Below, in pieces: positions 1 through 64,000 of a DNA stretch of 64,000 nucleotides (positions are counted from its first letter, which is position 1; the number at the start of each line of letters is the position of its first letter). Below the pieces are notes generated by a model. It searched no databases and was not told where the DNA came from. It saw only the letters and a list, made by a program, of their open reading frames with translations. Location of the stretch: assembly GCA_017457105.1 (NCBI GenBank), contig JAFTIA010000032.1, positions 1-64,000 of the forward strand, in the 5' to 3' direction. The translations under genes and the position numbers were made by a program. Source of the stretch: Lentisphaeria bacterium (GTDB lineage Bacteria > Verrucomicrobiota > Lentisphaeria > Victivallales > Victivallaceae).

Positions 1-1071
1 CATTGCAACGATACAGGACACGAGATCATCTTCAATAATGTTTTTGCGGATTTCGCCTTCGCCGCCGGATTGGGACGAAAGAGAACCATTCGCCAACACC
101 ATGCCGATCTTGCCGTTGGGAGCCAGGTGGTGGATCATGTGCTGAAGCCAGGCAAAGTTTGCATTGCCTGACGGCGGCACACCATATTTCCAGCGGACAT
201 CATCTTTCAGGCGATCAGCGCCCCAATCGGAAAGGTTGAAGGGAGGATTTGCCATCACAAAGTCAGCTTTTAAAGTCGGGTGACAGTCATTGAAGAATGT
301 ATCAGCGTTATAATTTCCCAGATTTGCTTCAATACCCCGGATCGCCAGATTCATCTGTGCCATCTTCCAGGTGGTCGGGTTGGAGTCCTGACCGTAAACC
401 GAAATATTGTTGATATTGCCCTGGTGGTTTTCCACAAACTTTGCCGACTGCACAAACATGCCACCGGATCCGCAGGCAGGGTCGTAAACGCGGCCGTTAT
501 AAGGTTTCAGGAACTCGACCAGCGTTTTCACCACACAAGCTGGCGTGAAAAATTCGCCGCCTTTCTTACCTTCCTGTTCTGCAAACATAGCAAGGCAGTA
601 TTCATAGGTGCGGCCCAGAATGTCGCGGGTGTCGCCATGATCTTTCATTTTGATGTTGGTGAAAAGATCCACCACATCACCCAAGCGGCGTTTGTCAAGT
701 TCCGGGCGGGCAAAGTTTTTCGGCAGGATACCTTTCAGCCTGATGTTTTCCTTTTCAATCAGAATCATCGCATCGTCAATGGTTCTGCCGATTTCAGGAG
801 TATGAGCCGCTTCTGCAATCTTTGCCCAGCGAGCCTCCGCCGGAACGAAGAACACATTACAGGAGGTGTATTCGTCCCGATCTTCCGCAAAGTCCGGATC
901 TTCCGCCATAAGTTCATTATAGCGGGCCTCAAATTTGTCCGAGATATATTTCAGAAAGATAAGCCCAAGAACCACCTGTTTGTATTCAGCGGCGTCCATA
1001 TTTCCGCGAAGAATACAGGCGGCATCCCAGATCTCTTTCTCAAAACCAATATTCGCAGTGTTTTCTGTCAT
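1..1071 (-). CDS. hsdM: Type I restriction-modification DNA methyltransferase subunit (HsdM), 3' part outside window
   Basis: Adenine-N6 methyltransferase subunit of a type I restriction-modification complex, acting with HsdS and HsdR. Translating the minus strand from 1071 gives an uninterrupted frame to the window edge (about 357 residues). It has a helical N-terminal domain, the SAM-binding motif [11 protein letters not shown] near residue 196 and the catalytic motif IV NPPF near residue 272. The start at 1071 has an AAGGAG ribosome site just upstream. The C-terminal part and any hsdS/hsdR lie beyond position 1. The family assignment is secure; recognition sequence cannot be inferred because HsdS is not present. 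Confidence 0.93.
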
Positions 1072-1432
1072 GTTTTATCTCCTTGAGAGTTTTTGTCTGC
1101 CCGTAATATATACTCGTCACCTGGACATCTAACGTTCACTCTTTCGCTCTTTTGTTTGACAATTCCCTTATTCTGTCGCCGGATTTAGCGTTTTTTGTCG
1201 ATTTCACAATATATTCTTGCAGAACTGTAATTGCAAAGGTGATCCCTGAAAAACAGGAATTTTTGTTGATCATTTCAGGTAATTCAGAAATTCAATATTA
1301 TACAAGCGGCTTCAGACGCTTGTGCTTCATATTGGCGAAAGCAAATGTTTCATATAGTGGAGTGAAACGGAACTATGCTTCAGCCGTCTTCGCCCTGCGG
1401 GCTACGCCGTGCCAAGTCTGAAAAGGCGTTTT
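1072..1432. other. Intergenic leader upstream of hsdM, no gene seen
   Basis: This stretch holds the hsdM upstream region and AT-rich sequence. Short open frames on both strands have no ribosome site or recognisable domain. No convincing promoter for hsdM could be fixed. Confidence 0.5.
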
Positions 1433-1560
1433 TATGAAGCACGCCTGACGGCGTATGAAGCACGCCTGACGGCGTATGAAGCACGCCTGACGGCGTATGA
1501 AGCACGCCTGACGGCGTATGAAGCGACACCTGCGGTGCATGAAGCGGCACTGCGTGCCAT
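1433..1560. repeat. Tandem hairpin repeat array (21-base unit with TGAAGC spacer)
   Basis: Four identical 21-base units (1433-1453, 1454-1474, 1475-1495, 1496-1516) are followed by two diverged units. Each unit is a constant TATGAAGC followed by a short inverted repeat; the first four carry ACGCC-TGAC-GGCGT. The diverged units keep the TGAAGC spacer and the ability to pair but change the stem (CACC-TGC-GGTG, then GGCAC-TGC-GTGCC). The stem therefore varies while pairing is kept. It lies between hsdM and a tRNA gene, outside any supported gene. Confidence 0.85.
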
Positions 1561-1586
1561 GAAGCAAAGCCCTTTCAGGCTTCATG

Positions 1587-1613
1587 TTTTTTTGCCCTTT
1601 CGGGCAAAAAAAA
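1587..1613 (-). terminator. Intrinsic terminator downstream of tRNA-Arg
   Basis: A GCCC-GAAA-GGGC hairpin flanked by A/T runs on both sides, directly after the tRNA CCA end. Read on the minus strand it ends in a T-run; the flanks make it potentially bidirectional. Confidence 0.75.
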
Positions 1614-1690
1614 TGGTACACCCGGCGAGATTCGAACTCACGACCTTCTACTCCGGAGGCAGACGCTCTATCCAGCTGAGCTACGGGTGC
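1614..1690 (-). tRNA. tRNA-Arg (anticodon CCG)
   Basis: The minus strand folds as a complete 77-base cloverleaf with encoded CCA. The acceptor is GCACCCG/CGGGTGT (one G-U pair at the end), the D arm GCTC/GAGC, the anticodon stem TCTGC/GTAGA with loop CTCCGGA, and the T loop TTCGAAT. The loop places CCG at 34-36, reading the arginine codon CGG. A promoter precedes it and a terminator follows. Confidence 0.95.
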
Positions 1691-1702
1691 AACACGCTTC
1701 TA

Positions 1703-1730
1703 AATATAGCATCCATTTCCGGTTTTGCAA
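1703..1730 (-). promoter_or_regulatory. Sigma70-type promoter of tRNA-Arg
   Basis: On the minus strand TTGCAA (1730-1725), 16 bases, then TATATT (1708-1703), 13 bases before the tRNA 5' end. It matches the box pair recurring in this window. Confidence 0.75.
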
Positions 1731-1813
1731 CTCTTTTCTTGCGAAATCTTGCAAAAATTCCGGAAATGTATGGGATAGATGCCTTTTTTCCGCCGCTGCG
1801 GCATGTTTGCCGC

Positions 1814-3145
1814 TTACTTCTCCAACAGCTCTTCCGGCATGGGGGCAAACCCTTTCCAGCCGCCGAAAAGATCCCGCCAGCACTTCGCCGTGGCCGCTTC
1901 AAATTCTTCAGGCAGTTTCCCCGCAAACGGCAATGCCGGTGCATTGGCCGCCTTCAGCAGAAATTCCGCCGAAATATCCGCCACCTGCGCTATCAGGTCA
2001 AAAGATACTTTGGTAAGATCATCGTCCGGACGGTGGTGGAAATAACGCCCCGTGGCACAGTTTTCCCGCCCGAACCAGAATGCCGGCAGACCCGCCGCAC
2101 AGAAGGGAAAATGATCCCCGTACGGACAGAGTTCTGTACTTTCCGTAAAATAGTAATCCCGCTTGTGGGCGATTTCCGTCAGCAATTTGCGCGCCCGTGC
2201 ATCGCATTGCCACAGCATGGTGTTCCAGCCGACTTTGGAGGAGGCACTGTCCACATTCACCATGAATTTACCTTGCGCCGCAATTTCCCTGCGGTGTTTG
2301 CGGACGTATTCGGCACTCCCCACGGACAACTGTTCTTCCGCTCCGAAAGAGATGAATTTAATAGTCCGTTTCCGTGGCTCTTCTGCCAGCAGCCGCAAGG
2401 TTTCCATGGCGGTGCATACCCCCATGGCGTTATCGTCTGCACCCACACTGCCCGCCTGGGTATCGTGGTGCCCGCCCATATACAGGATCCCCGCCCCGGG
2501 ATCACTGCCGTAAAGAGTTGCCACCACATTGCCGGAAGTGGACTGCCGCAGGCCGCCAACGATTTTCAGCCGGGCATCGGTGGCTTTTTCATCAACCCAC
2601 CTGATCACATCCAGATACGCCACATTCATTACCGGGAGTGCCCCGTATTTCCGTACATACGCCGGGAAAAGACCGTCCGCCAGAGCGCAGTTCGCCGGGT
2701 AACGGGTATCTGTCATCAGTACAAATGCGGGCTTGGCTTCCAGAAGTCTGCGGTAGTGATCCGGCGTTTCAATGTGTGTTCCCCAGAAAACGACCACTTT
2801 ATCTTTCAGATAGCTCAAATCTGCCCTCTGGAAATCGGTTTGAGGCGCAAAATAAACGATTTTGCCGGACAATGTTTTTCCGTGCGTCCCCGGTGCCGAG
2901 CCGAAAAGCGAGGCGGGGAATTTCTGCCATTTGCCGCCGATCCTGATTTCCAGAACTTCACTTTTTACATCCCGGCAGATCACGGGAAATTCTTCAATGC
3001 TGCACTCATCTGCCGCCAGTGCAAACTGGTCTGCAATATATTCCATGGCAGCACGGTCCTCGGCGGACCCTGCCAGCCGCAGCCCCACCTTTTCCACCAG
3101 ATGAGTCATATCCTTGCGGATTCTGGAAACGGATGCTTTTTTCAT
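1814..3145 (-). CDS. M28 family zinc aminopeptidase-like protein
   Basis: A 443-residue protein of the M28 (aminopeptidase S/Y) fold, expected to bind two zinc ions and remove N-terminal residues. The metal and catalytic motifs are visible: GGHHDTQAGSVGADDNAMG near residue 222, FGAEEQ near 267, VNVD near 292 and a late YFHHRPDDD histidine motif. A PA-like insertion fills the middle of the chain. There is no signal peptide, so it is probably cytoplasmic, unlike many secreted members. The start has an AGGAG site. It follows rpe by 27 bases on the same strand and probably shares its transcript. Substrate unknown. Confidence 0.85.
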   Translation of the reverse strand: MKKASVSRIRKDMTHLVEKVGLRLAGSAEDRAAMEYIADQFALAADECSIEEFPVICRDVKSEVLEIRIGGKWQKFPASLFGSAPGTHGKTLSGKIVYFAPQTDFQRADLSYLKDKVVVFWGTHIETPDHYRRLLEAKPAFVLMTDTRYPANCALADGLFPAYVRKYGALPVMNVAYLDVIRWVDEKATDARLKIVGGLRQSTSGNVVATLYGSDPGAGILYMGGHHDTQAGSVGADDNAMGVCTAMETLRLLAEEPRKRTIKFISFGAEEQLSVGSAEYVRKHRREIAAQGKFMVNVDSASSKVGWNTMLWQCDARARKLLTEIAHKRDYYFTESTELCPYGDHFPFCAAGLPAFWFGRENCATGRYFHHRPDDDLTKVSFDLIAQVADISAEFLLKAANAPALPFAGKLPEEFEAATAKCWRDLFGGWKGFAPMPEELLEK

Positions 3146-3172
3146 GCTTTTCTCCTCTGATATGCCACTTCG

Positions 3173-3847
3173 TTATTTTTTCAATCCTGCGATTGCCTCT
3201 GCCGCATCCGGGGCCCGGAATACGCTGGTCCCCGCCACAAGAATGTTGCTGCCGGAATCCCGGCACAAAAGGGCATTGCCTTCCTGAATGCCGCCATCCA
3301 CCTGAACATGGACCGTCAGGCCGCGTTTCCGGATCTCTTCCCGGACCGCCCGGACTTTCGGCATCATGTCCTGCATGAATTTCTGGCCGCCGAACCCCGG
3401 TTCCACAGTCATGATAAGTACCATATCCACCTTGTCCAGATAGGGGAACACCGCTTCCGCCGGAGTCGCGGGCTTGAGGGAGATCCCCACGGTACACCCG
3501 GCTGCCCGGATGGCGGAGATCACCTCTTCTGCCGGATCACCGGATTCCAGATGGAACGTCAGATGATCCGCACCTGCTTTGGCAAATGCTTCCGCATACC
3601 GGGCCGGGTGGGCGATCATCAGATGAGTGTCAAAAAGAAGCCCGGAAATTTTCCGCAAAGAAGCAATGACCGGGATCCCGAAAGAGATGTTCGGGACAAA
3701 GATCCCGTCCATCACATCCAGATGCAGCATATCCGCCCCGGCATCGGCAATGCGTTTGACCTCCTCCGCAAGTCTGCCAAAGTCTGCCGCCAGCAGCGAC
3801 GGGCTGACCAATATATCCTGATTGGAAAGTTCTTTTAAATTCCGCAT
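3173..3847 (-). CDS. rpe: Ribulose-phosphate 3-epimerase
   Basis: Interconverts ribulose 5-phosphate and xylulose 5-phosphate in the pentose phosphate pathway. The 224 residues match the family length. Characteristic segments are SPSLLAADFGRL at the N terminus, DVMDGIFVPN (metal-binding histidine/aspartate region HLDVMDG), VEPGFGGQKF, and VDGGI near the C terminus. The start is preceded by AAGGAG. It sits between a kinase gene (21 bases upstream) and an M28 peptidase gene, so it is likely co-transcribed with unrelated functions. Confidence 0.95.
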   Translation of the reverse strand: MRNLKELSNQDILVSPSLLAADFGRLAEEVKRIADAGADMLHLDVMDGIFVPNISFGIPVIASLRKISGLLFDTHLMIAHPARYAEAFAKAGADHLTFHLESGDPAEEVISAIRAAGCTVGISLKPATPAEAVFPYLDKVDMVLIMTVEPGFGGQKFMQDMMPKVRAVREEIRKRGLTVHVQVDGGIQEGNALLCRDSGSNILVAGTSVFRAPDAAEAIAGLKK

Positions 3848-3868
3848 AGTATCTCCTTAAAAATACGG

Positions 3869-5242
3869 TCACTGACCGCTGTAATCCTTCAGCAGTTTTT
3901 CAATTTCCGGAAAGACCCGGGCAATATCAAACACATTTTCGCCCAATCGGTTGCGGTGCCGGATATCCGGTGAATACTGCAAAATCATCCGCACCGTATC
4001 CGGGTTTTGGAAGTATGCCGCCTGCATCAGCAGGGAGTTTCCCTGTTCATTTTCTGTATCCACCGGGAAATGATTTTGCAGCATATCTTCCAGTTCCGCA
4101 GTCTGCCCCAGTTCCGCACAGCGGAATGCCTGTTTTTTCTGCCAATCACTGACCGGCTGTGCTATCTGTTTCTGCCGGATGGGGGCGGGCGAGATCTTCC
4201 GTGCCAGCGTGTAGCCGGAAAGCCCGCTCAACAAAATAGCCAAAATCATCAATGCCAGAATCCTGCCCATATGGGGTCCGGCAGTTTGTTCTGCTGCTGC
4301 AAGATGCTGTGTTTCAGAGGTTTTTTGCGGTTCCTGAATCTCCTGCAATGTCCGCAAAACTTCCGGCCACGAGGGGCGGTCCGGCACATAACGCTGGAGC
4401 ATCCTGCTGATAAGTCTGGACATCGCCGGCGGCACTTCCGGCACTTTTTGGTGGACCGGCGGCGCATTTTCCATTTGGTGCAGCCGGAGGATCTCTGCGG
4501 GAGTCCCGTCAAAAGGTGCCGACCCAGTCAGCATTTCATACATCATGATCCCGAGACTGTAAATATCTGCGTGGAAATCTGTTTCGCCCAAAGTGGTATT
4601 GACCAGTTCCGGGGCGGCGTAAAGGGGCGTACCGATAGCGGTATCCACATGGTTTTCCTGTCTGGCCGCCTGCAAGCCAAGGTCCAGAATACTGACACTG
4701 TTGTCTTCCTGCCGCAGCATGATGTTGGCAGGTTTCAAATCTCCGTGAGTCAAATTGGCTGTACGCCATGCGTAGTTCAACGCATCGGCGATCGCCATGG
4801 CGATTTTCCGGACTTCTTCTGCCGGAAAGGTTTTCCGTTTGGAAAGGTGTTCCTCCAGGGTGCGCCCTTCCACATATTCCATGACTGAATAGGGACATTG
4901 CCGGTCGGTTTCCCCGGCGGTGTAAATACGGGCGATATTGGGATGGATCAATTTTCCTGCGGCCCGGACTTCGGAAAAAAACAATCTTGCCGACGCTTCG
5001 TCGTCCAGAGTGCTGTTCGTCATCAATTTCAATGCGGCAGTGCGTTGGAGCCGCAGTTGTTGAGCCAGATAAACCGTGCCTGTGGCGCCTTTTCCCAATT
5101 CGCCGATGATACGGCAGGTGCCTTCGATTTTGCCCGTCATTTCTCCTGCGGGCCGGACCCCGCAGCAGGGGTGCCGCCCGGAGGCACTGACTGCCTTCGG
5201 GTCATAGGGGCGTTTGCAGAATTCGCACTGGATCAGAGACAT
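3869..5242 (-). CDS. Serine/threonine protein kinase with zinc-ribbon N terminus and ankyrin-type C terminus
   Basis: A 457-residue membrane kinase. Order: a short CxxC segment (CEFC then CCG within residues 1-28) resembling a zinc ribbon; a kinase domain with glycine loop GKGATGTVYLAQ, ALK lysine, HGDLKPANIM catalytic loop near residue 164 and DLG in place of DFG; a single membrane segment near 326-350 (ILALMILAILLSGLSGY); and a C-terminal ankyrin-like pair (NEQGNSLLMQAAYFQNPDTV, then NRLGENVFDIA). HRD is changed to HGD, as in some bacterial kinases, but Asp, Lys and Asn are kept, so it may be active. Its targets are unknown. Confidence 0.85.
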   Translation of the reverse strand: MSLIQCEFCKRPYDPKAVSASGRHPCCGVRPAGEMTGKIEGTCRIIGELGKGATGTVYLAQQLRLQRTAALKLMTNSTLDDEASARLFFSEVRAAGKLIHPNIARIYTAGETDRQCPYSVMEYVEGRTLEEHLSKRKTFPAEEVRKIAMAIADALNYAWRTANLTHGDLKPANIMLRQEDNSVSILDLGLQAARQENHVDTAIGTPLYAAPELVNTTLGETDFHADIYSLGIMMYEMLTGSAPFDGTPAEILRLHQMENAPPVHQKVPEVPPAMSRLISRMLQRYVPDRPSWPEVLRTLQEIQEPQKTSETQHLAAAEQTAGPHMGRILALMILAILLSGLSGYTLARKISPAPIRQKQIAQPVSDWQKKQAFRCAELGQTAELEDMLQNHFPVDTENEQGNSLLMQAAYFQNPDTVRMILQYSPDIRHRNRLGENVFDIARVFPEIEKLLKDYSGQ

Positions 5243-5348
5243 GGTTTTTCCGGTGTTTAAGTTTCAACGCCCCGCAACGGCGTACCGGGCGGGGCGGATG
5301 GTTAACAGCAGCCCCGGTGGACGGGACTGCCGGCTGTTATTTCATGAT

Positions 5349-6116
5349 TCAGCGACGGACCAGCAAATCTTCCACGGAATCCCCGGTGATCTCCCAGGTG
5401 CGGCCGTCGATAACGGTGCACTTGTCGCTGGCGGGAACGGCACAGCGTTCCACCATTTCGTAGCGGAGCGTGGCAGGATATTCCACCTTGACCGGCTTCA
5501 CACGGCGGCGGCCCTTGACGGCATCCATTGTCATGGACTTGATCAATTCATGTGCCGCAGACGGGATGATGAGCCGGGTGCCCTGACTGCTGTAACTGGT
5601 TTTCACCTGACAGGCGCGGACATTCTTGATCCAGAGGACCGCTTCCTTGCACGCCTTGTCATCGCCGGTGACCAGAATGACCGGGACTTTATGTTCCGCC
5701 GCAATCGCCGCATCAATACCGATTTCGCCGACCTTGCGGTCGTTCAGCCACATATTCTGAATGGTTTTGGAGGAATAAGAGTGCTCCAGCAGTGCCGCTT
5801 CTGTACCGGCCATGGCGTGATACCCCAGCAGGATCAACCCTGCCGCCCCTTCGATGTCGGGGAAACGTTCGCCGGGAGTTGCACCCTGGATCAGCGTGGC
5901 ACGGGGATCGATCAGGGAGGGGTCGAGGTTCACACCGCACCCGTGACCGTCACGGACGATGACTTCCTTGGCTCCCGCATCGAAGCAGCCTGCAATACAG
6001 GCATTGATGTCCTGCGCCATAAAGCTGGCTCCGAGGGCGGCTTTGCTGCCGTTGATGTATTCGGAGTTGCTGATGCCGCTGCATCCTTCCATGTCTGCGA
6101 AAATGTAGATCTTCAT
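5349..6116 (-). CDS. M55 family D-aminopeptidase (DppA-like)
   Basis: A 255-residue zinc peptidase of the DppA family, which releases D-amino acids from short peptides. The family N terminus MKIYIFADMEGCSGI with the DxEG metal motif, the VIVRDGHGCG segment and the GYHAMAGT histidine motif are visible. Length and architecture match full-length DppA. The start has an AAAAGGAGG site, and a clear promoter lies 45 bases further upstream. A 36-base inverted repeat (about 5303-5340) separates it from the downstream kinase gene, so co-transcription with the kinase is uncertain. Confidence 0.9.
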   Translation of the reverse strand: MKIYIFADMEGCSGISNSEYINGSKAALGASFMAQDINACIAGCFDAGAKEVIVRDGHGCGVNLDPSLIDPRATLIQGATPGERFPDIEGAAGLILLGYHAMAGTEAALLEHSYSSKTIQNMWLNDRKVGEIGIDAAIAAEHKVPVILVTGDDKACKEAVLWIKNVRACQVKTSYSSQGTRLIIPSAAHELIKSMTMDAVKGRRRVKPVKVEYPATLRYEMVERCAVPASDKCTVIDGRTWEITGDSVEDLLVRR

Positions 6117-6161
6117 GTATCCTCCTTTTGCTGAAGCTTCCTTTAAGCTCCTTTTGTGGGT

Positions 6162-6189
6162 ATTATAGCATGGTTTAAAAAGATTGCAA
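6162..6189 (-). promoter_or_regulatory. Sigma70-type promoter of the M55 peptidase gene
   Basis: Minus strand: TTGCAA (6189-6184), 16 bases, TATAAT (6167-6162). It is close to consensus and about 45 bases upstream of the 6116 start. Confidence 0.75.
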
Positions 6190-6259
6190 GCTGGATTTTT
6201 TCAGAAAATGCGGTATGGTATGAAATATTGATGTTTTGAACTGGAAAGGAGGCCGTTTT

Positions 6260-7132
6260 ATGGCGATTCAGGATACCAGAAAAGTGCGTATGCCCGCTGT
6301 TGCGGGACAATTTTACAATGGAAATGCGCTTGCTTTGCGGCGGGAGATCAGCACTTGTGAAGCCGCATTGCCGGAAAAGAGCAGCAGTACATTACCGGCT
6401 TCCGGCGTGATCCTGCCTCATGCCGGATATGTTTTTTCCATGCCCACAGCTTTGCGGACGCTCCGCGAGGCGGTGGGCGGCCCGTTCAAACGGGCGGTGA
6501 TCCTTTCTCCGTCGCACCGGGTGGCGTGCCGGGGGATGGCATTATCGGAAGACGGGCTTTTGCGGACACCTTTCGGGGATATCATAACAGAGTGTGAACT
6601 TGCTTCTGAACTGGCGGCGGCACATCCGGAACTTTTTGTCATCCGGGAGGAGGCGCACCGGCAGGAACATGCCGTGGAGGTGCAGCTGCCGCTTTTGCAG
6701 TATTATTTTAAAGAGCTGCCGGTTCTGCCCATTGTCTGCGGAGAAATGCCGCTTCCCATGATCCGGCAGGCGGCAGAAGTGTTTTCCGGGCGGTTCGGGG
6801 CGGACACATTGTGGGTGATCAGTTCGGATTTTACCCATTACGGCAGAAATTTCCGCTATGTGCCGTTTACGGAAAACATCCGGGAAAATCTGTATAAACT
6901 TGATGGCGAAGCCGCAGAATTGATCGCCCGGCGGGATTTTGACGGATTTGTGGATTTTCTCCGGCGTACCGGGGCGACGATCTGCGGCATGTTCCCCATT
7001 TTGCTGTATCTTGCGATTTTGCAGGCGCAGGGGACGGCTGCCAAAGGGGAGATCGTAGAATACACCAATTGCGCGGATAAGACGAAGGATTGGAGCCACT
7101 GTGTCGGTTATGCGGGGATCGCGTTCCGGTGA
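6260..7132 (+). CDS. MEMO-family protein (AmmeMemoRadiSam system protein B-like)
   Basis: A 290-residue MEMO1/AmrB-family protein. These proteins have an extradiol-dioxygenase-like fold, and in bacteria they are usually encoded with an AMMECR1 protein and a radical SAM enzyme. Family motifs visible are RMPAVAGQFYNG at the N terminus, LPHAGYVFS, EEAHRQEHAVEVQLPLLQY and SSDFTHYG, which carry the conserved histidines. The ATG at 6260 is preferred because AAGGAGG lies 8 bases before it; an upstream TTG (6236) lacks a site. The usual AMMECR1 and radical SAM partners are not adjacent; instead yraN overlaps its stop codon. Confidence 0.88.
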   Translation: MAIQDTRKVRMPAVAGQFYNGNALALRREISTCEAALPEKSSSTLPASGVILPHAGYVFSMPTALRTLREAVGGPFKRAVILSPSHRVACRGMALSEDGLLRTPFGDIITECELASELAAAHPELFVIREEAHRQEHAVEVQLPLLQYYFKELPVLPIVCGEMPLPMIRQAAEVFSGRFGADTLWVISSDFTHYGRNFRYVPFTENIRENLYKLDGEAAELIARRDFDGFVDFLRRTGATICGMFPILLYLAILQAQGTAAKGEIVEYTNCADKTKDWSHCVGYAGIAFR

Positions 7133-7509
7133 AAGGGATCACTTCCGGCAGGAAAGCGCACCTGCGTTTGGGACGGCAGGGGGAACGACTTGCCCGCCAA
7201 GTGTATCAGAGGCGCGGCTGTGAGATCCTTGCCTGCAACTGGCGGTGCAGATATGGTGAACTGGACATCGTTGTCCGGGATGGCGGCGTACTGGTATTTG
7301 CGGAAGTGAAAACCTTGCGGCGGCATCAGGTGTACCGCCCTGCGGACAATCTCTCCCGGCGGCAGTTGATGCGGGATTTGCGTTCTGCGGCGGCATACCG
7401 GGAAATGTTCGCCTCCGGGCTTTTTCCGTGGCGGTTTGAATTGGTGGAGGTGGTGCGTAAAAACCGCTTTTCTGTTTCCATAAAAAGGACTGTTTTGCGT
7501 CATTCCTGA
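7129..7509 (+). CDS. YraN/UPF0102 family endonuclease-like protein
   Basis: A 126-residue protein of the UPF0102 family, with a restriction-endonuclease-like fold related to Holliday junction resolvases. The core is GRQGERLARQVYQRRGCEIL, then CRYGELDIVVRDGGVLVFAEVKT, which carries the acidic residue and ExK of the nuclease motif. The preferred start is GTG at 7129, overlapping the TGA of the MEMO gene by four bases, which gives the usual family length. Translational coupling to the MEMO-like gene is likely. Role in DNA processing is inferred from the family. Confidence 0.85.
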   Translation: MKGITSGRKAHLRLGRQGERLARQVYQRRGCEILACNWRCRYGELDIVVRDGGVLVFAEVKTLRRHQVYRPADNLSRRQLMRDLRSAAAYREMFASGLFPWRFELVEVVRKNRFSVSIKRTVLRHS

Positions 7510-7530
7510 CAAAATCTGCGGGAAATCCGG

Positions 7531-7558
7531 TTGCGTTCCGCTTTTTTTCCGTTATATT
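7531..7558 (+). promoter_or_regulatory. Promoter of the esterase-DUF2079-U32 operon
   Basis: TTGCGT (7531-7536), 16 bases, TATATT (7553-7558), about 48 bases before the esterase start, which has its own AAAAGGAG site. Confidence 0.6.
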
Positions 7559-7606
7559 ACATTCTGACAGTATTTCAATACAAATTCAGAGAAAAGGAGT
7601 GGATGT

Positions 7607-8473
7607 ATGACATCTCCCATTGCATTGTGGCCGGACCGGCCTTTGGAAGACGGAAAAAAAGTTCCGGCCCTGACGCCGTATCTTCTCCCCGGCGATGATC
7701 CCCGTCCGGCAGTACTTGTGATCCCCGGCGGCGGCTATGCTGGGGTTTGTGTATCCACGGAAGGGCGACCCATTGCCGAAGCATTCAATGAACTGGGCTT
7801 TCACGCATTTGTGCTGATTTACCGTACCGCTCCGGATCGCTTTCCGGCGCCGCTTCTGGATGGCTTGCGGGCCATGAAAATCATCCGGGGCAGGGCGGAA
7901 GAGTGGAAAATTTTGCCTCATGAGATCCTTGCCTGCGGTTTTTCGGCGGGGGGGCATCTTGCCGGAACGCTTGGGTTGATCCCGGAAGAAGCGGATGCTT
8001 CCTGCGGGGATGCGTTTGACGGTGTGGATCCCCGTCCGGATGCGCTGATCATGTCTTATCCGGTGGTTTCCTTTGAGCCATGGGGGCACCGGCCTTCGGC
8101 GGAAAATTATTGCGGAACGGTGACGGAACAGGATGTGGCCCGGTTCTCGCTGGAAAAACGGGTGACGGACAAAACCCCTCCCATTTTCCTCTGGCACACC
8201 GTGCGTGATCAAATGGTTCCCTATCAGAACAGTATGGCTCTGGCGGAGGCCATGGCAAAAGCAGGGCGGCCCTGTGAATTTCACCTGTTTCCTTACGGCG
8301 ACCATGGAATGCTCAAGGGGGTGGGGACTGCCGATGTGTTTTCATGGATGAAACTTGTGCCGGGCTTCTGGGAAACCTGCCGCTGTTCCGGTGAGCCGGA
8401 TTTCCGTGAACGCTACACCCACGCTTATCAGGTGGAGGCAGAGAAAAAACGGCAAGCCGCACAGGAGGCGTAA
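7607..8473 (+). CDS. Alpha/beta-hydrolase, acetyl-esterase-like
   Basis: A 288-residue single-domain alpha/beta hydrolase of the BD-FAE/acetyl-xylan esterase-like group. The oxyanion segment is VIPGGGYAGVC, the nucleophile elbow CGFSAGGHLA (GxSxG), and a late GDHGML supplies the histidine. No signal peptide, so it probably deacetylates imported sugars or oligosaccharides. It is the first gene of an apparent three-gene unit with DUF2079 and U32 genes, whose coding regions overlap by 1 and 4 bases. The tie between these three functions is not obvious. Confidence 0.85.
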   Translation: MTSPIALWPDRPLEDGKKVPALTPYLLPGDDPRPAVLVIPGGGYAGVCVSTEGRPIAEAFNELGFHAFVLIYRTAPDRFPAPLLDGLRAMKIIRGRAEEWKILPHEILACGFSAGGHLAGTLGLIPEEADASCGDAFDGVDPRPDALIMSYPVVSFEPWGHRPSAENYCGTVTEQDVARFSLEKRVTDKTPPIFLWHTVRDQMVPYQNSMALAEAMAKAGRPCEFHLFPYGDHGMLKGVGTADVFSWMKLVPGFWETCRCSGEPDFRERYTHAYQVEAEKKRQAAQEA

Positions 8474-10032
8474 TGCATTATATCGGCTTGTTTCCCATCA
8501 TTCTGGTGGCGGCAGTGGCGACATGTCTGTTGTTCCGGGACCGGTTGAAACTGACGGAAACTTCCGCCAATCGCTGGTATCTGGGGTTCAGCGTCGTGGT
8601 TTTCTGCATTTATTTTCTGCTCGGCTGGTGGAAGTACGGGGCGTTCCAGTTCGGATTATGGGATTTCGGGATTTATGATTCTTTCCTGCACAACACTGCT
8701 TTCGGGAAAGGTTTCATGACGGACTTCCGGGGCGGGTTGTACGATCACTTTTCCCCGGCGATCCTGATTTTGGTTCCTTTTTATTGGTTGTGTGATACGC
8801 CCATGCATCTGGTGTGGTTCCAATCTCTTGCCATGGCGGCGGGGATCCCGGTAATGTATCTTCTTGCCAAAAAATATCTGCGGAATCCTGAACTTGCCCT
8901 GGTGCTGGCGGGGATGTATGCCCTGAATCCCTATTATTCCCGTCTGGTATTGTACGATTTCCACAGTGAGTGCATGTTTCCTGCGGTTTTTCTTGGCGGT
9001 TTTCTGGCGTGGGCGTATCATAAACGCAGACTTGCCATGGTTCTATGGATGGGGTGTTATCTTATGAAAGAGGATTTTGCCATTCCTCTGGCTGGGTTGG
9101 GCTTATATTTCCTCTGCCGGAAAACAACGTGGAAATATGGAGCTGTTTTGTTGGCATGGAGTGTGGTGATGACGCTTTTTGTGCTGAAAGTGTATTTCCC
9201 GCTTTTGAGTGATACGGGGTATTGGCATTACGGGCGTTATGAACTTTTTGCTTCCACGGCGGGCGAAACGTGGCAGAACGCATGGCGGATGATGGGCCGC
9301 ATCTGCTGTCCGCAGTCCGGGACGGTTTTGCTGACACTGCTTCTGCCCTTTGCCCTGCTTCCGGTATTGCATGGCAGGATGTTTCTTCTGGTACTGCTGC
9401 CCACGCTGGGGATCCAGCTTGCTTCTTCGGCAGATCACCAGAATTTGCTTGTGAGCCACTATTCTTCGGCATTGATCGGGGTGGTCCCGCTGGCGGCATT
9501 GTGGGGGATGCGGGTTTTGCGGCGTTATGCGTGGAAAAAACATTTCTTTTCCCTGCGGAATTGCCGGATCGCCGCACTTTTTCTGCTGGTTCTGGCAGGG
9601 GGATACCACATTACCTGCTGTGATTTGCCGCTGACACGCTATTACAATTATGTGCATAAATGGGACAGTAAATATCACTTCGGCTTGCTGTCATTGCCTT
9701 TGCGTCCGGCGTATTATCAGGCTATGCTGGAACAGGATGCCCGCGGGGCTGAATTGCAGGACGTTTTGAAGATGATCCCTGCCGGCAGTTTGATTGTTTG
9801 CCAGAATGAACTGGGGTGTCCCCTGCTGCGGACGCACCGGGTACGCAGTATGCCGGGACCGGCGGAGGGGGCGGATCATTTTCTTTTCAGCGGCGCATTA
9901 TACTCCGGATATGATGAGGCGGGAATGTTGAATTGGCGTGTATCAAATTGCGCCCGGAATCCTGCGTATGAGCGGGTTTATTTTGACAAAGATATTCTGT
10001 TGTTTGCCCGGAAAAAGGATGTGTCAAAATGA
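8473..10032 (+). CDS. DUF2079 family polytopic membrane protein
   Basis: A 519-residue protein with about ten hydrophobic segments, matching the DUF2079 family, which is thought to resemble GT-C type lipid-linked glycosyltransferases. Typical segments are the early loop WDFGIYDSFLHNTAFGKGF, the acidic YDHFSPAILILVPFYWL and YDFHSECMFPA. The soluble C-terminal part follows residue 390. The ATG shares a base with the stop of the esterase gene (TAATG) and has GGAGG upstream. A transferase role is inferred from the fold; no substrate can be named. Confidence 0.82.
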   Translation: MHYIGLFPIILVAAVATCLLFRDRLKLTETSANRWYLGFSVVVFCIYFLLGWWKYGAFQFGLWDFGIYDSFLHNTAFGKGFMTDFRGGLYDHFSPAILILVPFYWLCDTPMHLVWFQSLAMAAGIPVMYLLAKKYLRNPELALVLAGMYALNPYYSRLVLYDFHSECMFPAVFLGGFLAWAYHKRRLAMVLWMGCYLMKEDFAIPLAGLGLYFLCRKTTWKYGAVLLAWSVVMTLFVLKVYFPLLSDTGYWHYGRYELFASTAGETWQNAWRMMGRICCPQSGTVLLTLLLPFALLPVLHGRMFLLVLLPTLGIQLASSADHQNLLVSHYSSALIGVVPLAALWGMRVLRRYAWKKHFFSLRNCRIAALFLLVLAGGYHITCCDLPLTRYYNYVHKWDSKYHFGLLSLPLRPAYYQAMLEQDARGAELQDVLKMIPAGSLIVCQNELGCPLLRTHRVRSMPGPAEGADHFLFSGALYSGYDEAGMLNWRVSNCARNPAYERVYFDKDILLFARKKDVSK

Positions 10033-12035
10033 AAGTCCCTGAATTGCTTTCTCCTGCAGGAACGCCGGAAACCGCTATGGCGGCATTCGACGGCGGGGCG
10101 GATGCCGTTTATTGCGGTCTGGGGCGGTTCAACGCCCGTGAGCGTGCCGGGAATTTTACGCCGGACTCCATGGGGCGAATCATTGAATACGCCCGCCGGA
10201 ACGGAAAAAAAGTTTATCTGACCTTGAACACGCTTCTGCGGGAACAGGAATTGCCCGCTTTGATGGAGTTGCTGGACGAGGTCAACATTCTTGCCCCGGA
10301 TGCGTTGATCGTGCAGGATCCCGGAACATTGTATCTGGCACAGACCTATTTTCCTGATCTTCGGCTGCATGCCTCCACCCAGATGGGGTTCCATAACTCT
10401 GCCGGATTGCGGATGGCGGCGGGGCTGGGGGTTCAGCGGGTGATCCTGGAACGGCAGGTCACGCTGGCGGAACTGCAAAAAATCATGAAAACTGCGCCGC
10501 TGGAAGTGGAGGTTTTTCTCTATGGTTCACTGTGCTGTTCCCTTTCCGGGAGGTGTCTGCTGTCCGCCTTTACGGACGGGGAAAGCGGCAACCGGGGGCG
10601 GTGCAAACAGCCCTGCCGCAGACGGTGGAACGGGCGTTTTCAACTTTCTCCTGCGGACTTGAACGGTATGGATCTTCTGCCGGAATTGCGGCAAATGGGG
10701 GTGGCATCCCTTAAAATCGAGGGGCGTTTGCGGCCGCCGGAATATGTGTGGAAAACCGCCAGGGCATTCCGTCTTCTTCTGGATGGGCCGTTGGAGCCGG
10801 AGCCGGAACGGCGGGCAGAAGCGGAAATGCTTTTGAAATCTGCCGCTGGCCGCCGCCATTCTGCCGGGTTCTTTTTTCCGGGGGAATGGAAAAGTCTGAT
10901 CCAGCCGGAGCGTGTCGGCACATTTGGTATCCCTGTGGCGGAGGTTGCCGGGGGCAGGGGGGACAAGTGGGATATCCGGACTGTCGGCCGTCTGCATCTG
11001 GGGGACCGCCTGCGTGTGGTACCGCCCAACGGGGGGGACGGAGAAACTTTTTCTCTGGTCAGCCTTGCCGTGAACGGCAAAACGCAAACGGTGGTGCGTG
11101 CCGGGGTGACGGGGCGGATCGCTATTCCCGTTCCGGTCAGACCGGGAGATATGCTTTTTAAAATCGGGGAGAATGGATTTGATTTTACCCGGCGGCTGAA
11201 TGCTTTGCCGGAACGGACGATGCCCGTGGATCTTCAAATCACAGCCACGGCGAAAATGTGGCGTGTCACTGCACAAAATGTGGTTTGGGAGAAAGCAACG
11301 GCTTTTGCGCCGCCGGAAAAACATGCTGTTCTGCCGGAAATGATCCGGGAGGCGTTTTCTTCCGGAGTTCCCGCCCCGTGGCGTGCCGGGAAGGTGACTG
11401 TGGAGTTGCAGGGTTCTTTCTTTGTTCCTGCGGCGGATTTGAAGAAACTCCGGCGGGAATTCTGGGAATTTGCAGTGTCGGGATTGCCGACTTCTCCGGC
11501 AGGGCAGGGGAAGTCTCTGCTGGATTTTTATCATGATTATCAGCCATCCGCAGAGCCTTTGCCGCCGTTGCCGCCCGCAGAAATGTATTCCATTCCCGGC
11601 TTTTGCGCAGAGGGGGATTTGAAGCGGGAGAAAGCGCGGATTTTACAGGCGTACGATCGTGGGGTCCGCCGTTTCCGTGCGTGTTCGTGGTATGCGTTGG
11701 ATTTGTTGAAAGATCTTTCAGATATTGAAGTCATCACGGCTTTCCCTGTGCCGGTGGGGAATTCTGCGGGGACACGGTTTTTAAAGAAACTGGGCGTTTG
11801 CGGAGCGGAGGCCGACCCGGAATTGAATGAAACGGAGTTGACTGATCTGCAAAAATACGCCGTTATTCCAGTTTGGCAGAGTGCCGGAGGCGTTCCTGTT
11901 TTGGCGACCCGGCTCCGTTTGCCCGCAGGTGTCTGGACTGGGACCCGGGGCAGTGTGCGGGTGGAATGGGATCAAAAAGAGGGGCTGTCCAAAATTTTTG
12001 CCGGGAAAAATGCAGATTTTTCAGATAAAAAGTAA
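10029..12035 (+). CDS. U32 family peptidase / rRNA hydroxylase-like protein
   Basis: A 668-residue U32 protein with the family opening PELLSPAGTPETAMAAFDGGADAVYCG, the LTLNTL segment, LHASTQMGFHN, and the cysteine cluster SLCCSLSGRCLL followed by GRCKQPCRR that in this family binds an iron-sulphur cluster. After about residue 380 comes a long C-terminal extension of DUF3656 type. Relatives include RlhA (23S rRNA C2501 hydroxylation) and collagenase-like proteins, so RNA modification is at least as likely as proteolysis. It overlaps the DUF2079 gene by four bases (ATGA). Confidence 0.88.
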   Translation: MKVPELLSPAGTPETAMAAFDGGADAVYCGLGRFNARERAGNFTPDSMGRIIEYARRNGKKVYLTLNTLLREQELPALMELLDEVNILAPDALIVQDPGTLYLAQTYFPDLRLHASTQMGFHNSAGLRMAAGLGVQRVILERQVTLAELQKIMKTAPLEVEVFLYGSLCCSLSGRCLLSAFTDGESGNRGRCKQPCRRRWNGRFQLSPADLNGMDLLPELRQMGVASLKIEGRLRPPEYVWKTARAFRLLLDGPLEPEPERRAEAEMLLKSAAGRRHSAGFFFPGEWKSLIQPERVGTFGIPVAEVAGGRGDKWDIRTVGRLHLGDRLRVVPPNGGDGETFSLVSLAVNGKTQTVVRAGVTGRIAIPVPVRPGDMLFKIGENGFDFTRRLNALPERTMPVDLQITATAKMWRVTAQNVVWEKATAFAPPEKHAVLPEMIREAFSSGVPAPWRAGKVTVELQGSFFVPAADLKKLRREFWEFAVSGLPTSPAGQGKSLLDFYHDYQPSAEPLPPLPPAEMYSIPGFCAEGDLKREKARILQAYDRGVRRFRACSWYALDLLKDLSDIEVITAFPVPVGNSAGTRFLKKLGVCGAEADPELNETELTDLQKYAVIPVWQSAGGVPVLATRLRLPAGVWTGTRGSVRVEWDQKEGLSKIFAGKNADFSDKK

Positions 12036-12043
12036 AAAAAACA

Positions 12044-12071
12044 TTGATATTTATTTCAAACACACTACATT
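12044..12071 (+). promoter_or_regulatory. Promoter of the Gfo/Idh gene
   Basis: TTGATA (12044-12049), 16 bases, TACATT (12066-12071), 42 bases upstream of the ATG at 12114. Confidence 0.55.
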
Positions 12072-12113
12072 AAGCAGGTGAAACGATCTAAACTCCATAT
12101 TGGAAAGGAAAAG

Positions 12114-13361
12114 ATGATGAAAGATAAACTCAATTCGATCAATGTGGTGGCAGTTGGAGTCAGCGGCCGCGGCAAAGGGATGTTGCGTCGTCTGCTGCCC
12201 ATGGAAGATGTTAATATCGTCGGGATTTCCGACCTTTATGAAGACCGGATGGAAGAAGCGGCTGCGCTGGTGGAAGAAGCCCGTGGCGTGAAGCCGGTTC
12301 TCAAGCGGGATTATCGCGAACTTCTGGAAATGGACGGAGTGGATGCTGTGATGACAGCTGCGTCCTGGACGGCTCATGCCCGGATCTGCCTTGATGCCAT
12401 GAATGCGGGGAAATATGTGGGGACCGAAGTCGGCGGAGCCACTTCCATTGAAGAATGTTGGGAACTTGTCCGGACATCGGAGCGCACCGGGATGCCCTGT
12501 ATGATGCTGGAAAACTGCTGCTACGGCCGTCCGGAAATGGCGGTGTTGAACATGATTTCCAAGGGGATGTTCGGGGAATTGATCCATGCGGAAGGCGGTT
12601 ACCGCCACGATTTGCGGGATGAAGTGTGCATGGGGCGAGAAAACCGTCATTACCGTCTTGCCAATTATCTGAACCGTACCGGCGATGTGTATCCCACCCA
12701 TGAATTGGGTCCCATCGCCAAGTATCTGGGGATCAACCGGGGGAACCGGATGGTTTCTTTGAGTTCCATGGCGTCCAAGGCGCGCGGTGCAGCTGCATGG
12801 GTGGCGCAGCATAAGCCGGATGATGAATATTTGAAGGGCAGAGAATTTGCGTTGGGCGATATCGTGGTTACGAATATCAAGTGCGCCCACGGGGAAGTGA
12901 TCACGCTGTACCATGATACTACGCTGCCCCGTCCGTACAGCCGCGGGAACCTGCTGCAGGGGACCAAGGGGATCTGGATGGAAGATAAGCAAGGTGTTTA
13001 TTTTGACGGTGTGAGCCCGAAACCCCACGAATGGGAATCCATTGAAAAGTATTACAAGCGTTATGACCATCCGCTGTGGAAGAAATACATCCGTGAAGGG
13101 GTGAAGGAAGGTCACGGCGGCATGGACCATCTGGTACTGCGTGGTTTTGTGAATGCGGTAAAGAAACAGATCCAGACGCCGATCGATGTGTATGACACGG
13201 CATCCTGGATGGCGATCACCACTTTGAGTGAAGACTCGGTAAATATGGGTGGGTTGCCGGTAGCGATCCCGGATTTCACGAACGGGCGCTGGATCGAACG
13301 GGAACCGTCGCCGGATACGCCGTTCAACCTGGATCGTGTCTGCCGGGCGGCATACCTGTAA
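12114..13361 (+). CDS. Gfo/Idh/MocA family NAD(P)-dependent oxidoreductase
   Basis: A 415-residue sugar or cyclitol dehydrogenase of the Gfo/Idh/MocA family. The N-terminal Rossmann segment is VVAVGVSGRGKGMLRRLL, followed by the nicotinamide-side motif TEVGGATSIEECW that corresponds to the family EKP region but with V-G-G in place of K-P. The C-terminal half has the family substrate-binding domain, with HELGP and an APRPYSRG-like LPRPYSRGNLLQG segment. The start at 12114 has GGAAAGGA upstream, and a GTG at 12078 is less likely. It is monocistronic, between its own promoter and a terminator. Substrate unknown. Confidence 0.85.
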   Translation: MMKDKLNSINVVAVGVSGRGKGMLRRLLPMEDVNIVGISDLYEDRMEEAAALVEEARGVKPVLKRDYRELLEMDGVDAVMTAASWTAHARICLDAMNAGKYVGTEVGGATSIEECWELVRTSERTGMPCMMLENCCYGRPEMAVLNMISKGMFGELIHAEGGYRHDLRDEVCMGRENRHYRLANYLNRTGDVYPTHELGPIAKYLGINRGNRMVSLSSMASKARGAAAWVAQHKPDDEYLKGREFALGDIVVTNIKCAHGEVITLYHDTTLPRPYSRGNLLQGTKGIWMEDKQGVYFDGVSPKPHEWESIEKYYKRYDHPLWKKYIREGVKEGHGGMDHLVLRGFVNAVKKQIQTPIDVYDTASWMAITTLSEDSVNMGGLPVAIPDFTNGRWIEREPSPDTPFNLDRVCRAAYL

Positions 13362-13379
13362 GATCCTGAAATGAATCAG

Positions 13380-13417
13380 CGGGACTTCTCTTGTAAGAGG
13401 GAGGTCCCGTTTTTTTA
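13380..13417 (+). terminator. Intrinsic terminator after the Gfo/Idh gene
   Basis: A CGGGAC...GTCCCG stem with an inner TCTC/GAGG pairing, followed by seven T residues. Confidence 0.85.
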
Positions 13418-13429
13418 TGGGGGAGGCAT

Positions 13430-13458
13430 TTGCAGAAATGTGAAAGATGTGCTATATT
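13430..13458 (+). promoter_or_regulatory. Promoter of tmRNA
   Basis: TTGCAG (13430-13435), 17 bases, TATATT (13453-13458), 17 bases before the mature 5' end of tmRNA. Confidence 0.7.
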
Positions 13459-13475
13459 ATGGGATGAAACACTTT

Positions 13476-13836
13476 GGGGGTGTTCCGGATTCGACCGGCC
13501 TGACAGGGTGTTGGCTGCATGTCGAGGATGATCGTTGGCCTCGTTAAACATCGGTCAAAACGATAACTGCGAACGAAGAGTACGCACTGGCTGCCTAATT
13601 AGGCGCAGCCACGCTGCCGTGTTTGAGGGATGCTAGAACACCGCGGCGTCGATTAGCGTCCTGGCTTTGGACAATCGTCATTCGGTTCAAGGTGAGATCA
13701 AAGGAATGAATAGTCTGGATTCAGGCCTGCCGGTTGGCTTCGATGAAGGACGAAAAAGATCAAAGATCGGATAAACATGTAGACGCCTTCGCTGAGTCTC
13801 GCTGACACAGGGGTTCAACTCCCCTCACCTCCACCA
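13476..13836 (+). ncRNA. ssrA: tmRNA (tag ANEEYALAA)
   Basis: Transfer-messenger RNA for rescue of stalled ribosomes. The 5' GGGGGTG pairs with 3' CACCTCC before ACCA; the tRNA-like domain has GGTTCAACTCC in its T arm. The internal tag frame runs from a GCG resume codon at 13569 to TAA at 13596-13598 and encodes ANEEYALAA, ending in the ALAA protease signal. Pseudoknot-forming inverted repeats fill the rest. It is a one-piece tmRNA of 361 bases with its own promoter and a terminator just downstream. Confidence 0.96.
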
Positions 13837-13843
13837 AAAATTC

Positions 13844-13871
13844 AAGCCGCCAAAAGGGCGGCTTTTATTTT
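13844..13871 (+). terminator. Intrinsic terminator of tmRNA
   Basis: AGCCGCC (13845-13851), AAAAG loop, GGCGGCT (13857-13863), then TTTATTTTT. Confidence 0.88.
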
Positions 13872-14102
13872 TGGTGAACGAAGCCGCAAGGCTTCACTTC
13901 ACGCTTTGGGCAACTTGCCGCATAAGCGGCAATCGCAAAAGCTCTTCACATCTTCACGCGGCGACAGCCGCTCTTCACTAAAACTCAGGCAACGCCTTGC
14001 TTGTGAAGACGTTTCATTCCGCTTACGCTCCATTACACTTGTGAAGAGGTCAGCTTGCGCTGCCCGTGAAGTTTTCTCCCTTGCGAGAGTCAGGATTGTG
14101 TA
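13872..14102. repeat. Second hairpin-repeat field with CTTCAC/GTGAAG spacers
   Basis: A run of short, different inverted repeats separated by CTTCAC (or its complement GTGAAG). Examples are GAAGCC-GCAA-GGCTTC, GCGGC-GACA-GCCGC, AGGC-AAC-GCCT and CAGC-TTGC-GCTG. The spacer is the complement of the TGAAG core in the 1433-1560 array, so both fields seem to be one class of element. No open frame with a ribosome site is present. Confidence 0.7.
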
Positions 14103-14337
14103 ATTTTTTTATTTTAAGCAGAGATGTCAGTTGCAAAGTATATTTGAGAGAAAACCCTCATTTTCTCTCAAAAATCTCTCTCCCGTCTCCGTTTGTACTC
14201 CGCCGCGGCAAGCTGTCTCGATACCCCGTGTCGTGACAAATTACCCTTCCGCCGCCGCTCAAAGAGCTATGGCGGGACAAGCAAAAGGGGTGGATTTTCA
14301 GAAGAACTGATTTTACCATACCAATTTGATTTCAGAA
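14103..14337. other. Intergenic stretch, one perfect inverted repeat, no gene
   Basis: The only distinct structure is TTTGAGAGAAAA...TTTTCTCTCAAA (about 14141-14170), a 12-base perfect stem. No coding region is supported. Confidence 0.5.
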
Positions 14338-14511
14338 CTATTCCAAAATTATTTTAGATACACTTAAATCGACAACCTGCTCATTCTTGAATACAACGCC
14401 TTCGGACTCCAGCAGACGTCTTTGAGCCTCAATACCGCCGAACGCGTATGATCGTGAAAGCTGCCCTTTACTATTGACTACCCGATGACAAGGAATATGC
14501 TCCGGATCAGG
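14338..14511 (-). pseudogene. C-terminal remnant of O6-alkylguanine-DNA alkyltransferase (Ogt/MGMT family)
   Basis: Reading the minus strand gives about 57 residues that match only the C-terminal third of the alkyltransferase family. They comprise the active-site motif PDPEHIPCHRVV, then a SYAFGGIEAQRRLLESEGV-type helix and a normal C-terminal end with a TAG stop. There is no start codon. The frame is bounded upstream by a TAA at 14514-14512, and the N-terminal domain and the rest of the DNA-binding helix are absent. It is therefore a truncated gene rather than a short working protein. The site of truncation joins directly to an unrelated 76-codon frame. Confidence 0.75.
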
Positions 14512-14742
14512 TTACTTGCGCAACGCCTTTTCCGCCTTGACAAAAGCCCTTGCCCGGATTTCTTCTATCTTCGTCCGGATGTATTCCAACTGATCCACGG
14601 CCTTTGCGGTGTTCCTGCGGTAGTTCACTTGAACATCGTCAATCAGGCTGTGCCTTCTTTGGTAGAGAACAGGGCGGGGCGTTTGAGGCGATTTGACGAT
14701 TGATTCTGTCCATGCTTCTGCGGGGGCGGGGTGGGTTTGCAA
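14512..14742 (-). CDS. Hypothetical 76-residue protein at the alkyltransferase breakpoint
   Basis: An open frame whose TAA stop abuts, in frame, the first codon of the alkyltransferase remnant. It is basic and predicted helical (residues 35-76, VNYRRNTAKAVDQLEYIRTK onward), with no recognisable domain. The N-terminal third is proline-rich and may not be coding. No good ribosome site was found. It could be part of whatever sequence replaced the alkyltransferase N terminus, or a chance frame. Confidence 0.3.
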   Translation of the reverse strand: MQTHPAPAEAWTESIVKSPQTPRPVLYQRRHSLIDDVQVNYRRNTAKAVDQLEYIRTKIEEIRARAFVKAEKALRK

Positions 14743-14765
14743 TCTTTGCGACTGCGTATTATATT
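14737..14765 (+). promoter_or_regulatory. Promoter of the RpiB-like gene
   Basis: TTGCAA (14737-14742), 17 bases, TATATT (14760-14765), about 60 bases before the ATG at 14827. Confidence 0.7.
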
Positions 14766-14826
14766 ACCACGGCTTCCGATAAGAACTATTTATTAGCAGA
14801 ATAACTTCGAGGGATCAAACAGAATC

Positions 14827-15432
14827 ATGAAAACAGTTAAAAACAAAGAATTGCTGATGGCGGCTGACTTTGCCGGTTATCCGTTGAAAGAAGCTATTAA
14901 AGAGTATCTGGAGAAAAAAGGCTGGAAAATCACCGATATCGGCGTGAAGGCTGACAGTGATCCCAATGATACTGAACTGATGTTCCATCGTATCGGTCTG
15001 CGTGTCGGTGCCATGATAACTGAAAAAGAGTTTGACCGGGCAATGATTTTTTGCGGGACCGGGATGGGGATCCATATTGCCGCCAGCAAGTGTCCCGGCG
15101 TTCATGCCGGGGTGGTGGAGTCGGTTCCCGCCGCCTTCCGTGCAATTACCGGGAATGGCGTCAATGTATTGGCCCTGGGGGCTTTTTATGTTACTCCGGA
15201 ACTTGGCAAGCAATGTGCTGACGCATATCTTTACAACGATTTTGGCAGCGGATGGGAGTGGTGGCCGGACTTTGACCGTTTCCACCAGATCGCCATTGAT
15301 GAGTTGAATGCTTTTGATTATGAAGAATACAAGGCAAACGGATTTAAAGTAAAGCATATTGATGACTGTCATTGCGAGCTCTATGATCGTCCGGAAGGAT
15401 CATCCCCGGTGCCGCTGATGTGTAAGCGGTGA
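14827..15432 (+). CDS. RpiB/LacA/LacB family sugar-phosphate isomerase
   Basis: A 201-residue protein of the ribose-5-phosphate isomerase B family, with an extended C terminus. It has the opening MAADFAGYPLKEAIKEYLEKKG, the active-site CGTGMGIHIAASK in which the cysteine acts as base, and an NVLALG-type strand. The C-terminal extension after about residue 150 is longer than in classic RpiB (about 150 residues), as in the DUF-linked relatives of sugar catabolic loci. It heads a set with two short frames and a GH42-like gene, suggesting use of a particular pentose or deoxyhexose; the sugar cannot be named. Confidence 0.82.
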   Translation: MKTVKNKELLMAADFAGYPLKEAIKEYLEKKGWKITDIGVKADSDPNDTELMFHRIGLRVGAMITEKEFDRAMIFCGTGMGIHIAASKCPGVHAGVVESVPAAFRAITGNGVNVLALGAFYVTPELGKQCADAYLYNDFGSGWEWWPDFDRFHQIAIDELNAFDYEEYKANGFKVKHIDDCHCELYDRPEGSSPVPLMCKR

Positions 15433-15474
15433 GCCGCTTTGGCCGCTTGAAGTGTATTGGAGTCGATATTTACG

Positions 15475-15642
15475 ATGACAACAGAGCGAGAATATGTTCC
15501 TCCGGCGGAAAAGAAGCTGGCCCTTTTTCATCAGCAGAAGGTTCTCCTGGATACTTTTCTTGCCAACGGTGCCATCACTCCGGCGCAGTATGACAAAAGT
15601 TTGAATTGCCTCCGGGAAAAAATGGGGATCGGAGAAAAATAA
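15475..15642 (+). CDS. Short conserved-looking protein (55 residues), function unknown
   Basis: A small frame between the isomerase and the rhamnose-isomerase-like fragment. Its sequence has two amphipathic helices with an ITPAQYDKSL motif similar in style to the short oligomerisation (SHOCT-like) helix pairs, in which an 'isoleucine-threonine-x-x-x-tyrosine' turn links helices. GGAG lies 12 bases before the ATG, which is a long spacing. It is followed 8 bases later by the next short frame. No function is proposed. Confidence 0.5.
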   Translation: MTTEREYVPPAEKKLALFHQQKVLLDTFLANGAITPAQYDKSLNCLREKMGIGEK

Positions 15643-15650
15643 AGAGGTGT

Positions 15651-15806
15651 ATGGTGTCCGTCCGCATGGCTTTGAGCGAAGCGGCAAAAGCCCTTCCCGG
15701 GGGTGCGGTCTGGCAATACTTCTGCGAAAAGAATAACATTCCGCAGGACTGGGATGTGATCAACCCCATCCGTGAATACGAAAAAACCGTTCTTGTCAAT
15801 CGCTGA
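15651..15806 (+). CDS. Short protein like the C-terminal tail of L-rhamnose isomerase
   Basis: Fifty-one residues. The segment GAVWQYFCEKNNIP, then INPIREYEKTVL, resembles the extreme C terminus of RhaA-type L-rhamnose isomerases (GAVWDYYC...YEKxVLxxR). The catalytic barrel is missing upstream, so it cannot be an isomerase by itself. It has its own AGAGG ribosome site and ATG, which argues it might still be translated. It is either a residue of a decayed rhaA or a stand-alone fragment retained for a subunit role. The rhamnose theme fits the GH78-like gene nearby. Confidence 0.45.
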   Translation: MVSVRMALSEAAKALPGGAVWQYFCEKNNIPQDWDVINPIREYEKTVLVNR

Positions 15807-15830
15807 ACAAAAGAATAGGCCAGGAGCATA

Positions 15831-17549
15831 ATGAGTTTTGCAGCAATTAAAAATTACGGTGGCGTACCGACCTTGTTTATTGACGGGGTCCCGCAGGTTG
15901 AAATGGCTTATATGACCTATTTTGACGAAGCCGGATCTTTCGGGGATTTTTACAGGGCCGGATACAAGTGCTTCTGTCTTTGTGTTTATTTCGGGGATCA
16001 GAGTTTCAAGCCCTCCAATGTGTACACGGCATTCGCCCCCGGAATTTTTACAGAAAAGGGCAAGGCGGACTATTCTCATCTGGAAAAGATCGTGGCAAAT
16101 CTGCTTCGGCAGGCGCCGGATGCTAAAATATTTTTCCGGGTCAATACCTCTCCCCCCAAATGGTGGGAGGATGAAAATCCGGAGGAATTGAACGACTCCG
16201 GGGTGGAAAATCAGCCGCCCCGCTACTGCCCCGCTTCCCGGAAATACCGGGAGCAGGTCAAAGCAATGCTCCGGCAATTTATTGAATATCTGGAACGATC
16301 CAGTTTCTGTGACCACATTTTCGGCTTGCAATTGGCTGGCGGCTGTACCGAAGAATGGGGCAGCTTTGACGGCATGGCCAATACCGGAGCCGCGGCAAGG
16401 CGGGAATTTGCCCTCCGCTATCCCGGTAAAAGTTTCCAATCGCCGGAGTTTACAAGATTTCTCCATATCGCCGCCGGAGAAAACCTCTGCGAACTGGCAA
16501 AATTCACCAGAGAAACCATCAAGAATCAATGGGTGATCGGAACGTTCTTCGGATATCTCTTTGAAACCCCGGATTGGCGGTGGGGAAACCATGCCTTGCA
16601 AATGCTTCTGGCTTCGCCGGATATTGATTTCCTCTGTTCGCCATGCAGTTATATCCACCGGAAGCACCCCGGCTATACGTGGCCCTGCATGGTGCCGCAT
16701 GAATCCTGCAGGAAACATGGCAAACTCTACTTTTTTGAGTATGATACCCGGACACTTTTATCACGCTTTCTGCCGGACTGTCATCCGGAAGTCTGCCGCA
16801 GTACCACTGCCATGCGGGAACCGGTCTGGCTCGGACCGCCGACGGAAGCGGAAAGTATTGAACATTTGCGCATGAACTTTGTTCAGCAAATGGCTATGGG
16901 ATGTGCCTCCTGGTGGTTTGACCTGATGGGGGGCTGGTATGATTCCCCCGGACTGATTGCAGAAATGGCTCGCTTGAAAAAACTTGCAGAACCTTTTCTG
17001 CATGATGCCGATCGCACATCCATTGCTCAATGCGCGGCGTACATGGATGAAACGGCTTCCGCATTTGCGGAAGGAGATCATGTTTTTCAGTGCACGGCTT
17101 CCGGCAGAACCGCCATCAGTCAAAGCGGCGTCCCGGTGGATTATTATGAGCTGCACGATTTTGCAGATACAGTCAAGCGTTACAAATGCGTATTCTTTTT
17201 TGTAACAGCCCGGACAGCCGGACTGGATGCCGCAGAAGAATATTGCAGAGAAAATCATATTCCGTATCTTGAATTTGACGGGATCACACCGGTAACGCCC
17301 GGCGATGTCCGCAATTTGTGTATCCAAGCCGGAGCACACTGCTATTGTGCAGATTTTGATGCAGGGGTCTGGTGCAGCTGCAATATTGCCGCAGTCATTG
17401 CCCGGGAATCCGGCGTACACACATTGAGACTGCCGGAAAAACGCAAAATGATCCCGCTCTTTACCGATGGCGAAGCAATCACTTCTGACCATGCGGAGAT
17501 CACGCTGAAATGCGGCGAAGTGGCCGCATTCCGCCTTGCCCCCAAATAA
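15831..17549 (+). CDS. GH42-like glycoside hydrolase (TIM barrel)
   Basis: A 572-residue cytoplasmic protein (no signal peptide) with the clan-A barrel and trailing domains of GH42-like beta-galactosidases. Residues 1-60 carry the substrate-entry strand; the acid/base is in the LQLAGGCTEEW motif near residue 164, and FFEYDTRTL near 304 is a candidate nucleophile strand. A helical and then Rossmann-like trimerisation-type region (about 400-520) follows. Sequence is distant from characterised members, so the substrate is open. The start has an AGGAG site. It is the last gene of the RpiB-like set. Confidence 0.7.
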   Translation: MSFAAIKNYGGVPTLFIDGVPQVEMAYMTYFDEAGSFGDFYRAGYKCFCLCVYFGDQSFKPSNVYTAFAPGIFTEKGKADYSHLEKIVANLLRQAPDAKIFFRVNTSPPKWWEDENPEELNDSGVENQPPRYCPASRKYREQVKAMLRQFIEYLERSSFCDHIFGLQLAGGCTEEWGSFDGMANTGAAARREFALRYPGKSFQSPEFTRFLHIAAGENLCELAKFTRETIKNQWVIGTFFGYLFETPDWRWGNHALQMLLASPDIDFLCSPCSYIHRKHPGYTWPCMVPHESCRKHGKLYFFEYDTRTLLSRFLPDCHPEVCRSTTAMREPVWLGPPTEAESIEHLRMNFVQQMAMGCASWWFDLMGGWYDSPGLIAEMARLKKLAEPFLHDADRTSIAQCAAYMDETASAFAEGDHVFQCTASGRTAISQSGVPVDYYELHDFADTVKRYKCVFFFVTARTAGLDAAEEYCRENHIPYLEFDGITPVTPGDVRNLCIQAGAHCYCADFDAGVWCSCNIAAVIARESGVHTLRLPEKRKMIPLFTDGEAITSDHAEITLKCGEVAAFRLAPK

Positions 17550-17550
17550 T

Positions 17551-17626
17551 GCGGCACCTTGCCGGCAGGGGAAAGGAAAAACCTTTTGCGGCACCTTGCC
17601 GGCAGGGGGGGAAGGAAAAACCTTTT
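17551..17626. repeat. Two near-identical copies of a 37-39 base direct repeat
   Basis: GCGGCACCTTGCCGGCAGGG followed by an A/G-rich run and AACCTTTT occurs at 17551-17587 and again at 17588-17626, immediately after the GH42-like stop. The second copy has two extra G residues. The adjoining sequence (17621-17672) continues as an imperfect palindrome around TTTTGGAAAAGG. Confidence 0.75.
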
Positions 17627-17688
17627 GGAAAAGGTTCTTTCCTTCCCCCCCTGCACCCCCGCCATCCTTTTCCAAAACTTTTTATGTT

Positions 17689-17727
17689 CGCTTTTTGCTC
17701 TTGAGCTACGCTCAAAAGCAAAAAGCG
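17689..17727. repeat. 18-base inverted repeat
   Basis: CGCTTTTTGCTCTTGAGC (17689-17706), TAC, then GCTCAAAAGCAAAAAGCG (17710-17727), with a single mismatch. It lies in non-coding DNA after the direct repeats. It is too long and lacks a T-run in the usual place for a simple terminator. Confidence 0.7.
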
Positions 17728-17897
17728 GGACATCCGTTTTGAAAATGAAGAAGTGCAGAAGAGAAATGCAAAGACCTGTTTGCATTCGGGGAAAGTTGAG
17801 CGTATGCACGGTAACACTGGTGGGTTTTATGCACATAATTTGCAAAAGCCGACCGCATGCCAGAGGGTAGTTTCCGCCAAAGAGTCAGCCAAAAAAA

Positions 17898-17942
17898 GAA
17901 CTGCAACTCGCCTTTTTCAGGTAAATTGCAGTCCTTTTTTAT
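17898..17942 (+). terminator. Probable intrinsic terminator
   Basis: ACTGCAA and TTGCAGT arms separated by about 20 bases, followed by CCTTTTTTAT. It lies directly before a dispersed repeat copy. Confidence 0.5.
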
Positions 17943-18022
17943 TTGGCTCTGTACTAAACAATGACTGATTTTATGGAGCGCAGACGATTTTTAATCGTCA
18001 AGCGACGGGTCAAGGGGCGGCA
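17941..18022. repeat. Dispersed intergenic repeat, copy 1
   Basis: About 80 bases beginning GGCTCTGTACT and containing GACGATT-TTT-AATCGTC, present again at 30246-30326 with roughly ten differences. It starts at the T-run of a terminator in both places. Confidence 0.85.
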
Positions 18023-18324
18023 AGGCTGGCGGCCGCATTGTGGCAGTGGGTACTCCGCAGGAAGTCCAGTCCAACTGTTCAAGTCTGACCGGGAAATATT
18101 TATAGAAGCATTTCAGCTCTGCGGATCACGGCTGTAAATCCTGTTCAAAAATTTCTGCCAACGTGGCGAATCGTTGAAATGTTGGCTTGAAAATAAGGCA
18201 ACAGTTCAATACGCATTGCTTGACAAGTCAATGCAGTCGTGTTGGAATCCGAAGGTATCGTGTGCAGCTTGAAAAAAAATGACGGTCAATGTCTGCAATA
18301 TAAATCCGGGTCAGGAAAAATGAT

Positions 18325-18352
18325 TTGACTTTATTTGAGGCTGGAATATATT
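18325..18352 (+). promoter_or_regulatory. Promoter of the nitrilase-family gene
   Basis: TTGACT (18325-18330), 16 bases, TATATT (18347-18352), 48 bases before the ATG at 18401. Confidence 0.75.
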
Positions 18353-18400
18353 AAGAGAGATTGAACAGTATTTCTTTTTTTTAAGCAAGGAGTGTGTAAA

Positions 18401-19219
18401 ATGCGTGTAATGCTGATGCAGGTCCCTTATCCCCGTCCCGGGGAGGCGTATAAAGTCCTCGATTGGCAGATCGAAGAGTTGAAAAAGATCCGTCCCGGGG
18501 AAACCGATCTGGTTCTTTTACCGGAAAATTCCAACTGTACCGGTTATCAGGATTTGGCAGATATGAAATCGCTGATCGCCGGGCGCGGTGCGGATTTTGT
18601 ACGGGAACTGCGGGAAACGGCTGTCCGGTGCGGCTGCACTGTTATGTCCGGATTGATGAATATCGGCGAAGACGGGATCATGCGGAACCAGCTGACGGTT
18701 TTTACCCCGGAAGGGGACTCTTTTTCGCCCTACACCAAGGTACATCTGGTGGAGCCGGAAATCGCCAAGGGCATCGAAGCCGGGCCCGGGGCAACATATT
18801 TTGACTATAAGGGCGTGCGTTACGGTGCCGCCATTTGTTTTGACTATTATTACCCGGAACTTTTTGTGGAATATGCCAAGGCGCGGATCGATGTGATGCT
18901 CATTGTCAGCCATCAGCGGCAGGAACGCCCGGAGATTCTGGATATGGTGACCCGCTCCCGGGCTTTTGATACCGGGTGTACGCTTTTGCGTGTGGCTCCC
19001 GCCATGTACACGCCGGATGTCGGCGGCAAATCCATGGCTGTCGCTCCGGACGGCCGGGTCATTGCCGATGGCGGCGGCGTTCCCGGGGTGATCCGTTGTG
19101 AGATCGATGAACACGCCCGTTTCACCCGTCCCGCCTCTTTCGGGGAGCCGGATAAGATCATTGATTACCGGGAGGCTTTGCTTCTTTCCCGTTCTCATGT
19201 TGACGGGAAAAACTACTGA
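18401..19219 (+). CDS. Carbon-nitrogen hydrolase (nitrilase superfamily)
   Basis: A 272-residue amidase of the nitrilase fold. The Glu-Lys-Cys triad is visible: LLPENSN (Glu42), SPYTKVHL (Lys near 113) and GAAICFDYYYPEL (Cys near 146). The ATG at 18401 has AAGGAG nine bases before it; an upstream GTG (18392) overlaps that site and is rejected. The GH78-like gene starts two bases after its stop, so the two are probably co-transcribed. An amide-containing sugar side chain or a general omega-amidase substrate is possible, but nothing in the sequence settles it. Confidence 0.88.
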   Translation: MRVMLMQVPYPRPGEAYKVLDWQIEELKKIRPGETDLVLLPENSNCTGYQDLADMKSLIAGRGADFVRELRETAVRCGCTVMSGLMNIGEDGIMRNQLTVFTPEGDSFSPYTKVHLVEPEIAKGIEAGPGATYFDYKGVRYGAAICFDYYYPELFVEYAKARIDVMLIVSHQRQERPEILDMVTRSRAFDTGCTLLRVAPAMYTPDVGGKSMAVAPDGRVIADGGGVPGVIRCEIDEHARFTRPASFGEPDKIIDYREALLLSRSHVDGKNY

Positions 19220-19221
19220 AA

Positions 19222-20754
19222 ATGTATTACGGTCAGGAACAGCGTTGGGCGGATGAGGCGGAGCTTTTAAAGCCCGTTCTGCATCACAGGATGGTTCAGG
19301 CGCACGCCATGGTCCAGCCGGAAGAATCGGCATCGGCGTGGCAGAACTGGTGTATCCGCAGGATCGGAAGTCCCGCAGATTTTTACGGTCAGGAACTGGG
19401 GCAATGTACCGAGGTCATTTTTGATTTCGGTGAATATTGTGTGGGAACGCCTGTTTTGCAGTTTGCATTTTCCGGCAGGAACGATTCCCCCATGCGGATC
19501 GAATACAAACTTGCGGAGACCCCGCTGGAGCTGGCTTTTGACTTTGAACAGTATCAGACCCCGCCGGGATGGTTGAGCCGGGCGTGGCTGCAGAATGGTG
19601 TGGTGGTTTTGGATGAAAATACGGAAACCGTCCGCTTTCCCCGCAGATACGCTTTCCGGTACATGAAATTGAAAATGTACCTTTCGCCTTACGCCAAAAC
19701 CCGGATGCTTTCCGCCGCTTGTGACTGCACGACTTCTGCCGATTGGAGTGCGCTTTGCGAGCCTGCGGAAAAAGGGGATGCGCTGGATCAGGAGATCCGC
19801 CGTATCGGGGTGAAAACGCTTGCCTGCTGTATGCAGGATTTTTACGAGGACGGTCCCAAGCGGGACCGGCGGTTGTGGCTGGGGGATTTGCGGCTGCAGA
19901 TGATGGCGGATGCCCATGTTTTCCGGAATTTCCGGCTTGCCAAACGGTGTCTTCTGCTTTTTGCAGCGGCAGCCACGCCGGAGGAGGGACGGGTGGCTGG
20001 CAGTTTGTATCCGGCAAAACCTCTGCCGCTGGCGGATCAGGATCTTTTTGATTACACGGTGCTTTTCGGGGATATTCTGTTGGATTATGTGACTCATTCC
20101 GGGGATACGGCGTTGGGGCTGGATCTTTTGCCCGTGGCGGTTCGCCAGAGCCGTCTGGCTTTGCAGGAAGTGAAGGACGATTGTTTCTGCGATTTCAAGC
20201 GGCACTGGCTTTTTATTGACTGGAAAGAGGGGCTGGAGCACGAATGTGCGGAGCATGGCGTTGTCCTTTATTCGCTGATCCGGACACTGGCTCTGGCCCG
20301 GAAACTGGGCAGAGAAGAACTTGTTTCAGATTTTCCGGAAACCATTGAACGGTTGAAACAAGCCGGTATCCGCAAATGGTTTGACCGGGAAAAAGGATTT
20401 TTTGTGGACAACGGGCAAATTTCCTGGGCGGCGCAGATCTGGGCCGCTTACGGGGAAATGCTTCCGCCGGAAGAAACCCGGCAAATGCTTTTGCGGGTGA
20501 TGAAAGACGCTTCCGCACTCCGTCCCGGCGGACCGTATCTCCATAACCAGATGGTGATCGTTCTGGAAAAATACGGTCTGCATGAGGAAGCCCGCCAGCT
20601 GATCCGGGATTACTGGGGAAAAATGGTGGAACTGGGGGCAGATACGTTTTGGGAAATTTTTGATCCTGCCCAGCCCTTACTTTCTCCATACGGGCAGGCT
20701 GTTTTGAACAGTCACTGCCACGCATGGAGTACGCCGGTCAGTCTGCAGATTTGA
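19222..20754 (+). CDS. GH78-like alpha-L-rhamnosidase family protein
   Basis: A 510-residue (alpha/alpha)6-barrel protein. The catalytic-acid segment YEDGPKRDRRLWLGDL matches the DCPTRERxGWxGD signature of GH78 rhamnosidases, with Glu changed to Asp in the third position. An N-terminal beta domain of about 150 residues precedes the barrel. There is no signal peptide, and it is shorter than typical GH78 enzymes (800-1000). It may act on imported disaccharides. Its 3' end overlaps the convergent esterase gene by 17 bases. A rhamnose link fits the RhaA-like fragment upstream. Confidence 0.75.
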   Translation: MYYGQEQRWADEAELLKPVLHHRMVQAHAMVQPEESASAWQNWCIRRIGSPADFYGQELGQCTEVIFDFGEYCVGTPVLQFAFSGRNDSPMRIEYKLAETPLELAFDFEQYQTPPGWLSRAWLQNGVVVLDENTETVRFPRRYAFRYMKLKMYLSPYAKTRMLSAACDCTTSADWSALCEPAEKGDALDQEIRRIGVKTLACCMQDFYEDGPKRDRRLWLGDLRLQMMADAHVFRNFRLAKRCLLLFAAAATPEEGRVAGSLYPAKPLPLADQDLFDYTVLFGDILLDYVTHSGDTALGLDLLPVAVRQSRLALQEVKDDCFCDFKRHWLFIDWKEGLEHECAEHGVVLYSLIRTLALARKLGREELVSDFPETIERLKQAGIRKWFDREKGFFVDNGQISWAAQIWAAYGEMLPPEETRQMLLRVMKDASALRPGGPYLHNQMVIVLEKYGLHEEARQLIRDYWGKMVELGADTFWEIFDPAQPLLSPYGQAVLNSHCHAWSTPVSLQI

Positions 20755-21970
20755 TTTTGCCGGAAACAAAAACATTGCTCTGGGTGACGAATTCCTGCGT
20801 TTCTGCATCCAGTTTACAGAATTCCTCCGGCGGGATACATGGCGGCGGGGGGAAGGCATCGGTAATAAGAGTGGTTTCCGGTACGGTTTTCCCCGTCAGA
20901 CGCTGGGCGAGGATGCCGATATTGATGGCATCTGCCGGGAACGGCGGCTGCGTGACCTCCGGTATTTCCGGGAAGAGTGGTGCCGGAACTTTATCCAGCC
21001 GGATTTCCGGCAGCCCCGCCGCCCGGAGCGCAAAGTTGCCCACTACGGAAAATTCTTCCGGTGCTCTCCAGGAGTGTCCGCCTTCCCACAAATAGGCGGA
21101 AAAGGCGTCCTTCCGGTCTGCCGGCCACAAACTTGCCAGCCGGTGTCCGTAAGCGAGGGCGTAATCCCGGGGGATCATGGGGTCGCCGTAGCCGGAACTG
21201 ATCATCAGCGGTTTGGGGGAGATACAGCCCAGCGCGTGGTACATTTCAAATTCCCGGAGGATGCCGGGGAAAAGATTACATTCGCATAAGTGCCGTTCTT
21301 TGCGGGCCCCGAATTCAAAGCCGCAGACAAAGCCGCTGGAAATGGAAAAGGCAAGTTTGTCCCAGAGCAGTGCGGTCAGGAAGATGGTGTTCTGCCCGCC
21401 GCCGGAATGGCCCATAATGCCGTACCGGGCGGGATCGATCCGGGGATCGCTGCATAACGCCCGGAAGAGCCCCATGGCTTCCAGACACATCAGCCCGCAG
21501 ACCGTTGTGCCGCAGAGGAACGGCCGGAAATCTGCACGGTGACCGAAAGATGCCCGTCCGCCGCAGCCGGTAACGTCAAAAACAAGAACCGCCATGCCGT
21601 TCGCACTCAATAACCGGGCCATGGATTGGTAACTGTTGCAGAACCGGCCTTCTTCCATAGCGTGACCGTGATGGAACAGTACCGCCGGAAGCGGCCCGGA
21701 AATCCCGGCCGGCAGCCACAGTGAGGCATCTCCATACATGCCTTCCCAGGAGCGGAAACGCCATGTTTCCACCGTGACATCCTCAAAATTCTGAACCGCA
21801 AGTCTAGTCATTTCAACTTCCGGAGGCAGAAGCTTCCCGATTCCCAGTACCCGTTTGACACGGTTGCGGATCTCTTCCTTGCCGGCAATATCGGAGGGGA
21901 GGGGGCAGATGCGCTCCATGCTGGCCTGCCAGACGGCCCGTTCCACTTTTTCAAAATAGTTGATATCCAT
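20738..21970 (-). CDS. Alpha/beta-hydrolase, acetyl xylan esterase/dienelactone hydrolase-like
   Basis: A 410-residue hydrolase with VLFHHGHAMEEGRF before the canonical elbow GIMGHSGGGQNT (GxSxGG) and a late GDPMIP...EGGHSWRAPEE region that should supply Asp and His. A 90-residue N-terminal helical segment precedes the core, as in the larger bacterial acetyl-esterase group. It is cytoplasmic by the lack of a signal peptide. It lies 12 bases after the stop of the TIM-barrel gene 21983-23746 and is probably in its operon. Substrate: probably an acetylated or methylated sugar. Confidence 0.78.
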   Translation of the reverse strand: MDINYFEKVERAVWQASMERICPLPSDIAGKEEIRNRVKRVLGIGKLLPPEVEMTRLAVQNFEDVTVETWRFRSWEGMYGDASLWLPAGISGPLPAVLFHHGHAMEEGRFCNSYQSMARLLSANGMAVLVFDVTGCGGRASFGHRADFRPFLCGTTVCGLMCLEAMGLFRALCSDPRIDPARYGIMGHSGGGQNTIFLTALLWDKLAFSISSGFVCGFEFGARKERHLCECNLFPGILREFEMYHALGCISPKPLMISSGYGDPMIPRDYALAYGHRLASLWPADRKDAFSAYLWEGGHSWRAPEEFSVVGNFALRAAGLPEIRLDKVPAPLFPEIPEVTQPPFPADAINIGILAQRLTGKTVPETTLITDAFPPPPCIPPEEFCKLDAETQEFVTQSNVFVSGKIKSAD

Positions 21971-21982
21971 TTATATACTCTT

Positions 21983-23746
21983 TCATTGCAAGGTGAGTTT
22001 CAGGGTGCAGAGGGTTTTCAAATTTTGAATAGCGACTTTGTCCGGCGCCGTCAGTTCTGCGGAAACATTGTCTTCAAAAGAGAAGGCCTTGCAGGAGGCC
22101 GCCCGGAAGGGCAGGGTGATTTCCGTATCGGTCAACGCTGCATTGTCTATATTGATGATGTGGACAAGAAGGCTGCCGTCTGTTGCCAGTGCGGTTTCAA
22201 AAAGCGCATGTTCCATGGAACTCCGGAACCCGTCGGCGATTTGCGACAAATCTGCGGGCGGGTAAAGGGGTTCTTCCCGCTCGATCCCGTCTTCATCCAG
22301 GATGCCAGCGGTGGAGAGGGACAAAATTTTGCAGGGCCACTGGGCAAGTTTTTCCCCATCTTCATCGGAGAGGGCAAGGCAGTTGGGGATGATCACAATT
22401 TCATCTGCTCCCGGAGCCGGGCTGTCCGGCGTGACATAACTCCACGGCTGACCTTTTGCCCGGAGCAGTTCCGCGACTTCCAGTACCCCTTTATGGTGTT
22501 CTTCTGCCAGAAGCAGACGGGATGCGGTACTGTAAAGGATCTTTACCTTGGAAACGGGCGTTGTATCCACATACAACTCCGGATGATCCTTGAAATAGGT
22601 GAAGGCTTTTTTCAGGGCATCGTGGTGCAGCGGCGTATCCATCAGCATCCCGCTGCCTTTTTTCAACGGGCGGCTGAGCCAGTTGCTCCCGCAATCCCGG
22701 CCGAAAACCATGTGTTCCGCCACCAGCCGGTTGATTTCTTCCAGATTTTCCGGCGTGCGGAGGGAGTGTTCGTTGGAGAGCCAGGAGGTGTTCAAGGCTT
22801 TTTTATGGGTAAGTTCCGCCAGTTTATAGGAGGGGACGGCGGTAATATGGGTATTGGTTTCCTTTTCCCAACGGATGACGGACGGCGTTTCAATGAATGC
22901 CATATCCGCTTCTGCGGGGGCATCCAGCGGTTCGTACCCATTGGGAGTGAACCGGCCCAGTCCCGGGTTGTAAAGCACGATGGCTTCGGGATCAAGTTCT
23001 TTGACTTTCCGGAAAAGTTTGGTATGCAGTTCGGTACAAAGATCCCGGCAGTAGCGCAGCCATTGGACTTTAATGGGTTCCAGCGGCCCGTGGGCGGCGG
23101 GGAAGCCTACATGGTTCCAGGACCCCAGAGCATAACGTTTGGGGTCTCCTGCATGTTTCTGCAGATATGCCCGGAATGCGGTCAGGCAGGCGGGGCAATG
23201 GCAGGGTAGTTCGGAGGTGGCATTATCAAAATGGAAGCCGTCAAGACCGGTGACTTTCAGGCCGTATTCCAGAATTTTCGGGAAATATTCATCAAAATAC
23301 CGGCTGGAATTGTAGCAGGTGTAGTTCCGGCTGGGGAATCCCCCCTCAAATCCGGGGTGATAGGGATTTCCGGAGGCATCAAGCCGGGAGGCTTCCAGCG
23401 GATTTTCAAATTCTTCCGCCAGAGTTTCCGCATAAAACGTCCCGGGGGTACAGTAACCGATAACGGTCATCCCGTATTTGTGACCGATGCGGACGACTTC
23501 CGCAGTCCTGGCCATTTCCTCTTTTTCAAATTCCAGCCCGAACCCTTTGTAAAAGTGGGTGTAGATCAGATTGACGCCGATTTCGGCGGCTTTACTGATC
23601 GCTTCTTCGGTATGGATGCGGTCATACCACGCTTCTGTCCACCGGCCGGTACCGAGAATGGAGTGGATATCTGCGTGACGGCGGCGGTAAAACTGGATGG
23701 GTTCATGCGCCCAGAATGCCCAGGTCATAGCGTGCGGGATCTTCAT
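21983..23746 (-). CDS. Glycoside-hydrolase-like TIM-barrel protein (GHL6-type)
   Basis: A 587-residue protein. The first 300 residues form a barrel with GVNLIYTHFYKGFG, GYCTPGTFY and DGFHFDNATSELPCHCPACLTAF; the last combines the catalytic-strand pattern DGFHFDN with a CxCxxC set typical of GHL6/alpha-glucosidase-like families. The region from about 410 resembles the Rossmann-like trimerisation domain of GH42 enzymes (VKILYSTASRLLL). The ATG at 23746 has GGAGG upstream; the longer frame to 23869 is not used. It is divergent from the GH99-like gene, sharing a 170-base regulatory gap. Confidence 0.65.
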   Translation of the reverse strand: MKIPHAMTWAFWAHEPIQFYRRRHADIHSILGTGRWTEAWYDRIHTEEAISKAAEIGVNLIYTHFYKGFGLEFEKEEMARTAEVVRIGHKYGMTVIGYCTPGTFYAETLAEEFENPLEASRLDASGNPYHPGFEGGFPSRNYTCYNSSRYFDEYFPKILEYGLKVTGLDGFHFDNATSELPCHCPACLTAFRAYLQKHAGDPKRYALGSWNHVGFPAAHGPLEPIKVQWLRYCRDLCTELHTKLFRKVKELDPEAIVLYNPGLGRFTPNGYEPLDAPAEADMAFIETPSVIRWEKETNTHITAVPSYKLAELTHKKALNTSWLSNEHSLRTPENLEEINRLVAEHMVFGRDCGSNWLSRPLKKGSGMLMDTPLHHDALKKAFTYFKDHPELYVDTTPVSKVKILYSTASRLLLAEEHHKGVLEVAELLRAKGQPWSYVTPDSPAPGADEIVIIPNCLALSDEDGEKLAQWPCKILSLSTAGILDEDGIEREEPLYPPADLSQIADGFRSSMEHALFETALATDGSLLVHIINIDNAALTDTEITLPFRAASCKAFSFEDNVSAELTAPDKVAIQNLKTLCTLKLTLQ

Positions 23747-23776
23747 ATTTCCTCCGGAGTTGATTTGTTTCCCTGT

Positions 23777-23805
23777 AATATAGTTGAGATTGCTGTTGAA
23801 TTCAA
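23777..23805 (-). promoter_or_regulatory. Promoter of the minus-strand GHL6-esterase pair
   Basis: On the minus strand TTGAAT (23805-23800), 17 bases, TATATT (23782-23777), 30 bases before the start at 23746. Confidence 0.7.
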
Positions 23806-23848
23806 GCGTTTTGTGACTGAATTCAGCCTGGAAAAAGCCCGCACGCTG

Positions 23849-23876
23849 TTGTAAAATAAAAATCTGCAATTATATT
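23849..23876 (+). promoter_or_regulatory. Promoter of the GH99-like gene
   Basis: TTGTAA (23849-23854), 16 bases, TATATT (23871-23876), 43 bases before the ATG at 23920. It is divergent from the minus-strand promoter only about 40 bases away. Confidence 0.6.
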
Positions 23877-23919
23877 ACCGACGGAGGTTCTTGAATTTGC
23901 TATGGCGAACGGAGGAAAT

Positions 23920-25113
23920 ATGAATTACAGAAAACTCTATGATCATGTCCCTGAACCGAATCCGGTAAGTACAGAGCGTTTGATCGCCGCACATTATTAC
24001 CCCGGTTGGAAAAAGGGGAAATCCGGGATGCATAACGGTTTTTATGATCTGGAAGAATATCCTGACCGTTTTCCCATCGTGGGGTGTTATGACGAATCCA
24101 GTCCGGAATTTGCCGATTGGGAAATCAAATGGGCGGTGGAACATGGTATCGGGTGTTTTATCTATTGCTGGTACCGTTATAAATCCAACCTCGGGCAGCC
24201 GCTCAACCGTGACGGATTGCGGTTGAGTTATGCCCTGCATGATGGTTTTTTGCGGGCCCGTTATCAGAACTATATGAAGTTTGCCATTATGTTTGAATGT
24301 CAGACCTGCCGCTGGGGCGTGGCAAATGGTCCGGAAGATTTTTTGAACAATGTGCTGCCGTTCTGGATCGAAAACTATTTCCGGAAAGAGAATTATCTGC
24401 GGTTGAAAGACGGCAGATTGATGCTTTTTGTCTATTCCTGGACGGATTTTGTGGAATCACTCGGCGGCCCGGAAATGTGTGCGGAAACTCTGGAAAAAGC
24501 CCGGGAGATCATTCGCCGGGAAGGTTTTGCAGGCATCCATTTCAGCGCCATGCACAGTGCCGATACGGATTATACCGGCGTCCGGGCGGCAGGATTTGAA
24601 TCTGCATTCTCCTACTGCATCGACATTACGGAAAATGACCTCACCCCGGCCCAATACGGGGAATATTTGAAAACCATGGCCGTGCCGGAAGATATCGTCC
24701 TTCGCACCCAGCTGGATTACATCCGGGAGCGGATCGAAAAGGCTCCGGAATTTTTCATGTTCCTCAATTCCGTGACCCGGGATGGACACCCATGGTATAA
24801 CCTGCCGTGGTTTGACCGGGAGTCCATCAAGCACAATCCATTGCAGTACACCCTTTCTGCGGAATCCTGGCGGAAACTGTTGCGGGATACCTGGGAAATG
24901 CTGGAAAAACTGCCGGAAAACAGTATCGGCAAAGAGATTTTCATCATCGATAACTGGAATGAATACAGTGAAGGCCACTTTGTAGCTCCGACCCGTGGTG
25001 CCGGGTTCCGTTATCTTCAGGCGATCCGGGAAGAATTGACACTGCGGGACAATCTGCCGGATTACCGTGTTCCTGCTACCATCGGGCTGGGGCCGTACGA
25101 TCAGGATTTCTGA
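23920..25113 (+). CDS. GH99/WbsX-like glycan hydrolase or transferase domain protein
   Basis: A 397-residue protein of the WbsX/GH99-like group. It has the N-terminal AAHYYPGWKKG, the WEIKWAVEHGIGCFIYCWYRY strand, and the C-terminal IDNWNEYSEGHFVAPTRGAGFRYLQA, which closely follows the family signature (NEWxEG...P...G..YL). GGAGG lies before the ATG at 23920. Members occur in O-antigen loci and in mannan-degrading loci; its neighbours here are catabolic genes, favouring a hydrolase, but this is inference. Monocistronic, ending before a weak hairpin at 25131-25158. Confidence 0.8.
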   Translation: MNYRKLYDHVPEPNPVSTERLIAAHYYPGWKKGKSGMHNGFYDLEEYPDRFPIVGCYDESSPEFADWEIKWAVEHGIGCFIYCWYRYKSNLGQPLNRDGLRLSYALHDGFLRARYQNYMKFAIMFECQTCRWGVANGPEDFLNNVLPFWIENYFRKENYLRLKDGRLMLFVYSWTDFVESLGGPEMCAETLEKAREIIRREGFAGIHFSAMHSADTDYTGVRAAGFESAFSYCIDITENDLTPAQYGEYLKTMAVPEDIVLRTQLDYIRERIEKAPEFFMFLNSVTRDGHPWYNLPWFDRESIKHNPLQYTLSAESWRKLLRDTWEMLEKLPENSIGKEIFIIDNWNEYSEGHFVAPTRGAGFRYLQAIREELTLRDNLPDYRVPATIGLGPYDQDF

Positions 25114-25147
25114 GCGGGCAAAAATCAGTAAAAGGCAGGTTTTCGGC

Positions 25148-25175
25148 TTGCCTTTTGCTGAATGTCATCTATATT
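25148..25175 (+). promoter_or_regulatory. Probable promoter of the 25373-30191 cluster
   Basis: TTGCCT (25148-25153), 16 bases, TATATT (25170-25175). It implies a leader of about 190 bases before the ATG at 25373; a promoter nearer the gene was not found. Confidence 0.4.
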
Positions 25176-25372
25176 ACCTCAAGAAGATCTGAAAATAAGA
25201 CAGGGATTTGCTATGATGCCGAAGGGTAATCGACATTTTTTTACCGCAGTTGTCCGGCCTCGCCGCTGGATCCTGTCTTTTAATTACATCCCTGCCGGAA
25301 CGTAACTTCTCTGTACCTGCTTTGCAGGTGTATTGTGTCTTTTTTGCAATACTTTAACAGAGGAGAATAATC

Positions 25373-27091
25373 ATGATCAAAATTTGGCGGTATTACGGCA
25401 GTTATTTCGGGGCGGGTGGTACGATCACCGATACGGCTATTACAGAAACAACAACAGCAGACGGCGTTTATACGGATGAGGTTCTTGCCTCCATTGCCGC
25501 AAGCGGATTTAACGGGATCTGGGTCCACGGCCAGCTTCACAATCTGATTTGGCGTCCGGAATTTCCGGAATTGGCACCTTTGGCGGCACTTCATCAGGAA
25601 CGGATGAATTCTCTGATCGGCCGGGCGGCAAAGCATGGGCTGAAAGTTTATCTTTATATGCAGCCGCCCCGGGCTCTTCCGGTGGCCGATGAGGCATTCT
25701 GGAATGCCCATAAAGATGTTGGCGGGCAGGAAATTCCCAGTCCGGCAGGCATCCCGGGAGCACCTCTTTACCGGTCGCTCTGTACTTCCACTGATATTGT
25801 CCGGAAATATATCCGTAACGGTATGGCCGATTTGACCCGGGCATTGCCGGGGTTGGGCGGCTATATCATTATTTCCGCATCGGAATATCCGGCGCACTGT
25901 TATACTCACCGGAATCAGGAGAATGTGGAATGTCCCCGGTGCAAGGCTCGGCCCCGGGGCGAGGTGATTTCGGAACTTCTGCAAACGCTCCGTGATGGAG
26001 TCCGGGAGGTCAGTAAAGATACTGCACTCATTGTGTGGAACTGGTCGTGGCGTTATAACGGCGGGGAAGAATACATCGTGGATCACCTGCCGGAAGATGT
26101 TATTTTTATGGCAGACTTTGAGCGGGGCGGTTATCAGGACCGGCTGGGGCATAAAGATCATGCCATGGATGAATACTGCATTTCCTATGCCGGACCTTCG
26201 GAGCAGTTTGTAGAGACCACGGCGGCCGCCCGGAAGCGGGGATTGCAGTGCTGTGCAAAACTCCAGTTCGGCACCACTCATGAAGTTGCCAGTGTGCCGA
26301 ATATCCCCTTGATCGGCAACCTTTTCCTGAAAGCGGACTATCTGCGGAAAAGCGATGTCAAGGCTTTTATGGGGTGCTGGAATTTCGGGAACATGATCAC
26401 GGCCAACACGGCGGCATTCAACTACTTCCTCTCCGCCGAAGCCCCGGATGATCAGAAGACGGCGGTGGAAACATTTGCCGCAAATTATTTCCCCGGGTGT
26501 GATGCCGCCAAAGCGGCACAGGCGTGGGATATAATGGCAAAAGCCATGCTTTCCTATCCCTTCGGTATTCCCTATATCTATTTCGGTCCGACCAACTGGG
26601 TGCTGGCGCACTTTCAGGAACCGGCGCCGTTTGTGATGAAAACCTGCGGACGCTCCTGGTATTTTGATCAGGATCGGGCAGATGATATTTCTCTGGCGGT
26701 AACAGAGTTTACCGAAGAAGAGATCCTGGGCGGTCTGGACGCGCTGACTGCCGGTTGGGAAGAGGGCTGCCGGTTGTTTGAAGAGGCCATGCAGACGGCG
26801 GCGGATGACCGGCACAAGCGGGAAGAACTGGATAATGTATATGTGCTGCTGGCGATTTTCCGCAGCAGTGTCAACTATTTCCGGTTACGCAATATCCGGC
26901 GTGACTTTGACCGTTTTGACCGGGCGGCTTACAATGCCGTTTCTGCGGACGAGCTGGAAAATCTGCGGGCAGTATTGCCGCTGGTGGAGCGTGATCCCCG
27001 GTTCGGATTCCACGCCGAACCCGGCGGGTATATGTTTGATGCCGCTTCCATCCGGGCAAAAATCGCCCGTCTGGAAGATGTTTTGAAATGA
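25373..27091 (+). CDS. GH20/GH163-like glycoside hydrolase-like protein
   Basis: A 572-residue protein with a TIM-barrel first half: a GFNGIWVHGQLHNL strand, KVYLYMQPPRAL, an IIISASEYPAHCYTH strand carrying a potential acid pair (Ser-Glu), and a downstream cysteine pair VECPRCKAR as in DUF4838/GH20-related families. The second half is helical. No signal peptide. The start follows a leader with an AGAGGAG site. The next gene starts 9 bases on. The chemistry (N-acetyl-hexosaminidase-like or other) is not settled by the sequence. Confidence 0.6.
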   Translation: MIKIWRYYGSYFGAGGTITDTAITETTTADGVYTDEVLASIAASGFNGIWVHGQLHNLIWRPEFPELAPLAALHQERMNSLIGRAAKHGLKVYLYMQPPRALPVADEAFWNAHKDVGGQEIPSPAGIPGAPLYRSLCTSTDIVRKYIRNGMADLTRALPGLGGYIIISASEYPAHCYTHRNQENVECPRCKARPRGEVISELLQTLRDGVREVSKDTALIVWNWSWRYNGGEEYIVDHLPEDVIFMADFERGGYQDRLGHKDHAMDEYCISYAGPSEQFVETTAAARKRGLQCCAKLQFGTTHEVASVPNIPLIGNLFLKADYLRKSDVKAFMGCWNFGNMITANTAAFNYFLSAEAPDDQKTAVETFAANYFPGCDAAKAAQAWDIMAKAMLSYPFGIPYIYFGPTNWVLAHFQEPAPFVMKTCGRSWYFDQDRADDISLAVTEFTEEEILGGLDALTAGWEEGCRLFEEAMQTAADDRHKREELDNVYVLLAIFRSSVNYFRLRNIRRDFDRFDRAAYNAVSADELENLRAVLPLVERDPRFGFHAEPGGYMFDAASIRAKIARLEDVLK

Positions 27092-27100
27092 GGTGATGCT

Positions 27101-28132
27101 ATGGATTGGCTGAAAAAACTTGATCCCGATGCCGTTTCTCTCCAATGCGGTGACGGGGCTGTTTGGGCCTTGCCCGGGCTGCAGGGGCGCATTGTCTGCT
27201 CTATGGATGGGGAACTGCTGCACCGGCTGGATCGGGATCTTGCGGCGACGGCAAAGCCCGGTACATTCAACAATGTGGGCGGCAATTCTCTCTGGCCCGC
27301 GCCGGAAGGGGGGCCGGTGGCCTTTAATTACTATCAGAAAGACCCCGCTGCCTGGGGTGTTCAGGAAGCCGTCAACAGCCAGTTCGCTGTATGTACGGAG
27401 TGTTCCGGAACTCATGCGGTAATGGAGAAAACGATGTCTCTGACCAACCGCACCGGGGCGGATATGCTTGTGGCATGGCGGCGGGAGATCCGCCCGGCGG
27501 ATCTGGCGCGGACGGCGGCGGAATACAGCTTGAAGGCAACCGGATATGAATCTGAAGATACATTGCTTCTTCAGAAACCGTTTTCGCCGGAAGAGGCGTT
27601 GATTGCCGCCTGGTCGCTGGAACAGCTGCCCCTTTCGCCGGATGCGTATGGCTTTATGGTGTTTGACAAAGCTGTGCCGGGGATGGTCAATACCGGTTAT
27701 TACGGAGACCCTGTGCCGTATCTGGACTATGCGGGGAACCGGGTGATTTTCCGGTTTGATTCGCCCTCCAAACTTCAGATCGGCGCCGATGCCGGGTCCA
27801 ACCCCCGGTTGATCGGAGGGTGTATTCCCTCCCGGGATCTGCTGATCCTGCGGGAGACAACTGTTGTGCCGGGCGGCACTTATATTGACATTGCGGACAA
27901 CGAGCAGCCTGCGGGCCCCTTTGCTGCCGGGGATGCGTACAGCATTTTCTACGGGGCTGAACTGGATTTCTTTGAACTGGAGACCATTGCGCCGGTGATC
28001 ATGGAAGCCGGTCTGGTCCGGGGCAGTCTTCTGCAGAGCCGCAGTATGTTTTTCCGGGGGCGTTTTGACGATCTTGCCCGGATGATGATGGATAAATATG
28101 GCTTTCAATTACAACAGGGAGTTGCAAAATGA
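27101..28132 (+). CDS. DUF6786-like protein, aldose-epimerase-like fold
   Basis: A 343-residue protein predicted to be mostly beta, with segments GGNSLWPAPEGGP and FNYYQ that resemble the sugar-ring recognition part of DUF6786 and galactose-mutarotase-like domains. The family is known chiefly from Lentisphaerota and Planctomycetota. GAGG precedes the ATG. It lies between a GH-like gene and a deacetylase gene (four-base ATGA overlap), so a sugar-epimerase or carbohydrate-binding role is plausible, but no catalytic residue can be named. Confidence 0.55.
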   Translation: MDWLKKLDPDAVSLQCGDGAVWALPGLQGRIVCSMDGELLHRLDRDLAATAKPGTFNNVGGNSLWPAPEGGPVAFNYYQKDPAAWGVQEAVNSQFAVCTECSGTHAVMEKTMSLTNRTGADMLVAWRREIRPADLARTAAEYSLKATGYESEDTLLLQKPFSPEEALIAAWSLEQLPLSPDAYGFMVFDKAVPGMVNTGYYGDPVPYLDYAGNRVIFRFDSPSKLQIGADAGSNPRLIGGCIPSRDLLILRETTVVPGGTYIDIADNEQPAGPFAAGDAYSIFYGAELDFFELETIAPVIMEAGLVRGSLLQSRSMFFRGRFDDLARMMMDKYGFQLQQGVAK

Positions 28133-29007
28133 CCATTAAAACTGTTTTCGGTTTTGATATGGAAACCGATATCGGCAGCTGGACTTCGTTTTATGACGGG
28201 TTCCGCAAGGGGACGCCCCGGATTTTGCAGGTGCTGGCGGACAATGATATTTCCGCCACCTTCTACTTTACCGGGGACAGTGCCAAAAAGAATCCGGATA
28301 TCGTACGCATGGTGCGGGATGCCGGGCATGAAATCGGGTGTCATACCCTGTTTCACGAAACCATCGGGGACCCGTTGTTTGAAATTCCGGGGATGGTTCC
28401 CATTCTGCCGGAAGAGGTGGTGCACCGTATTGAATTGGCTACGCAATGGGTGGAGGAAGTGGCCGGCGTGCATCCCTCCGCATTCCGCTGCCCCCGGCTT
28501 TTCGGTTCCACGCAGGTGGTGAATGCGCTGGAAAGACTGGGGTATCAGAGTGATGCCTCCTACCCCATGTATTTCTATAAGGAACAGCTCTCCCCGTATC
28601 ACCCCAGCAGTGAGGATTGGACGAAAAAGGGGGATATGAAACTCATTGAGCTGCCCAATTTTGCCGACTTGTCCCAGGAATCCCATGACCCCTACGGGCG
28701 GGATCTGGATCAGTGGCCGCTGTGGCGGCTGGAAAATGCCGAAGCTGTGATGAAGAGCATCCATGGTTACTGCGGTTATTGCAAGGCCCGGAACGTGGAA
28801 CCCTTCCTGTGCTTCTACATGCATCCGTGGGAATTTGTGACCATGCCGGAAGGCCTGATCCATTCCGGCGAGGGATCGGTATTGCCGGATTCCTTTATCG
28901 TCAAAAACTGCGGGGATTATGCTTTGCAGGAATTTGACCGCCTGATCAAACTTTTGAAGGAAGCCGGTTCGGAATTTTACCGTGCCAAAGATATTGTGAT
29001 CGATTGA
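28129..29007 (+). CDS. Polysaccharide deacetylase (NodB-like)
   Basis: A 292-residue carbohydrate esterase family 4 type protein. The N-terminal DMETDIGSW motif carries the metal Asp, HTLFHET near residue 83 the two metal histidines, and the RCPRLFGS segment the catalytic-arginine region. HPWEF late in the chain carries a further histidine. There is no signal peptide, so it acts in the cytoplasm. It overlaps the upstream gene by four bases and precedes the M24 peptidase gene by 29 bases. Confidence 0.85.
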   Translation: MTIKTVFGFDMETDIGSWTSFYDGFRKGTPRILQVLADNDISATFYFTGDSAKKNPDIVRMVRDAGHEIGCHTLFHETIGDPLFEIPGMVPILPEEVVHRIELATQWVEEVAGVHPSAFRCPRLFGSTQVVNALERLGYQSDASYPMYFYKEQLSPYHPSSEDWTKKGDMKLIELPNFADLSQESHDPYGRDLDQWPLWRLENAEAVMKSIHGYCGYCKARNVEPFLCFYMHPWEFVTMPEGLIHSGEGSVLPDSFIVKNCGDYALQEFDRLIKLLKEAGSEFYRAKDIVID

Positions 29008-29036
29008 ATAAAACCAACCAAAAAAGGAGTAATAAA

Positions 29037-30191
29037 ATGAACATTCCCGCAAGTGAACAGCTCGCCCGTATTGCAGAGTTTCAGGCCCGGATCAAGGCCG
29101 CCGGTCTGGATGCCTGTCTGGTCCACGGCAACGAATCCGATTTTGCCAACGTCCGTTACCTGACCGAATACTGGCCCACCTTTGAAGCTGCCGGTGTCTT
29201 TGTCCCGGCGGAAGGCAAGCCGGTGCTGCTGATCGGTCCTGAAAGCGAAAACTACGCCAAGGGCCGCAGCGTGATCCCGGATATCGTGAAGATGATCGAA
29301 TACCGTGAATCTGCCGAACCCCAGTACCCGGGGATCGACGTTGCCAATTACAAAGACGTGGTGGAACTGGCCATGCCCGGCAAAAAGCTGAACAAACTGG
29401 GGCTGGTGGGCTTTGCCGTGATGAGTCTGCCGGTGTATTTCGGTCTGCAGCGTGATCTTCCGGAAACGGAACTCGTCAAGGCGGACGAAACGCTGCTGCC
29501 CATGCGTTTTGTCAAGAGCGAAGCGGAATTGGCCTGCATGCGCCGTGCCTTCCAGATCAGCGAACTGGCCATCGAAGCTATTCTGAACGAAATGAAAGTC
29601 GGCATGACCGAATTTCAGGTCATCGGTATTGCCCAGCGGGAAATTTACAAGCATGGCGGCGAATACGAAGGGCATGCGCTGTACTGCTTCAGCGGTCCCC
29701 GCACCAACAATGCGATCTGCCGTCCCATCAACAAGGTCATTCAGGCCAACGAAATCATCCAGCTGAATATCGGTGCCCGGGTGGGCGGGTATTCCTCCAG
29801 CGTGGGGCTGCCGGTGATCTTCGGTAAATTCTCCGGTCTGCAGAAGGATCTGGTGGAATTCGGTCTGAAGGCCCATATCAAGACCATGGAACTCATGGCG
29901 GCGGGTCGTCCGGCGGCGGCTGTGGTGAAAGATTACGAAGCATGGGTGAAGGAACAGGGGTATGACAAGTACATGCTCTACGGTCCGTGCCATGCCATCG
30001 GTATGATGGAAGTGGAACAGCCCTGGATGGAATCTGTTTCCAACTACAATCTGCAGGAAAATATGACGTTCCAGGTGGATACGTTCTTCACCGGCAATGA
30101 CTTCGGTCTGCGTTGGGAAAACGGTGTCCGCATCTGCAACGGCGGTGTGGAGCGTTTGTCCGAAAAGTTCATGAAGGTCATCGAACTGTAA
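29037..30191 (+). CDS. M24 family Xaa-Pro peptidase/creatinase-like protein
   Basis: A 384-residue two-domain M24 protein: a creatinase N-terminal domain (residues 1-140), then the pita-bread domain. The metal-site positions are only partly recognisable. The usual AxDxG segment becomes IQLNIGARVGGYSS, with Asp lost; the histidine motif becomes GPCHAIGMMEVEQPW; the final QVDTF replaces the family acidic pair. It may therefore be a non-peptidase member, as with creatinase relatives. The ATG at 29037 follows AAGGAG. It ends just before a strong terminator. Confidence 0.75.
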   Translation: MNIPASEQLARIAEFQARIKAAGLDACLVHGNESDFANVRYLTEYWPTFEAAGVFVPAEGKPVLLIGPESENYAKGRSVIPDIVKMIEYRESAEPQYPGIDVANYKDVVELAMPGKKLNKLGLVGFAVMSLPVYFGLQRDLPETELVKADETLLPMRFVKSEAELACMRRAFQISELAIEAILNEMKVGMTEFQVIGIAQREIYKHGGEYEGHALYCFSGPRTNNAICRPINKVIQANEIIQLNIGARVGGYSSSVGLPVIFGKFSGLQKDLVEFGLKAHIKTMELMAAGRPAAAVVKDYEAWVKEQGYDKYMLYGPCHAIGMMEVEQPWMESVSNYNLQENMTFQVDTFFTGNDFGLRWENGVRICNGGVERLSEKFMKVIEL

Positions 30192-30219
30192 AAATTTCTG
30201 TAACAGGAATTGGACGGGA

Positions 30220-30246
30220 ACCGGCAGGAAACTGCCGGTTTTTTTA
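30220..30246 (+). terminator. Intrinsic terminator after the M24 gene
   Basis: CCGGCAG (30221-30227), GAAA loop, CTGCCGG (30232-30238), followed by seven T residues. Confidence 0.9.
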
Positions 30247-30326
30247 TATGGCTCTGTACTGAACGCAGACTGATATTATGGAGCGCAGGCGATTTTTAAT
30301 CGTCAAGCGTCGGGGCAAGGGCGGCA
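30246..30326. repeat. Dispersed intergenic repeat, copy 2
   Basis: About 80 bases matching 17941-18022 with about ten differences. The inner palindrome keeps AATCGTC while the other arm has GGCGATT in place of GACGATT, so pairing survives as G-U. A GC-rich hairpin (GGGCGGCA...TGCCGCC) follows at its right end. Confidence 0.85.
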
Positions 30327-30499
30327 TTGTGCCGCCATTGCCCGGAGCGGTTTCAACGGGATCTGACGCTCGCTCTGCCCGGGATGGCAAATGGCGCGGG
30401 AACGGAATATTACGCTCTTCCGTCAAGCAGTACTTTCCCGTACTTTGAAACTTCTGATGGCAGATGCAAAAAATCTTCTTTTTATGTGTAATCGTCTTC
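30327..30499. other. Non-coding stretch, no gene seen
   Basis: Between the dispersed repeat and the promoter of the GH127 gene no coding region is supported; one GC-rich hairpin lies at its left edge. Confidence 0.5.
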
Positions 30500-30527
30500 T
30501 TGTTGTTCGGGGGATGGGATGTATATT
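30500..30527 (+). promoter_or_regulatory. Promoter of the GH127 gene
   Basis: TTGTTG (30500-30505), 16 bases, TATATT (30522-30527), 38 bases before the ATG at 30565. Confidence 0.6.
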
Positions 30528-30564
30528 AACATTGTAATCTGCATAAACAAAGAGGAGTTATGGT

Positions 30565-32433
30565 ATGATTTTGAACAGTATTCTCGGGAATGTGCCGGGC
30601 GGACGGAGTTTCCGGCCCGCCGGATGGGTGAAAAAGCAGCTTGAGATCCAGGCAGCCGGGCTTGCCGGTAATCTGGACAAGGTCTGGCGGGACGTGCGGG
30701 ACAGTGCGTGGATCGGCGGCACGGCGGACGGCTGGGAACGGGTCCCTTATTGGCTGGATGGTTTTATTGATCTGGCGTGGCTGCTGGATGATGCGGATAT
30801 GCAGGCCCGGGCAAAAAGGTATGTGGACGGCATTCTTGCACAGCAGAAGCCGGACGGGTGGCTCTGCCCCTGCAGTGATGAGGAACGGGCGACTTATGAT
30901 ATGTGGTCTCTCTTCCTTCTGGGGAAAGTTTTGCTGGTATGGGAACACCGTACCGGAGATGACCGGATCTTCCCGGCGTTGTACAAAGCGTACCGTCAGC
31001 TGCCGGATCATCTGCGCCAGAATCCTCTTTTCCGCTGGGGGCGTGCCCGGTGGTTTGAGGGACTGATCCCCATTGCGTATCTTTACCGGAAAACCGGCGA
31101 AGCATGGATGCCGGAACTGGTGGAACTGCTCCGGGAACAGGGAATGGACTTTCAGGAGAAACTCCGCAACTGGCGGTGGACCGAAAAGGAAAAAGAGTGG
31201 ACTTTTGAAGCGCATGTGGTGAATTGCGCCATGGAATTGCATTCTGAATTGCTGTATCAGGCGTTCCACCCGGAAACGGAAGATAACGGCAATGCGTTTG
31301 CCCACGATATGCTGGGGAAACTGTTGAAATATCATGGTATGGCAAACGGTCACTTTACCGGGGATGAGTGTCTTTCCGGCTTGAGCCCTGTGCAGGGGAC
31401 GGAGTTGTGCGGCGTGGTGGAAGCCATGTTTTCTGCGGAACTCCTGCTTGCCGCCACCGGGGACAGTGCGTGGGGGGATTATCTGGAAACTCTGGCGTAC
31501 AACGCTTTGCCCGCCACCTGTTCGGAAGATATGTGGACTCACCAGTACGATCAGCAGACCAATCAGATTGGCTGCTGTATTGAAGAAAATCCGGTTTATT
31601 CCACCAATCACCCCAATGCCAATATTTTCGGTCTGGAGCCCAATTTCGGCTGCTGTACCGCCAATTTCGGGCAGGGGTGGCCCAAACTTTCCGCCAATAC
31701 CTTCCTTGTAAAAGAGGATGGCGTAACTGCCGCACTCCTGCTTCCGGGGGTGTTGCAGACCGTGTTGGCAGGCAGAGAGATCACGCTGACGCAGGATACT
31801 TGCTATCCCTTCCGGGATCATGGGGTCCTTACGGTGGAGGCTCCGGAAGACGGGGCGGAATTTACCGTGCGCATCCGTATTCCCGGCTTTGCCCGTTCTG
31901 CGGAAGTGGCTGGTGAGGCGGTCGCTCCCGGCACTTTCTGGGAATGCCGGAAGGTGTGGAAGGGGAAAACGGTTCTTGCGTGGCACCTTACCTTTGAAAC
32001 GGAAACATTTACCCGTCCCAACGGGATGCAGGCAGTGCGGCGCGGGCCCTTCCTGTACTCGCTTCCCGTTGCGGCGCGCTGGGTAATGCACGAGTATGAG
32101 CAGGATGGTGTGGAGCGGAAGTTCCCCTATTGCGATTATGAACTTTTTGCGGAAGAGTCGTGGAATTACGGCTTTGCCGGAAATGAGTTCCAGTATGAAG
32201 AGCAGGAAATGGGTGAAGTCCCCTTCTCGGAAAAGAATCCCCCCTGTGTGATTTATACCGATATGCAGCAGATCCCGTGGCAGTTGAATGAAAACTCTGT
32301 GGGTGTGGCGGCCCCCCTTCCGGAGAGCTGCAAAGGGATCGCTCCTGTGGAACGGAAGAAACTTATTCCCTACGGCTGCACGAAACTCCGCATGACAGAA
32401 ATGCCGCGGCGGGTAGCACCCGCTGGCATGTAG
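30565..32433 (+). CDS. GH127 (DUF1680) beta-L-arabinofuranosidase-like protein
   Basis: A 622-residue protein matching the DUF1680/GH127 family. Features are an (alpha/alpha)6 barrel with YWLDGFIDLAWLL, the catalytic glutamate region GTELCGVVEAMF, and the cysteine set FGCCTANFGQGWPK, in which a Cys acts as nucleophile on a zinc-bound Cys3Glu site in characterised members. C-terminal beta domains follow from about residue 400. No signal peptide. The last residues (about 615-622) come from an intergenic repeat, so the native C terminus may have been replaced. Substrate inferred as an L-arabinofuranoside or related sugar. Confidence 0.87.
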   Translation: MILNSILGNVPGGRSFRPAGWVKKQLEIQAAGLAGNLDKVWRDVRDSAWIGGTADGWERVPYWLDGFIDLAWLLDDADMQARAKRYVDGILAQQKPDGWLCPCSDEERATYDMWSLFLLGKVLLVWEHRTGDDRIFPALYKAYRQLPDHLRQNPLFRWGRARWFEGLIPIAYLYRKTGEAWMPELVELLREQGMDFQEKLRNWRWTEKEKEWTFEAHVVNCAMELHSELLYQAFHPETEDNGNAFAHDMLGKLLKYHGMANGHFTGDECLSGLSPVQGTELCGVVEAMFSAELLLAATGDSAWGDYLETLAYNALPATCSEDMWTHQYDQQTNQIGCCIEENPVYSTNHPNANIFGLEPNFGCCTANFGQGWPKLSANTFLVKEDGVTAALLLPGVLQTVLAGREITLTQDTCYPFRDHGVLTVEAPEDGAEFTVRIRIPGFARSAEVAGEAVAPGTFWECRKVWKGKTVLAWHLTFETETFTRPNGMQAVRRGPFLYSLPVAARWVMHEYEQDGVERKFPYCDYELFAEESWNYGFAGNEFQYEEQEMGEVPFSEKNPPCVIYTDMQQIPWQLNENSVGVAAPLPESCKGIAPVERKKLIPYGCTKLRMTEMPRRVAPAGM

Positions 32434-32558
32434 TCGGCTGTCGCCCTGCGGGCTCTCGAGCCTCCAAAGGCGTATGTCGCAATGTCTATGGAGCAGCCCC
32501 CGTCTCCGCTTAGCTACGCCGTGGGCGGGTAGCACCCGCCGTCACGCAGTCGGCTGTC
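32409..32558. repeat. Paired direct repeat with hairpin core, overlapping the GH127 stop
   Basis: GCGGGTAGCACCCGC (itself a GCGGGT/ACCCGC hairpin) occurs at 32409-32423 and 32525-32539. Each copy is followed 8 bases later by AGTCGGCTGTC (32432-32442 and 32548-32558). The first copy encodes the last residues and stop of the GH127 gene. The spacer holds other short hairpins such as GCCC-TGC-GGGC. Confidence 0.75.
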
Positions 32559-32562
32559 TTTA

Positions 32563-33495
32563 TCAGCGGTGGAAGGCAATGACTTGCCGGATACATTCAT
32601 CCAGCCCGGTCTGAAGGGTCAGCCCCAGTTCGGACTGTGCCCGGGTGGTATCCGGCACATAGCGGGGAGCGGCTCCTTCTCCGGGGGGGAGGGCGATGGT
32701 TATGGGGACTTCCGGTGTAAAATGGGCGGCAACCTTGCGGGCAAGGTCAGCAATGCTCAAGCCTTCCATGGAACCCACGTTATAGGGTTTTCCATGTTCT
32801 CCCCTTGCCAGAATGGTAAAAAGCCAGCGGACAAGATCTTCCGCCGCCATGTAGGAGCGACAGGGTCTGCCGTCCCCTTGAATGGCAATGGGCTTCCCCT
32901 GTAATCCATCCCGGATGAAGTTGCCGATGGCAAAATGGATATCCAAAGGAAGATACGGGCCGCAAAAAGCAAAACATCTGGCGATCAGGGTGTAAATACC
33001 GGACTGAACGCACATTTTTTCCGCCTCCAGTTTGGCAATACCGTATTCCGTGACAGGTTTGCACGGATGATCTTCCGGAATGTTCTCCACATCCGGCGGT
33101 TGCGGGCCGTAAACGGCACCGGAACTTGTCAGAAGGAGTTTTTCCGCCCCGCATTTTTGGGCAAAGTTCAAAACTCTCCGTGTGCCGTCAAGGATGATGG
33201 AGCGCATTTCTCCGGGCGGCAACGTTGTTACTGCCGGGGTGGCGGCGTGGAAAACAAGGTCAAACTTTTCCTCCGGAAAGGTGAAATTCCGCACATCTCC
33301 GGTATGAAAACGGACATTGGAGAGCCCCGTCAACTCCGGATTTTGCTTTGCAAACTTTTCCGGATCACGGGAAAGAATGACAAATTCCGTATGGGGTAAA
33401 ATACCGTTTTTCAGCGCGGCAAGAATGCTTTTGCCAAAAAATCCGGTCCCGCCGGTGAGGAAGATTTTTTTATGTGCCAGTTCCGGGAAAAGCAT
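32563..33495 (-). CDS. NAD-dependent epimerase/dehydratase (extended SDR), probable CDP-sugar reductase
   Basis: A 310-residue extended short-chain dehydrogenase: the dinucleotide motif LTGGTGFFGKS, the TSSGAVYG serine strand and catalytic YGIAK (YxxxK). It is the last gene of a six-gene CDP-sugar operon, starting five bases after the glycosyltransferase stop. In yersiniose pathways the keto-sugar made by the TPP enzyme is reduced by an SDR (YerF). By position this protein could do that, or could reduce the 4-keto group as in abequose/paratose synthesis. The fold is certain; the substrate is inferred. Confidence 0.8.
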   Translation of the reverse strand: MLFPELAHKKIFLTGGTGFFGKSILAALKNGILPHTEFVILSRDPEKFAKQNPELTGLSNVRFHTGDVRNFTFPEEKFDLVFHAATPAVTTLPPGEMRSIILDGTRRVLNFAQKCGAEKLLLTSSGAVYGPQPPDVENIPEDHPCKPVTEYGIAKLEAEKMCVQSGIYTLIARCFAFCGPYLPLDIHFAIGNFIRDGLQGKPIAIQGDGRPCRSYMAAEDLVRWLFTILARGEHGKPYNVGSMEGLSIADLARKVAAHFTPEVPITIALPPGEGAAPRYVPDTTRAQSELGLTLQTGLDECIRQVIAFHR

Positions 33496-33500
33496 GGTTT

Positions 33501-34442
33501 TTACTTGAAGTTGATCCGTTCTTCTTCAATGACCAGCGGCTTATTTTTGACCTGTGTCCAGACCGCCCCCAGATATTCCCCGATGATGCCGATAAAGAAG
33601 AGCTGGACGGCACCCAGAAAGAACATGCCAATGACCAGCGGTGCAAGACCCAGCTGGAAGGTGTCCCACCAGCAGAGTTTCAGCACCAGATAGACCAGTG
33701 CCGCCAGCAGACTGAAAAGGCCGATGATGAATCCGGTCAGCACCGCCAACCGCAGGGGCAGTTTGGTGTGGTTGACGAATCCGGTCATGGCCATATCATA
33801 AAGGGTGAACGGATTGTTTTTGGTTTTCCCGTGTTCCCGGGCTGCCTGCACGAAAGGGACTTCGCATCGTTTGAAGCCGATTTCACTGACCAGTCCGCGG
33901 AAATAAGGGTAGGGCTCATGAAATTTTTTGAGGGCATCAATGAAACAACGGTCATAAAGGCCGAAGCCGGTGAATTTTTCGATCACATTCTGTCCGGGGG
34001 CAAATTTTTGCAACGCCCGGTAGTAGATCCCCCGCAGACATTCCAGCAAAAAACTGCTCTGGGTGCCGGAGCGGACACCGCAGACGACTTTGTATCCTGC
34101 TTCATACTTTTTCAGGAATTCCGTCAGCATCTCCGGCGGTTCCTGCAAGTCACTGCACAAATAAAAAACCGCATCCCCGGTGGCATTGAGCAGGCAGTTG
34201 AAAGGCGACCGGATATGTCCGAAATTGTTGGCGTTAAGAATGACTTTGAATTTGGGATCTTCAGAAGCGATCTTTCGGAGAACATCCCTTGTACCGTCTG
34301 TGGAAAGGTTGTCTTCCACAATAAATTCGTAATCATATTCCGGGTGTTTCGCCAGTTCCGCCTTGCAACGGGCATAAAAAAGCGGAATATTTTCCACCTC
34401 ATTCCAACAGTTTGTAACGATTGATAAAATTTTTCCGGCCAT
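33501..34442 (-). CDS. Family 2 glycosyltransferase with two C-terminal membrane segments
   Basis: A 313-residue GT2 enzyme of the DPM1/GtrB/ArnC type. Residues 1-220 form the GT-A domain, with IVTNCWNEVENIP, FIVEDNLSTDGT and the metal site LCSDLQEPPE (relaxed DLQDPP). Two hydrophobic segments (about 233-255 and 267-292) place it in the inner membrane, where relatives load undecaprenyl or polyprenyl phosphate with a sugar. It overlaps the TPP-enzyme stop by one base. Its position suggests it transfers the CDP-linked dideoxysugar made by the operon. Confidence 0.85.
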   Translation of the reverse strand: MAGKILSIVTNCWNEVENIPLFYARCKAELAKHPEYDYEFIVEDNLSTDGTRDVLRKIASEDPKFKVILNANNFGHIRSPFNCLLNATGDAVFYLCSDLQEPPEMLTEFLKKYEAGYKVVCGVRSGTQSSFLLECLRGIYYRALQKFAPGQNVIEKFTGFGLYDRCFIDALKKFHEPYPYFRGLVSEIGFKRCEVPFVQAAREHGKTKNNPFTLYDMAMTGFVNHTKLPLRLAVLTGFIIGLFSLLAALVYLVLKLCWWDTFQLGLAPLVIGMFFLGAVQLFFIGIIGEYLGAVWTQVKNKPLVIEEERINFK

Positions 34443-36244
34443 CAGAATACCTCCTTTACCGGTTGCACGATCATGTTCTGCAGAAATTCTTCCCGGGGGA
34501 GGAAGGGGGAAAGATCTTCCAGCGGAGCGGATACCATAGAGCCGTCCGGCAGCTGTTTGGAGGCGGCTTTCGGCTCCGGGATCTCAAAAGGATCAAGCAT
34601 GACTTCAATAAGGACCGGCCCGGAGGCGGCAAGGATTTCCGGGAGCATGGTTTCCGCCTCCTGATTGCTGCACAGCCGCCGGAAAGGCAGTCCGTAGGCT
34701 GCGGCAATTTTTTCCAGATCCGGCAACGAAACGCCGGAGGCTGGATGGGAACCTACAAAATGGCCGTCAAAAAAGGATTTCTGGGTCAGCTTGATGGAGA
34801 GATACCCGTCATTGTTATATACAAAAAGTTTGATAGGCAACTGCAGGTTTTTCATGGTTTGCAGTTCCTGAATATTCATTTGCAGACTGCCGTCTCCGGT
34901 AATGCATAGCACTTCCCTGCCGTTTCCGGCAAGGCTGGCACCAATGGCGGCGGGAAGTCCATAGCCCATGGAGGCACAGGCCTCATTGGCAAAAAGCCGC
35001 ATCCCCGGTTTCAGCGGGATCGCCTGAAACGTGCTGGTGTAGGCAATGCCGTTCCCGGTAACGACGATGGTTTTTTCACGGCAGAAACGGCTTAAGAGTT
35101 CCGGCAGGACATAACTGGAAACATGATCCGTTTTGGCCCGGTGTTCTTCTGTGATGACCGGGTAACGGCTTTTCATGTTCCGGCAATAATCCAGCCAGTC
35201 CGTATCGTTTTCCTGCGCCTCCAACCGGGGGAGAAGTCTTTTCAGAAATTTTCCCGCATCTCCATGAACGGCAATATCCGGCCGGAATGTGGGTTTTTGC
35301 AGTTCATTTTTGTCTGCATCCACCATGATCTTGCATGCTTCCCGGGCAATTTTGTCATACGCATACCCAATGACACGGATCCCCATTCTTGTCCCCAGAA
35401 CCAGCAGAAGATCACTGTTCTGCATAATAAAATTGGCAGCCCTTTCGCCCAGAATACCGGGGCGGCCGAAAAAGAACGGGTGATTGGACGGGATCAGGTC
35501 CGCTCCGGAAATGGAAGTGAGTACCGGGATCCTGCATTTTTCAGCTACTTCCAGCAGTTGTTGAGCCGCTTGGGCATGACGGACACCGATCCCGGCAATG
35601 ATTGCCGGGCGTTTGGCAGAGCGCAGTTTTGCCGCGATTTCTTCTAATTGTATTTCCGAAATCTCCGGCGGGACATCTGCCGGGGACGGTGTGTACGATG
35701 GCAAGGTATCTGTATCAATATCATACGCCTGGATATCCAGCGGAATATCCAGCCATACCGGGCCCGGGCGGCCGCATTGGCAGAGATGCCACGCCTTTTC
35801 CAGTTCATAGCGGATCATGGCAGGATCCTGCACCATCACGGCGTATTTGGTGATGGGGCGGACGACATCCACAATATTCAATTCCTGATCGCCCAACTGG
35901 CGCAACTGCAGTTCAGGACAGGCAGATATGGTCGTAGCCCGTTTGACCTGCCCGGAAATGACAAGCATGGGGATGGAATCCAGCCATGCACCGGCCACGC
36001 CGGTTATGGCATTGGTTCCCCCCGGACCGGTGGTGACATTCAATACCCCCGGCGTTCCGGTGATCCGGGCATAACCTTCTGCCGCCATGGCACATGCCTG
36101 TTCATGGAGATTGCAGATATAACGGATCCGGGACTCCCGCCCGACGGCATCATTTAAATGCATCGCTCCGCCGCCTGTTACCAGGAATACATGTTTGACC
36201 CCTTTGTCCGCAAGGGTTTTGAAGATGTAATCCGCGATCCGCAT
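34442..36244 (-). CDS. TPP-dependent enzyme of the acetolactate-synthase fold, YerE-like
   Basis: A 600-residue three-domain enzyme: the PYR domain with the catalytic glutamate in NLHEQACAMAAEGYAR, the middle domain, and the PP domain with GDGSLQMN...NNDGYLSI thiamine-diphosphate motif. The ddhABC genes lie directly upstream with one-base overlaps. Among family members, YerE of Yersinia transfers a two-carbon unit from pyruvate onto the 3-position-deoxy keto sugar to form a branched sugar. That role fits the operon much better than acetolactate synthesis. FAD dependence is likely but not visible. The functional assignment is inferred from context. Confidence 0.75.
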   Translation of the reverse strand: MRIADYIFKTLADKGVKHVFLVTGGGAMHLNDAVGRESRIRYICNLHEQACAMAAEGYARITGTPGVLNVTTGPGGTNAITGVAGAWLDSIPMLVISGQVKRATTISACPELQLRQLGDQELNIVDVVRPITKYAVMVQDPAMIRYELEKAWHLCQCGRPGPVWLDIPLDIQAYDIDTDTLPSYTPSPADVPPEISEIQLEEIAAKLRSAKRPAIIAGIGVRHAQAAQQLLEVAEKCRIPVLTSISGADLIPSNHPFFFGRPGILGERAANFIMQNSDLLLVLGTRMGIRVIGYAYDKIAREACKIMVDADKNELQKPTFRPDIAVHGDAGKFLKRLLPRLEAQENDTDWLDYCRNMKSRYPVITEEHRAKTDHVSSYVLPELLSRFCREKTIVVTGNGIAYTSTFQAIPLKPGMRLFANEACASMGYGLPAAIGASLAGNGREVLCITGDGSLQMNIQELQTMKNLQLPIKLFVYNNDGYLSIKLTQKSFFDGHFVGSHPASGVSLPDLEKIAAAYGLPFRRLCSNQEAETMLPEILAASGPVLIEVMLDPFEIPEPKAASKQLPDGSMVSAPLEDLSPFLPREEFLQNMIVQPVKEVF

Positions 36245-37575
36245 TATTGAATGAACTCCCGTATGGTGGAGATCATATAATCCAGTTTTTCACGGGTCAT
36301 GCCCGGATAAAGTCCGATCCAGAAGGCGTTGTTCATAATGTTGTCTGTGTTTTCCAGACTGCCGGCGACACGGTAGTCCACGCCTTCCCGCATGGTTTCA
36401 AAACAGGGATGTTTCAAAATGTTGCCCGCAAAAAGATTGCGGGTCTGGATCTTCTTTTCTTCCAGATGTTTGGCAAGGTCATTTCTGGAAAAGTTTGCCT
36501 TCTTTGTCAGCGTGATGAGAAAACCGAACCAGGACGGGTCGCTTTCCGGATATTTTTCAAAAAAACGCAGTTCCGGCAGGTCTTTCAGTCCCTCATACAA
36601 ATACTGGAAATTCTTCTTGCGCTGTTCCACAAAGCCGGGGAATTTTTCCAGCTGCGCACAGCCGATGGCCGCCTGCATGTCGCTGATCTTCAAATTATAT
36701 CCGAAATGGCTGTAAACATATTTGTGATCGTAGCCCACCGGGAGAGATCCGAATTGTTTGGTAAAACGGCAGCCGCAGGTATTGTCCACGCCCGATTCAC
36801 ACCAGCAGTCCCGTCCCCAGTCACGCAAAGAAAGCATGATCTTTTTCAGCAGAGGATCACTGGTGTAAACCGCTCCGCCTTCCCCCATGGTCATGTGGTG
36901 CGGAGGATAAAAACTGGATGTCCCGATATCCCCCCATGTGCCCGTGAATTTGCCATCGTACTTCGACCCCAGTGCATCGCAGTTGTCTTCCACCAGCCAC
37001 AATCCGTGTTGACTGCAGAAGGCTTTTACTTCTTTGATGTTGAAGGGATTGCCCAGCGTGTGGGCGATCATCACTGCTTTGGTTTTAGCGGAATACGCCT
37101 GTTCCAGCATGTCGGTTTTGATATTGGCGGAACCCGCCTCCACATCCACAAAAACCGGCACCGCTCCGTATTGGACGATGGGCGCAATGGTGGTGGGGAA
37201 CCCGCAGGCAACGGTGATCACTTCATCCCCCCTCTTGATTTGCCGTTCTTTCAAAAGAGGGGAGGTCAATGCGGAAAAGGCAAGCAGATTGGCGGAACTC
37301 CCGGAATTCACCAGCAAAGCAAACCGGACTTGCAGATAGTCCGCCAGTTTTTTCTCAAACTCCCGGGAATAACGCCCGTAAGTGAGCCAGAATTCCAAAC
37401 TGGAATCCACCAGATTGCACATCTCTTTTTCGTCAAACACCCGCCCCGCATAGGGGACACGGCTCTCTCCCGGTTCAAAAGGGGCTTCCTGTGCCGCTTT
37501 ATGGGTGAGCTGGTAATATTCTGTAACTTTCTGCAAAATCTCGTCATGCAGTTTTTGCGCTCTTAATTTGTCCAT
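36244..37575 (-). CDS. ddhC: CDP-4-keto-6-deoxy-D-glucose-3-dehydrase (E1)
   Basis: The 443-residue PMP- and [2Fe-2S]-dependent enzyme that removes the 3-OH from CDP-4-keto-6-deoxyglucose. Diagnostic features are present. The aminotransferase lysine is replaced by histidine in SFYPPHHMTMGEGG (His226), and cysteines 199, 257, 259 and 267 reproduce exactly the C-X57-C-X1-C-X7-C cluster motif of E1. The partner reductase (E3, ddhD) is not in the window. The stop overlaps the TPP-enzyme start by one base and the start overlaps ddhB by 13 bases. Confidence 0.95.
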   Translation of the reverse strand: MDKLRAQKLHDEILQKVTEYYQLTHKAAQEAPFEPGESRVPYAGRVFDEKEMCNLVDSSLEFWLTYGRYSREFEKKLADYLQVRFALLVNSGSSANLLAFSALTSPLLKERQIKRGDEVITVACGFPTTIAPIVQYGAVPVFVDVEAGSANIKTDMLEQAYSAKTKAVMIAHTLGNPFNIKEVKAFCSQHGLWLVEDNCDALGSKYDGKFTGTWGDIGTSSFYPPHHMTMGEGGAVYTSDPLLKKIMLSLRDWGRDCWCESGVDNTCGCRFTKQFGSLPVGYDHKYVYSHFGYNLKISDMQAAIGCAQLEKFPGFVEQRKKNFQYLYEGLKDLPELRFFEKYPESDPSWFGFLITLTKKANFSRNDLAKHLEEKKIQTRNLFAGNILKHPCFETMREGVDYRVAGSLENTDNIMNNAFWIGLYPGMTREKLDYMISTIREFIQ

Positions 37576-38654
37576 GCCAAACCCCGTTCTTCCGCTTTTT
37601 GAATGTATTGATCCAGTTGCTCCCGGGTCAGAAGCCGGTTTTCCAGATAAAATGCTTTATACCACTCTGCTGTGATTTGGAACGCTTCTTCCGGAGAAAG
37701 TACTCCGTGCCAAGATAGTTTATCTTTTGCCTTGGTGCAATCCAGCTGCAGCAATGCCGCCTCGTGAGGCTGATCCGTCAGGGCAGGGCAGGTGATCTGC
37801 ACATCTTCCCAATACCGGGCGAATGCCTGTGCCGTGGCCTCCACAGTGATGGCCCCCCCTTTCTCCGGGCCGAAATTCCAGCCTTCCGCAAAGGTTTTTT
37901 CTCCCTTGAGCAATTTTTCACCAAGGGCAAGGTAGCCGCTCAAGGGTTCCAGAACATGCTGCCACGGCCGGGTGGAGCGGGGATTGCGTATTTGTACCGG
38001 CAGTTTTTGTGCCGCCGCCTTCATCATATCCGGCACCAGCCGGTCTTCCGCCCAGTCCCCGCCGCCGATAACATTGCCCGCCCGGGCAGAGGCAAGGAGG
38101 ATGCTGTGTTTTTTACCGTGGTCTGCCGGGTTGAAAAAACTCCGGCGGTAGCTGGATAAAACAAGTTCCATACAGCCCTTGCTGGCACTGTACGGGTCAT
38201 ATCCCCCCATGGGGTCGGTTTCCCGGTAGCCTTTTTCCTGTTCCCGGTTTTCGTAACACTTGTCGGAACTGATGGCCACGATGGCACGCACACTTGCACT
38301 TTCCCGGCATGATTCCAGAATATGGACCGTCCCCATAATGTTGGTTTCCAGTGTTTCCACCGGTTCCCGGTAGGATTTCCGGACAAGGGGCTGTGCCGCC
38401 AGATGAAAAACGATTTCCGGCTGAAAATCCTGAAAAATGCGTTTGACATTCTGCCGGTCCCGGATATCGCAGATTTCCGACCTGATTGCCGGAGAAAGCA
38501 GAGAAAAATGTGCCGGTTCCGTATCCGGAGCAAGAGAAATACCGCAGACTTCTGCCCCCAATTTTTCCAGCCAGACGGCAAGCCAGGATCCTTTAAACCC
38601 GGTATGGCCGGTCAGCAGAACTTTTTTTCCCCGGTAAATATCGCCAAACATCAT
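37563..38654 (-). CDS. ddhB: CDP-glucose 4,6-dehydratase
   Basis: A 363-residue extended SDR that makes CDP-4-keto-6-deoxyglucose. It opens with KKVLLTGHTGFKGSWLAVWL (GxxGxxG) and carries YDPYSASKG (catalytic YxxxK) plus a ISSDKCYEN segment specific to CDP-glucose dehydratases. The ATG at 38654 overlaps the ddhA stop (ATGA); an in-frame upstream frame to 38696 is not needed. It feeds the E1 dehydrase encoded next. Confidence 0.93.
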   Translation of the reverse strand: MMFGDIYRGKKVLLTGHTGFKGSWLAVWLEKLGAEVCGISLAPDTEPAHFSLLSPAIRSEICDIRDRQNVKRIFQDFQPEIVFHLAAQPLVRKSYREPVETLETNIMGTVHILESCRESASVRAIVAISSDKCYENREQEKGYRETDPMGGYDPYSASKGCMELVLSSYRRSFFNPADHGKKHSILLASARAGNVIGGGDWAEDRLVPDMMKAAAQKLPVQIRNPRSTRPWQHVLEPLSGYLALGEKLLKGEKTFAEGWNFGPEKGGAITVEATAQAFARYWEDVQITCPALTDQPHEAALLQLDCTKAKDKLSWHGVLSPEEAFQITAEWYKAFYLENRLLTREQLDQYIQKAEERGLAWTN

Positions 38655-39466
38655 GATTTCCAGTATTTTGTCCACGGCGCATTGCCATTGTTCCACAAAT
38701 CATTCAGCAGATGATATTCCCGCTGATTGTCCATGCACTGCCAGTAGCCCTCGTGACGGTATGCCTGCATTTCTCCATCTGCGGCGCAGCGTTCCATGGG
38801 GGCGCGTTCCAGAAAATGCGCCGGATCGTCCGCCAGATAGCGGGATATAAATTTTTTGTTCATCACCATGAACCCGCCATTGATATAGCCTTCTGCCATG
38901 GGCGGTTTTTCTTCAAAGCCACGGACATCATCCCCGTCCAGCAGCATTTCCCCGAAACGGGGTTCCGGATGAACGGCGGAAATCGTCAGAAGTTTTCCGC
39001 TTTGGCAGTGATGCTGGTACAGCTTTTCCAAATCCACATCTGCCACGCCGTCACCGTAGGTCAGGAAAAAGTCTTCCTGATCCTCCGGGAGATATTTTGC
39101 AGCACGGAAAACCCGGTCGCCGGTCATGCTTTCCAGACCGGTCCCTGCCAGGGTGACTTCCCAGCCCGCTTCGTCGATCTCATGGTGTATCCGGATCCTG
39201 GGGGAACTCCCCAGCGTGATGGTGGCATCGGAACGGCGCAGGTGATAGTTCATAAAATAGTCGGAAAATGCTTCCTGCTTGTACCCCAGGCACAAGATGA
39301 ATTTCCGGACCCCGAATGCCGCATAACTCTTCATGATGTGCCAGACAATGGGCTGTTCGCCAATGGGGACCATGGGTTTGGGCAGGAGTTCTGTAACATC
39401 CCGGAGCCGGGTCCCTTTGCCGCCGCACAGGATCATGACGGCCATGTTTTCAAGCGTAGTATTCAT
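38651..39466 (-). CDS. ddhA: Glucose-1-phosphate cytidylyltransferase
   Basis: A 271-residue nucleotidyltransferase that makes CDP-glucose from CTP and glucose 1-phosphate. Visible motifs are MILCGGKGTRLRDVTELLPKPM with the nucleotide loop and Lys, and the late EKPPMAEGYINGGFMV. Length and sequence match RfbF/DdhA rather than the UTP or dTTP enzymes. It is the first gene of the six-gene operon (promoter at 39490-39517). Confidence 0.94.
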   Translation of the reverse strand: MNTTLENMAVMILCGGKGTRLRDVTELLPKPMVPIGEQPIVWHIMKSYAAFGVRKFILCLGYKQEAFSDYFMNYHLRRSDATITLGSSPRIRIHHEIDEAGWEVTLAGTGLESMTGDRVFRAAKYLPEDQEDFFLTYGDGVADVDLEKLYQHHCQSGKLLTISAVHPEPRFGEMLLDGDDVRGFEEKPPMAEGYINGGFMVMNKKFISRYLADDPAHFLERAPMERCAADGEMQAYRHEGYWQCMDNQREYHLLNDLWNNGNAPWTKYWKS

Positions 39467-39489
39467 CGTTGTAAATCCCTTTCAGGGAT

Positions 39490-39517
39490 ACTGTATCATC
39501 TGCGGCGTTTTTTTCAA
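39490..39517 (-). promoter_or_regulatory. Candidate promoter of the CDP-sugar operon
   Basis: Minus strand: TTGAAA (39517-39512), 16 bases, TACAGT (39495-39490), 23 bases before the ddhA start. A TTCCCCAT/ATGGGGAA hairpin at 39533-39551 separates it from the ABC-F gene. Confidence 0.5.
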
Positions 39518-39580
39518 GCGGAAAAGTGTATTTTCCCCATGAAATGGGGAAGGTTGTTCCTGCAGAATGCCGGGAAGGAT

Positions 39581-41539
39581 TTATTGGGCGTTGCCTTTCA
39601 GGAATTTTTCCAGTTCCCACGCGGCATCTTCCCACGCTTTCATGGTTTCTTCCATAGCGGTTTGCACTTCCGTCATTTCCCGGTTGATCTGCTCAAAATC
39701 CACTTTTTCATCGCCGGACATCATGGCAACAAGTTCTTCCTGACGGGCTTCCAGTGTCATAAGTTTCTCTTCGGCATCCGCCACTTTTTTCTCCAGCTTG
39801 CTCCGCACTCCGTAAAGTCCGGCACGCTGTTTAGCCCGTTCCCGGCGGCGGTCTTTGCTGGATTGTTCTGCTTCCGGTGTTTCCGCAGATTTTGCGGCGG
39901 GTTTTGCAACTTCTTTTGCCGGAGCGGCGAGAGATTGGGACTTTTCCAGATAATAGTCGTAATTTCCGTAATACCGCTTGATGGAACCTTTTTCCATGGC
40001 AATGATAGTGGTTGCAACTCCCCGGACAAATTCCAGGTCATGGCTGACAAAACAGACTGTCCCTTTGTAATTCTTCAACGCTTCCTGAAGCAGTTCCCGG
40101 GCACGCACATCCAGATGGGTGGTGGGTTCGTCCAGGATCAGCAGATTGGGGGGATTGACGAAGATCCGGGCAAAGGAGAGCCGGATCTTTTCCCCCCCGG
40201 AAAGAACCTTGCACAATTTTTCCGTGTCATCCCCGGAAAAGCCGAAAGACCCCAGTACATTCATCAAATTGGCGGTGGAGGCTCCCGGCGGCAACGCCCC
40301 CCGGACTGTGTCATACACCGATTGTTCCGGAACCAGTAATTCCGAAAATTCCTGTGCCTGATACCCGATATTCACATGATGCCCGTACCATACCGAACCC
40401 GTTTCCGGTTTCAACCGGCCCACCAGCAGTTTCAAAAGGGTGGTTTTCCCGGTACCGTTGTAGCCGATAAAGGCGATTTTATCCCCGTTTTCAATACGCA
40501 GAGAAACCTCTTTCAGCAGAGTCGGATTGCCGGGATAGGCAAAACTCAGATCCGTCAACTCCGCACAGGGTGTGCCGCAGGGCGGCGGTTCCGGCAGCCG
40601 GATCACGCCGGAAAAGCCCAATTCATCGGGGAGTTCAATATCTTCAATGCGGTCCAGTGCTTTTTGCCAGCTTTTGGCTGTGGCAGCTTTGGAGCTTTTG
40701 GCCCGGAACCGGTCAATGCCCCGTGCCAGCTGTTCCTTTTTGCGGTCATTATTGCGCTTTGCCGCTTCCAGTGTCTTGCGGCGGTTTTCCCGCTCCATCC
40801 GGTAAAAGTCATAATCCCCGGGGTAACGGGTGACTTGCCCGGCATTCACTTCCAGTGTCAGTTTCGTGAGTTTCCGCAAGAGATAACGGTCATGAGAAAT
40901 CAGAAGCAGTGTCCCCTTGAACCCCGTCAGCGAGCGGTAAAGATATTCCACTGCAGGGATATCCAGATAGTTGGAGGGTTCGTCCAGCATCAGAAGATCG
41001 GGCTTGGCGATCAGTACCCGTGCCAACGCCGCTCGCATCTGCCAGCCGCCGCTGAAACTCTTTAGGGGCCGCTCCAGCGCATCCACTTGAAACCCCAGAT
41101 TGCACAATGCCGCTTCCGCATCGTTCCTTAAACGGTATGCCCCCATCTGTTCCATGGCGGACTGCAGTTCGCCGTGGCGTGCCAGTAATCTTTCCTGATC
41201 GGTATTCTGTTCCTGCAACAAAGCTTCTATGCGGTGCAATTCCTGCGACATGGTCCGCAGTTCCGGAATGGCATCTGCTGTAAAATCAATAAGGGGCCGT
41301 GCCGCTTCGTCGGAAGCGGGGAGCTGCTGTTTCAAACAGGCGATCCGCATGTTGCGGGGCATATTTACAGAGCCTTTGTCCGGCATGATCTCGCCGGTAA
41401 GGATGCCGAAAAGCGTACTTTTCCCGGCTCCGTTGGGCCCCACAATGCCAACCCTGTCCCCGGCATTGATCCGGAAACTTGCATTGTCAAAAATAGGGTC
41501 GCCGCCGTAGCCCTTGCAGATGTTCAGAAAGTCGATCAT
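39581..41539 (-). CDS. ABC-F family ATPase with coiled-coil C terminus
   Basis: A 652-residue soluble protein with two ATP-binding cassettes and no membrane segments. The first Walker A is GPNGAGKSTLFG, with LSGG as KSFSGGWQMR; the second is GYNGTGKTTLLK with VLSGGEKIRL and LDEPTTHLD. The linker and the charged coiled-coil tail (about 560-650, rich in Arg/Lys/Glu) match Uup/YdiF-type ABC-F translation factors. The start is ATG at 41539; a TTG further up is not used. A terminator hairpin sits a few bases before its ribosome site (see 41549-41590). Confidence 0.9.
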   Translation of the reverse strand: MIDFLNICKGYGGDPIFDNASFRINAGDRVGIVGPNGAGKSTLFGILTGEIMPDKGSVNMPRNMRIACLKQQLPASDEAARPLIDFTADAIPELRTMSQELHRIEALLQEQNTDQERLLARHGELQSAMEQMGAYRLRNDAEAALCNLGFQVDALERPLKSFSGGWQMRAALARVLIAKPDLLMLDEPSNYLDIPAVEYLYRSLTGFKGTLLLISHDRYLLRKLTKLTLEVNAGQVTRYPGDYDFYRMERENRRKTLEAAKRNNDRKKEQLARGIDRFRAKSSKAATAKSWQKALDRIEDIELPDELGFSGVIRLPEPPPCGTPCAELTDLSFAYPGNPTLLKEVSLRIENGDKIAFIGYNGTGKTTLLKLLVGRLKPETGSVWYGHHVNIGYQAQEFSELLVPEQSVYDTVRGALPPGASTANLMNVLGSFGFSGDDTEKLCKVLSGGEKIRLSFARIFVNPPNLLILDEPTTHLDVRARELLQEALKNYKGTVCFVSHDLEFVRGVATTIIAMEKGSIKRYYGNYDYYLEKSQSLAAPAKEVAKPAAKSAETPEAEQSSKDRRRERAKQRAGLYGVRSKLEKKVADAEEKLMTLEARQEELVAMMSGDEKVDFEQINREMTEVQTAMEETMKAWEDAAWELEKFLKGNAQ

Positions 41540-41548
41540 AATTTCCAA

Positions 41549-41590
41549 TAAAAAACGGAGTCAGACGATATTGATCGCCGGACTCCGCTG
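41549..41590 (-). terminator. Intrinsic terminator between purC and the ABC-F gene
   Basis: Minus strand: CGGAGTC...GACTCCG with a loop of about 18 bases, followed by a T-run ending about 10 bases before the ABC-F start. No promoter fits between it and that start, so ABC-F expression should depend on read-through. Confidence 0.75.
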
Positions 41591-41607
41591 TAACTCAATG
41601 CAATTTC

Positions 41608-42507
41608 TTAAAGCGTTTTGCCGGTAAGCTGCCGGTAGGCTTCAAGATATTTATCCCGGGTCTTTTCCGCCACTTCAGCGGGGAGTTCCGGACCGGGAGC
41701 CGTTTTATCCCAATCCAGCGTTTCCAGATAATCCCGCACAAACTGCTTGTCCAGACTCACCGGGCTGGTGCCGGGCTGATACTGATCTTCCGGCCAGAAA
41801 CGGCTGGAATCCGGCGTAAGAACTTCATCCACCAGAATGATCTGACCATCCACTTCACCAAATTCAAATTTGGTGTCCGCCACAATGATCCCTTTGGTCA
41901 GGGCATAATCACGGGCAGTGGTGTAGATCTTCAGCGAAAGATCCCGCAGGATCTCTGCCTTGTCTTTGCCGATGCGTTCTGCCACGCCGTCAAAGCTGAT
42001 GGCTTCGTCATGGTCGCCGATCTCCGCCTTGGTGCTGGGCGTGAAAAGCGGGGTGTCCAGCTTGTCCGCCTGACGGTAGCCGGGACGGAGGGCAATGCCG
42101 GAAACCGAACCGGTTTTCTGATAATCCTTCCACCCGCTCCCTACGATGTAACCGCGGACGATGCACTCGATGGGAAGGACTTTCGCCTTCTTCACGATCA
42201 TGGACCGACCCTGCAGATCTTCCGCATAGGGCAGAAGTTCTTTGCGGGTGGTCACATCCGCCGTGATCAGGTGATTGGGCAGCCACTGGCTCATCAGATC
42301 GAACCAGAAAAGGGAGATCTGTGTCAGCACCCGGCCTTTGTCCCGGATGCCGGTGGGCAGAACTACGTCAAATGCACTCAAACGGTCCGTGGCAACGAAC
42401 AGCAACGCATCGCCCAGGTCAAAAATATCCCGGACTTTGCCCCGGCTGATCATGGGGATCCCCGGAAGTTCGCATTCGATAAGCGCGTGATTGGCATCAA
42501 ACCGCAT
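41608..42507 (-). CDS. purC: Phosphoribosylaminoimidazole-succinocarboxamide synthase
   Basis: The 299-residue SAICAR synthetase of purine synthesis. Recognisable are RGKVRDIFDLGDALLFVATDRLSAFDVVLPTGI at the N terminus (ATP loop), IVRGYIVGSGWKDYQKTG, ADTKFEFG and VDEVLTPDSSRFWP. It is the longer, eukaryote-like form common in several bacterial phyla. It follows rplU by 16 bases, an unusual partner. Confidence 0.96.
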   Translation of the reverse strand: MRFDANHALIECELPGIPMISRGKVRDIFDLGDALLFVATDRLSAFDVVLPTGIRDKGRVLTQISLFWFDLMSQWLPNHLITADVTTRKELLPYAEDLQGRSMIVKKAKVLPIECIVRGYIVGSGWKDYQKTGSVSGIALRPGYRQADKLDTPLFTPSTKAEIGDHDEAISFDGVAERIGKDKAEILRDLSLKIYTTARDYALTKGIIVADTKFEFGEVDGQIILVDEVLTPDSSRFWPEDQYQPGTSPVSLDKQFVRDYLETLDWDKTAPGPELPAEVAEKTRDKYLEAYRQLTGKTL

Positions 42508-42523
42508 GACGGACTCCTCCGGT

Positions 42524-42841
42524 TCAGTTGGCTTTGATTTCGCCGATCTTCACCCGGGTCATGTTCTGCCGGTGACCGATGGTCCGGCGATAGCTCTTGC
42601 GGCGCTTCATCTTGAAAGCCCAGACTTTCGGAGCGCGGAACTGTTCCACAACTTCCGCTTCCACCGTGGCACCGGCCAGAACCGGGGTGCCGACGTTCAG
42701 TTCGCCGCCTTCTTCGCCGATGGCGAGGACTTTGTCAAAAGTGGTCTTGGCACCGATTTCAAGCTCGATTTTTTCAATCTCGACCAGGTCGCCGGTCTTG
42801 ACTTTGTACTGCTTGCCGCCGTTCTGAATGATCGCAAACAT
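42524..42841 (-). CDS. rplU: 50S ribosomal protein L21
   Basis: A 105-residue ribosomal protein: MFAIIQNGGKQYKV at the N terminus, the GDLVEIEKIE strand and the basic RRKSYRRTIGHRQNMTRV tail that contacts 23S rRNA. The start has a GAAAGGAG-like site and a promoter at 42892-42919. The usual partner rpmA (L27) is not downstream; purC is. Confidence 0.97.
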   Translation of the reverse strand: MFAIIQNGGKQYKVKTGDLVEIEKIELEIGAKTTFDKVLAIGEEGGELNVGTPVLAGATVEAEVVEQFRAPKVWAFKMKRRKSYRRTIGHRQNMTRVKIGEIKAN

Positions 42842-42891
42842 TTCTTTTCTCCTTCATTATCTGTAAGTGATTATATTGTTCGTGAATGCAT

Positions 42892-42919
42892 AATATACAT
42901 GGTTTTGCAGTTTTTTCAA
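42892..42919 (-). promoter_or_regulatory. Promoter of rplU-purC
   Basis: Minus strand: TTGAAA (42919-42914), 16 bases, TATATT (42897-42892), 50 bases before rplU. Confidence 0.65.
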
Positions 42920-42992
42920 CTTCTTATGTGATTTTTTTTCAGGAAAAAGCCATATCCGGCAGGGGAAGGGCTGTTTCGGAAGGCCTTTTTTC

Positions 42993-43021
42993 TTGTAATT
43001 ATTGACTCTCAATGCTATATT
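42993..43021 (+). promoter_or_regulatory. Promoter of the M20 hydrolase-lipoprotein pair
   Basis: TTGTAA (42993-42998), 17 bases, TATATT (43016-43021), 31 bases before the ATG at 43053. Confidence 0.6.
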
Positions 43022-43052
43022 TTCATGTTGTTATTTTATGGAGCTGTTTGTG

Positions 43053-44228
43053 ATGAATACCTTTTATTATGCTGATCTTGCAGAAGAACTGCGCGATTCC
43101 ATCCGGAAACATGAAGCCCCGCTTCTGGATCTGTGCCGCTATATCTGGGCCAATCCGGAACTGGGATTGAAGGAGGTCAGGGCCTGTGAGGCCCAGACCC
43201 GTTTTTTGCGGGAGGCCGGGTTTCAGGTAACGACCCCCTTTGCCGGACAGGACACTGCCTATTGCGCCTGCCGGGGTACGGGGGAGGTGACTTTTGCCTT
43301 TGTGGCGGAATACGATGCTTTGCCCGAAATCGGTCATGCCTGCGGGCATAATCTTATTTGTACCGCCGCCATTGCCGCCGGGATCGCCGCTGCTGAACTG
43401 CTGGAAAAAAAAGGTCTTCCCGGCAGAGTGCTGGTCATGGGGACTCCCGGCGAAGAATCTTACGGCGGAAAAGTCCGGATGCTGGAAAAGGATTGTTTGA
43501 AAGGGGTGGATGCCACCATGATGGTCCATCCCTCTTTCCGCAGTACCCCGGATACCGGATGCACCGCTATCCGGAGATATGACATTACATTTCACGGCAA
43601 GTCCGCCCATGCCGCCACTGCGCCGGAATTGGGGGTGAATGCGCTGGATGCAGTGATGCTGCTTTTTCAGGGCGTGAATGCCTGGCGTCAGCAGTTGCCG
43701 GAAGATGCCCGTGTCCACGGCGTGGTGACCCACGGCGGCGTGGTGCCGAATGTGATCCCGGACAGGGCTTCCGCCCGCTTTTTCCTGCGCTCCATCCACG
43801 ATGAAGTGCTGGAGGAGATGAATGAGCGATTCCTTCATATCGTAAAGGGGGCGGCATTGATGACCGGGACGACGGAGGAGGTTTGCAATTTCAACCTGCC
43901 CTACCGGGCAAGGCGGCCCAATGAAGTTCTGAACAATATATATATTGCCGCCATGAATGCCTCCGGGAACCCCATTGTGATCCCGGAACGGGGCGGCAGA
44001 GGCTCCAGTGATTACGGAAATTTTTCAAAAGTCCGTCCGGGAGTGCATCCGTATTTCGGGATCTCCCCGGTAAAGATCCCCGGCCACTCTGTGGCATTCC
44101 GGGAAGCGGCGGGGACACCCTATGCGGAAAAATCCATGTTGGATGCCGCCTGTGCCATGGCGCAGGCCGGATTTTTGTTTTTGACCGACCCGGAAGTCCG
44201 GGCAGCAGTTTTGGAGGATGCAAAATGA
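43053..44228 (+). CDS. M20 family amidohydrolase
   Basis: A 391-residue M20D-type metal hydrolase (aminoacyl/aminobenzoyl-glutamate hydrolase group). Metal-site motifs are AEYDALPEIGHACGHNLI and MGTPGEESYGGK, plus the GKSAHAA dimerisation-domain histidine, and a late SSDYGNFS with a final HSVAFREAA. No signal peptide. The start at 43053 has GGAG ten bases before; a frame to 43002 lacks a site. The lipoprotein gene overlaps by four bases, suggesting the pair handles one imported conjugate. Confidence 0.88.
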   Translation: MNTFYYADLAEELRDSIRKHEAPLLDLCRYIWANPELGLKEVRACEAQTRFLREAGFQVTTPFAGQDTAYCACRGTGEVTFAFVAEYDALPEIGHACGHNLICTAAIAAGIAAAELLEKKGLPGRVLVMGTPGEESYGGKVRMLEKDCLKGVDATMMVHPSFRSTPDTGCTAIRRYDITFHGKSAHAATAPELGVNALDAVMLLFQGVNAWRQQLPEDARVHGVVTHGGVVPNVIPDRASARFFLRSIHDEVLEEMNERFLHIVKGAALMTGTTEEVCNFNLPYRARRPNEVLNNIYIAAMNASGNPIVIPERGGRGSSDYGNFSKVRPGVHPYFGISPVKIPGHSVAFREAAGTPYAEKSMLDAACAMAQAGFLFLTDPEVRAAVLEDAK

Positions 44229-45190
44229 AAAAGTTCTGTTATCTGGCAGTTTTTGTACTGGCGTTTGCCGCCGCATTTCTGATGAGCGGCTGTGGCGAAA
44301 AGGGGCCTGAAAAGCTGAAAGTCGGCGTCTCCATTCCGGCGGCGACCCATGGCTGGGCAGGGGGCGTGGTGTACCACGCTGAACAGTGCCGGGCGGAGTT
44401 GATGAAAGCCAATCCTGATCTGGAAATTTTTGTGACGACCGGAAGCACCACCGCAGAACAGAATGACCGGGTGGAAAATCTCCTTGCCCGCAAACTGGAT
44501 GCACTGGTGGTGCTTTGTCAGGAACCTGCACAGATCGCCCAGGTGTGCAAACTTGCCAAACAGCAGGGCGTTTATCTTGCGGTGGTTTCCAATCCTCTGC
44601 CGGAGCCGGTTCAGGGTGTATTTCTGAACGGCGACAACCGCGGTTTCGGCCGTGCGGCGGCGGAAGCCATGGGGAAACTCCTGAACGGCAAAGGCGACAT
44701 TGTGATCATGGAAGGGATCCCGTGCCCCATCAACAGTGAGCGTGTGGGCGGTTTTATGGAAGTTCTGAAAGCCAAATATCCCGGGATCCGGGTGCTTGCC
44801 AGCCAGAGTGCCAACTGGAATACGGAAAAAGGTCTGGCTCTGATGGAAAATTATTTGCAGAAATTCTCCAAAATCGACGGGGTGTGGGCAGGGGATGACG
44901 ATGTCCTGACCGGTGCCTTGAAAGCCGTGGAGGAATCCGGCAGAAAAGATATTCAGGTAATGGTCGGCGGCGGCGGTGCCAAGACCATGGTCAAGCGGGT
45001 GATGGATCGTGATCCTCTGGTGAAGGCCACCGTGACCTATCCCCCTGCCATGATCCGTACTGCCATGGAAACGGCTGTAAAAGCATTGCGGAACAACCGG
45101 CAGACTCCGCAGAAGGAGATTATTGTACCGTCGGAAATCGTTCTGCCGGAAAATGCATCCAAACATTATTATCCGGATTCCGTGTACTGA
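44225..45190 (+). CDS. Periplasmic sugar-binding lipoprotein (ribose/galactose type)
   Basis: A 321-residue solute-binding protein of the periplasmic-binding type 1 fold. A lipoprotein signal ends at Cys23 (FLMSGC), anchoring it to the membrane. The mature part has LKVGVSIPAATHGWAGGV and a hinge region INSERVGGF; relatives bind ribose, galactose, rhamnose or quorum-type ligands. No permease or ATPase gene accompanies it. The neighbouring M20 hydrolase suggests the ligand may be processed after import. Confidence 0.85.
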   Translation: MKKFCYLAVFVLAFAAAFLMSGCGEKGPEKLKVGVSIPAATHGWAGGVVYHAEQCRAELMKANPDLEIFVTTGSTTAEQNDRVENLLARKLDALVVLCQEPAQIAQVCKLAKQQGVYLAVVSNPLPEPVQGVFLNGDNRGFGRAAAEAMGKLLNGKGDIVIMEGIPCPINSERVGGFMEVLKAKYPGIRVLASQSANWNTEKGLALMENYLQKFSKIDGVWAGDDDVLTGALKAVEESGRKDIQVMVGGGGAKTMVKRVMDRDPLVKATVTYPPAMIRTAMETAVKALRNNRQTPQKEIIVPSEIVLPENASKHYYPDSVY

Positions 45191-45204
45191 TCCGGATAAC
45201 GGTG

Positions 45205-45243
45205 CAAAAAAATACCCGGCGGTGCAGCCGGGTATTTTTTTTG
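45205..45243. terminator. Bidirectional intrinsic terminator
   Basis: AATACCCGGC-GGTGCA-GCCGGGTATT with A-run on the left and T-run on the right, between convergent genes 44225-45190 and 45271-46374. Confidence 0.9.
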
Positions 45244-45270
45244 CCTGAATGGCAGGGGCGGTGATCAGCC

Positions 45271-46374
45271 CTATTTTCCTGCTTCCGCTGCCAGTCTGGC
45301 GTTTTCTTCAGCTTCCATTGCTTCTGCAAAACGCTTTTTATCGCTGGCTTTCATGTATGCTTCTTCTGCGGTGATCCAGCCTTTGTCCAGGATTTCCTGG
45401 ATGGATTCGTCCATGGACTGCATCCCCCGGCCTTTGTTTCCTTCGATGATGGAGCGGATGTTGGCAATCTGTCCCTTGCGGATGGTGTTGGGCAACCCGT
45501 CCGACCACAGCAGGATCTCGTGGACTGCTACACGGCCCTTGGGGACTTTGCGGCAGAGCAGCTGGGAGACGATGGCCTGCAAACATTCTGCCAGCATGGT
45601 ACGGATCTGCGCCTGTTCATTGGCAGGGAAGGCGTCGATGATACGGTCGATGGTTTTCGGAGCATTGTTGGTATGCAGTGTGCCGAAGACCAGCATCCCG
45701 CTGGCGGCACAGGTGAGCCCCAGACGGATGGTATCCAGTTCACGCATTTCCCCGATGAGTACGATATCCGGGTCGGAACGCATGGCTCCCCGCAAAGCCC
45801 GGGGGAAGGAGTGGCTGTGGATACCCACTTCCCGGTGGACAATGGTGGATTTTTTGTTCTGATGCACGAATTCAATGGGGTCTTCAATGGTGATAATGTG
45901 GCGGCTGTATGTATCGTTGATATAGTCGATCATAGCCGCCAGCGTGGTGGATTTGCCGGACCCGGTCGGCCCGGTCACCAGCACCAGCCCGCTACGGTAG
46001 GCGCAGATCTCTTTCAGGACTTCCGGCAGTTTCAATTCTTCCAATGTCAGGATCTTGCTGGGGATCTGACGGAGCACTGCACTCATGCCGTTATAGTTAT
46101 ACAAATAGTTGCAGCGGAAACGCGCCAGCCCGGGGATTTCATGGGCAAAGTCCAGGTCATGCTTTTCCAGAAACTGATCCCACCGGTAGGCGGGAAGACA
46201 AATTTCCTGCAGCATTGCGTGCATGAATTCCGGCGTAATGATGTCATCCGTAATGGGGACGATGTTCCCGTGGATACGGCTTTTGACCGGGTTGTTGATG
46301 GAAAGATGCAAGTCGGAACCGCCCTTTTCCAGCATGTACCGGAGATATTGATTGATAATAGGTTCATCTGCCAT
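45271..46374 (-). CDS. pilT: PilT-type type IV pilus retraction ATPase
   Basis: A 367-residue secretion ATPase: N-terminal PAS-like domain (residues 1-110), Walker A GPTGSGKSTT near 133, the Asp-box and MREYD... family block GEMRELDTIRLGLTCAASG, HTNNA and the late VAVHEILL (PilT-specific). It powers pilus retraction and twitching. The start has a GGAGG site 15 bases after the upstream gene. Its sequence is closer to canonical PilT than its partner 46390-47847. Confidence 0.92.
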   Translation of the reverse strand: MADEPIINQYLRYMLEKGGSDLHLSINNPVKSRIHGNIVPITDDIITPEFMHAMLQEICLPAYRWDQFLEKHDLDFAHEIPGLARFRCNYLYNYNGMSAVLRQIPSKILTLEELKLPEVLKEICAYRSGLVLVTGPTGSGKSTTLAAMIDYINDTYSRHIITIEDPIEFVHQNKKSTIVHREVGIHSHSFPRALRGAMRSDPDIVLIGEMRELDTIRLGLTCAASGMLVFGTLHTNNAPKTIDRIIDAFPANEQAQIRTMLAECLQAIVSQLLCRKVPKGRVAVHEILLWSDGLPNTIRKGQIANIRSIIEGNKGRGMQSMDESIQEILDKGWITAEEAYMKASDKKRFAEAMEAEENARLAAEAGK

Positions 46375-46389
46375 GGGTTATTCCTCCGT

Positions 46390-47847
46390 TCAGGATGCCT
46401 GTGCCGCAAGTTTTTTTGCCTCACGGACTGCATGCAGTTTGTTGAGCTGTTCCAGCACTGCCGCATCCCGCATATTGCGCAGAGCTTCTTCGTAGGTGAT
46501 ATCTTCATCCGTATAAAGAGCCAACAGACACTGGTCGATGGTCAGCATCCCCTGTTTCTGACCGATTTCCATGGCGGCCTTCAACTGGTGGATCTTGCCT
46601 TCGTTGATGTTGTTGCTGACGGCATTGGTATTGATCAGGATCTCGTACGCCAGTTTCAGTGAGCCGTCCGCCCCCGGAACCAGCCGTTGACAGAGAATGC
46701 CCCGCAGACTTCCGGCGGTCATGGCTCGGATCTGAGCCTGCTGGGAGGGCGGGAAGACATCCAGAACACGGTTCAGGGTATTGGCGGCATCGCACGTGGA
46801 CAAGGTGCCGATAACAAGGTGCCCTGTTTCAGATGCGGTAATGGCATTTTCAATGGTTTCCAAATCGTTCATTTCCCCGATGACGATGATATCCGGGTCT
46901 TCACGCAGAGCCCCTTTCAATGCCGTCCGGTAACTCTGGGTGTGGATGCCGATCTGTCGCTGGGTGATCTGGCAACCCTTGGAATACTGGATGATTTCGA
47001 TAGGATCTTCCACGGTGATAACATGGTCCTGCCGCTTTTCATTCAGAATATTGATCATGGCGGCCAGCGTGGTGGTTTTGCCGCTGCCCAGAGGGCCGGT
47101 CACCAGAATCAAGCCATTGTTATAGTCCAGCAGACGGCGGATGGTTTTGGCATCGTGTTCCTTGAATCCCAGTTCCGCCAGCGTTTTGATCTGGCTGGGG
47201 ACCAAACGGTAACTTCCTGCGATCCCTTCCTTGTGGACCATCAGTGCCACACGGAAGCGGCTGCCTTCAAATTCCAGTGCAAAACTGGCATCCTGATCTT
47301 CATCAAAGGTGGCAACGACTTCCGGCGGAGCAAGGATTTTATTCAACCGGTCGGCTTCCACTTCCGTTAATTTCCGGTCTGTCAGGCGGATATTCTGCAA
47401 TGTCCGCCGGATAAAGGGCTGGGTCCCGGCGGAAAGATGCAGGTCACTGGCATTTTTCTGGCGGAGCCCCAGCAGAAGGGCGATCATAAACTCCCGCAGT
47501 TCTTCATCACTCAACCCGGAAAGATCTTCCTCAAAAGAGGGCAGACCTTCCGTAAGATCGAAACTTGCGCCTCCACCGTAAGAAGCTCCTTCCTGCCGGA
47601 AGAGCGGCGGAACCTCCCCGGTGGCGGCCTGACCAACTGCGTATTCCATCAACTGTTGGATCTGCCCGGTCAGTTCCTCAATCTGACTTTCATCAGCACC
47701 TTCCGCCATCTGTTCCAGAATAGCCTGCGCACAGGTCCCCAAATCGGGATCACCGCCCAGTTGTTCAGTCAGGGAGAGGGCGTGTTCTGCCGTAAGGCTG
47801 CCCCCCTCGACCAGGGCATACATAAACCATTGTGTATCCAACTGCAT
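46390..47847 (-). CDS. PilT/PilU-like ATPase with long N-terminal extension
   Basis: A 485-residue secretion ATPase. Residues 1-135 are an added alpha-helical domain (acidic, ISLTEQLG and ELREFMIALL stretches), followed by the PilT core with Walker A GPLGSGKTTT, GEMNDLETIENAITASETG, and GTLSTCDAA in place of HTNNA. The last motif differs from the canonical His box, and the ATPase may be regulatory, like PilU. The ATG at 47847 lies 20 bases after the isomerase stop; a TTG at 47871 is rejected. It pairs with the PilT gene downstream. Confidence 0.85.
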   Translation of the reverse strand: MQLDTQWFMYALVEGGSLTAEHALSLTEQLGGDPDLGTCAQAILEQMAEGADESQIEELTGQIQQLMEYAVGQAATGEVPPLFRQEGASYGGGASFDLTEGLPSFEEDLSGLSDEELREFMIALLLGLRQKNASDLHLSAGTQPFIRRTLQNIRLTDRKLTEVEADRLNKILAPPEVVATFDEDQDASFALEFEGSRFRVALMVHKEGIAGSYRLVPSQIKTLAELGFKEHDAKTIRRLLDYNNGLILVTGPLGSGKTTTLAAMINILNEKRQDHVITVEDPIEIIQYSKGCQITQRQIGIHTQSYRTALKGALREDPDIIVIGEMNDLETIENAITASETGHLVIGTLSTCDAANTLNRVLDVFPPSQQAQIRAMTAGSLRGILCQRLVPGADGSLKLAYEILINTNAVSNNINEGKIHQLKAAMEIGQKQGMLTIDQCLLALYTDEDITYEEALRNMRDAAVLEQLNKLHAVREAKKLAAQAS

Positions 47848-47867
47848 AGCCGTATTCTCCGTCCGGA

Positions 47868-48614
47868 TCAATCCACCGGGCGCAGGCGGCGCAATTCAGC
47901 GGCACATTTACAAATGGCTTCTTCCGGATTTTCTTTATTTTCGTATTCCACGATGATCCATTCGGTGGCTCCTCTGGTTTCGCAGAAAGTGATGACTTTT
48001 TCCCAATCCGTATCATCTTCGCCGATGGCGGGTTTGGTTCCCAGCGTATGGGAATGGGGCTTGAAATGGACCGTGCGGGCGCGCCACGCATTCTTTTCCA
48101 GTTCGGCAAGGACATCGGCATTGCCGGCCATGGCGTTACCGGTATCCAGCTGCATAAAGACTTCTTTGTATGTATTCTGTGCGATCACATCCCAGGGAGT
48201 CACGCCGTCTTCGCCGGGAATGAATTCATGGGCGTGATTGTGATATCCCAGACGGATGCCGTAGCGGGCAAGTTTTTCCGCCATGACATTCAATGCGGCG
48301 GCGGCATTGGCCCACTGGGCGTTGTTTTCCAGTTTCAGGAACGGGACGGCGATATTGCGGTTGCCCACAGCAAGGTTGCGGCGGACAACATCGTCAAAGT
48401 TCTGCTGGAGATCTTCAAACCCGGTATGCCACCCGGCGCAGACCAGCCCGGATTCTTTCAAAAGCTCCGCATAAAATTCCGGAGAAAAACTGTTGCCGTA
48501 AAGTTCCACCCCGTCATAACCGGCATCTTTGATTTTTTTCAAAGTTTCCAGCGGATACTGGGTAAAGGTATGGCGCAAAGAATACGCCTGCAGGGCAATA
48601 GGAATACGGATCAT
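47868..48614 (-). CDS. TIM-barrel sugar phosphate isomerase/epimerase
   Basis: A 248-residue AP-endonuclease-2-like TIM barrel of the hydroxypyruvate-isomerase/IolE family. Motifs are YDGVELYGN, YHNHAHEF, MQLDTGNAM and HFKPHS, which carry the metal-site Glu/His/Asp/His. No signal peptide. The ATG at 48614 is chosen because the AAGGAA site touches the alternative ATG at 48623. It precedes the two PilT-like genes without a clear functional tie, and a promoter lies upstream. Confidence 0.85.
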   Translation of the reverse strand: MIRIPIALQAYSLRHTFTQYPLETLKKIKDAGYDGVELYGNSFSPEFYAELLKESGLVCAGWHTGFEDLQQNFDDVVRRNLAVGNRNIAVPFLKLENNAQWANAAAALNVMAEKLARYGIRLGYHNHAHEFIPGEDGVTPWDVIAQNTYKEVFMQLDTGNAMAGNADVLAELEKNAWRARTVHFKPHSHTLGTKPAIGEDDTDWEKVITFCETRGATEWIIVEYENKENPEEAICKCAAELRRLRPVD

Positions 48615-48671
48615 TTTTTTCATTTCCTTTCTTTATATTGAATTTGTTCTTTATTCTTGTGTGATCGGCTA

Positions 48672-48700
48672 AAGATAGCACCTGCAACAGGATTTTGCAA
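48672..48700 (-). promoter_or_regulatory. Promoter of the isomerase-pilT genes
   Basis: Minus strand: TTGCAA (48700-48695), 17 bases, TATCTT (48677-48672), about 58 bases before the start at 48614. Confidence 0.6.
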
Positions 48701-48763
48701 TCTTTTTTTTACTGCAATTGCAAGTTTTTGTTGTTTTCGTACAGTTGAAAAAACGGAAATCCG

Positions 48764-48794
48764 TTGTATTTTATGTCTGTTTATGTGCTATAAT
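48764..48794 (+). promoter_or_regulatory. Candidate promoter of thrC
   Basis: A perfect TATAAT at 48789-48794, 21 bases before the ATG, with TTGTAT 19 bases upstream (long spacer). Confidence 0.45.
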
Positions 48795-48814
48795 CCAAAA
48801 CAAAGGTTTTTGAG

Positions 48815-50296
48815 ATGAAATTTACCAGTACCCGCAGCCGTCAGGCTCTTTCTGCATCGGAGGTCCTTGTAAGGGGGATCGCTTCTGACGGCGGCTTGTT
48901 TGTGCCGGAATGCTTTCCTGTTCTGGATGAAGATTTTGTAAAAAAATTGATCCCTATGTCCTATCGTGACCGGGCGGCGGCGGTCCTTCCGCTGTATCTG
49001 GATGATTTTACGGCTGACGAGATCCGCCATGGCGTTGACGGGGCTTATTCCGGGACTTTTGACAATGATGATCCCGCTCCGCTGAAAGAGGTGGAAAAGA
49101 ATATGCACCTTCTGGAATTGTGGCACGGCCCCACCTGCGCCTTCAAGGATATGGCTCTGCAGCTCCTGCCCTATCTGCTGACTGCGGCGGCAAAACGGTG
49201 TGCCCCCGGCTGGACTCTTGTGATCCTGACAGCCACTTCCGGCGATACCGGAAAAGCGGCTCTGGCAGGGTTTGCGGATGTTCCCGGCGTAAAGATTGCC
49301 GTGTTTTATCCCCGTGACGGCGTGAGTGCCATGCAGAAACTTCAGATGACCACCCAGACGGGGGACAATGTAACGGTTTGCGGGATCGAAGGCAATTTTG
49401 ACGATGCACAGAATGGTGTGAAAGCCATTTTTACCGATCCGGAAATGCGGAAGTATCTTGCGGACCGGAAACTGCAGTTTTCCTCTGCCAACTCCATCAA
49501 CTTCGGGCGGCTGGTGCCGCAGGTGGTGTATTACATCTCTGCGTGGTGCGATCTTTTGAAGACTGGAAAATTGAAGGCGGGGGAAACCTTTAATGTGACC
49601 GTGCCTACCGGCAATTTCGGCAATATCCTTGCCGCGTGGTATGCCAAACAAATGGGGGTCCCCATCGGGAAATTCATCTGCGCCTCCAACCGGAACAATG
49701 TGTTGAGTGATTTTATCGCCACCGGGATCTATGACCGGAACCGGGAATTTTATACCACAGACAGTCCCTCCATGGATATTCTTATTTCTTCCAATCTGGA
49801 GCGGTTGCTGTATCATCTTTCCGGCAACGAGCCGGAAGAAGTGGCAAATCTGATGCGTTCTTTGAAAGAAACCGGCCGCTATCAGGTCAAGCCGGAACTT
49901 CTTGCCAAACTCCGGCAGGATTTCTGGGGAGCGTCTTGTGATGACCGGGAAACGGCGGCCGCTATCGGCGAACTCTTCCGTGAAAAGGGGTATCTTATGG
50001 ATACCCATACGGCGGTGGCGGTACATGTGTATAAAAAGTATCTCCGGGAAACGGGGGATGACCGTCCCTGCGTGATCGCTTCCACGGCATCGCCTTTCAA
50101 ATTTGCACCTGCGGTACTGCCTGCCGTTGCTGATGGCGTTGTGCCGGAAGATGGATTTGCCGTAACGCAGATGCTTTCGGATGTTTCCAAATGTGCCATC
50201 CCCGGGCCGCTGGCATCCCTCAAGGGGCGGGAGGTCCTGCACCGGCAGAGCATTGCCAAAGAGGATATGCCGGAATTCATCCGGAATTTTCTCTGA
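48815..50296 (+). CDS. thrC: Threonine synthase
   Basis: A 493-residue PLP enzyme that converts O-phosphohomoserine to threonine. Features are the MKFTSTRSRQ N terminus, HGPTCAFKDMALQLLP (PLP lysine), TATSGDTGKAAL, and SSANSINFGRLVPQVVYY; length matches the ThrC long type of bacteria. It is monocistronic with a convergent terminator downstream. Confidence 0.96.
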   Translation: MKFTSTRSRQALSASEVLVRGIASDGGLFVPECFPVLDEDFVKKLIPMSYRDRAAAVLPLYLDDFTADEIRHGVDGAYSGTFDNDDPAPLKEVEKNMHLLELWHGPTCAFKDMALQLLPYLLTAAAKRCAPGWTLVILTATSGDTGKAALAGFADVPGVKIAVFYPRDGVSAMQKLQMTTQTGDNVTVCGIEGNFDDAQNGVKAIFTDPEMRKYLADRKLQFSSANSINFGRLVPQVVYYISAWCDLLKTGKLKAGETFNVTVPTGNFGNILAAWYAKQMGVPIGKFICASNRNNVLSDFIATGIYDRNREFYTTDSPSMDILISSNLERLLYHLSGNEPEEVANLMRSLKETGRYQVKPELLAKLRQDFWGASCDDRETAAAIGELFREKGYLMDTHTAVAVHVYKKYLRETGDDRPCVIASTASPFKFAPAVLPAVADGVVPEDGFAVTQMLSDVSKCAIPGPLASLKGREVLHRQSIAKEDMPEFIRNFL

Positions 50297-50324
50297 TCAC
50301 CGGTTCGCCGGATACTGAAAAGAT

Positions 50325-50368
50325 AAGCCATGTGCTCCGGATCTTCCCAAGCACATGGCTTTTTTTTG
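50325..50368. terminator. Bidirectional terminator between thrC and the DUF5107 gene
   Basis: AAGCCATGTGCT (50325-50336) and AGCACATGGCTT (50350-50361) form a 12-base stem, followed by T residues. Confidence 0.88.
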
Positions 50369-50393
50369 CATCTTGGGGTTGAGGCTTTCCTGC

Positions 50394-52325
50394 TTACCCT
50401 TTCATCCGGAAATCCAGAACTGTGGGAACCTGGATTTTTTCTGCCGGAATGCCTTTCTGTTCCTGCAGCCAGATGTAGAGATTGGTGATATCCACTGCGC
50501 CTTCCCGGACATCGGGCAGATATAAGCCGTCATTTCCCAGAAGGACATTCTCCGCTTCTGCGGTTTTCCCGGTACGGGCGAGGGCGTAAGCATACTGGAG
50601 TTTCGCCATGGGCCGGGTTTGATGGATCGGGGCAAGTGCCGGATAAAGGTCAAGGACTGTCTGATATTCTTTTTCAAGGATCAGAAGTTTCAAAACGTCT
50701 TTGACCAGATACGCATCCGCTTCCGGGCACCGGGCGGCTTCTGCCAGAAGCTGCAAGCCCTGCATTTTATCTTCATCTTTCCAATAGGTCATCCCTGCCA
50801 GATGGAGAGTCCACGCATTGCGGTTTTGCGCCAATGCCCGCTCTGCAAACTGGCGGACCCGTTCCCAATCCTGCTGGCGGAAGTAGTAGATCCCCAAGTG
50901 ATAGTTCCGTTTCCAGGTGTCCGGAGCCTTTTTCATCAGGGGGAGCCACGCCGGGTCCACCTGATAAGAGCGGGGCGGCGTATCATCAAAGGCTCCGGTA
51001 TTCAGGAGTTGTACCCATTCCGCCTGTTTTTCACCGGGAGTCCCGAAATCAAGCTGCGGAGCAAGTTTGCTTCCGGAACGCAGTTCCTCCAGCGCCGCAA
51101 AGGCAAGGCCGGTATGACGGAGTTTGCCGGACTGTTTGGCGATGGAGTCTTTGGTATCTGCCAGAATTCTATCCAGTTCCGATTCCGGGAGCATGGCATC
51201 CACCACGGCACTCACTTCCTGCACCGCATCATCCCATTCCCCGAAGACCTTGCCGGGATCTGCCTCAATGGCACCGAAGGCCTCCAGCCATTCCCAGACG
51301 GTGGTTGGCGGCATGGGCAGGTGTTCCTGCTGTGTTTTGGCAAGTCCCCCCTGGATCTCCAGATAATCCTCCACGCCGGGAGCAAGCAGGACTCTCTGCC
51401 AGTGATGTCCCCCGGGGGAATCGCCCCACACAAAAAGTTTGCGCCCCTGCAGACGGCGGGTGGACATGTGAACGAGGCCTTTGCCGTCCGGTTTGATCAG
51501 TGCTTCATATTTCCGGGTATCCGCCGGAATGTTGTAAAAGTGGTCATGGGCGTATTTGAAGCGGCCCGGATACGTGGTGTCAAACCCGTCCCCGTCCGGA
51601 AGTGCGACCCGGTTGATGAAGTGACTGCCGTTGTTATAACTGTTGGAATAGGTGTCCTTTGCGGGAACAACCACCCGGCAGCCCGGGGTGATGTCTGCGG
51701 CAATATTGCTCCACCAGTACATGGGTACGACTTCTTTACCGGGATTGGCAAGCCGCACTCTGGAATAGAGAAATCTGGAACCCGGCGGCAGGAAGAAATC
51801 CATCTGATAAGGGGTTTTCCGATCCCGGCTGTAATCGTAGATCCGCAGAACAGGACCGTATTCCGGATGGTTCAATTCCGCGGCAAAACGGTCGGAACAG
51901 GTATTGGCATCATGCCCCCGGCGTCCGCAGTTCCACTCGGTGCCGCCGGCGTACCACGCATTGCGGATGGCAAGGTTGCGGGGGATGAATTGAAGATTGT
52001 TGGTCATGAGTTCCCGCTGACTGTCTTTGTCATAAAGCCGCCAGAGCCGCCCCCCCAGCGAAAGGGCAAATTCGGCGATGAGGTGTTCATTTTCCAACAC
52101 CGCCGAGGGGATCTGCATGGGTTGAAGTTCTGTCAAATCATAATCATCCTGCATAGCGTAGGGCAGGAGATCGGGGAGGAGTCCGTACCCGAGGTACAGC
52201 CCGTCCTCCTCCGGGAGCTTTGAACCGAGGGTAATGGGCAGAGCATCCCGCAAAGCCGGGAAACGGCTTTCTTCTCCCACCGGGATGCCGTTGATTTCCT
52301 TCATAAAAAAGCGCAGTTCCGTCAT
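50394..52325 (-). CDS. DUF5107-type protein with TPR C terminus
   Basis: A 643-residue protein. The first 400 residues form a beta-sandwich-type DUF5107 domain (ENEHLIAEFALSLGGRLWRLYDKDS, RNAWYAGGTEWN, RVRLANPGKEVVPMYWWSNIA) that is related to aldose-epimerase-like folds. From about 490 to the end are tetratricopeptide-like helices (WKRNYHLGIYYFRQQDWERV...AERALAQNRNAW). No signal peptide, so intracellular. The ATG at 52325 has an AAGGAG site. Such proteins accompany sugar catabolism genes in PVC and Bacteroidota genomes; function is not established. Confidence 0.75.
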   Translation of the reverse strand: MTELRFFMKEINGIPVGEESRFPALRDALPITLGSKLPEEDGLYLGYGLLPDLLPYAMQDDYDLTELQPMQIPSAVLENEHLIAEFALSLGGRLWRLYDKDSQRELMTNNLQFIPRNLAIRNAWYAGGTEWNCGRRGHDANTCSDRFAAELNHPEYGPVLRIYDYSRDRKTPYQMDFFLPPGSRFLYSRVRLANPGKEVVPMYWWSNIAADITPGCRVVVPAKDTYSNSYNNGSHFINRVALPDGDGFDTTYPGRFKYAHDHFYNIPADTRKYEALIKPDGKGLVHMSTRRLQGRKLFVWGDSPGGHHWQRVLLAPGVEDYLEIQGGLAKTQQEHLPMPPTTVWEWLEAFGAIEADPGKVFGEWDDAVQEVSAVVDAMLPESELDRILADTKDSIAKQSGKLRHTGLAFAALEELRSGSKLAPQLDFGTPGEKQAEWVQLLNTGAFDDTPPRSYQVDPAWLPLMKKAPDTWKRNYHLGIYYFRQQDWERVRQFAERALAQNRNAWTLHLAGMTYWKDEDKMQGLQLLAEAARCPEADAYLVKDVLKLLILEKEYQTVLDLYPALAPIHQTRPMAKLQYAYALARTGKTAEAENVLLGNDGLYLPDVREGAVDITNLYIWLQEQKGIPAEKIQVPTVLDFRMKG

Positions 52326-52360
52326 CGTACAACTCCTTCCGGAAAAATGTTTGCTGATGT

Positions 52361-52388
52361 AAAGTAATCCGGACTGCAGAAAATGCAA
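52361..52388 (-). promoter_or_regulatory. Candidate promoter of the DUF5107 gene
   Basis: Minus strand: TTGCAT (52388-52383), 16 bases, TACTTT (52366-52361). It overlaps an inverted repeat (about 52366-52395). Confidence 0.45.
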
Positions 52389-52406
52389 TCCGGGATTTTA
52401 TTTTTT

Positions 52407-53312
52407 TTACAAACTGATGCAGACTGCTCCGGCAAGACACAAAAAAAGTGCCAGCCATTGCAGGAACTGCCTTTTTTCCCGCAAAATCGTAATGGCAAAA
52501 AGTTCAAAGAAAATGATACAGCTCCCCACCATCAGCGGATAGGCAATGGAACCGATCCCCAGCCGGGAAAGAAGATCCATCCCGGGATAAATAAGGCAGA
52601 AACTGCTGAAAAGTTCCGGGATCTCCAAAAGACCGCAGTTGTACCAGACCCGTCCCCGGTGGAGATGCGCCTTCATATCCTGCAGAAACGCTTTCCCTCG
52701 CGGGAGTTCAAAAAGGAGTCCCCCCACGCACATCCCTGCCGAAAATGCCGTGGTGCGCCATACGCTGGATACCACTTCCGACGCCGGGAAGTAGGATGGC
52801 AGATTGCAGAGCGACTGTGTCAGACCCGTTGTCAGAAATGCAAAAAAAGTAAGGAGTTTCCACTTGCCGTATTTTTCGCCGTTTTTACCGCCTCCGAAGA
52901 GCGGTAAAGCGATCAGCATGGCTGTGATCCCCATGATCCGCACTGTTGTCAGCGGAACACTGAAAAAGACCACACCCATCAGAAAGGGGAAGATAAATCC
53001 GGACTGCATGACGCTCCAGATGATCCCGTTGGGCCCTTTCTGCATGGCACGGCTCATCAGTTCCAGCTGGAGGTAATTGAATATCCCGCAGACAAATTGT
53101 GTCCCGAGGACAAAGAGCAGGGTTTGCCCGTCAGCCTGCGGGAATCCCTGGATCACGCCCACAAGAAAACTGACAAGGGCTGCCAATGCCGCCGCAAGGA
53201 TCATCAGGCAGGAGATGCGGATATTTTCCTTGGGGGCTTTCCCCATGAGATAACCGTAAATGGTCCAGCCCAACCCAACAAGGATCATCGCCCCGATACC
53301 TGATAAATACAT
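52407..53312 (-). CDS. DMT-superfamily sugar or drug permease (RhaT/EamA-like)
   Basis: A 301-residue, ten-helix membrane protein of the drug/metabolite transporter type (MYLSGIGAMILVGLGWTIYGYLMG at the start, GPNGIIWSVMQSGFIFPFLMGV mid-chain). The length and the conserved GPNGIIW loop favour the RhaT-like or glucose-uptake-like branch over small multidrug carriers. It starts 20 bases after hypE and is probably co-transcribed with it, although no functional link to the metal-cofactor genes is apparent. Confidence 0.7.
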   Translation of the reverse strand: MYLSGIGAMILVGLGWTIYGYLMGKAPKENIRISCLMILAAALAALVSFLVGVIQGFPQADGQTLLFVLGTQFVCGIFNYLQLELMSRAMQKGPNGIIWSVMQSGFIFPFLMGVVFFSVPLTTVRIMGITAMLIALPLFGGGKNGEKYGKWKLLTFFAFLTTGLTQSLCNLPSYFPASEVVSSVWRTTAFSAGMCVGGLLFELPRGKAFLQDMKAHLHRGRVWYNCGLLEIPELFSSFCLIYPGMDLLSRLGIGSIAYPLMVGSCIIFFELFAITILREKRQFLQWLALFLCLAGAVCISL

Positions 53313-53332
53313 GATAAGCTCCTGTTACTTTG

Positions 53333-54340
53333 TCAGCAGATCCGGGGCAGCAGTTCCCCGCCGGGGCGGGGGAGCATGGTTTGCGTACCGATGGAAGTGG
53401 TCATCACCACTTTCCCCGGGTGATCGGCGGTGACTTCGCCAATAATGGCGGCATGGGCACATTCCGGCAGTTTCCGCAAGGCGGTAACGATATTTTCCGC
53501 ATGTTCTTTGGGGGCAATGACTACCAGACGCCCTTCGCAGGCAAGGTATAAGGGTTCCAGACCCAGCATCCCGCAAACGCCCCGGACCCCGTCATCCACA
53601 GGAATATCATCTGCATTCAGCCGGATCCCCACATTGCTCTGGGAGGCAACTTCATACATCACCGTCCCGGCTCCGCCCCGGGTGGCATCCCGGATCACAT
53701 GGATGTCGGAAGTGACGCCAAACATGGTTTCCACTGCATGGGCGAGGGGGGCGCAGTCGCTGGTCACCCCTTCTGCTTCAATGCCGAACTCATTGCGTGC
53801 AAGGAGGATGGTGCATCCGTGGCGGCCCACATCCCCGGTAACGATCACCGCATCCCCGGGGCGGGCGAGAGTGCCGGAAGTACGGATGTTTTCCGGGATC
53901 CTGCCGATGCCGGTAGTGGTAATAAAAATTTTATCCACCTGACCCCGTCCGGCGACTTTGGTATCTCCCGCTACAATGCGGCAGCCGGCAGTCCGGGCAG
54001 TTTTTGCCATGGAACGGGCGATCTCCTCCAGTTTTTCCATGGGGAAGCCCTCTTCGATCACAAAGGCACAGGTCAGATATTCCGGTTTTGCGCCCATACA
54101 GGCAAGATCGTTGACCGTGCCGCAAATGCTTAATTTCCCAATATTCCCGCCGGGAAATTCAAAGGGGGAAACGATGAATCCATCGGTGGTGAATGCGAGT
54201 TTTCCACGGATCTCCGGCAAAACTGCGGCATCGTCGCCGGTCAGGTCGGGATTGCTGAAATGGGCTTTAAAAACACGGTCGATCAGTTCGGCAGTCTGGG
54301 TGCCGCCTGCTCCGTGGGCAAGGGTGACAGTATCGGACAT
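53333..54340 (-). CDS. hypE: Hydrogenase maturation factor HypE (carbamoyl dehydratase)
   Basis: A 335-residue member of the PurM-like ATPase family that dehydrates the carbamoyl group HypF places on its C-terminal cysteine to a thiocyanate, the source of cyanide ligands. It has LAHGAGGTQTAELI, TGDDAAVLPEIRGKLAFTTDGFIVSPFEFPGGNIGKL, and the essential C-terminal PRIC tail is intact (stop directly after Cys335). The ATG at 54340 follows GGAGG one base after hypD. It is the last hyp gene of the operon. Confidence 0.96.
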   Translation of the reverse strand: MSDTVTLAHGAGGTQTAELIDRVFKAHFSNPDLTGDDAAVLPEIRGKLAFTTDGFIVSPFEFPGGNIGKLSICGTVNDLACMGAKPEYLTCAFVIEEGFPMEKLEEIARSMAKTARTAGCRIVAGDTKVAGRGQVDKIFITTTGIGRIPENIRTSGTLARPGDAVIVTGDVGRHGCTILLARNEFGIEAEGVTSDCAPLAHAVETMFGVTSDIHVIRDATRGGAGTVMYEVASQSNVGIRLNADDIPVDDGVRGVCGMLGLEPLYLACEGRLVVIAPKEHAENIVTALRKLPECAHAAIIGEVTADHPGKVVMTTSIGTQTMLPRPGGELLPRIC

Positions 54341-54341
54341 G

Positions 54342-55382
54342 TTAAAATTCTCCTCCATATTGATAAAATGCTGAACACGCTCCTTCGCCGGAAACCATAC
54401 AGGCCCCTACCGGGTGTTCCGGAGTGCAGAGTTTGCCGAAAAGCGGGCAGTCGGCAGGGGTGCAGTCCCCCCGCAGGACCGTTCCGCACCGGCAGGCCGG
54501 ATTACTGCGGCCCGGGATGGCGGGCAAATCAAACTTTTTGCGGGCATCCCAGAGGGCATATTCCGGGCGCAGACAAAGTCCCGATCCGGGGATCACCCCC
54601 AGACCGCGCCATTCGGCATCGCAGGAATCCATTACTTCCTGCGTCAACTTCCGGGCGGCGGGATTCCCCTCCGGGCGGACGACTCTGGGGTAACAATTTT
54701 TAAAGAACGGCGTCCGGTTTTCCGAAAAAGCAGAGATGATTTCTGCCAGCGCGGTCAAAATCTCATCAGCGGTAAAGCCGCAGACAACGCCGGAAACTCC
54801 TTGACGGCAAAGGTTTTCATAGATTTCCGTTCCGGAGATCACGCTGACATGCCCGGGGAAAAGAAAGGCATCGGCACTGTTTTTCAGGGCATGATACGCT
54901 TGCGGCATGGTTTTGTTTGCCCCGAGGATGGAAAAGTTTTCAAGATTTTTTTCTGCCGCTTTCCGCACTGCAAGGCAGCTCCCCGGCACGGTGGTTTCAA
55001 ACCCGACGGAGAGAAAGACGATTTGCTTATCCGGTTCTTTTTCCGCCAGAGCCAGCGCATCCAGCGGGGAATAAACAATGCGGATATCCGCACCCAATGC
55101 CCGGGCTTGTGCCAGACTTTTTTCCGAGCCGGGCACACGGACAAGGTCGCCGAAAGTGCATATCACTGCCTGATGCTCCAGGGCAAGCAGCAGGGCTTCA
55201 TCAATGAACCCCGCTCCTGTTACGCAAACCGGACAGCCGGGACCGGAAACCAGTTTGACATTTTCCGGCAGCAGATTGCGGATCCCCAGCTTGAAGATTT
55301 CGTGGGTATGGGTCCCGCAGACTTCCATAATGCGGAGGGGACGCCCCCGGTAGGAAGTGACGATTTCTCTGGCATTATTCAT
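54342..55382 (-). CDS. hypD: Hydrogenase maturation factor HypD (Fe(CN)2CO scaffold)
   Basis: A 346-residue iron-sulphur protein that with HypC carries the Fe(CN)2CO unit. Landmark motifs are IMEVCGTHTHEIF with its cysteine, GPGCPVC, FLSVGFETT, CGFT(A/S)ADE and the late cluster cysteines YRCGTVLRGDCTPADCPLFGKLCTPEHPVGACMVSGEGAC (Cys-rich C terminus). The ATG at 55382 overlaps the hypC stop by eight bases; a longer frame to 55505 lies inside hypC and is rejected. Confidence 0.96.
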   Translation of the reverse strand: MNNAREIVTSYRGRPLRIMEVCGTHTHEIFKLGIRNLLPENVKLVSGPGCPVCVTGAGFIDEALLLALEHQAVICTFGDLVRVPGSEKSLAQARALGADIRIVYSPLDALALAEKEPDKQIVFLSVGFETTVPGSCLAVRKAAEKNLENFSILGANKTMPQAYHALKNSADAFLFPGHVSVISGTEIYENLCRQGVSGVVCGFTADEILTALAEIISAFSENRTPFFKNCYPRVVRPEGNPAARKLTQEVMDSCDAEWRGLGVIPGSGLCLRPEYALWDARKKFDLPAIPGRSNPACRCGTVLRGDCTPADCPLFGKLCTPEHPVGACMVSGEGACSAFYQYGGEF

Positions 55383-55572
55383 TTTCGGCATCTCCGGCAT
55401 CTCCGGGCGGCGTGATTTTGGCAATGGCGATCCCCGCATGGACCATGACATAGTCCCCCGGTTCCAGATCGTCCAGCAGTTCCGCCGAAACGGCGCGTTT
55501 GGCACCGGTGGCGTCGATCAACGCAGTACCGTTATCGATACTCAATACTTTTGCAGAAAGTCCCACACACAT
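55375..55572 (-). CDS. hypC: Hydrogenase maturation chaperone HypC
   Basis: A 65-residue HypC/HupF protein with the essential MCVG start in which Cys2 binds the iron-ligand unit. The beta strands LIDATGAKRAVSAELLDDLEPGDYVMVHAGIAIAKI follow the family. Acidic C terminus of variable sequence. It lies nine bases after hypF and overlaps hypD by eight bases. Confidence 0.95.
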   Translation of the reverse strand: MCVGLSAKVLSIDNGTALIDATGAKRAVSAELLDDLEPGDYVMVHAGIAIAKITPPGDAGDAENE

Positions 55573-55581
55573 TTTTTCACC

Positions 55582-57894
55582 TCATTGATATTTTTTTTGT
55601 TTCATCATTTCCATAGCGGCGGCGGCCTGCCCGAGGGCGATCCCCCCGTCGTTGGGCGGCACCAGATGATGCCGGAGTACTGTAAATCCCGCCCTTTCCA
55701 GCCGGGAAGTCACCTCTTCCAGAAGCAGGATGTTTTGAAAAACCCCGCCGCTCAAGGCGCAGACCGCTGTTCCGGTTCGCTCTCTTGCCTCTTTGCAGGC
55801 GGCAAGGATCATCTCTGCAAGCGTGTTATGGAAGGCTCTTGCCAGAGCCGGGATCGGTTGATTTTCCAGTTTTGCCCGGACGAGTGACTGCATCAATAAA
55901 TCGGTTTTAAGCCGGAATATTTCACCGGAGTCGAGCAGTTCCTCCGGGGAACAGAGTTCCGGGATGTTACCGGTATGCTTCATGGCGGCAAATTGCAGAC
56001 TCATGGCAGCTTGTCCCTCAAAACTGGAACGGGTCACCAGCCCCAGAATGGCGGATGCCGCATCAAAGAGCCGTCCTGCACTGGTGGATGAAATGCAGTT
56101 GATGTTTTTTTCCAGCATCACCGAAAGGATCTGCATTTCCTGCGGCGTACACAAGTTGAGCCGGGCGGCAGTTTCCACGGCGTTTGGGGCATCCATATCC
56201 CGGAGCAGTGCCCCGGCAATGCGCCAGCCTTCCCGGCTGGAGGCATCGCCCCCTGCCTGCACAAAGGGGGCAATCGAGCCCAACCGGGTAAAATCCTGCC
56301 AGCTGCAGTGGAGGATCTCTCCTCCCCAGATGGTTCCGTCTGTGCCGTAACCTGTTCCGTCAAAGGATATTCCGATGACGGGCCCGGAGTGCCAGTCATT
56401 TTCCGCCATGCAGGAAAGGATATGCGCCCAGTGGTGCTGGATCTGCACCATGGGCAGTCCGGAACTTTCTGCAAAACGGGTGGTAAAATATTGCGGGTGC
56501 AGGTCGCAGGCGATCATTTCCGGCTGAAATGCCAGCAGGGTTTCCATTCTTTTTTCCGCCTCTTCCAGTGCCGCAGATGTCCGCAAGTCTGCCATATCCC
56601 CGATGTAGGGCGACAGATAGTAATAAGCGTTTTTTGCAAGGCAGAAGGTATTTTTCAGTTCCCCCCCGATGCCGAGGACTTTGCCGGGACTGCCGTTTTT
56701 GCGGATGACCGGGAGCGGCGCATAACCCCGGGAACGGCGGATCATATACGGTTCATTCCGGAAAAAGTCCGTCACCGAATCGTCTGCCCGCAAACGGATC
56801 AGGCGGTTATGGCTCAACATCAGGTCGCAGAAGCCTGCAATTTCATTCAACGCATCTTCGTCACTGCGGACGATGGGCGCACCGGAAACATTGCCGCTGG
56901 TCATAACCAGAACATCGGTCATCGTTTGATCCAGGTCATCATCGGAACGGAAGAGAAGCATCTGTACCGGTGCATAGGGGAGCATCACCCCCAATGTGGG
57001 GTTGCCCGGAGCCAGTTCTTCCGGGAGGGTGCGATCCGGCCTGCGTGGCAAAAGTACCGCCGGTTTACGGTGTCCAGTAAGGATTTTTTCCTGTTCCGGC
57101 GTGGTGATACACCATTCCCGGACGGTTTGCAAATCTTTCATCATCAATGCAAAAGGTTTGTGGGGGCGGTGTTTGCGTTCCCGCAGTTTTTGAACGGCTC
57201 CGGCATTGCGGCCGTCGCAGGCAAGATGAAAGCCTCCGATCCCTTTGACGGCAATGATTTTCCCCGCCATAATGGCTTCCCGTGCGGCACGGATCGCCGC
57301 CATGCCCCGTTCTGGGCGGTCGATCAGGTAAACTTCCGGCCCGCAATGATTGCAGCAGACGGGCTGGGCATCGAACCTGCGGGACGCCGGGGAATGGTAT
57401 TCTGTGCTGCATTCTCCGCACATGGGGAAGACCTTCATACTGGTTCGTTCCCGGTCATACGGCGTTTCGTCCAGAATGGTCAGCCGGGGGCCGCAATCGG
57501 TACAGTTGATAAAGGGGTGAAGATACCGGCGATCCTTTTTGTCATATAATTCCGCCTCACACCGGGGGCAGGTGGCAATATCCGGCGGGATCAGAATGTC
57601 GCTGATGTGCTGTGCGCTTGCCACGATTTCAAAGGTGGATACCGGTTCTTCTGCGGTATCTTCCACCGCGATTTCCCGGATGGCTGCCCGTTCCGGGGCT
57701 TCTTCGGGGAGAAGCCGCAGAAAACGCTCCATATTTTCCGGCGTTCCCTGCAAATGGATTTCCACAAAAGCCCCCAGATTTGCCACACTGCCGGTCAATC
57801 CCAGCCGGGCGGCAAGGCGGCTCACAAAGGGGCGGAATCCCACGCCCTGCACCACGCCATAGATATGGATTATTTTTGCCGGAACCGGCCGCAT
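55582..57894 (-). CDS. hypF: Carbamoyltransferase HypF
   Basis: A 770-residue protein that activates carbamoyl phosphate and carbamoylates HypE. Domains in order: acylphosphatase (YGVVQGVGFRPFVSRLA, residues 10-95), two zinc-finger-like Cys4 motifs (CPRCEAELYD...CTDCGPR and CGECSTEY...CCNHCGPE, about 105-185), YrdC-like ATP domain (200-380) and the Kae1-like carbamoyltransferase with the DLHPQYFTTRFA and HHWAHI motifs (380-770). All parts are present and uninterrupted. The ATG at 57894 is one base after the upstream nitrogenase-like gene, a very tight junction. Confidence 0.95.
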   Translation of the reverse strand: MRPVPAKIIHIYGVVQGVGFRPFVSRLAARLGLTGSVANLGAFVEIHLQGTPENMERFLRLLPEEAPERAAIREIAVEDTAEEPVSTFEIVASAQHISDILIPPDIATCPRCEAELYDKKDRRYLHPFINCTDCGPRLTILDETPYDRERTSMKVFPMCGECSTEYHSPASRRFDAQPVCCNHCGPEVYLIDRPERGMAAIRAAREAIMAGKIIAVKGIGGFHLACDGRNAGAVQKLRERKHRPHKPFALMMKDLQTVREWCITTPEQEKILTGHRKPAVLLPRRPDRTLPEELAPGNPTLGVMLPYAPVQMLLFRSDDDLDQTMTDVLVMTSGNVSGAPIVRSDEDALNEIAGFCDLMLSHNRLIRLRADDSVTDFFRNEPYMIRRSRGYAPLPVIRKNGSPGKVLGIGGELKNTFCLAKNAYYYLSPYIGDMADLRTSAALEEAEKRMETLLAFQPEMIACDLHPQYFTTRFAESSGLPMVQIQHHWAHILSCMAENDWHSGPVIGISFDGTGYGTDGTIWGGEILHCSWQDFTRLGSIAPFVQAGGDASSREGWRIAGALLRDMDAPNAVETAARLNLCTPQEMQILSVMLEKNINCISSTSAGRLFDAASAILGLVTRSSFEGQAAMSLQFAAMKHTGNIPELCSPEELLDSGEIFRLKTDLLMQSLVRAKLENQPIPALARAFHNTLAEMILAACKEARERTGTAVCALSGGVFQNILLLEEVTSRLERAGFTVLRHHLVPPNDGGIALGQAAAAMEMMKQKKYQ

Positions 57895-57895
57895 C

Positions 57896-58924
57896 TTAAA
57901 AATCCTCCTCCAGCTTGCCGGAAACCGCAAAATGGATAAAATCCACAAAAGTCCCCTGATAATCCGGGATCAGCCGCCGGAAAAGAGGATCGGCAAAGAC
58001 TGCATCAAAGTTGTTTTTCATGACAAGTTCTGCAAAATCATCTTCCCCGGCAAGAGATACATCCTGCATTTGAGCAAATTCCGGGATCTGCATGAAATAA
58101 TTTCCAAGGGTGACATCGGCATCTTTCAGGAGTTCACGCACTGCCTGCGCGGCAAACTGCTGATGGATCACCAGCACCTTTTTTCCCCGCAGTTCTGCTG
58201 CTTTTTCACGGATATGCCGGGGGAGAATGGCTGGGCCGACTTTATAGGGCGTGCCGAATTTTTCCTGCAGAAACTTTGCCGCCGCCAGTCCTGCCGGAGC
58301 AAGGACGATATTGCAGGAAACCGTTGCCGCCTGCCGGATCTCCTCAAGGGAATTGTAAGAGAAGATTTTCTGTGCCATCTTTGCAAACGCTTTCCGGACA
58401 AGTCCGGTGGGATCCGCGGAGCCCAGTTCCAGCGGTGTAACTCCCAGTACGCCGATGGTGTTTCCGTCCGCCACTCCCGGTTCGGTAAAGGATTGGAAGA
58501 GTTCCAGATAGGCGGCTTCCTCCCCCTTGTCGTACAATCCTGTCCCGGCGGCGGAAAGGGCGATGACCGGTTTCCCGGTCTGCTTTGCCGCCATGCGCCG
58601 GAGAGCGGCAAAATCTGTCCCGATCACGGCGGGAACGGGGGTCCCCACAAGGGCGGCAAAGGGCCAGTCCTGCACTTCCATGGCACGGACAAGTTTTTTC
58701 ACAAGCCGGTCATCCCTGCCCATAATGGCATCCATATCCCGCAAGGCGGCACTGAAAACAGCATTGGGCGTATGTTCCCAGCGGGGTTCATCGAAGCCGC
58801 AGACATTGCCGGTACAGCCCCCGGCATCACACAAGGTGATCATGCCGCCCAGCTCAAAAAGTACCGAAACAGCCCCGGAATGATCCGGCGCAAAGGGGGC
58901 AAGTTTTTTCAAAAGGCGTTTCAT
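57896..58924 (-). CDS. Nitrogenase-like component 1 protein, NifK/NifN-type, second set (cysteine-poor)
   Basis: A 342-residue homologue of the 380-residue protein encoded at 60966-62108: the first 105 residues align without a gap (SGAVSVLFELGGM...GCTGN...DEPRW; GTPVPAVIGTDF). It keeps Cys37 of the P-cluster-type set but has Val and Ala where the partner has Cys19, Cys93 and Cys99, and extra Cys32 and Cys42. It is shorter than NifK (about 520). It follows the second D-like gene by three bases. It probably forms the second subunit of a heterotetramer with that protein. Function unknown. Confidence 0.75.
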   Translation of the reverse strand: MKRLLKKLAPFAPDHSGAVSVLFELGGMITLCDAGGCTGNVCGFDEPRWEHTPNAVFSAALRDMDAIMGRDDRLVKKLVRAMEVQDWPFAALVGTPVPAVIGTDFAALRRMAAKQTGKPVIALSAAGTGLYDKGEEAAYLELFQSFTEPGVADGNTIGVLGVTPLELGSADPTGLVRKAFAKMAQKIFSYNSLEEIRQAATVSCNIVLAPAGLAAAKFLQEKFGTPYKVGPAILPRHIREKAAELRGKKVLVIHQQFAAQAVRELLKDADVTLGNYFMQIPEFAQMQDVSLAGEDDFAELVMKNNFDAVFADPLFRRLIPDYQGTFVDFIHFAVSGKLEEDF

Positions 58925-58927
58925 CGT

Positions 58928-60217
58928 TCAATTCTCCTGCAGCTGTGCATACAAACGGGTGAAAAATTCCCGGATCCCGGCGTGACCGAAAGGCTGTGCC
59001 TCCTCATTCCAGCGGAATCCCGGCGCGTCCGGGTGGTAATACATGGCATCCTGCCCGATGGCGGCATCCACTTTTTCCCGGTCTTTCCGGTAAGAAAGCA
59101 TGGAGGGATTGGTATTGGCGTAAACTTTGGTTTCCGGGCTCCATTCTGCCAGTTTCCGGATGTAACTGTAATTGGCTTCGCCTGCCGTGCCGAAAATTTC
59201 CGGCACCTGAAATCCATAGCGGACAAGGGATAACGCCAGTTCAAAGGGGTCGCCGTTCAGCCATTCCCCGATGGCGATCCGGGCCCCTGCAAAGTCTTTC
59301 CGGCAAAGGGCGACAGCCTGTTCCGCCTCTTCCGCATACGGGGCATCGTCAAGCCGGATCCCCAGTGCCGAACCCAGAAGCTGATACTGGTTGCGGACTT
59401 TGGATAAATCGTATCTGCGGGTCAATTCAATAAAGGGGATCTGCAAACGCTTCTGCAGATCCTGCGCGGCATACCGGGCCTCCTGATTCAGCACCAGATT
59501 GAAATTGGCTTCCGCCATTTGCTGATATTCGGCAAAATCCCGGCATCGGGCGATTTCCCGCACATGGCGGACCCCGGCTTTCTGCAGCATGGGGCGCAGT
59601 TCGCAGGAATCCATGAGGGGGGAGAAAAAGCCCAGAATGTTTGCCGCATCCGCCTGTTTCGGACGGGGCTCCAGCAGGGCGTAAACACTTTTCCGCACCG
59701 CCGCCATGGGGGGCAAACGCCCCTCCCGGGTGAGGGCGTACATATAACAGGGTTCCACCGGCACTCCGGCGGCGGCGGAACATTTGCGGCACACCCGTTC
59801 CATATCCGTCCCAAGCAGGGCATCCACGCAGGTGATGCAGATCATGACGGCACTGGGTTTTTCCTTCCGGTCACGGCAGATCTCGCAAACAGCTTCCGGG
59901 ATCCGGTTCAGATGACGGCCCGTAACAATATCGTTATCATCCATCAGAAGATAATAAAAACGGTCTGCATATTCTCCGGAAGACCCTAATGCGGTGGTGT
60001 TTCTGCCGCAGCATCGGGGAGCCGCAAGCAGCATTACACTGCCGGGTACGGCAAGTCCGGCCCGTTTGACCCCGAAGCCCTGTGCGCCGGGGGAGTTGAA
60101 TGCCAGCGTTGCCGGGGTACTGCACACCAGATGTCTGGCAGGCTGGAACATGTCCGGCATGGATTTGGCAGACCCTTCCGCCAGTTCTGCAATGGTGGTG
60201 AACAGAGCTTCTTTCAC
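58928..60217 (-). CDS. Nitrogenase-like component 1 protein, NifD/NifE-type, second set
   Basis: A 429-residue NifD-like protein, homologous in its middle to the protein at 62105-63433 ([13 protein letters not shown] matches [13 protein letters not shown]). Candidate cluster ligands are Cys32 (LVCSTPA), Cys69/70 (APRCCGR) and Cys130 ([12 protein letters not shown]), spaced like NifD Cys62/88/154. No match to the NifD FeMo-cofactor Cys/His pair could be placed. The preferred start is GTG at 60217, overlapping the nifH-like TGA by four bases, with GGAG eight bases upstream. Role unknown. Confidence 0.78.
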
Positions 60218-60972
60218 GGGTTGCACTCCTTCCACAGCGTTTCCGCAAGTTCCGCAAAGCGTTGCGCCGCTTCACTCTCCGGGGCCCCTTCGATCACGGT
60301 CATCCCCTTGTCTTCACAGCGGGTGATGTCATTGCTCCGGGGGATTTCGGAAACGATCCGCAGTTTTTCCTCCTCCGCAAAAGTGCGGACTTTTTCCTCT
60401 TCATTTTCCACATTCCGGCGGTTCATCACCAGCCCGAACACCTTGGCATACGCCCGGTCTGCAAAGTTTTGTACGGCGGCGTGGATGTTTCTTGCGGCGT
60501 ACAACGCCATTTTTTCCCCGGAAGTGACGATCAGGATATGGGAGGCGTAATTTTCCCGGATGGGGGCGGCAAAACCGCCGCAAACCACATCTCCCAGAAC
60601 ATCATACAGAACAACATCCGGCTGGAATGTTTCAAAAAGTTTCAAATCTTCCAGCAAGCTGAAGGTGGTGATGATCCCCCGCCCTGCACAGCCCAGCCCG
60701 GGGGTGGGGCCGCCGGTTTCGATGCACAGGATCCCGCCGTATCCGGTGTGGGCGATCTCTTCGGGCGTTTCCGGTTCCCGGTCGTTGTCCCGGATAAAAT
60801 TCATTACCGGCAGAATGGACTTTCCGCCCATGAGGTTGATGGTGGAATCCGCTTTGGGGTCGCACCCGATCTGGATCACTTTTTTGCCGCTTTTGGCAAA
60901 GGCGGCGGCAAGGTTGGCGGTAACGGTGGATTTGCCGATCCCTCCTTTGCCGTAAATTGCGATTTTCAGCAT
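60214..60972 (-). CDS. Nitrogenase iron protein-like ATPase (NifH-type), second set
   Basis: A 252-residue Fe-protein: P-loop GKGGIGKST (residues 8-16), GCDPKADST, Cys95 in GLGCAGRGI and Cys131 in [10 protein letters not shown], the two cysteines that in a homodimer bind the bridging [4Fe-4S] cluster. Shorter than NifH (about 290) and without the NifH C-terminal extension; it resembles the dimeric reductases of nitrogenase-like systems. The start overlaps the upstream K-like stop by seven bases, and the stop overlaps the D-like start by four. Confidence 0.9.
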
Positions 60973-62108
60973 AATTGTACTCCGCTTTCCCTGTTTTTTC
61001 CGGTCAGGACCGGGATCATTTCACGGTAACACCGGCCGGAAAAGGCTTCGTGGGGCAGGGCGTGAAAAACGGTCCCTGCCGGGATGACCGGTTGATACAT
61101 GGGGTCCGCAAGGATGGCTCCCGCTTTCCCGCTTAAAATTTCGATTTCATCTTCATCGGCAAACACGGAATCCTGTTCCTGCAAAAATATCGGGCCCAAC
61201 GCCTGCGGTACAAAAATCTTTGCAGATTCCTCTGAGGCGGCGGCAAGGGAGGCGGCTCCGATGCTTTCCCCGATGATGGCAAGGCATTTTTCCTTTTCCG
61301 GCGCAGGCCGGTCGGCGCAGGAAATGCGGTCCTGTCCATCTTCTGCCGATTTTCGGAGATCCCGGAAAAGTTTTTCCGCAAATTTTTCCCCGTAAGGAAC
61401 GCCCGCAGCAAAGGGGATGCCGAAGGTTTCTTTGAGATACGTTGCCGCCGGAAGCCCCGAGGCGGAAAGCACCAGATTCACATGGGCCTTCCCGCAATCC
61501 CGGAGCTCTTCCGGCGAGGAATCCATGGCCATGCAGGACTGGAGCTCAAAACCGCTTTGGCGAATCACCTCTTTTATGGCTCCGATCTGCCGGGAACCGG
61601 AAAAATCCAGCGGCGTCGCCCCGAGAAGATTGACGCTCAACCGGGGATTTTTCTGCACATCAAGCCGTGCAAAGCGTTCCAGATACATCTTCAATGCTTT
61701 TCCCGCCCCCGTGATGTAGGAGCCGATCCCGTTGGTTTGCAGCCCCAGTACCGGAATGCCGGTTTCTGCTTCCAGTTCGGCCGCCAGCGCGGGAAAATCC
61801 ACCCCGGTCATGCAGGGCATGGGGGAGCCGCACAGGGCAATGAAACGGGGGTGCAGTTCTTTTGCCGCCCGTGCCGCATCTTCCAGCAGTTTGGCATCGT
61901 TGCCCATGATCACATCCATTTCCGTCAGGGCGGAAATATAGACCATGGCGGGTTTGCTGTACCAGCGGGGTTCGTCGTGGGTGGCGTAGGTGGAGTTACA
62001 GCCGGAAGCATCGTGGACAATGGTCATGCCCCCCAGTTCGTACAGCATGGAGCAGACCCCCGCTGTATCGCTGGCATAAATAGATAAGATTTTGGCACAA
62101 TTTTTCAT
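60966..62108 (-). CDS. Nitrogenase-like component 1 protein, NifK/NifN-type, first set
   Basis: A 380-residue protein. The N-terminal part carries [15 protein letters not shown] (Cys19), [17 protein letters not shown] (Cys37) and [15 protein letters not shown] (Cys93, Cys99), placed like P-cluster-type ligands. A Rossmann-like core follows, and the chain ends with a lone C-terminal Cys (GVQLC). The ATG at 62108 overlaps the D-like stop (ATGA). It is the paralogue of the 342-residue protein at 57896-58924. Confidence 0.78.
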
Positions 62109-63433
62109 AAGAGACAACTTTCGCAACCCAACCCCTTGCGGCGGATGGTTTGTTCCACAGCCTTTTTTTCCTGTTCCGCCCGGATGAGCAGTTTTGCAAG
62201 TTCTGCGATCCCCCGGAATCCGTACAGCCCGCCGCCCTCGATCATGTTGACAAAGTGGGGCGTTTCATCAAAATACGCCGCCTTCTGCCCGATGGCGAGA
62301 GCCGTTTTTGCCCGGGGGGCAAAACGCATGAAAGGATGTACCGTTGGCAGGATCTGTATGGTCGGGGCATTTGCCTGCAGCCAGCGGAAATGAGGTTCTT
62401 CCTCCGGCACCATGGCATCCAGATAAAGCCGTTCCACAGAGAATCCCTTTTCGACAAGAAGCCGAGCCAGACCTGCCGGTCTGGGGGTGGCGGTGTAGTC
62501 GATGGATATGGGCATCCCCTGCAAAACTTTTTTTGCTTCGGCAAGTGCTTTTTCCGCCGCCGCCTCCTCTTTTTCAAGATCGGGTGCCGGGGCGTGGAGG
62601 GCTTCCGCCAGAATTGTCATATTTTTCCTGATTTCCTCCGGGTGATAAGTCAGACCCAGATGGAGGTGCATTCTATTCAGTCTTTCCGCCAGTATTTCCC
62701 CGGCGGGCCGTGCCGCGGGGAGGGTGGTCAGCAAGAGTTCGGCTTCCGCCAATTTCAAATATTCATCGTAAGTCCGGCAGTCCGGCAGATCCCGGAGTTC
62801 CCAGTTGTGAGCGTGCAGAAAATCAACCGACTCCGTATTTTGAGCGGTGGCAAGATTGTTGCCGATCCATGCCGCCGTCCGGGGGCGGATGGGGAGGGGG
62901 CGCAACGCATCAAACAACTGCACCCGCATTTTCTGGTCTGGCGTAAGACCGCTTTTCCGCATGGTGGGGTGCATGTAGCAATCCACAAAATCCACTTCCG
63001 GGAAACGCCGTTTCAATTCCTCCATCAATGCCGGAATATCCACTCCTGCAAAGAGTTGCACGCAGGAGAAAAAGACCAGTACGCACCGGGGCTTTTTCTG
63101 CATCTTCTGCAAAATATGAGTACAGCCCTCTAAAACTGACCGCTCCAGACCATCGCCCAGAAAGTCCTGTTCATCAATGGCAGTCCAGGACATGCGGTCC
63201 ATGGCGCACATTTCGGCGGCAGTCAAAATCACCCCCCGGAGACACCCCCGGGCACAGATGAAAATCTGGTGACTTTCCGGGATCAGCATTCCAGTGTGGA
63301 CGATGTTCCACGCCCCCCGTGCGGGCGGGGAGTATTCCAGCCCGGAGGCAAAAGGCGCAGGGAACACTGCATCCCGAATGGATACAGCAGGGATTTCCCT
63401 TGAAACAGGTATGGGTGCAAGACTTTTCAGCAT
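62105..63433 (-). CDS. Nitrogenase-like component 1 protein, NifD/NifE-type, first set
   Basis: A 442-residue protein whose opening [20 protein letters not shown]...CARGCLRGV is the hallmark of a nitrogenase-component-1 subfamily found in anaerobes. Candidate ligands are Cys60, Cys64, Cys117 and Cys124 ([12 protein letters not shown]); the first NifD-type cysteine is absent, replaced by YSPPARG. The protein ends GLGCESCLL, a CxxC near the C terminus that may bind metal. The start at 63433 overlaps the upstream NifH stop by seven bases. Its catalytic role is unknown. Confidence 0.8.
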
Positions 63434-64000
63434 ATTTTTTTGCCTGTATCCCGGAGCAGTGTTTCTGCCAGTTTGCGGAATTGCTGTGCCGCCGGAGAGT
63501 CCGGAAACGCCAGAACGGCAGGTTTGTGCAAATCTTCCGCCTGTTGGATCTCCGGACTGCGGCTGATGGTGCCGAGGATGGAAGAATGAAAATCCTCTGA
63601 AAGCTGACGGACTTTTGCTTCTTCATCCGGAACATTTCTGGCATTCAGAATAAATCCCCCCAGTGCGGCATAGCCGCGGCCTTTGAAGCGTTCGGCAGCC
63701 ATGGCGATATTGGCGGCGGCGTAGATGGACATATTTTCGCCGGAAGTCACGATGCAGACTTTATCCGCATAGCCCCCCCGCATAGGCATGGAAAAACCGC
63801 CGCACACCACATCCCCCAGAACATCGTACAGCACCACATCCGGCTGGAAACGCTCGTAAGCACCTTTTTCCTGAAGTTTTTCCAGTGCGGCAATGATGCC
63901 CCGTCCGGCACAGCCCACGCCCGGTTCCGGCCCTCCGGCTTCCAGACAAATCACGCCGTTTTCCCCGATATGGACCATGTCATCCAAGGTAAAACTTCCC
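63427..64000 (-). CDS. Nitrogenase iron protein-like ATPase (NifH-type), first set, 5' part outside window
   Basis: The visible 190 residues are the C-terminal two thirds of a NifH-like protein: GVGCAGRGI (first cluster cysteine), [12 protein letters not shown] (second cysteine) and the NARNVPDEE switch-like region. The N terminus with the P-loop must lie beyond 64000, so the TTG at 63987 is not a true start. The chain ends GKKIC, a terminal cysteine. It is the first visible gene of the H-D-K-H-D-K-hypFCDE operon, which may extend further upstream. Confidence 0.87.

Follow-up and report, generated by a model that had tools for sequence, protein, structure and literature searches.

The hairpin field downstream of the tmRNA gene in the window (by which we mean the whole stretch of Lentisphaeria DNA analysed, 64,000 nt long) is probably one of a family of site-specific, non-autonomous integrative units. 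The placement of these hairpin arrays at the ends of tRNA and tmRNA genes, their target-matching ends, the exchange of a block between genomes, the repeats that bound some units and the cargo were all observed. Movement is inferred, the mobilising enzyme was not found, and no function of the array or of the associated PF05635 protein has been shown. All of the material is MAG sequence.

In the field itself, CTTCAC occurs on the + strand at 13892 and 13897 and at the three left-arm positions given in Table 1, and its complement GTGAAG at the three right-arm positions. The 32 matches to either motif in the window are an unremarkable total (reached in 11 of 100 shuffles); eight of them are packed into 180 nt after the tmRNA. 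Folding of the hairpin stretch exceeds that of dinucleotide shuffles on both strands (z = −2.84 and −3.95). The preliminary description had CTTCAC separating inverted repeats throughout positions 13872–14102. This holds for the left half, where the hairpins are clean, but not for the right half, where the spacer is GTGAAG and the palindromes are weaker. The extent was also set too small, as the block common to another genome runs from about 13837 to 14317. The unit is thus ~480 bp long, with its border exactly after the CCA of the tmRNA. The left-end palindrome is an inverted repeat of 20 nt (90%), and at the right-hand hairpin a GTGTT..TTTA motif is kept in the consensus of 79 copies of this subtype (type B).

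Table 1. Features of the two array loci in the window
Feature	Position	Strand	Basis
Type-A element, ATGAAGC spacers, 3' of tRNA-Arg(ccg)	1310..1599	-	
tRNA-Arg(ccg), host of the type-A element	1614..1690	-	ARAGORN
tmRNA gene, host of the unit	13476..13836	+	ARAGORN; Rfam RF00023, 148.1 bits
Left-end palindrome: CACCA (tmRNA 3' end), terminator-like hairpin, inverted copy TGGTG	13832..13876	+	
Type-B left-end motif AACGAAGCCGCAAGGCTTCACTTCAC and first hairpin	13877..13902	+	Sequence; pattern in other genomes' loci
Left arm: two hairpins, CTTCAC between (13944, 13952, 13973)	13903..13978	+	
Centre: GCCTTGC, complementary to GCAAGGC of the first hairpin	13979..14002	+	Sequence
Right arm: GTGAAG at 14003, 14041, 14066; two weaker palindromic segments	14003..14071	+	
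Right-hand hairpin and GGATTGTGTAATTTTTT motif	14072..14115	+	Sequence; type-B consensus
Right part of the tmRNA unit, common to L283 only; carries a nested palindromic insert	14116..14317	+	

No known RNA family accounts for the field: only tmRNA and tRNA reached the Rfam gathering cut-off in the window, and a permissive scan of 13800–14400 gave nothing convincing except the tmRNA. The first hairpin and the centre are complementary in 33 of 48 copies (shuffled mean 25.7, maximum 32). We set this long-range covariation aside as only moderate and do not rely on it, because 15 of the 48 copies mismatch and relatedness was not corrected for.

Motif patterns of this kind are abundant in the window's genome, with 83 occurrences of three TGAAG at 10–40 nt spacing (vs. 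28 in the reversed control), 145 of two CTTCAY at 8–26 nt spacing (vs. 24) and 46 of three CTTCAY (vs. 0). Across 137 genomes of the order, three-CTTCAY patterns number 1444 against 157 in the control, and their spread is very uneven. A 26-nt type-B left-end pattern matched 83 stretches of genome_contigs; the 80 loci listed carry the names Lentisphaeria or Lentisphaerae (78), uncultured bacterium (1) and Clostridia (1). Many of the type-B loci come from related MAGs and are therefore not fully independent. The hairpin modules form a mosaic (71 distinct among 192), and a search limited to open papers found no description of the family.

The preliminary description had proposed a dispersed family with a preference for RNA-gene ends, to be examined by a genome-wide scan and abandoned if no enrichment near RNA genes appeared. 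We fetched loci around the three-TGAAG matches of the window's genome and took five or more motifs as a cluster. The 17 clusters so found comprise five pilin-type places and 12 others, nine of which stand immediately downstream of an intact tRNA or tmRNA gene (tmRNA; tRNA Arg, Ser(gga), Pro(tgg), Ser(gct), Phe, Gln, Val and His). By eye, the remaining three (L035, L052 and the first copy of L047) stand beside short tRNA-end remnants. Counted from the genes, ten of the 40 RNA genes of this genome (39 tRNAs and the tmRNA) are followed by an element at a distance of no more than 420 nt, the last of them (tRNA-Pro in L062) by a truncated one; three of the 40 have less than 70 nt of contig downstream. 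Among the 80 listed type-B loci, 60 of 85 left ends start 16–83 nt after a same-strand tRNA (Ser 35, His 12, Val 5, Ala 4, Pro 2, Phe 1, Arg 1). The other 25 include two cut by contig ends, one that follows a tmRNA which Rfam found and ARAGORN missed (L283), and 22 without a called tRNA that by eye follow NCCA and a T-run or a tRNA remnant, although the shortest such remnant, CCGCCA, may instead be a palindrome arm of the element itself. These three counts (9/12 clusters, 10/40 genes and 60/85 left ends) speak against an absence of enrichment and support the proposal. Insertion at tRNA or tmRNA 3' ends, the criterion for a tRNA-targeted element, is met. A second locus in the window does lie beside an RNA gene, as had been described, but it is of a distinct subtype, with type-A, ATGAAGC spacers. 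Features that go beyond that description are the tRNA end in inverted copy, the sharp border of the unit at CCA, the direct repeats, the PF05635 gene and the pilin copies that lie in frame.

Two other features of tRNA ends were seen in the window's genome. Most tRNA genes (L053–L080) have 7–9 T directly after CCA, as if the tRNA were itself the hairpin of a terminator. A different repeat, a T-run followed by GCCGTGATGGGCGGG, stands after tRNA Gly, Arg, Asp, Gln and Glu (L057, L064, L072, L073, L076), and occurs as an inverted repeat too.

The tmRNA unit recurs in another genome (L283) whose tmRNA body is only 65% identical to that of the window. Identity between the two is 100% over 13837–13880, 99% over 13881–14110, 95–100% over 14120–14179 and 14220–14279 and about 80–85% over 14280–14319, and falls to chance level beyond 14320. 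The block found by blastn is confined to the unit region, and the flanking ORFs differ. A nested palindromic insert at about 14184–14218 of the window is absent from L283. In a genome of the same genus (G001), the tmRNA has no element and pattern counts are near background (5 vs. 3). No clear direct repeat was found at 14317 for the window's copy. Judged from these alignments, the tmRNA unit would have moved or been exchanged as a block, a movement that is inferred and not seen. A phage or plasmid vehicle was considered and rejected: 13837–14320 has no match in phage and plasmid collections, and the left-end pattern no exact match in viral_contigs.

At the left end, most elements carry the 3' end of their host RNA in inverted form. 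Among 65 left ends with an intact RNA gene, those of the window's genome included, there are 49 in which 5 nt or more of the host RNA 3' end recur inverted and without mismatch before AACGAAG, one has a copy with one mismatch, and 15 have none (His 13, Phe 1, Arg 1). Where TGGNN stands immediately before the element, it agrees with the element's host RNA in 35 of 35 cases (shuffled mean 23.5, maximum 31). The length of the palindrome's spacer ranges between 2 and over 60 nt, which sets it apart from an ordinary integrase core.

Direct repeats of the tRNA end, 11–23 nt long, lie downstream in five of the 60 tRNA-anchored units (L231, L243, L272, L277, L288), compared with none of 60 in the reversed-sequence control; a single 10-nt match fell on the opposite strand. 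An apparent sixth (L271) is a second tRNA-Ala gene, and the other 54 copies, many with little downstream sequence, have no such repeat of at least 11 nt. Units bounded by repeats are about 0.35–1.5 kb long. When the flanks of the L243 unit are joined at the repeat, they align with an unoccupied tRNA-Pro of the same genome in 295 of 416 columns; the anticodons differ (ggg in the unoccupied gene vs. tgg at L243).

At tRNA-Ser, tandem units have a common right end and differing cargo, including lipoprotein-like and metabolic-looking ORFs (identified by reading, without family search, except for the first ORF). The latter, in L039, encodes a PF05635 protein (E = 2.9e-27; TIGR02436) that resembles PDB 2rld, and a close relative of its gene lies downstream in 14 of 92 type-B loci. 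It is the larger units that carry a PF05635 gene. Of 20 PF05635 genes chosen from the element-bearing genera g15, g17 and g18, 17 directly follow a TGAAG-type array, and 16 also have a tRNA, its kind varying, under 700 nt away. In the control (the 27 best-scoring loci with enough upstream sequence, mostly from other genera), none is after an array or near a tRNA, strand considered. PF05635 is present in 36 of 43 element-rich genomes vs. 41 of 94 others (p = 1.3e-5, relatedness uncorrected).

RNA-gene ends are not the sole target, because copies also lie in frame within pilin genes. At 32 pilin junctions, from the window's genome and G052, G055, G058 and G059, the array abuts TTYACGCTGATYGA, codons for FTLIE. 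The FTLIEL motif is doubled in 21 of 23 testable pseudopilin copies. Eleven junctions lack a second copy, nine of them without upstream contig; in L033 and L199 the sequence is available and none is present. The copy-to-copy distance is a multiple of three in 21 of 21 cases, with six distinct lengths, and no stop interrupts the reading frame as far as the sequence allows. Palindromic insertion kept in frame in ORFs, the criterion for elements like those of Rickettsia, is met. PF07963 was recognised twice in L049. The element seems to bring its own copy of the target, because the right copies of FTLIE are near-constant (7 variants in 32) and the left copies vary at synonymous sites (14 variants in 21). 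Of the 32 pilin copies, 30 have an exact inverted arm, which follows even a T/C variant. Common spacers, modules and right-end motif suggest, without a tree, that pilin and tRNA copies are related as one lineage.

We propose that the hairpin field forms the left portion of a small integrative unit. The left end of the unit matches the 3' end of the target RNA gene and would rebuild it; the target is the tmRNA here and elsewhere tRNA-Ser, -His, -Val, -Ala, -Pro and others. The target-like end would be joined to the gene end by a recombinase acting in trans, by inference most likely a tRNA-targeting integrase, with the left-end palindrome as its putative core site. The CTTCAC/GTGAAG array may be an accessory folding or binding region, a function that has not been shown, and the tmRNA copy may be a cargo-poor member, non-autonomous or dead.

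The nine unit stretches examined showed neither an integrase nor a transposase gene, and the criterion of an own site-specific recombinase gene is not met in them. An integrase-like DUF6538 fragment lies directly after a truncated element at tRNA-Pro (L062, 716–1033) and has no relative in the other loci searched. The Y1 transposase (PF01797) has no match in the window's genome, which is 86.7% complete, and the REP/BIME criterion of a RAYT (Y1) transposase in the genome is not met. With Y1 in 17 of 43 element-rich vs. 50 of 94 other genomes (p = 0.15), and no Y1 in the window's genome, we rejected it as the driver. Reverse transcriptase was rejected as well, being present in a minority of element-rich genomes (14 of 44 on a manually compiled list, in which one genome, G011, is just under the threshold for element-rich). 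Separately, small stand-alone GIY-YIG genes occur near tRNA or tmRNA genes in relatives at nine of 14 loci, in eight distinct places, compared with none of 14 uvrC control loci (GIY-YIG loci: L071/L116, which is C80 of the window's genome, L082, L111, L114, L115, L117, L122, L137 and L138). Some of them stand beside repeated tRNA 3' parts, and they are possibly a sibling class of tRNA-end elements. None was seen inside a TGAAG unit among the units examined. In L137/L220, a tRNA-Cys is followed by a GIY-YIG gene, a second tRNA-Cys 3' end and then a type-B array; this is two element kinds stacked at one tRNA.

The immediate 3' position, constant orientation and strong folding of the arrays, and the terminator-like hairpin within the left end, would also suit a functional RNA, namely long structured 3' trailers or terminators of tRNA and tmRNA transcripts that serve processing or termination. 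We consider this quite improbable, since only ten of 40 RNA genes have an element, the tmRNA of G001 has none, one copy is common to two otherwise different tmRNAs, and the pilin copies, upstream of FTLIEL, stand in the opposite relation to their host gene. An RNA or single-strand intermediate, mobilised in trans by a GIY-YIG, reverse-transcriptase or HUH (Y1) enzyme and acquiring its inverted copy by fold-back synthesis or target pairing, is an unlikely alternative. It could draw on the excess of GIY-YIG genes near tRNA and tmRNA genes over uvrC, on those beside repeated tRNA 3' parts and on the variable length of the direct repeats; each candidate enzyme meets an objection, in that Y1 is missing from the window's genome and does not track element-rich genomes, reverse transcriptase is found in only 14 of the 44 rich genomes listed, and no GIY-YIG gene lies inside the TGAAG units examined.

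The inverted arms track the neighbouring sequence, even at the T/C variant of the pilin copies, and the modules are mosaic, as they might be if the arrays were old, vertically inherited repeats without mobility and quasi-palindrome correction during replication copied the tRNA end into the adjacent arm. Such correction could operate together with mobility. As a full account it is very doubtful, for it leaves unexplained the border at CCA, the near-identical unit beside a tmRNA of 65% identity in another neighbourhood, the direct repeats, the tandem units with differing cargo and the patchy occurrence across 137 genomes. Nor do we give much credence to an assembly or binning artefact, which is hardly conceivable given that dozens of separate assemblies show one architecture, recurring beside many different tRNAs, even though every genome is a MAG, many copies lie at contig ends and one match is labelled Clostridia.

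The integrative-unit reading has partial precedents. tRNA-targeting integrative elements and their cis-mobilisable remnants (tyrosine-recombinase islands and CIMEs) target the 3' end of tRNA or tmRNA genes. The hairpin units resemble them in an end that would rebuild the gene end, in tandem accretion and, for a few units only, in a direct repeat of the tRNA 3' part; they differ in that they can be shorter than 500 bp, have no visible integrase and end in a long array, and in that related copies use a protein-coding target. In 23S rRNA intervening sequences, a PF05635 gene lies beside hairpin-forming sequence at a stable-RNA locus, a pairing that the hairpin units share, whereas the unit copies studied follow a tRNA or tmRNA gene and do not interrupt an rRNA gene. 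Integron gene cassettes are tandem units with varied cargo and a foldable recombination end (attC). The hairpin units are likewise tandem, with differing cargo and a foldable, recombination-like end, but are anchored at tRNA genes and carry hairpin arrays rather than one attC hairpin. Rickettsia palindromic elements, according to a review, are palindromes of about 100–230 nt inserted in frame in protein genes (PMC10969869). The hairpin family shares both traits; those elements occupy unrelated metabolic genes (PMC10969869), whereas here there is one conserved target, the FTLIEL codons, with a doubled motif, and most of the family lies at RNA-gene ends. Like BIME/REP sequences and prokaryotic MITEs as covered there, the family is a dispersed, non-autonomous palindrome mosaic; unlike them, it targets tRNA ends and no link to Y1 (RAYT) was found. 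The word 'tRNA' occurs 0 times in the text of that review (PMC10969869). Compared with MITE terminal inverted repeats, the left end here is palindromic by itself, and no matching transposon was identified.

A bolder reading, which we offer only tentatively and as possible rather than probable, is a tRNA-anchored gene-cassette system of Lentisphaeria, with a foldable hairpin-array end that fits the end of the target gene, the PF05635 four-helix-bundle protein as the units' own structural or recombination factor, exchangeable cargo that builds up in tandem at tRNA genes, and a branch retargeted to the FTLIEL codons of pilin genes, where it is read as a new leader of the protein. If our interpretation is true, it would account for a repeat class that breaks assemblies of these gut bacteria. 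It would also place the PF05635 protein in a particular mobile unit, with a role open to testing, and show that a compact integrative unit can use tRNA ends although no integrase of its own is evident. Mobile palindromes would then be translated within the leaders of pilins in several genera.
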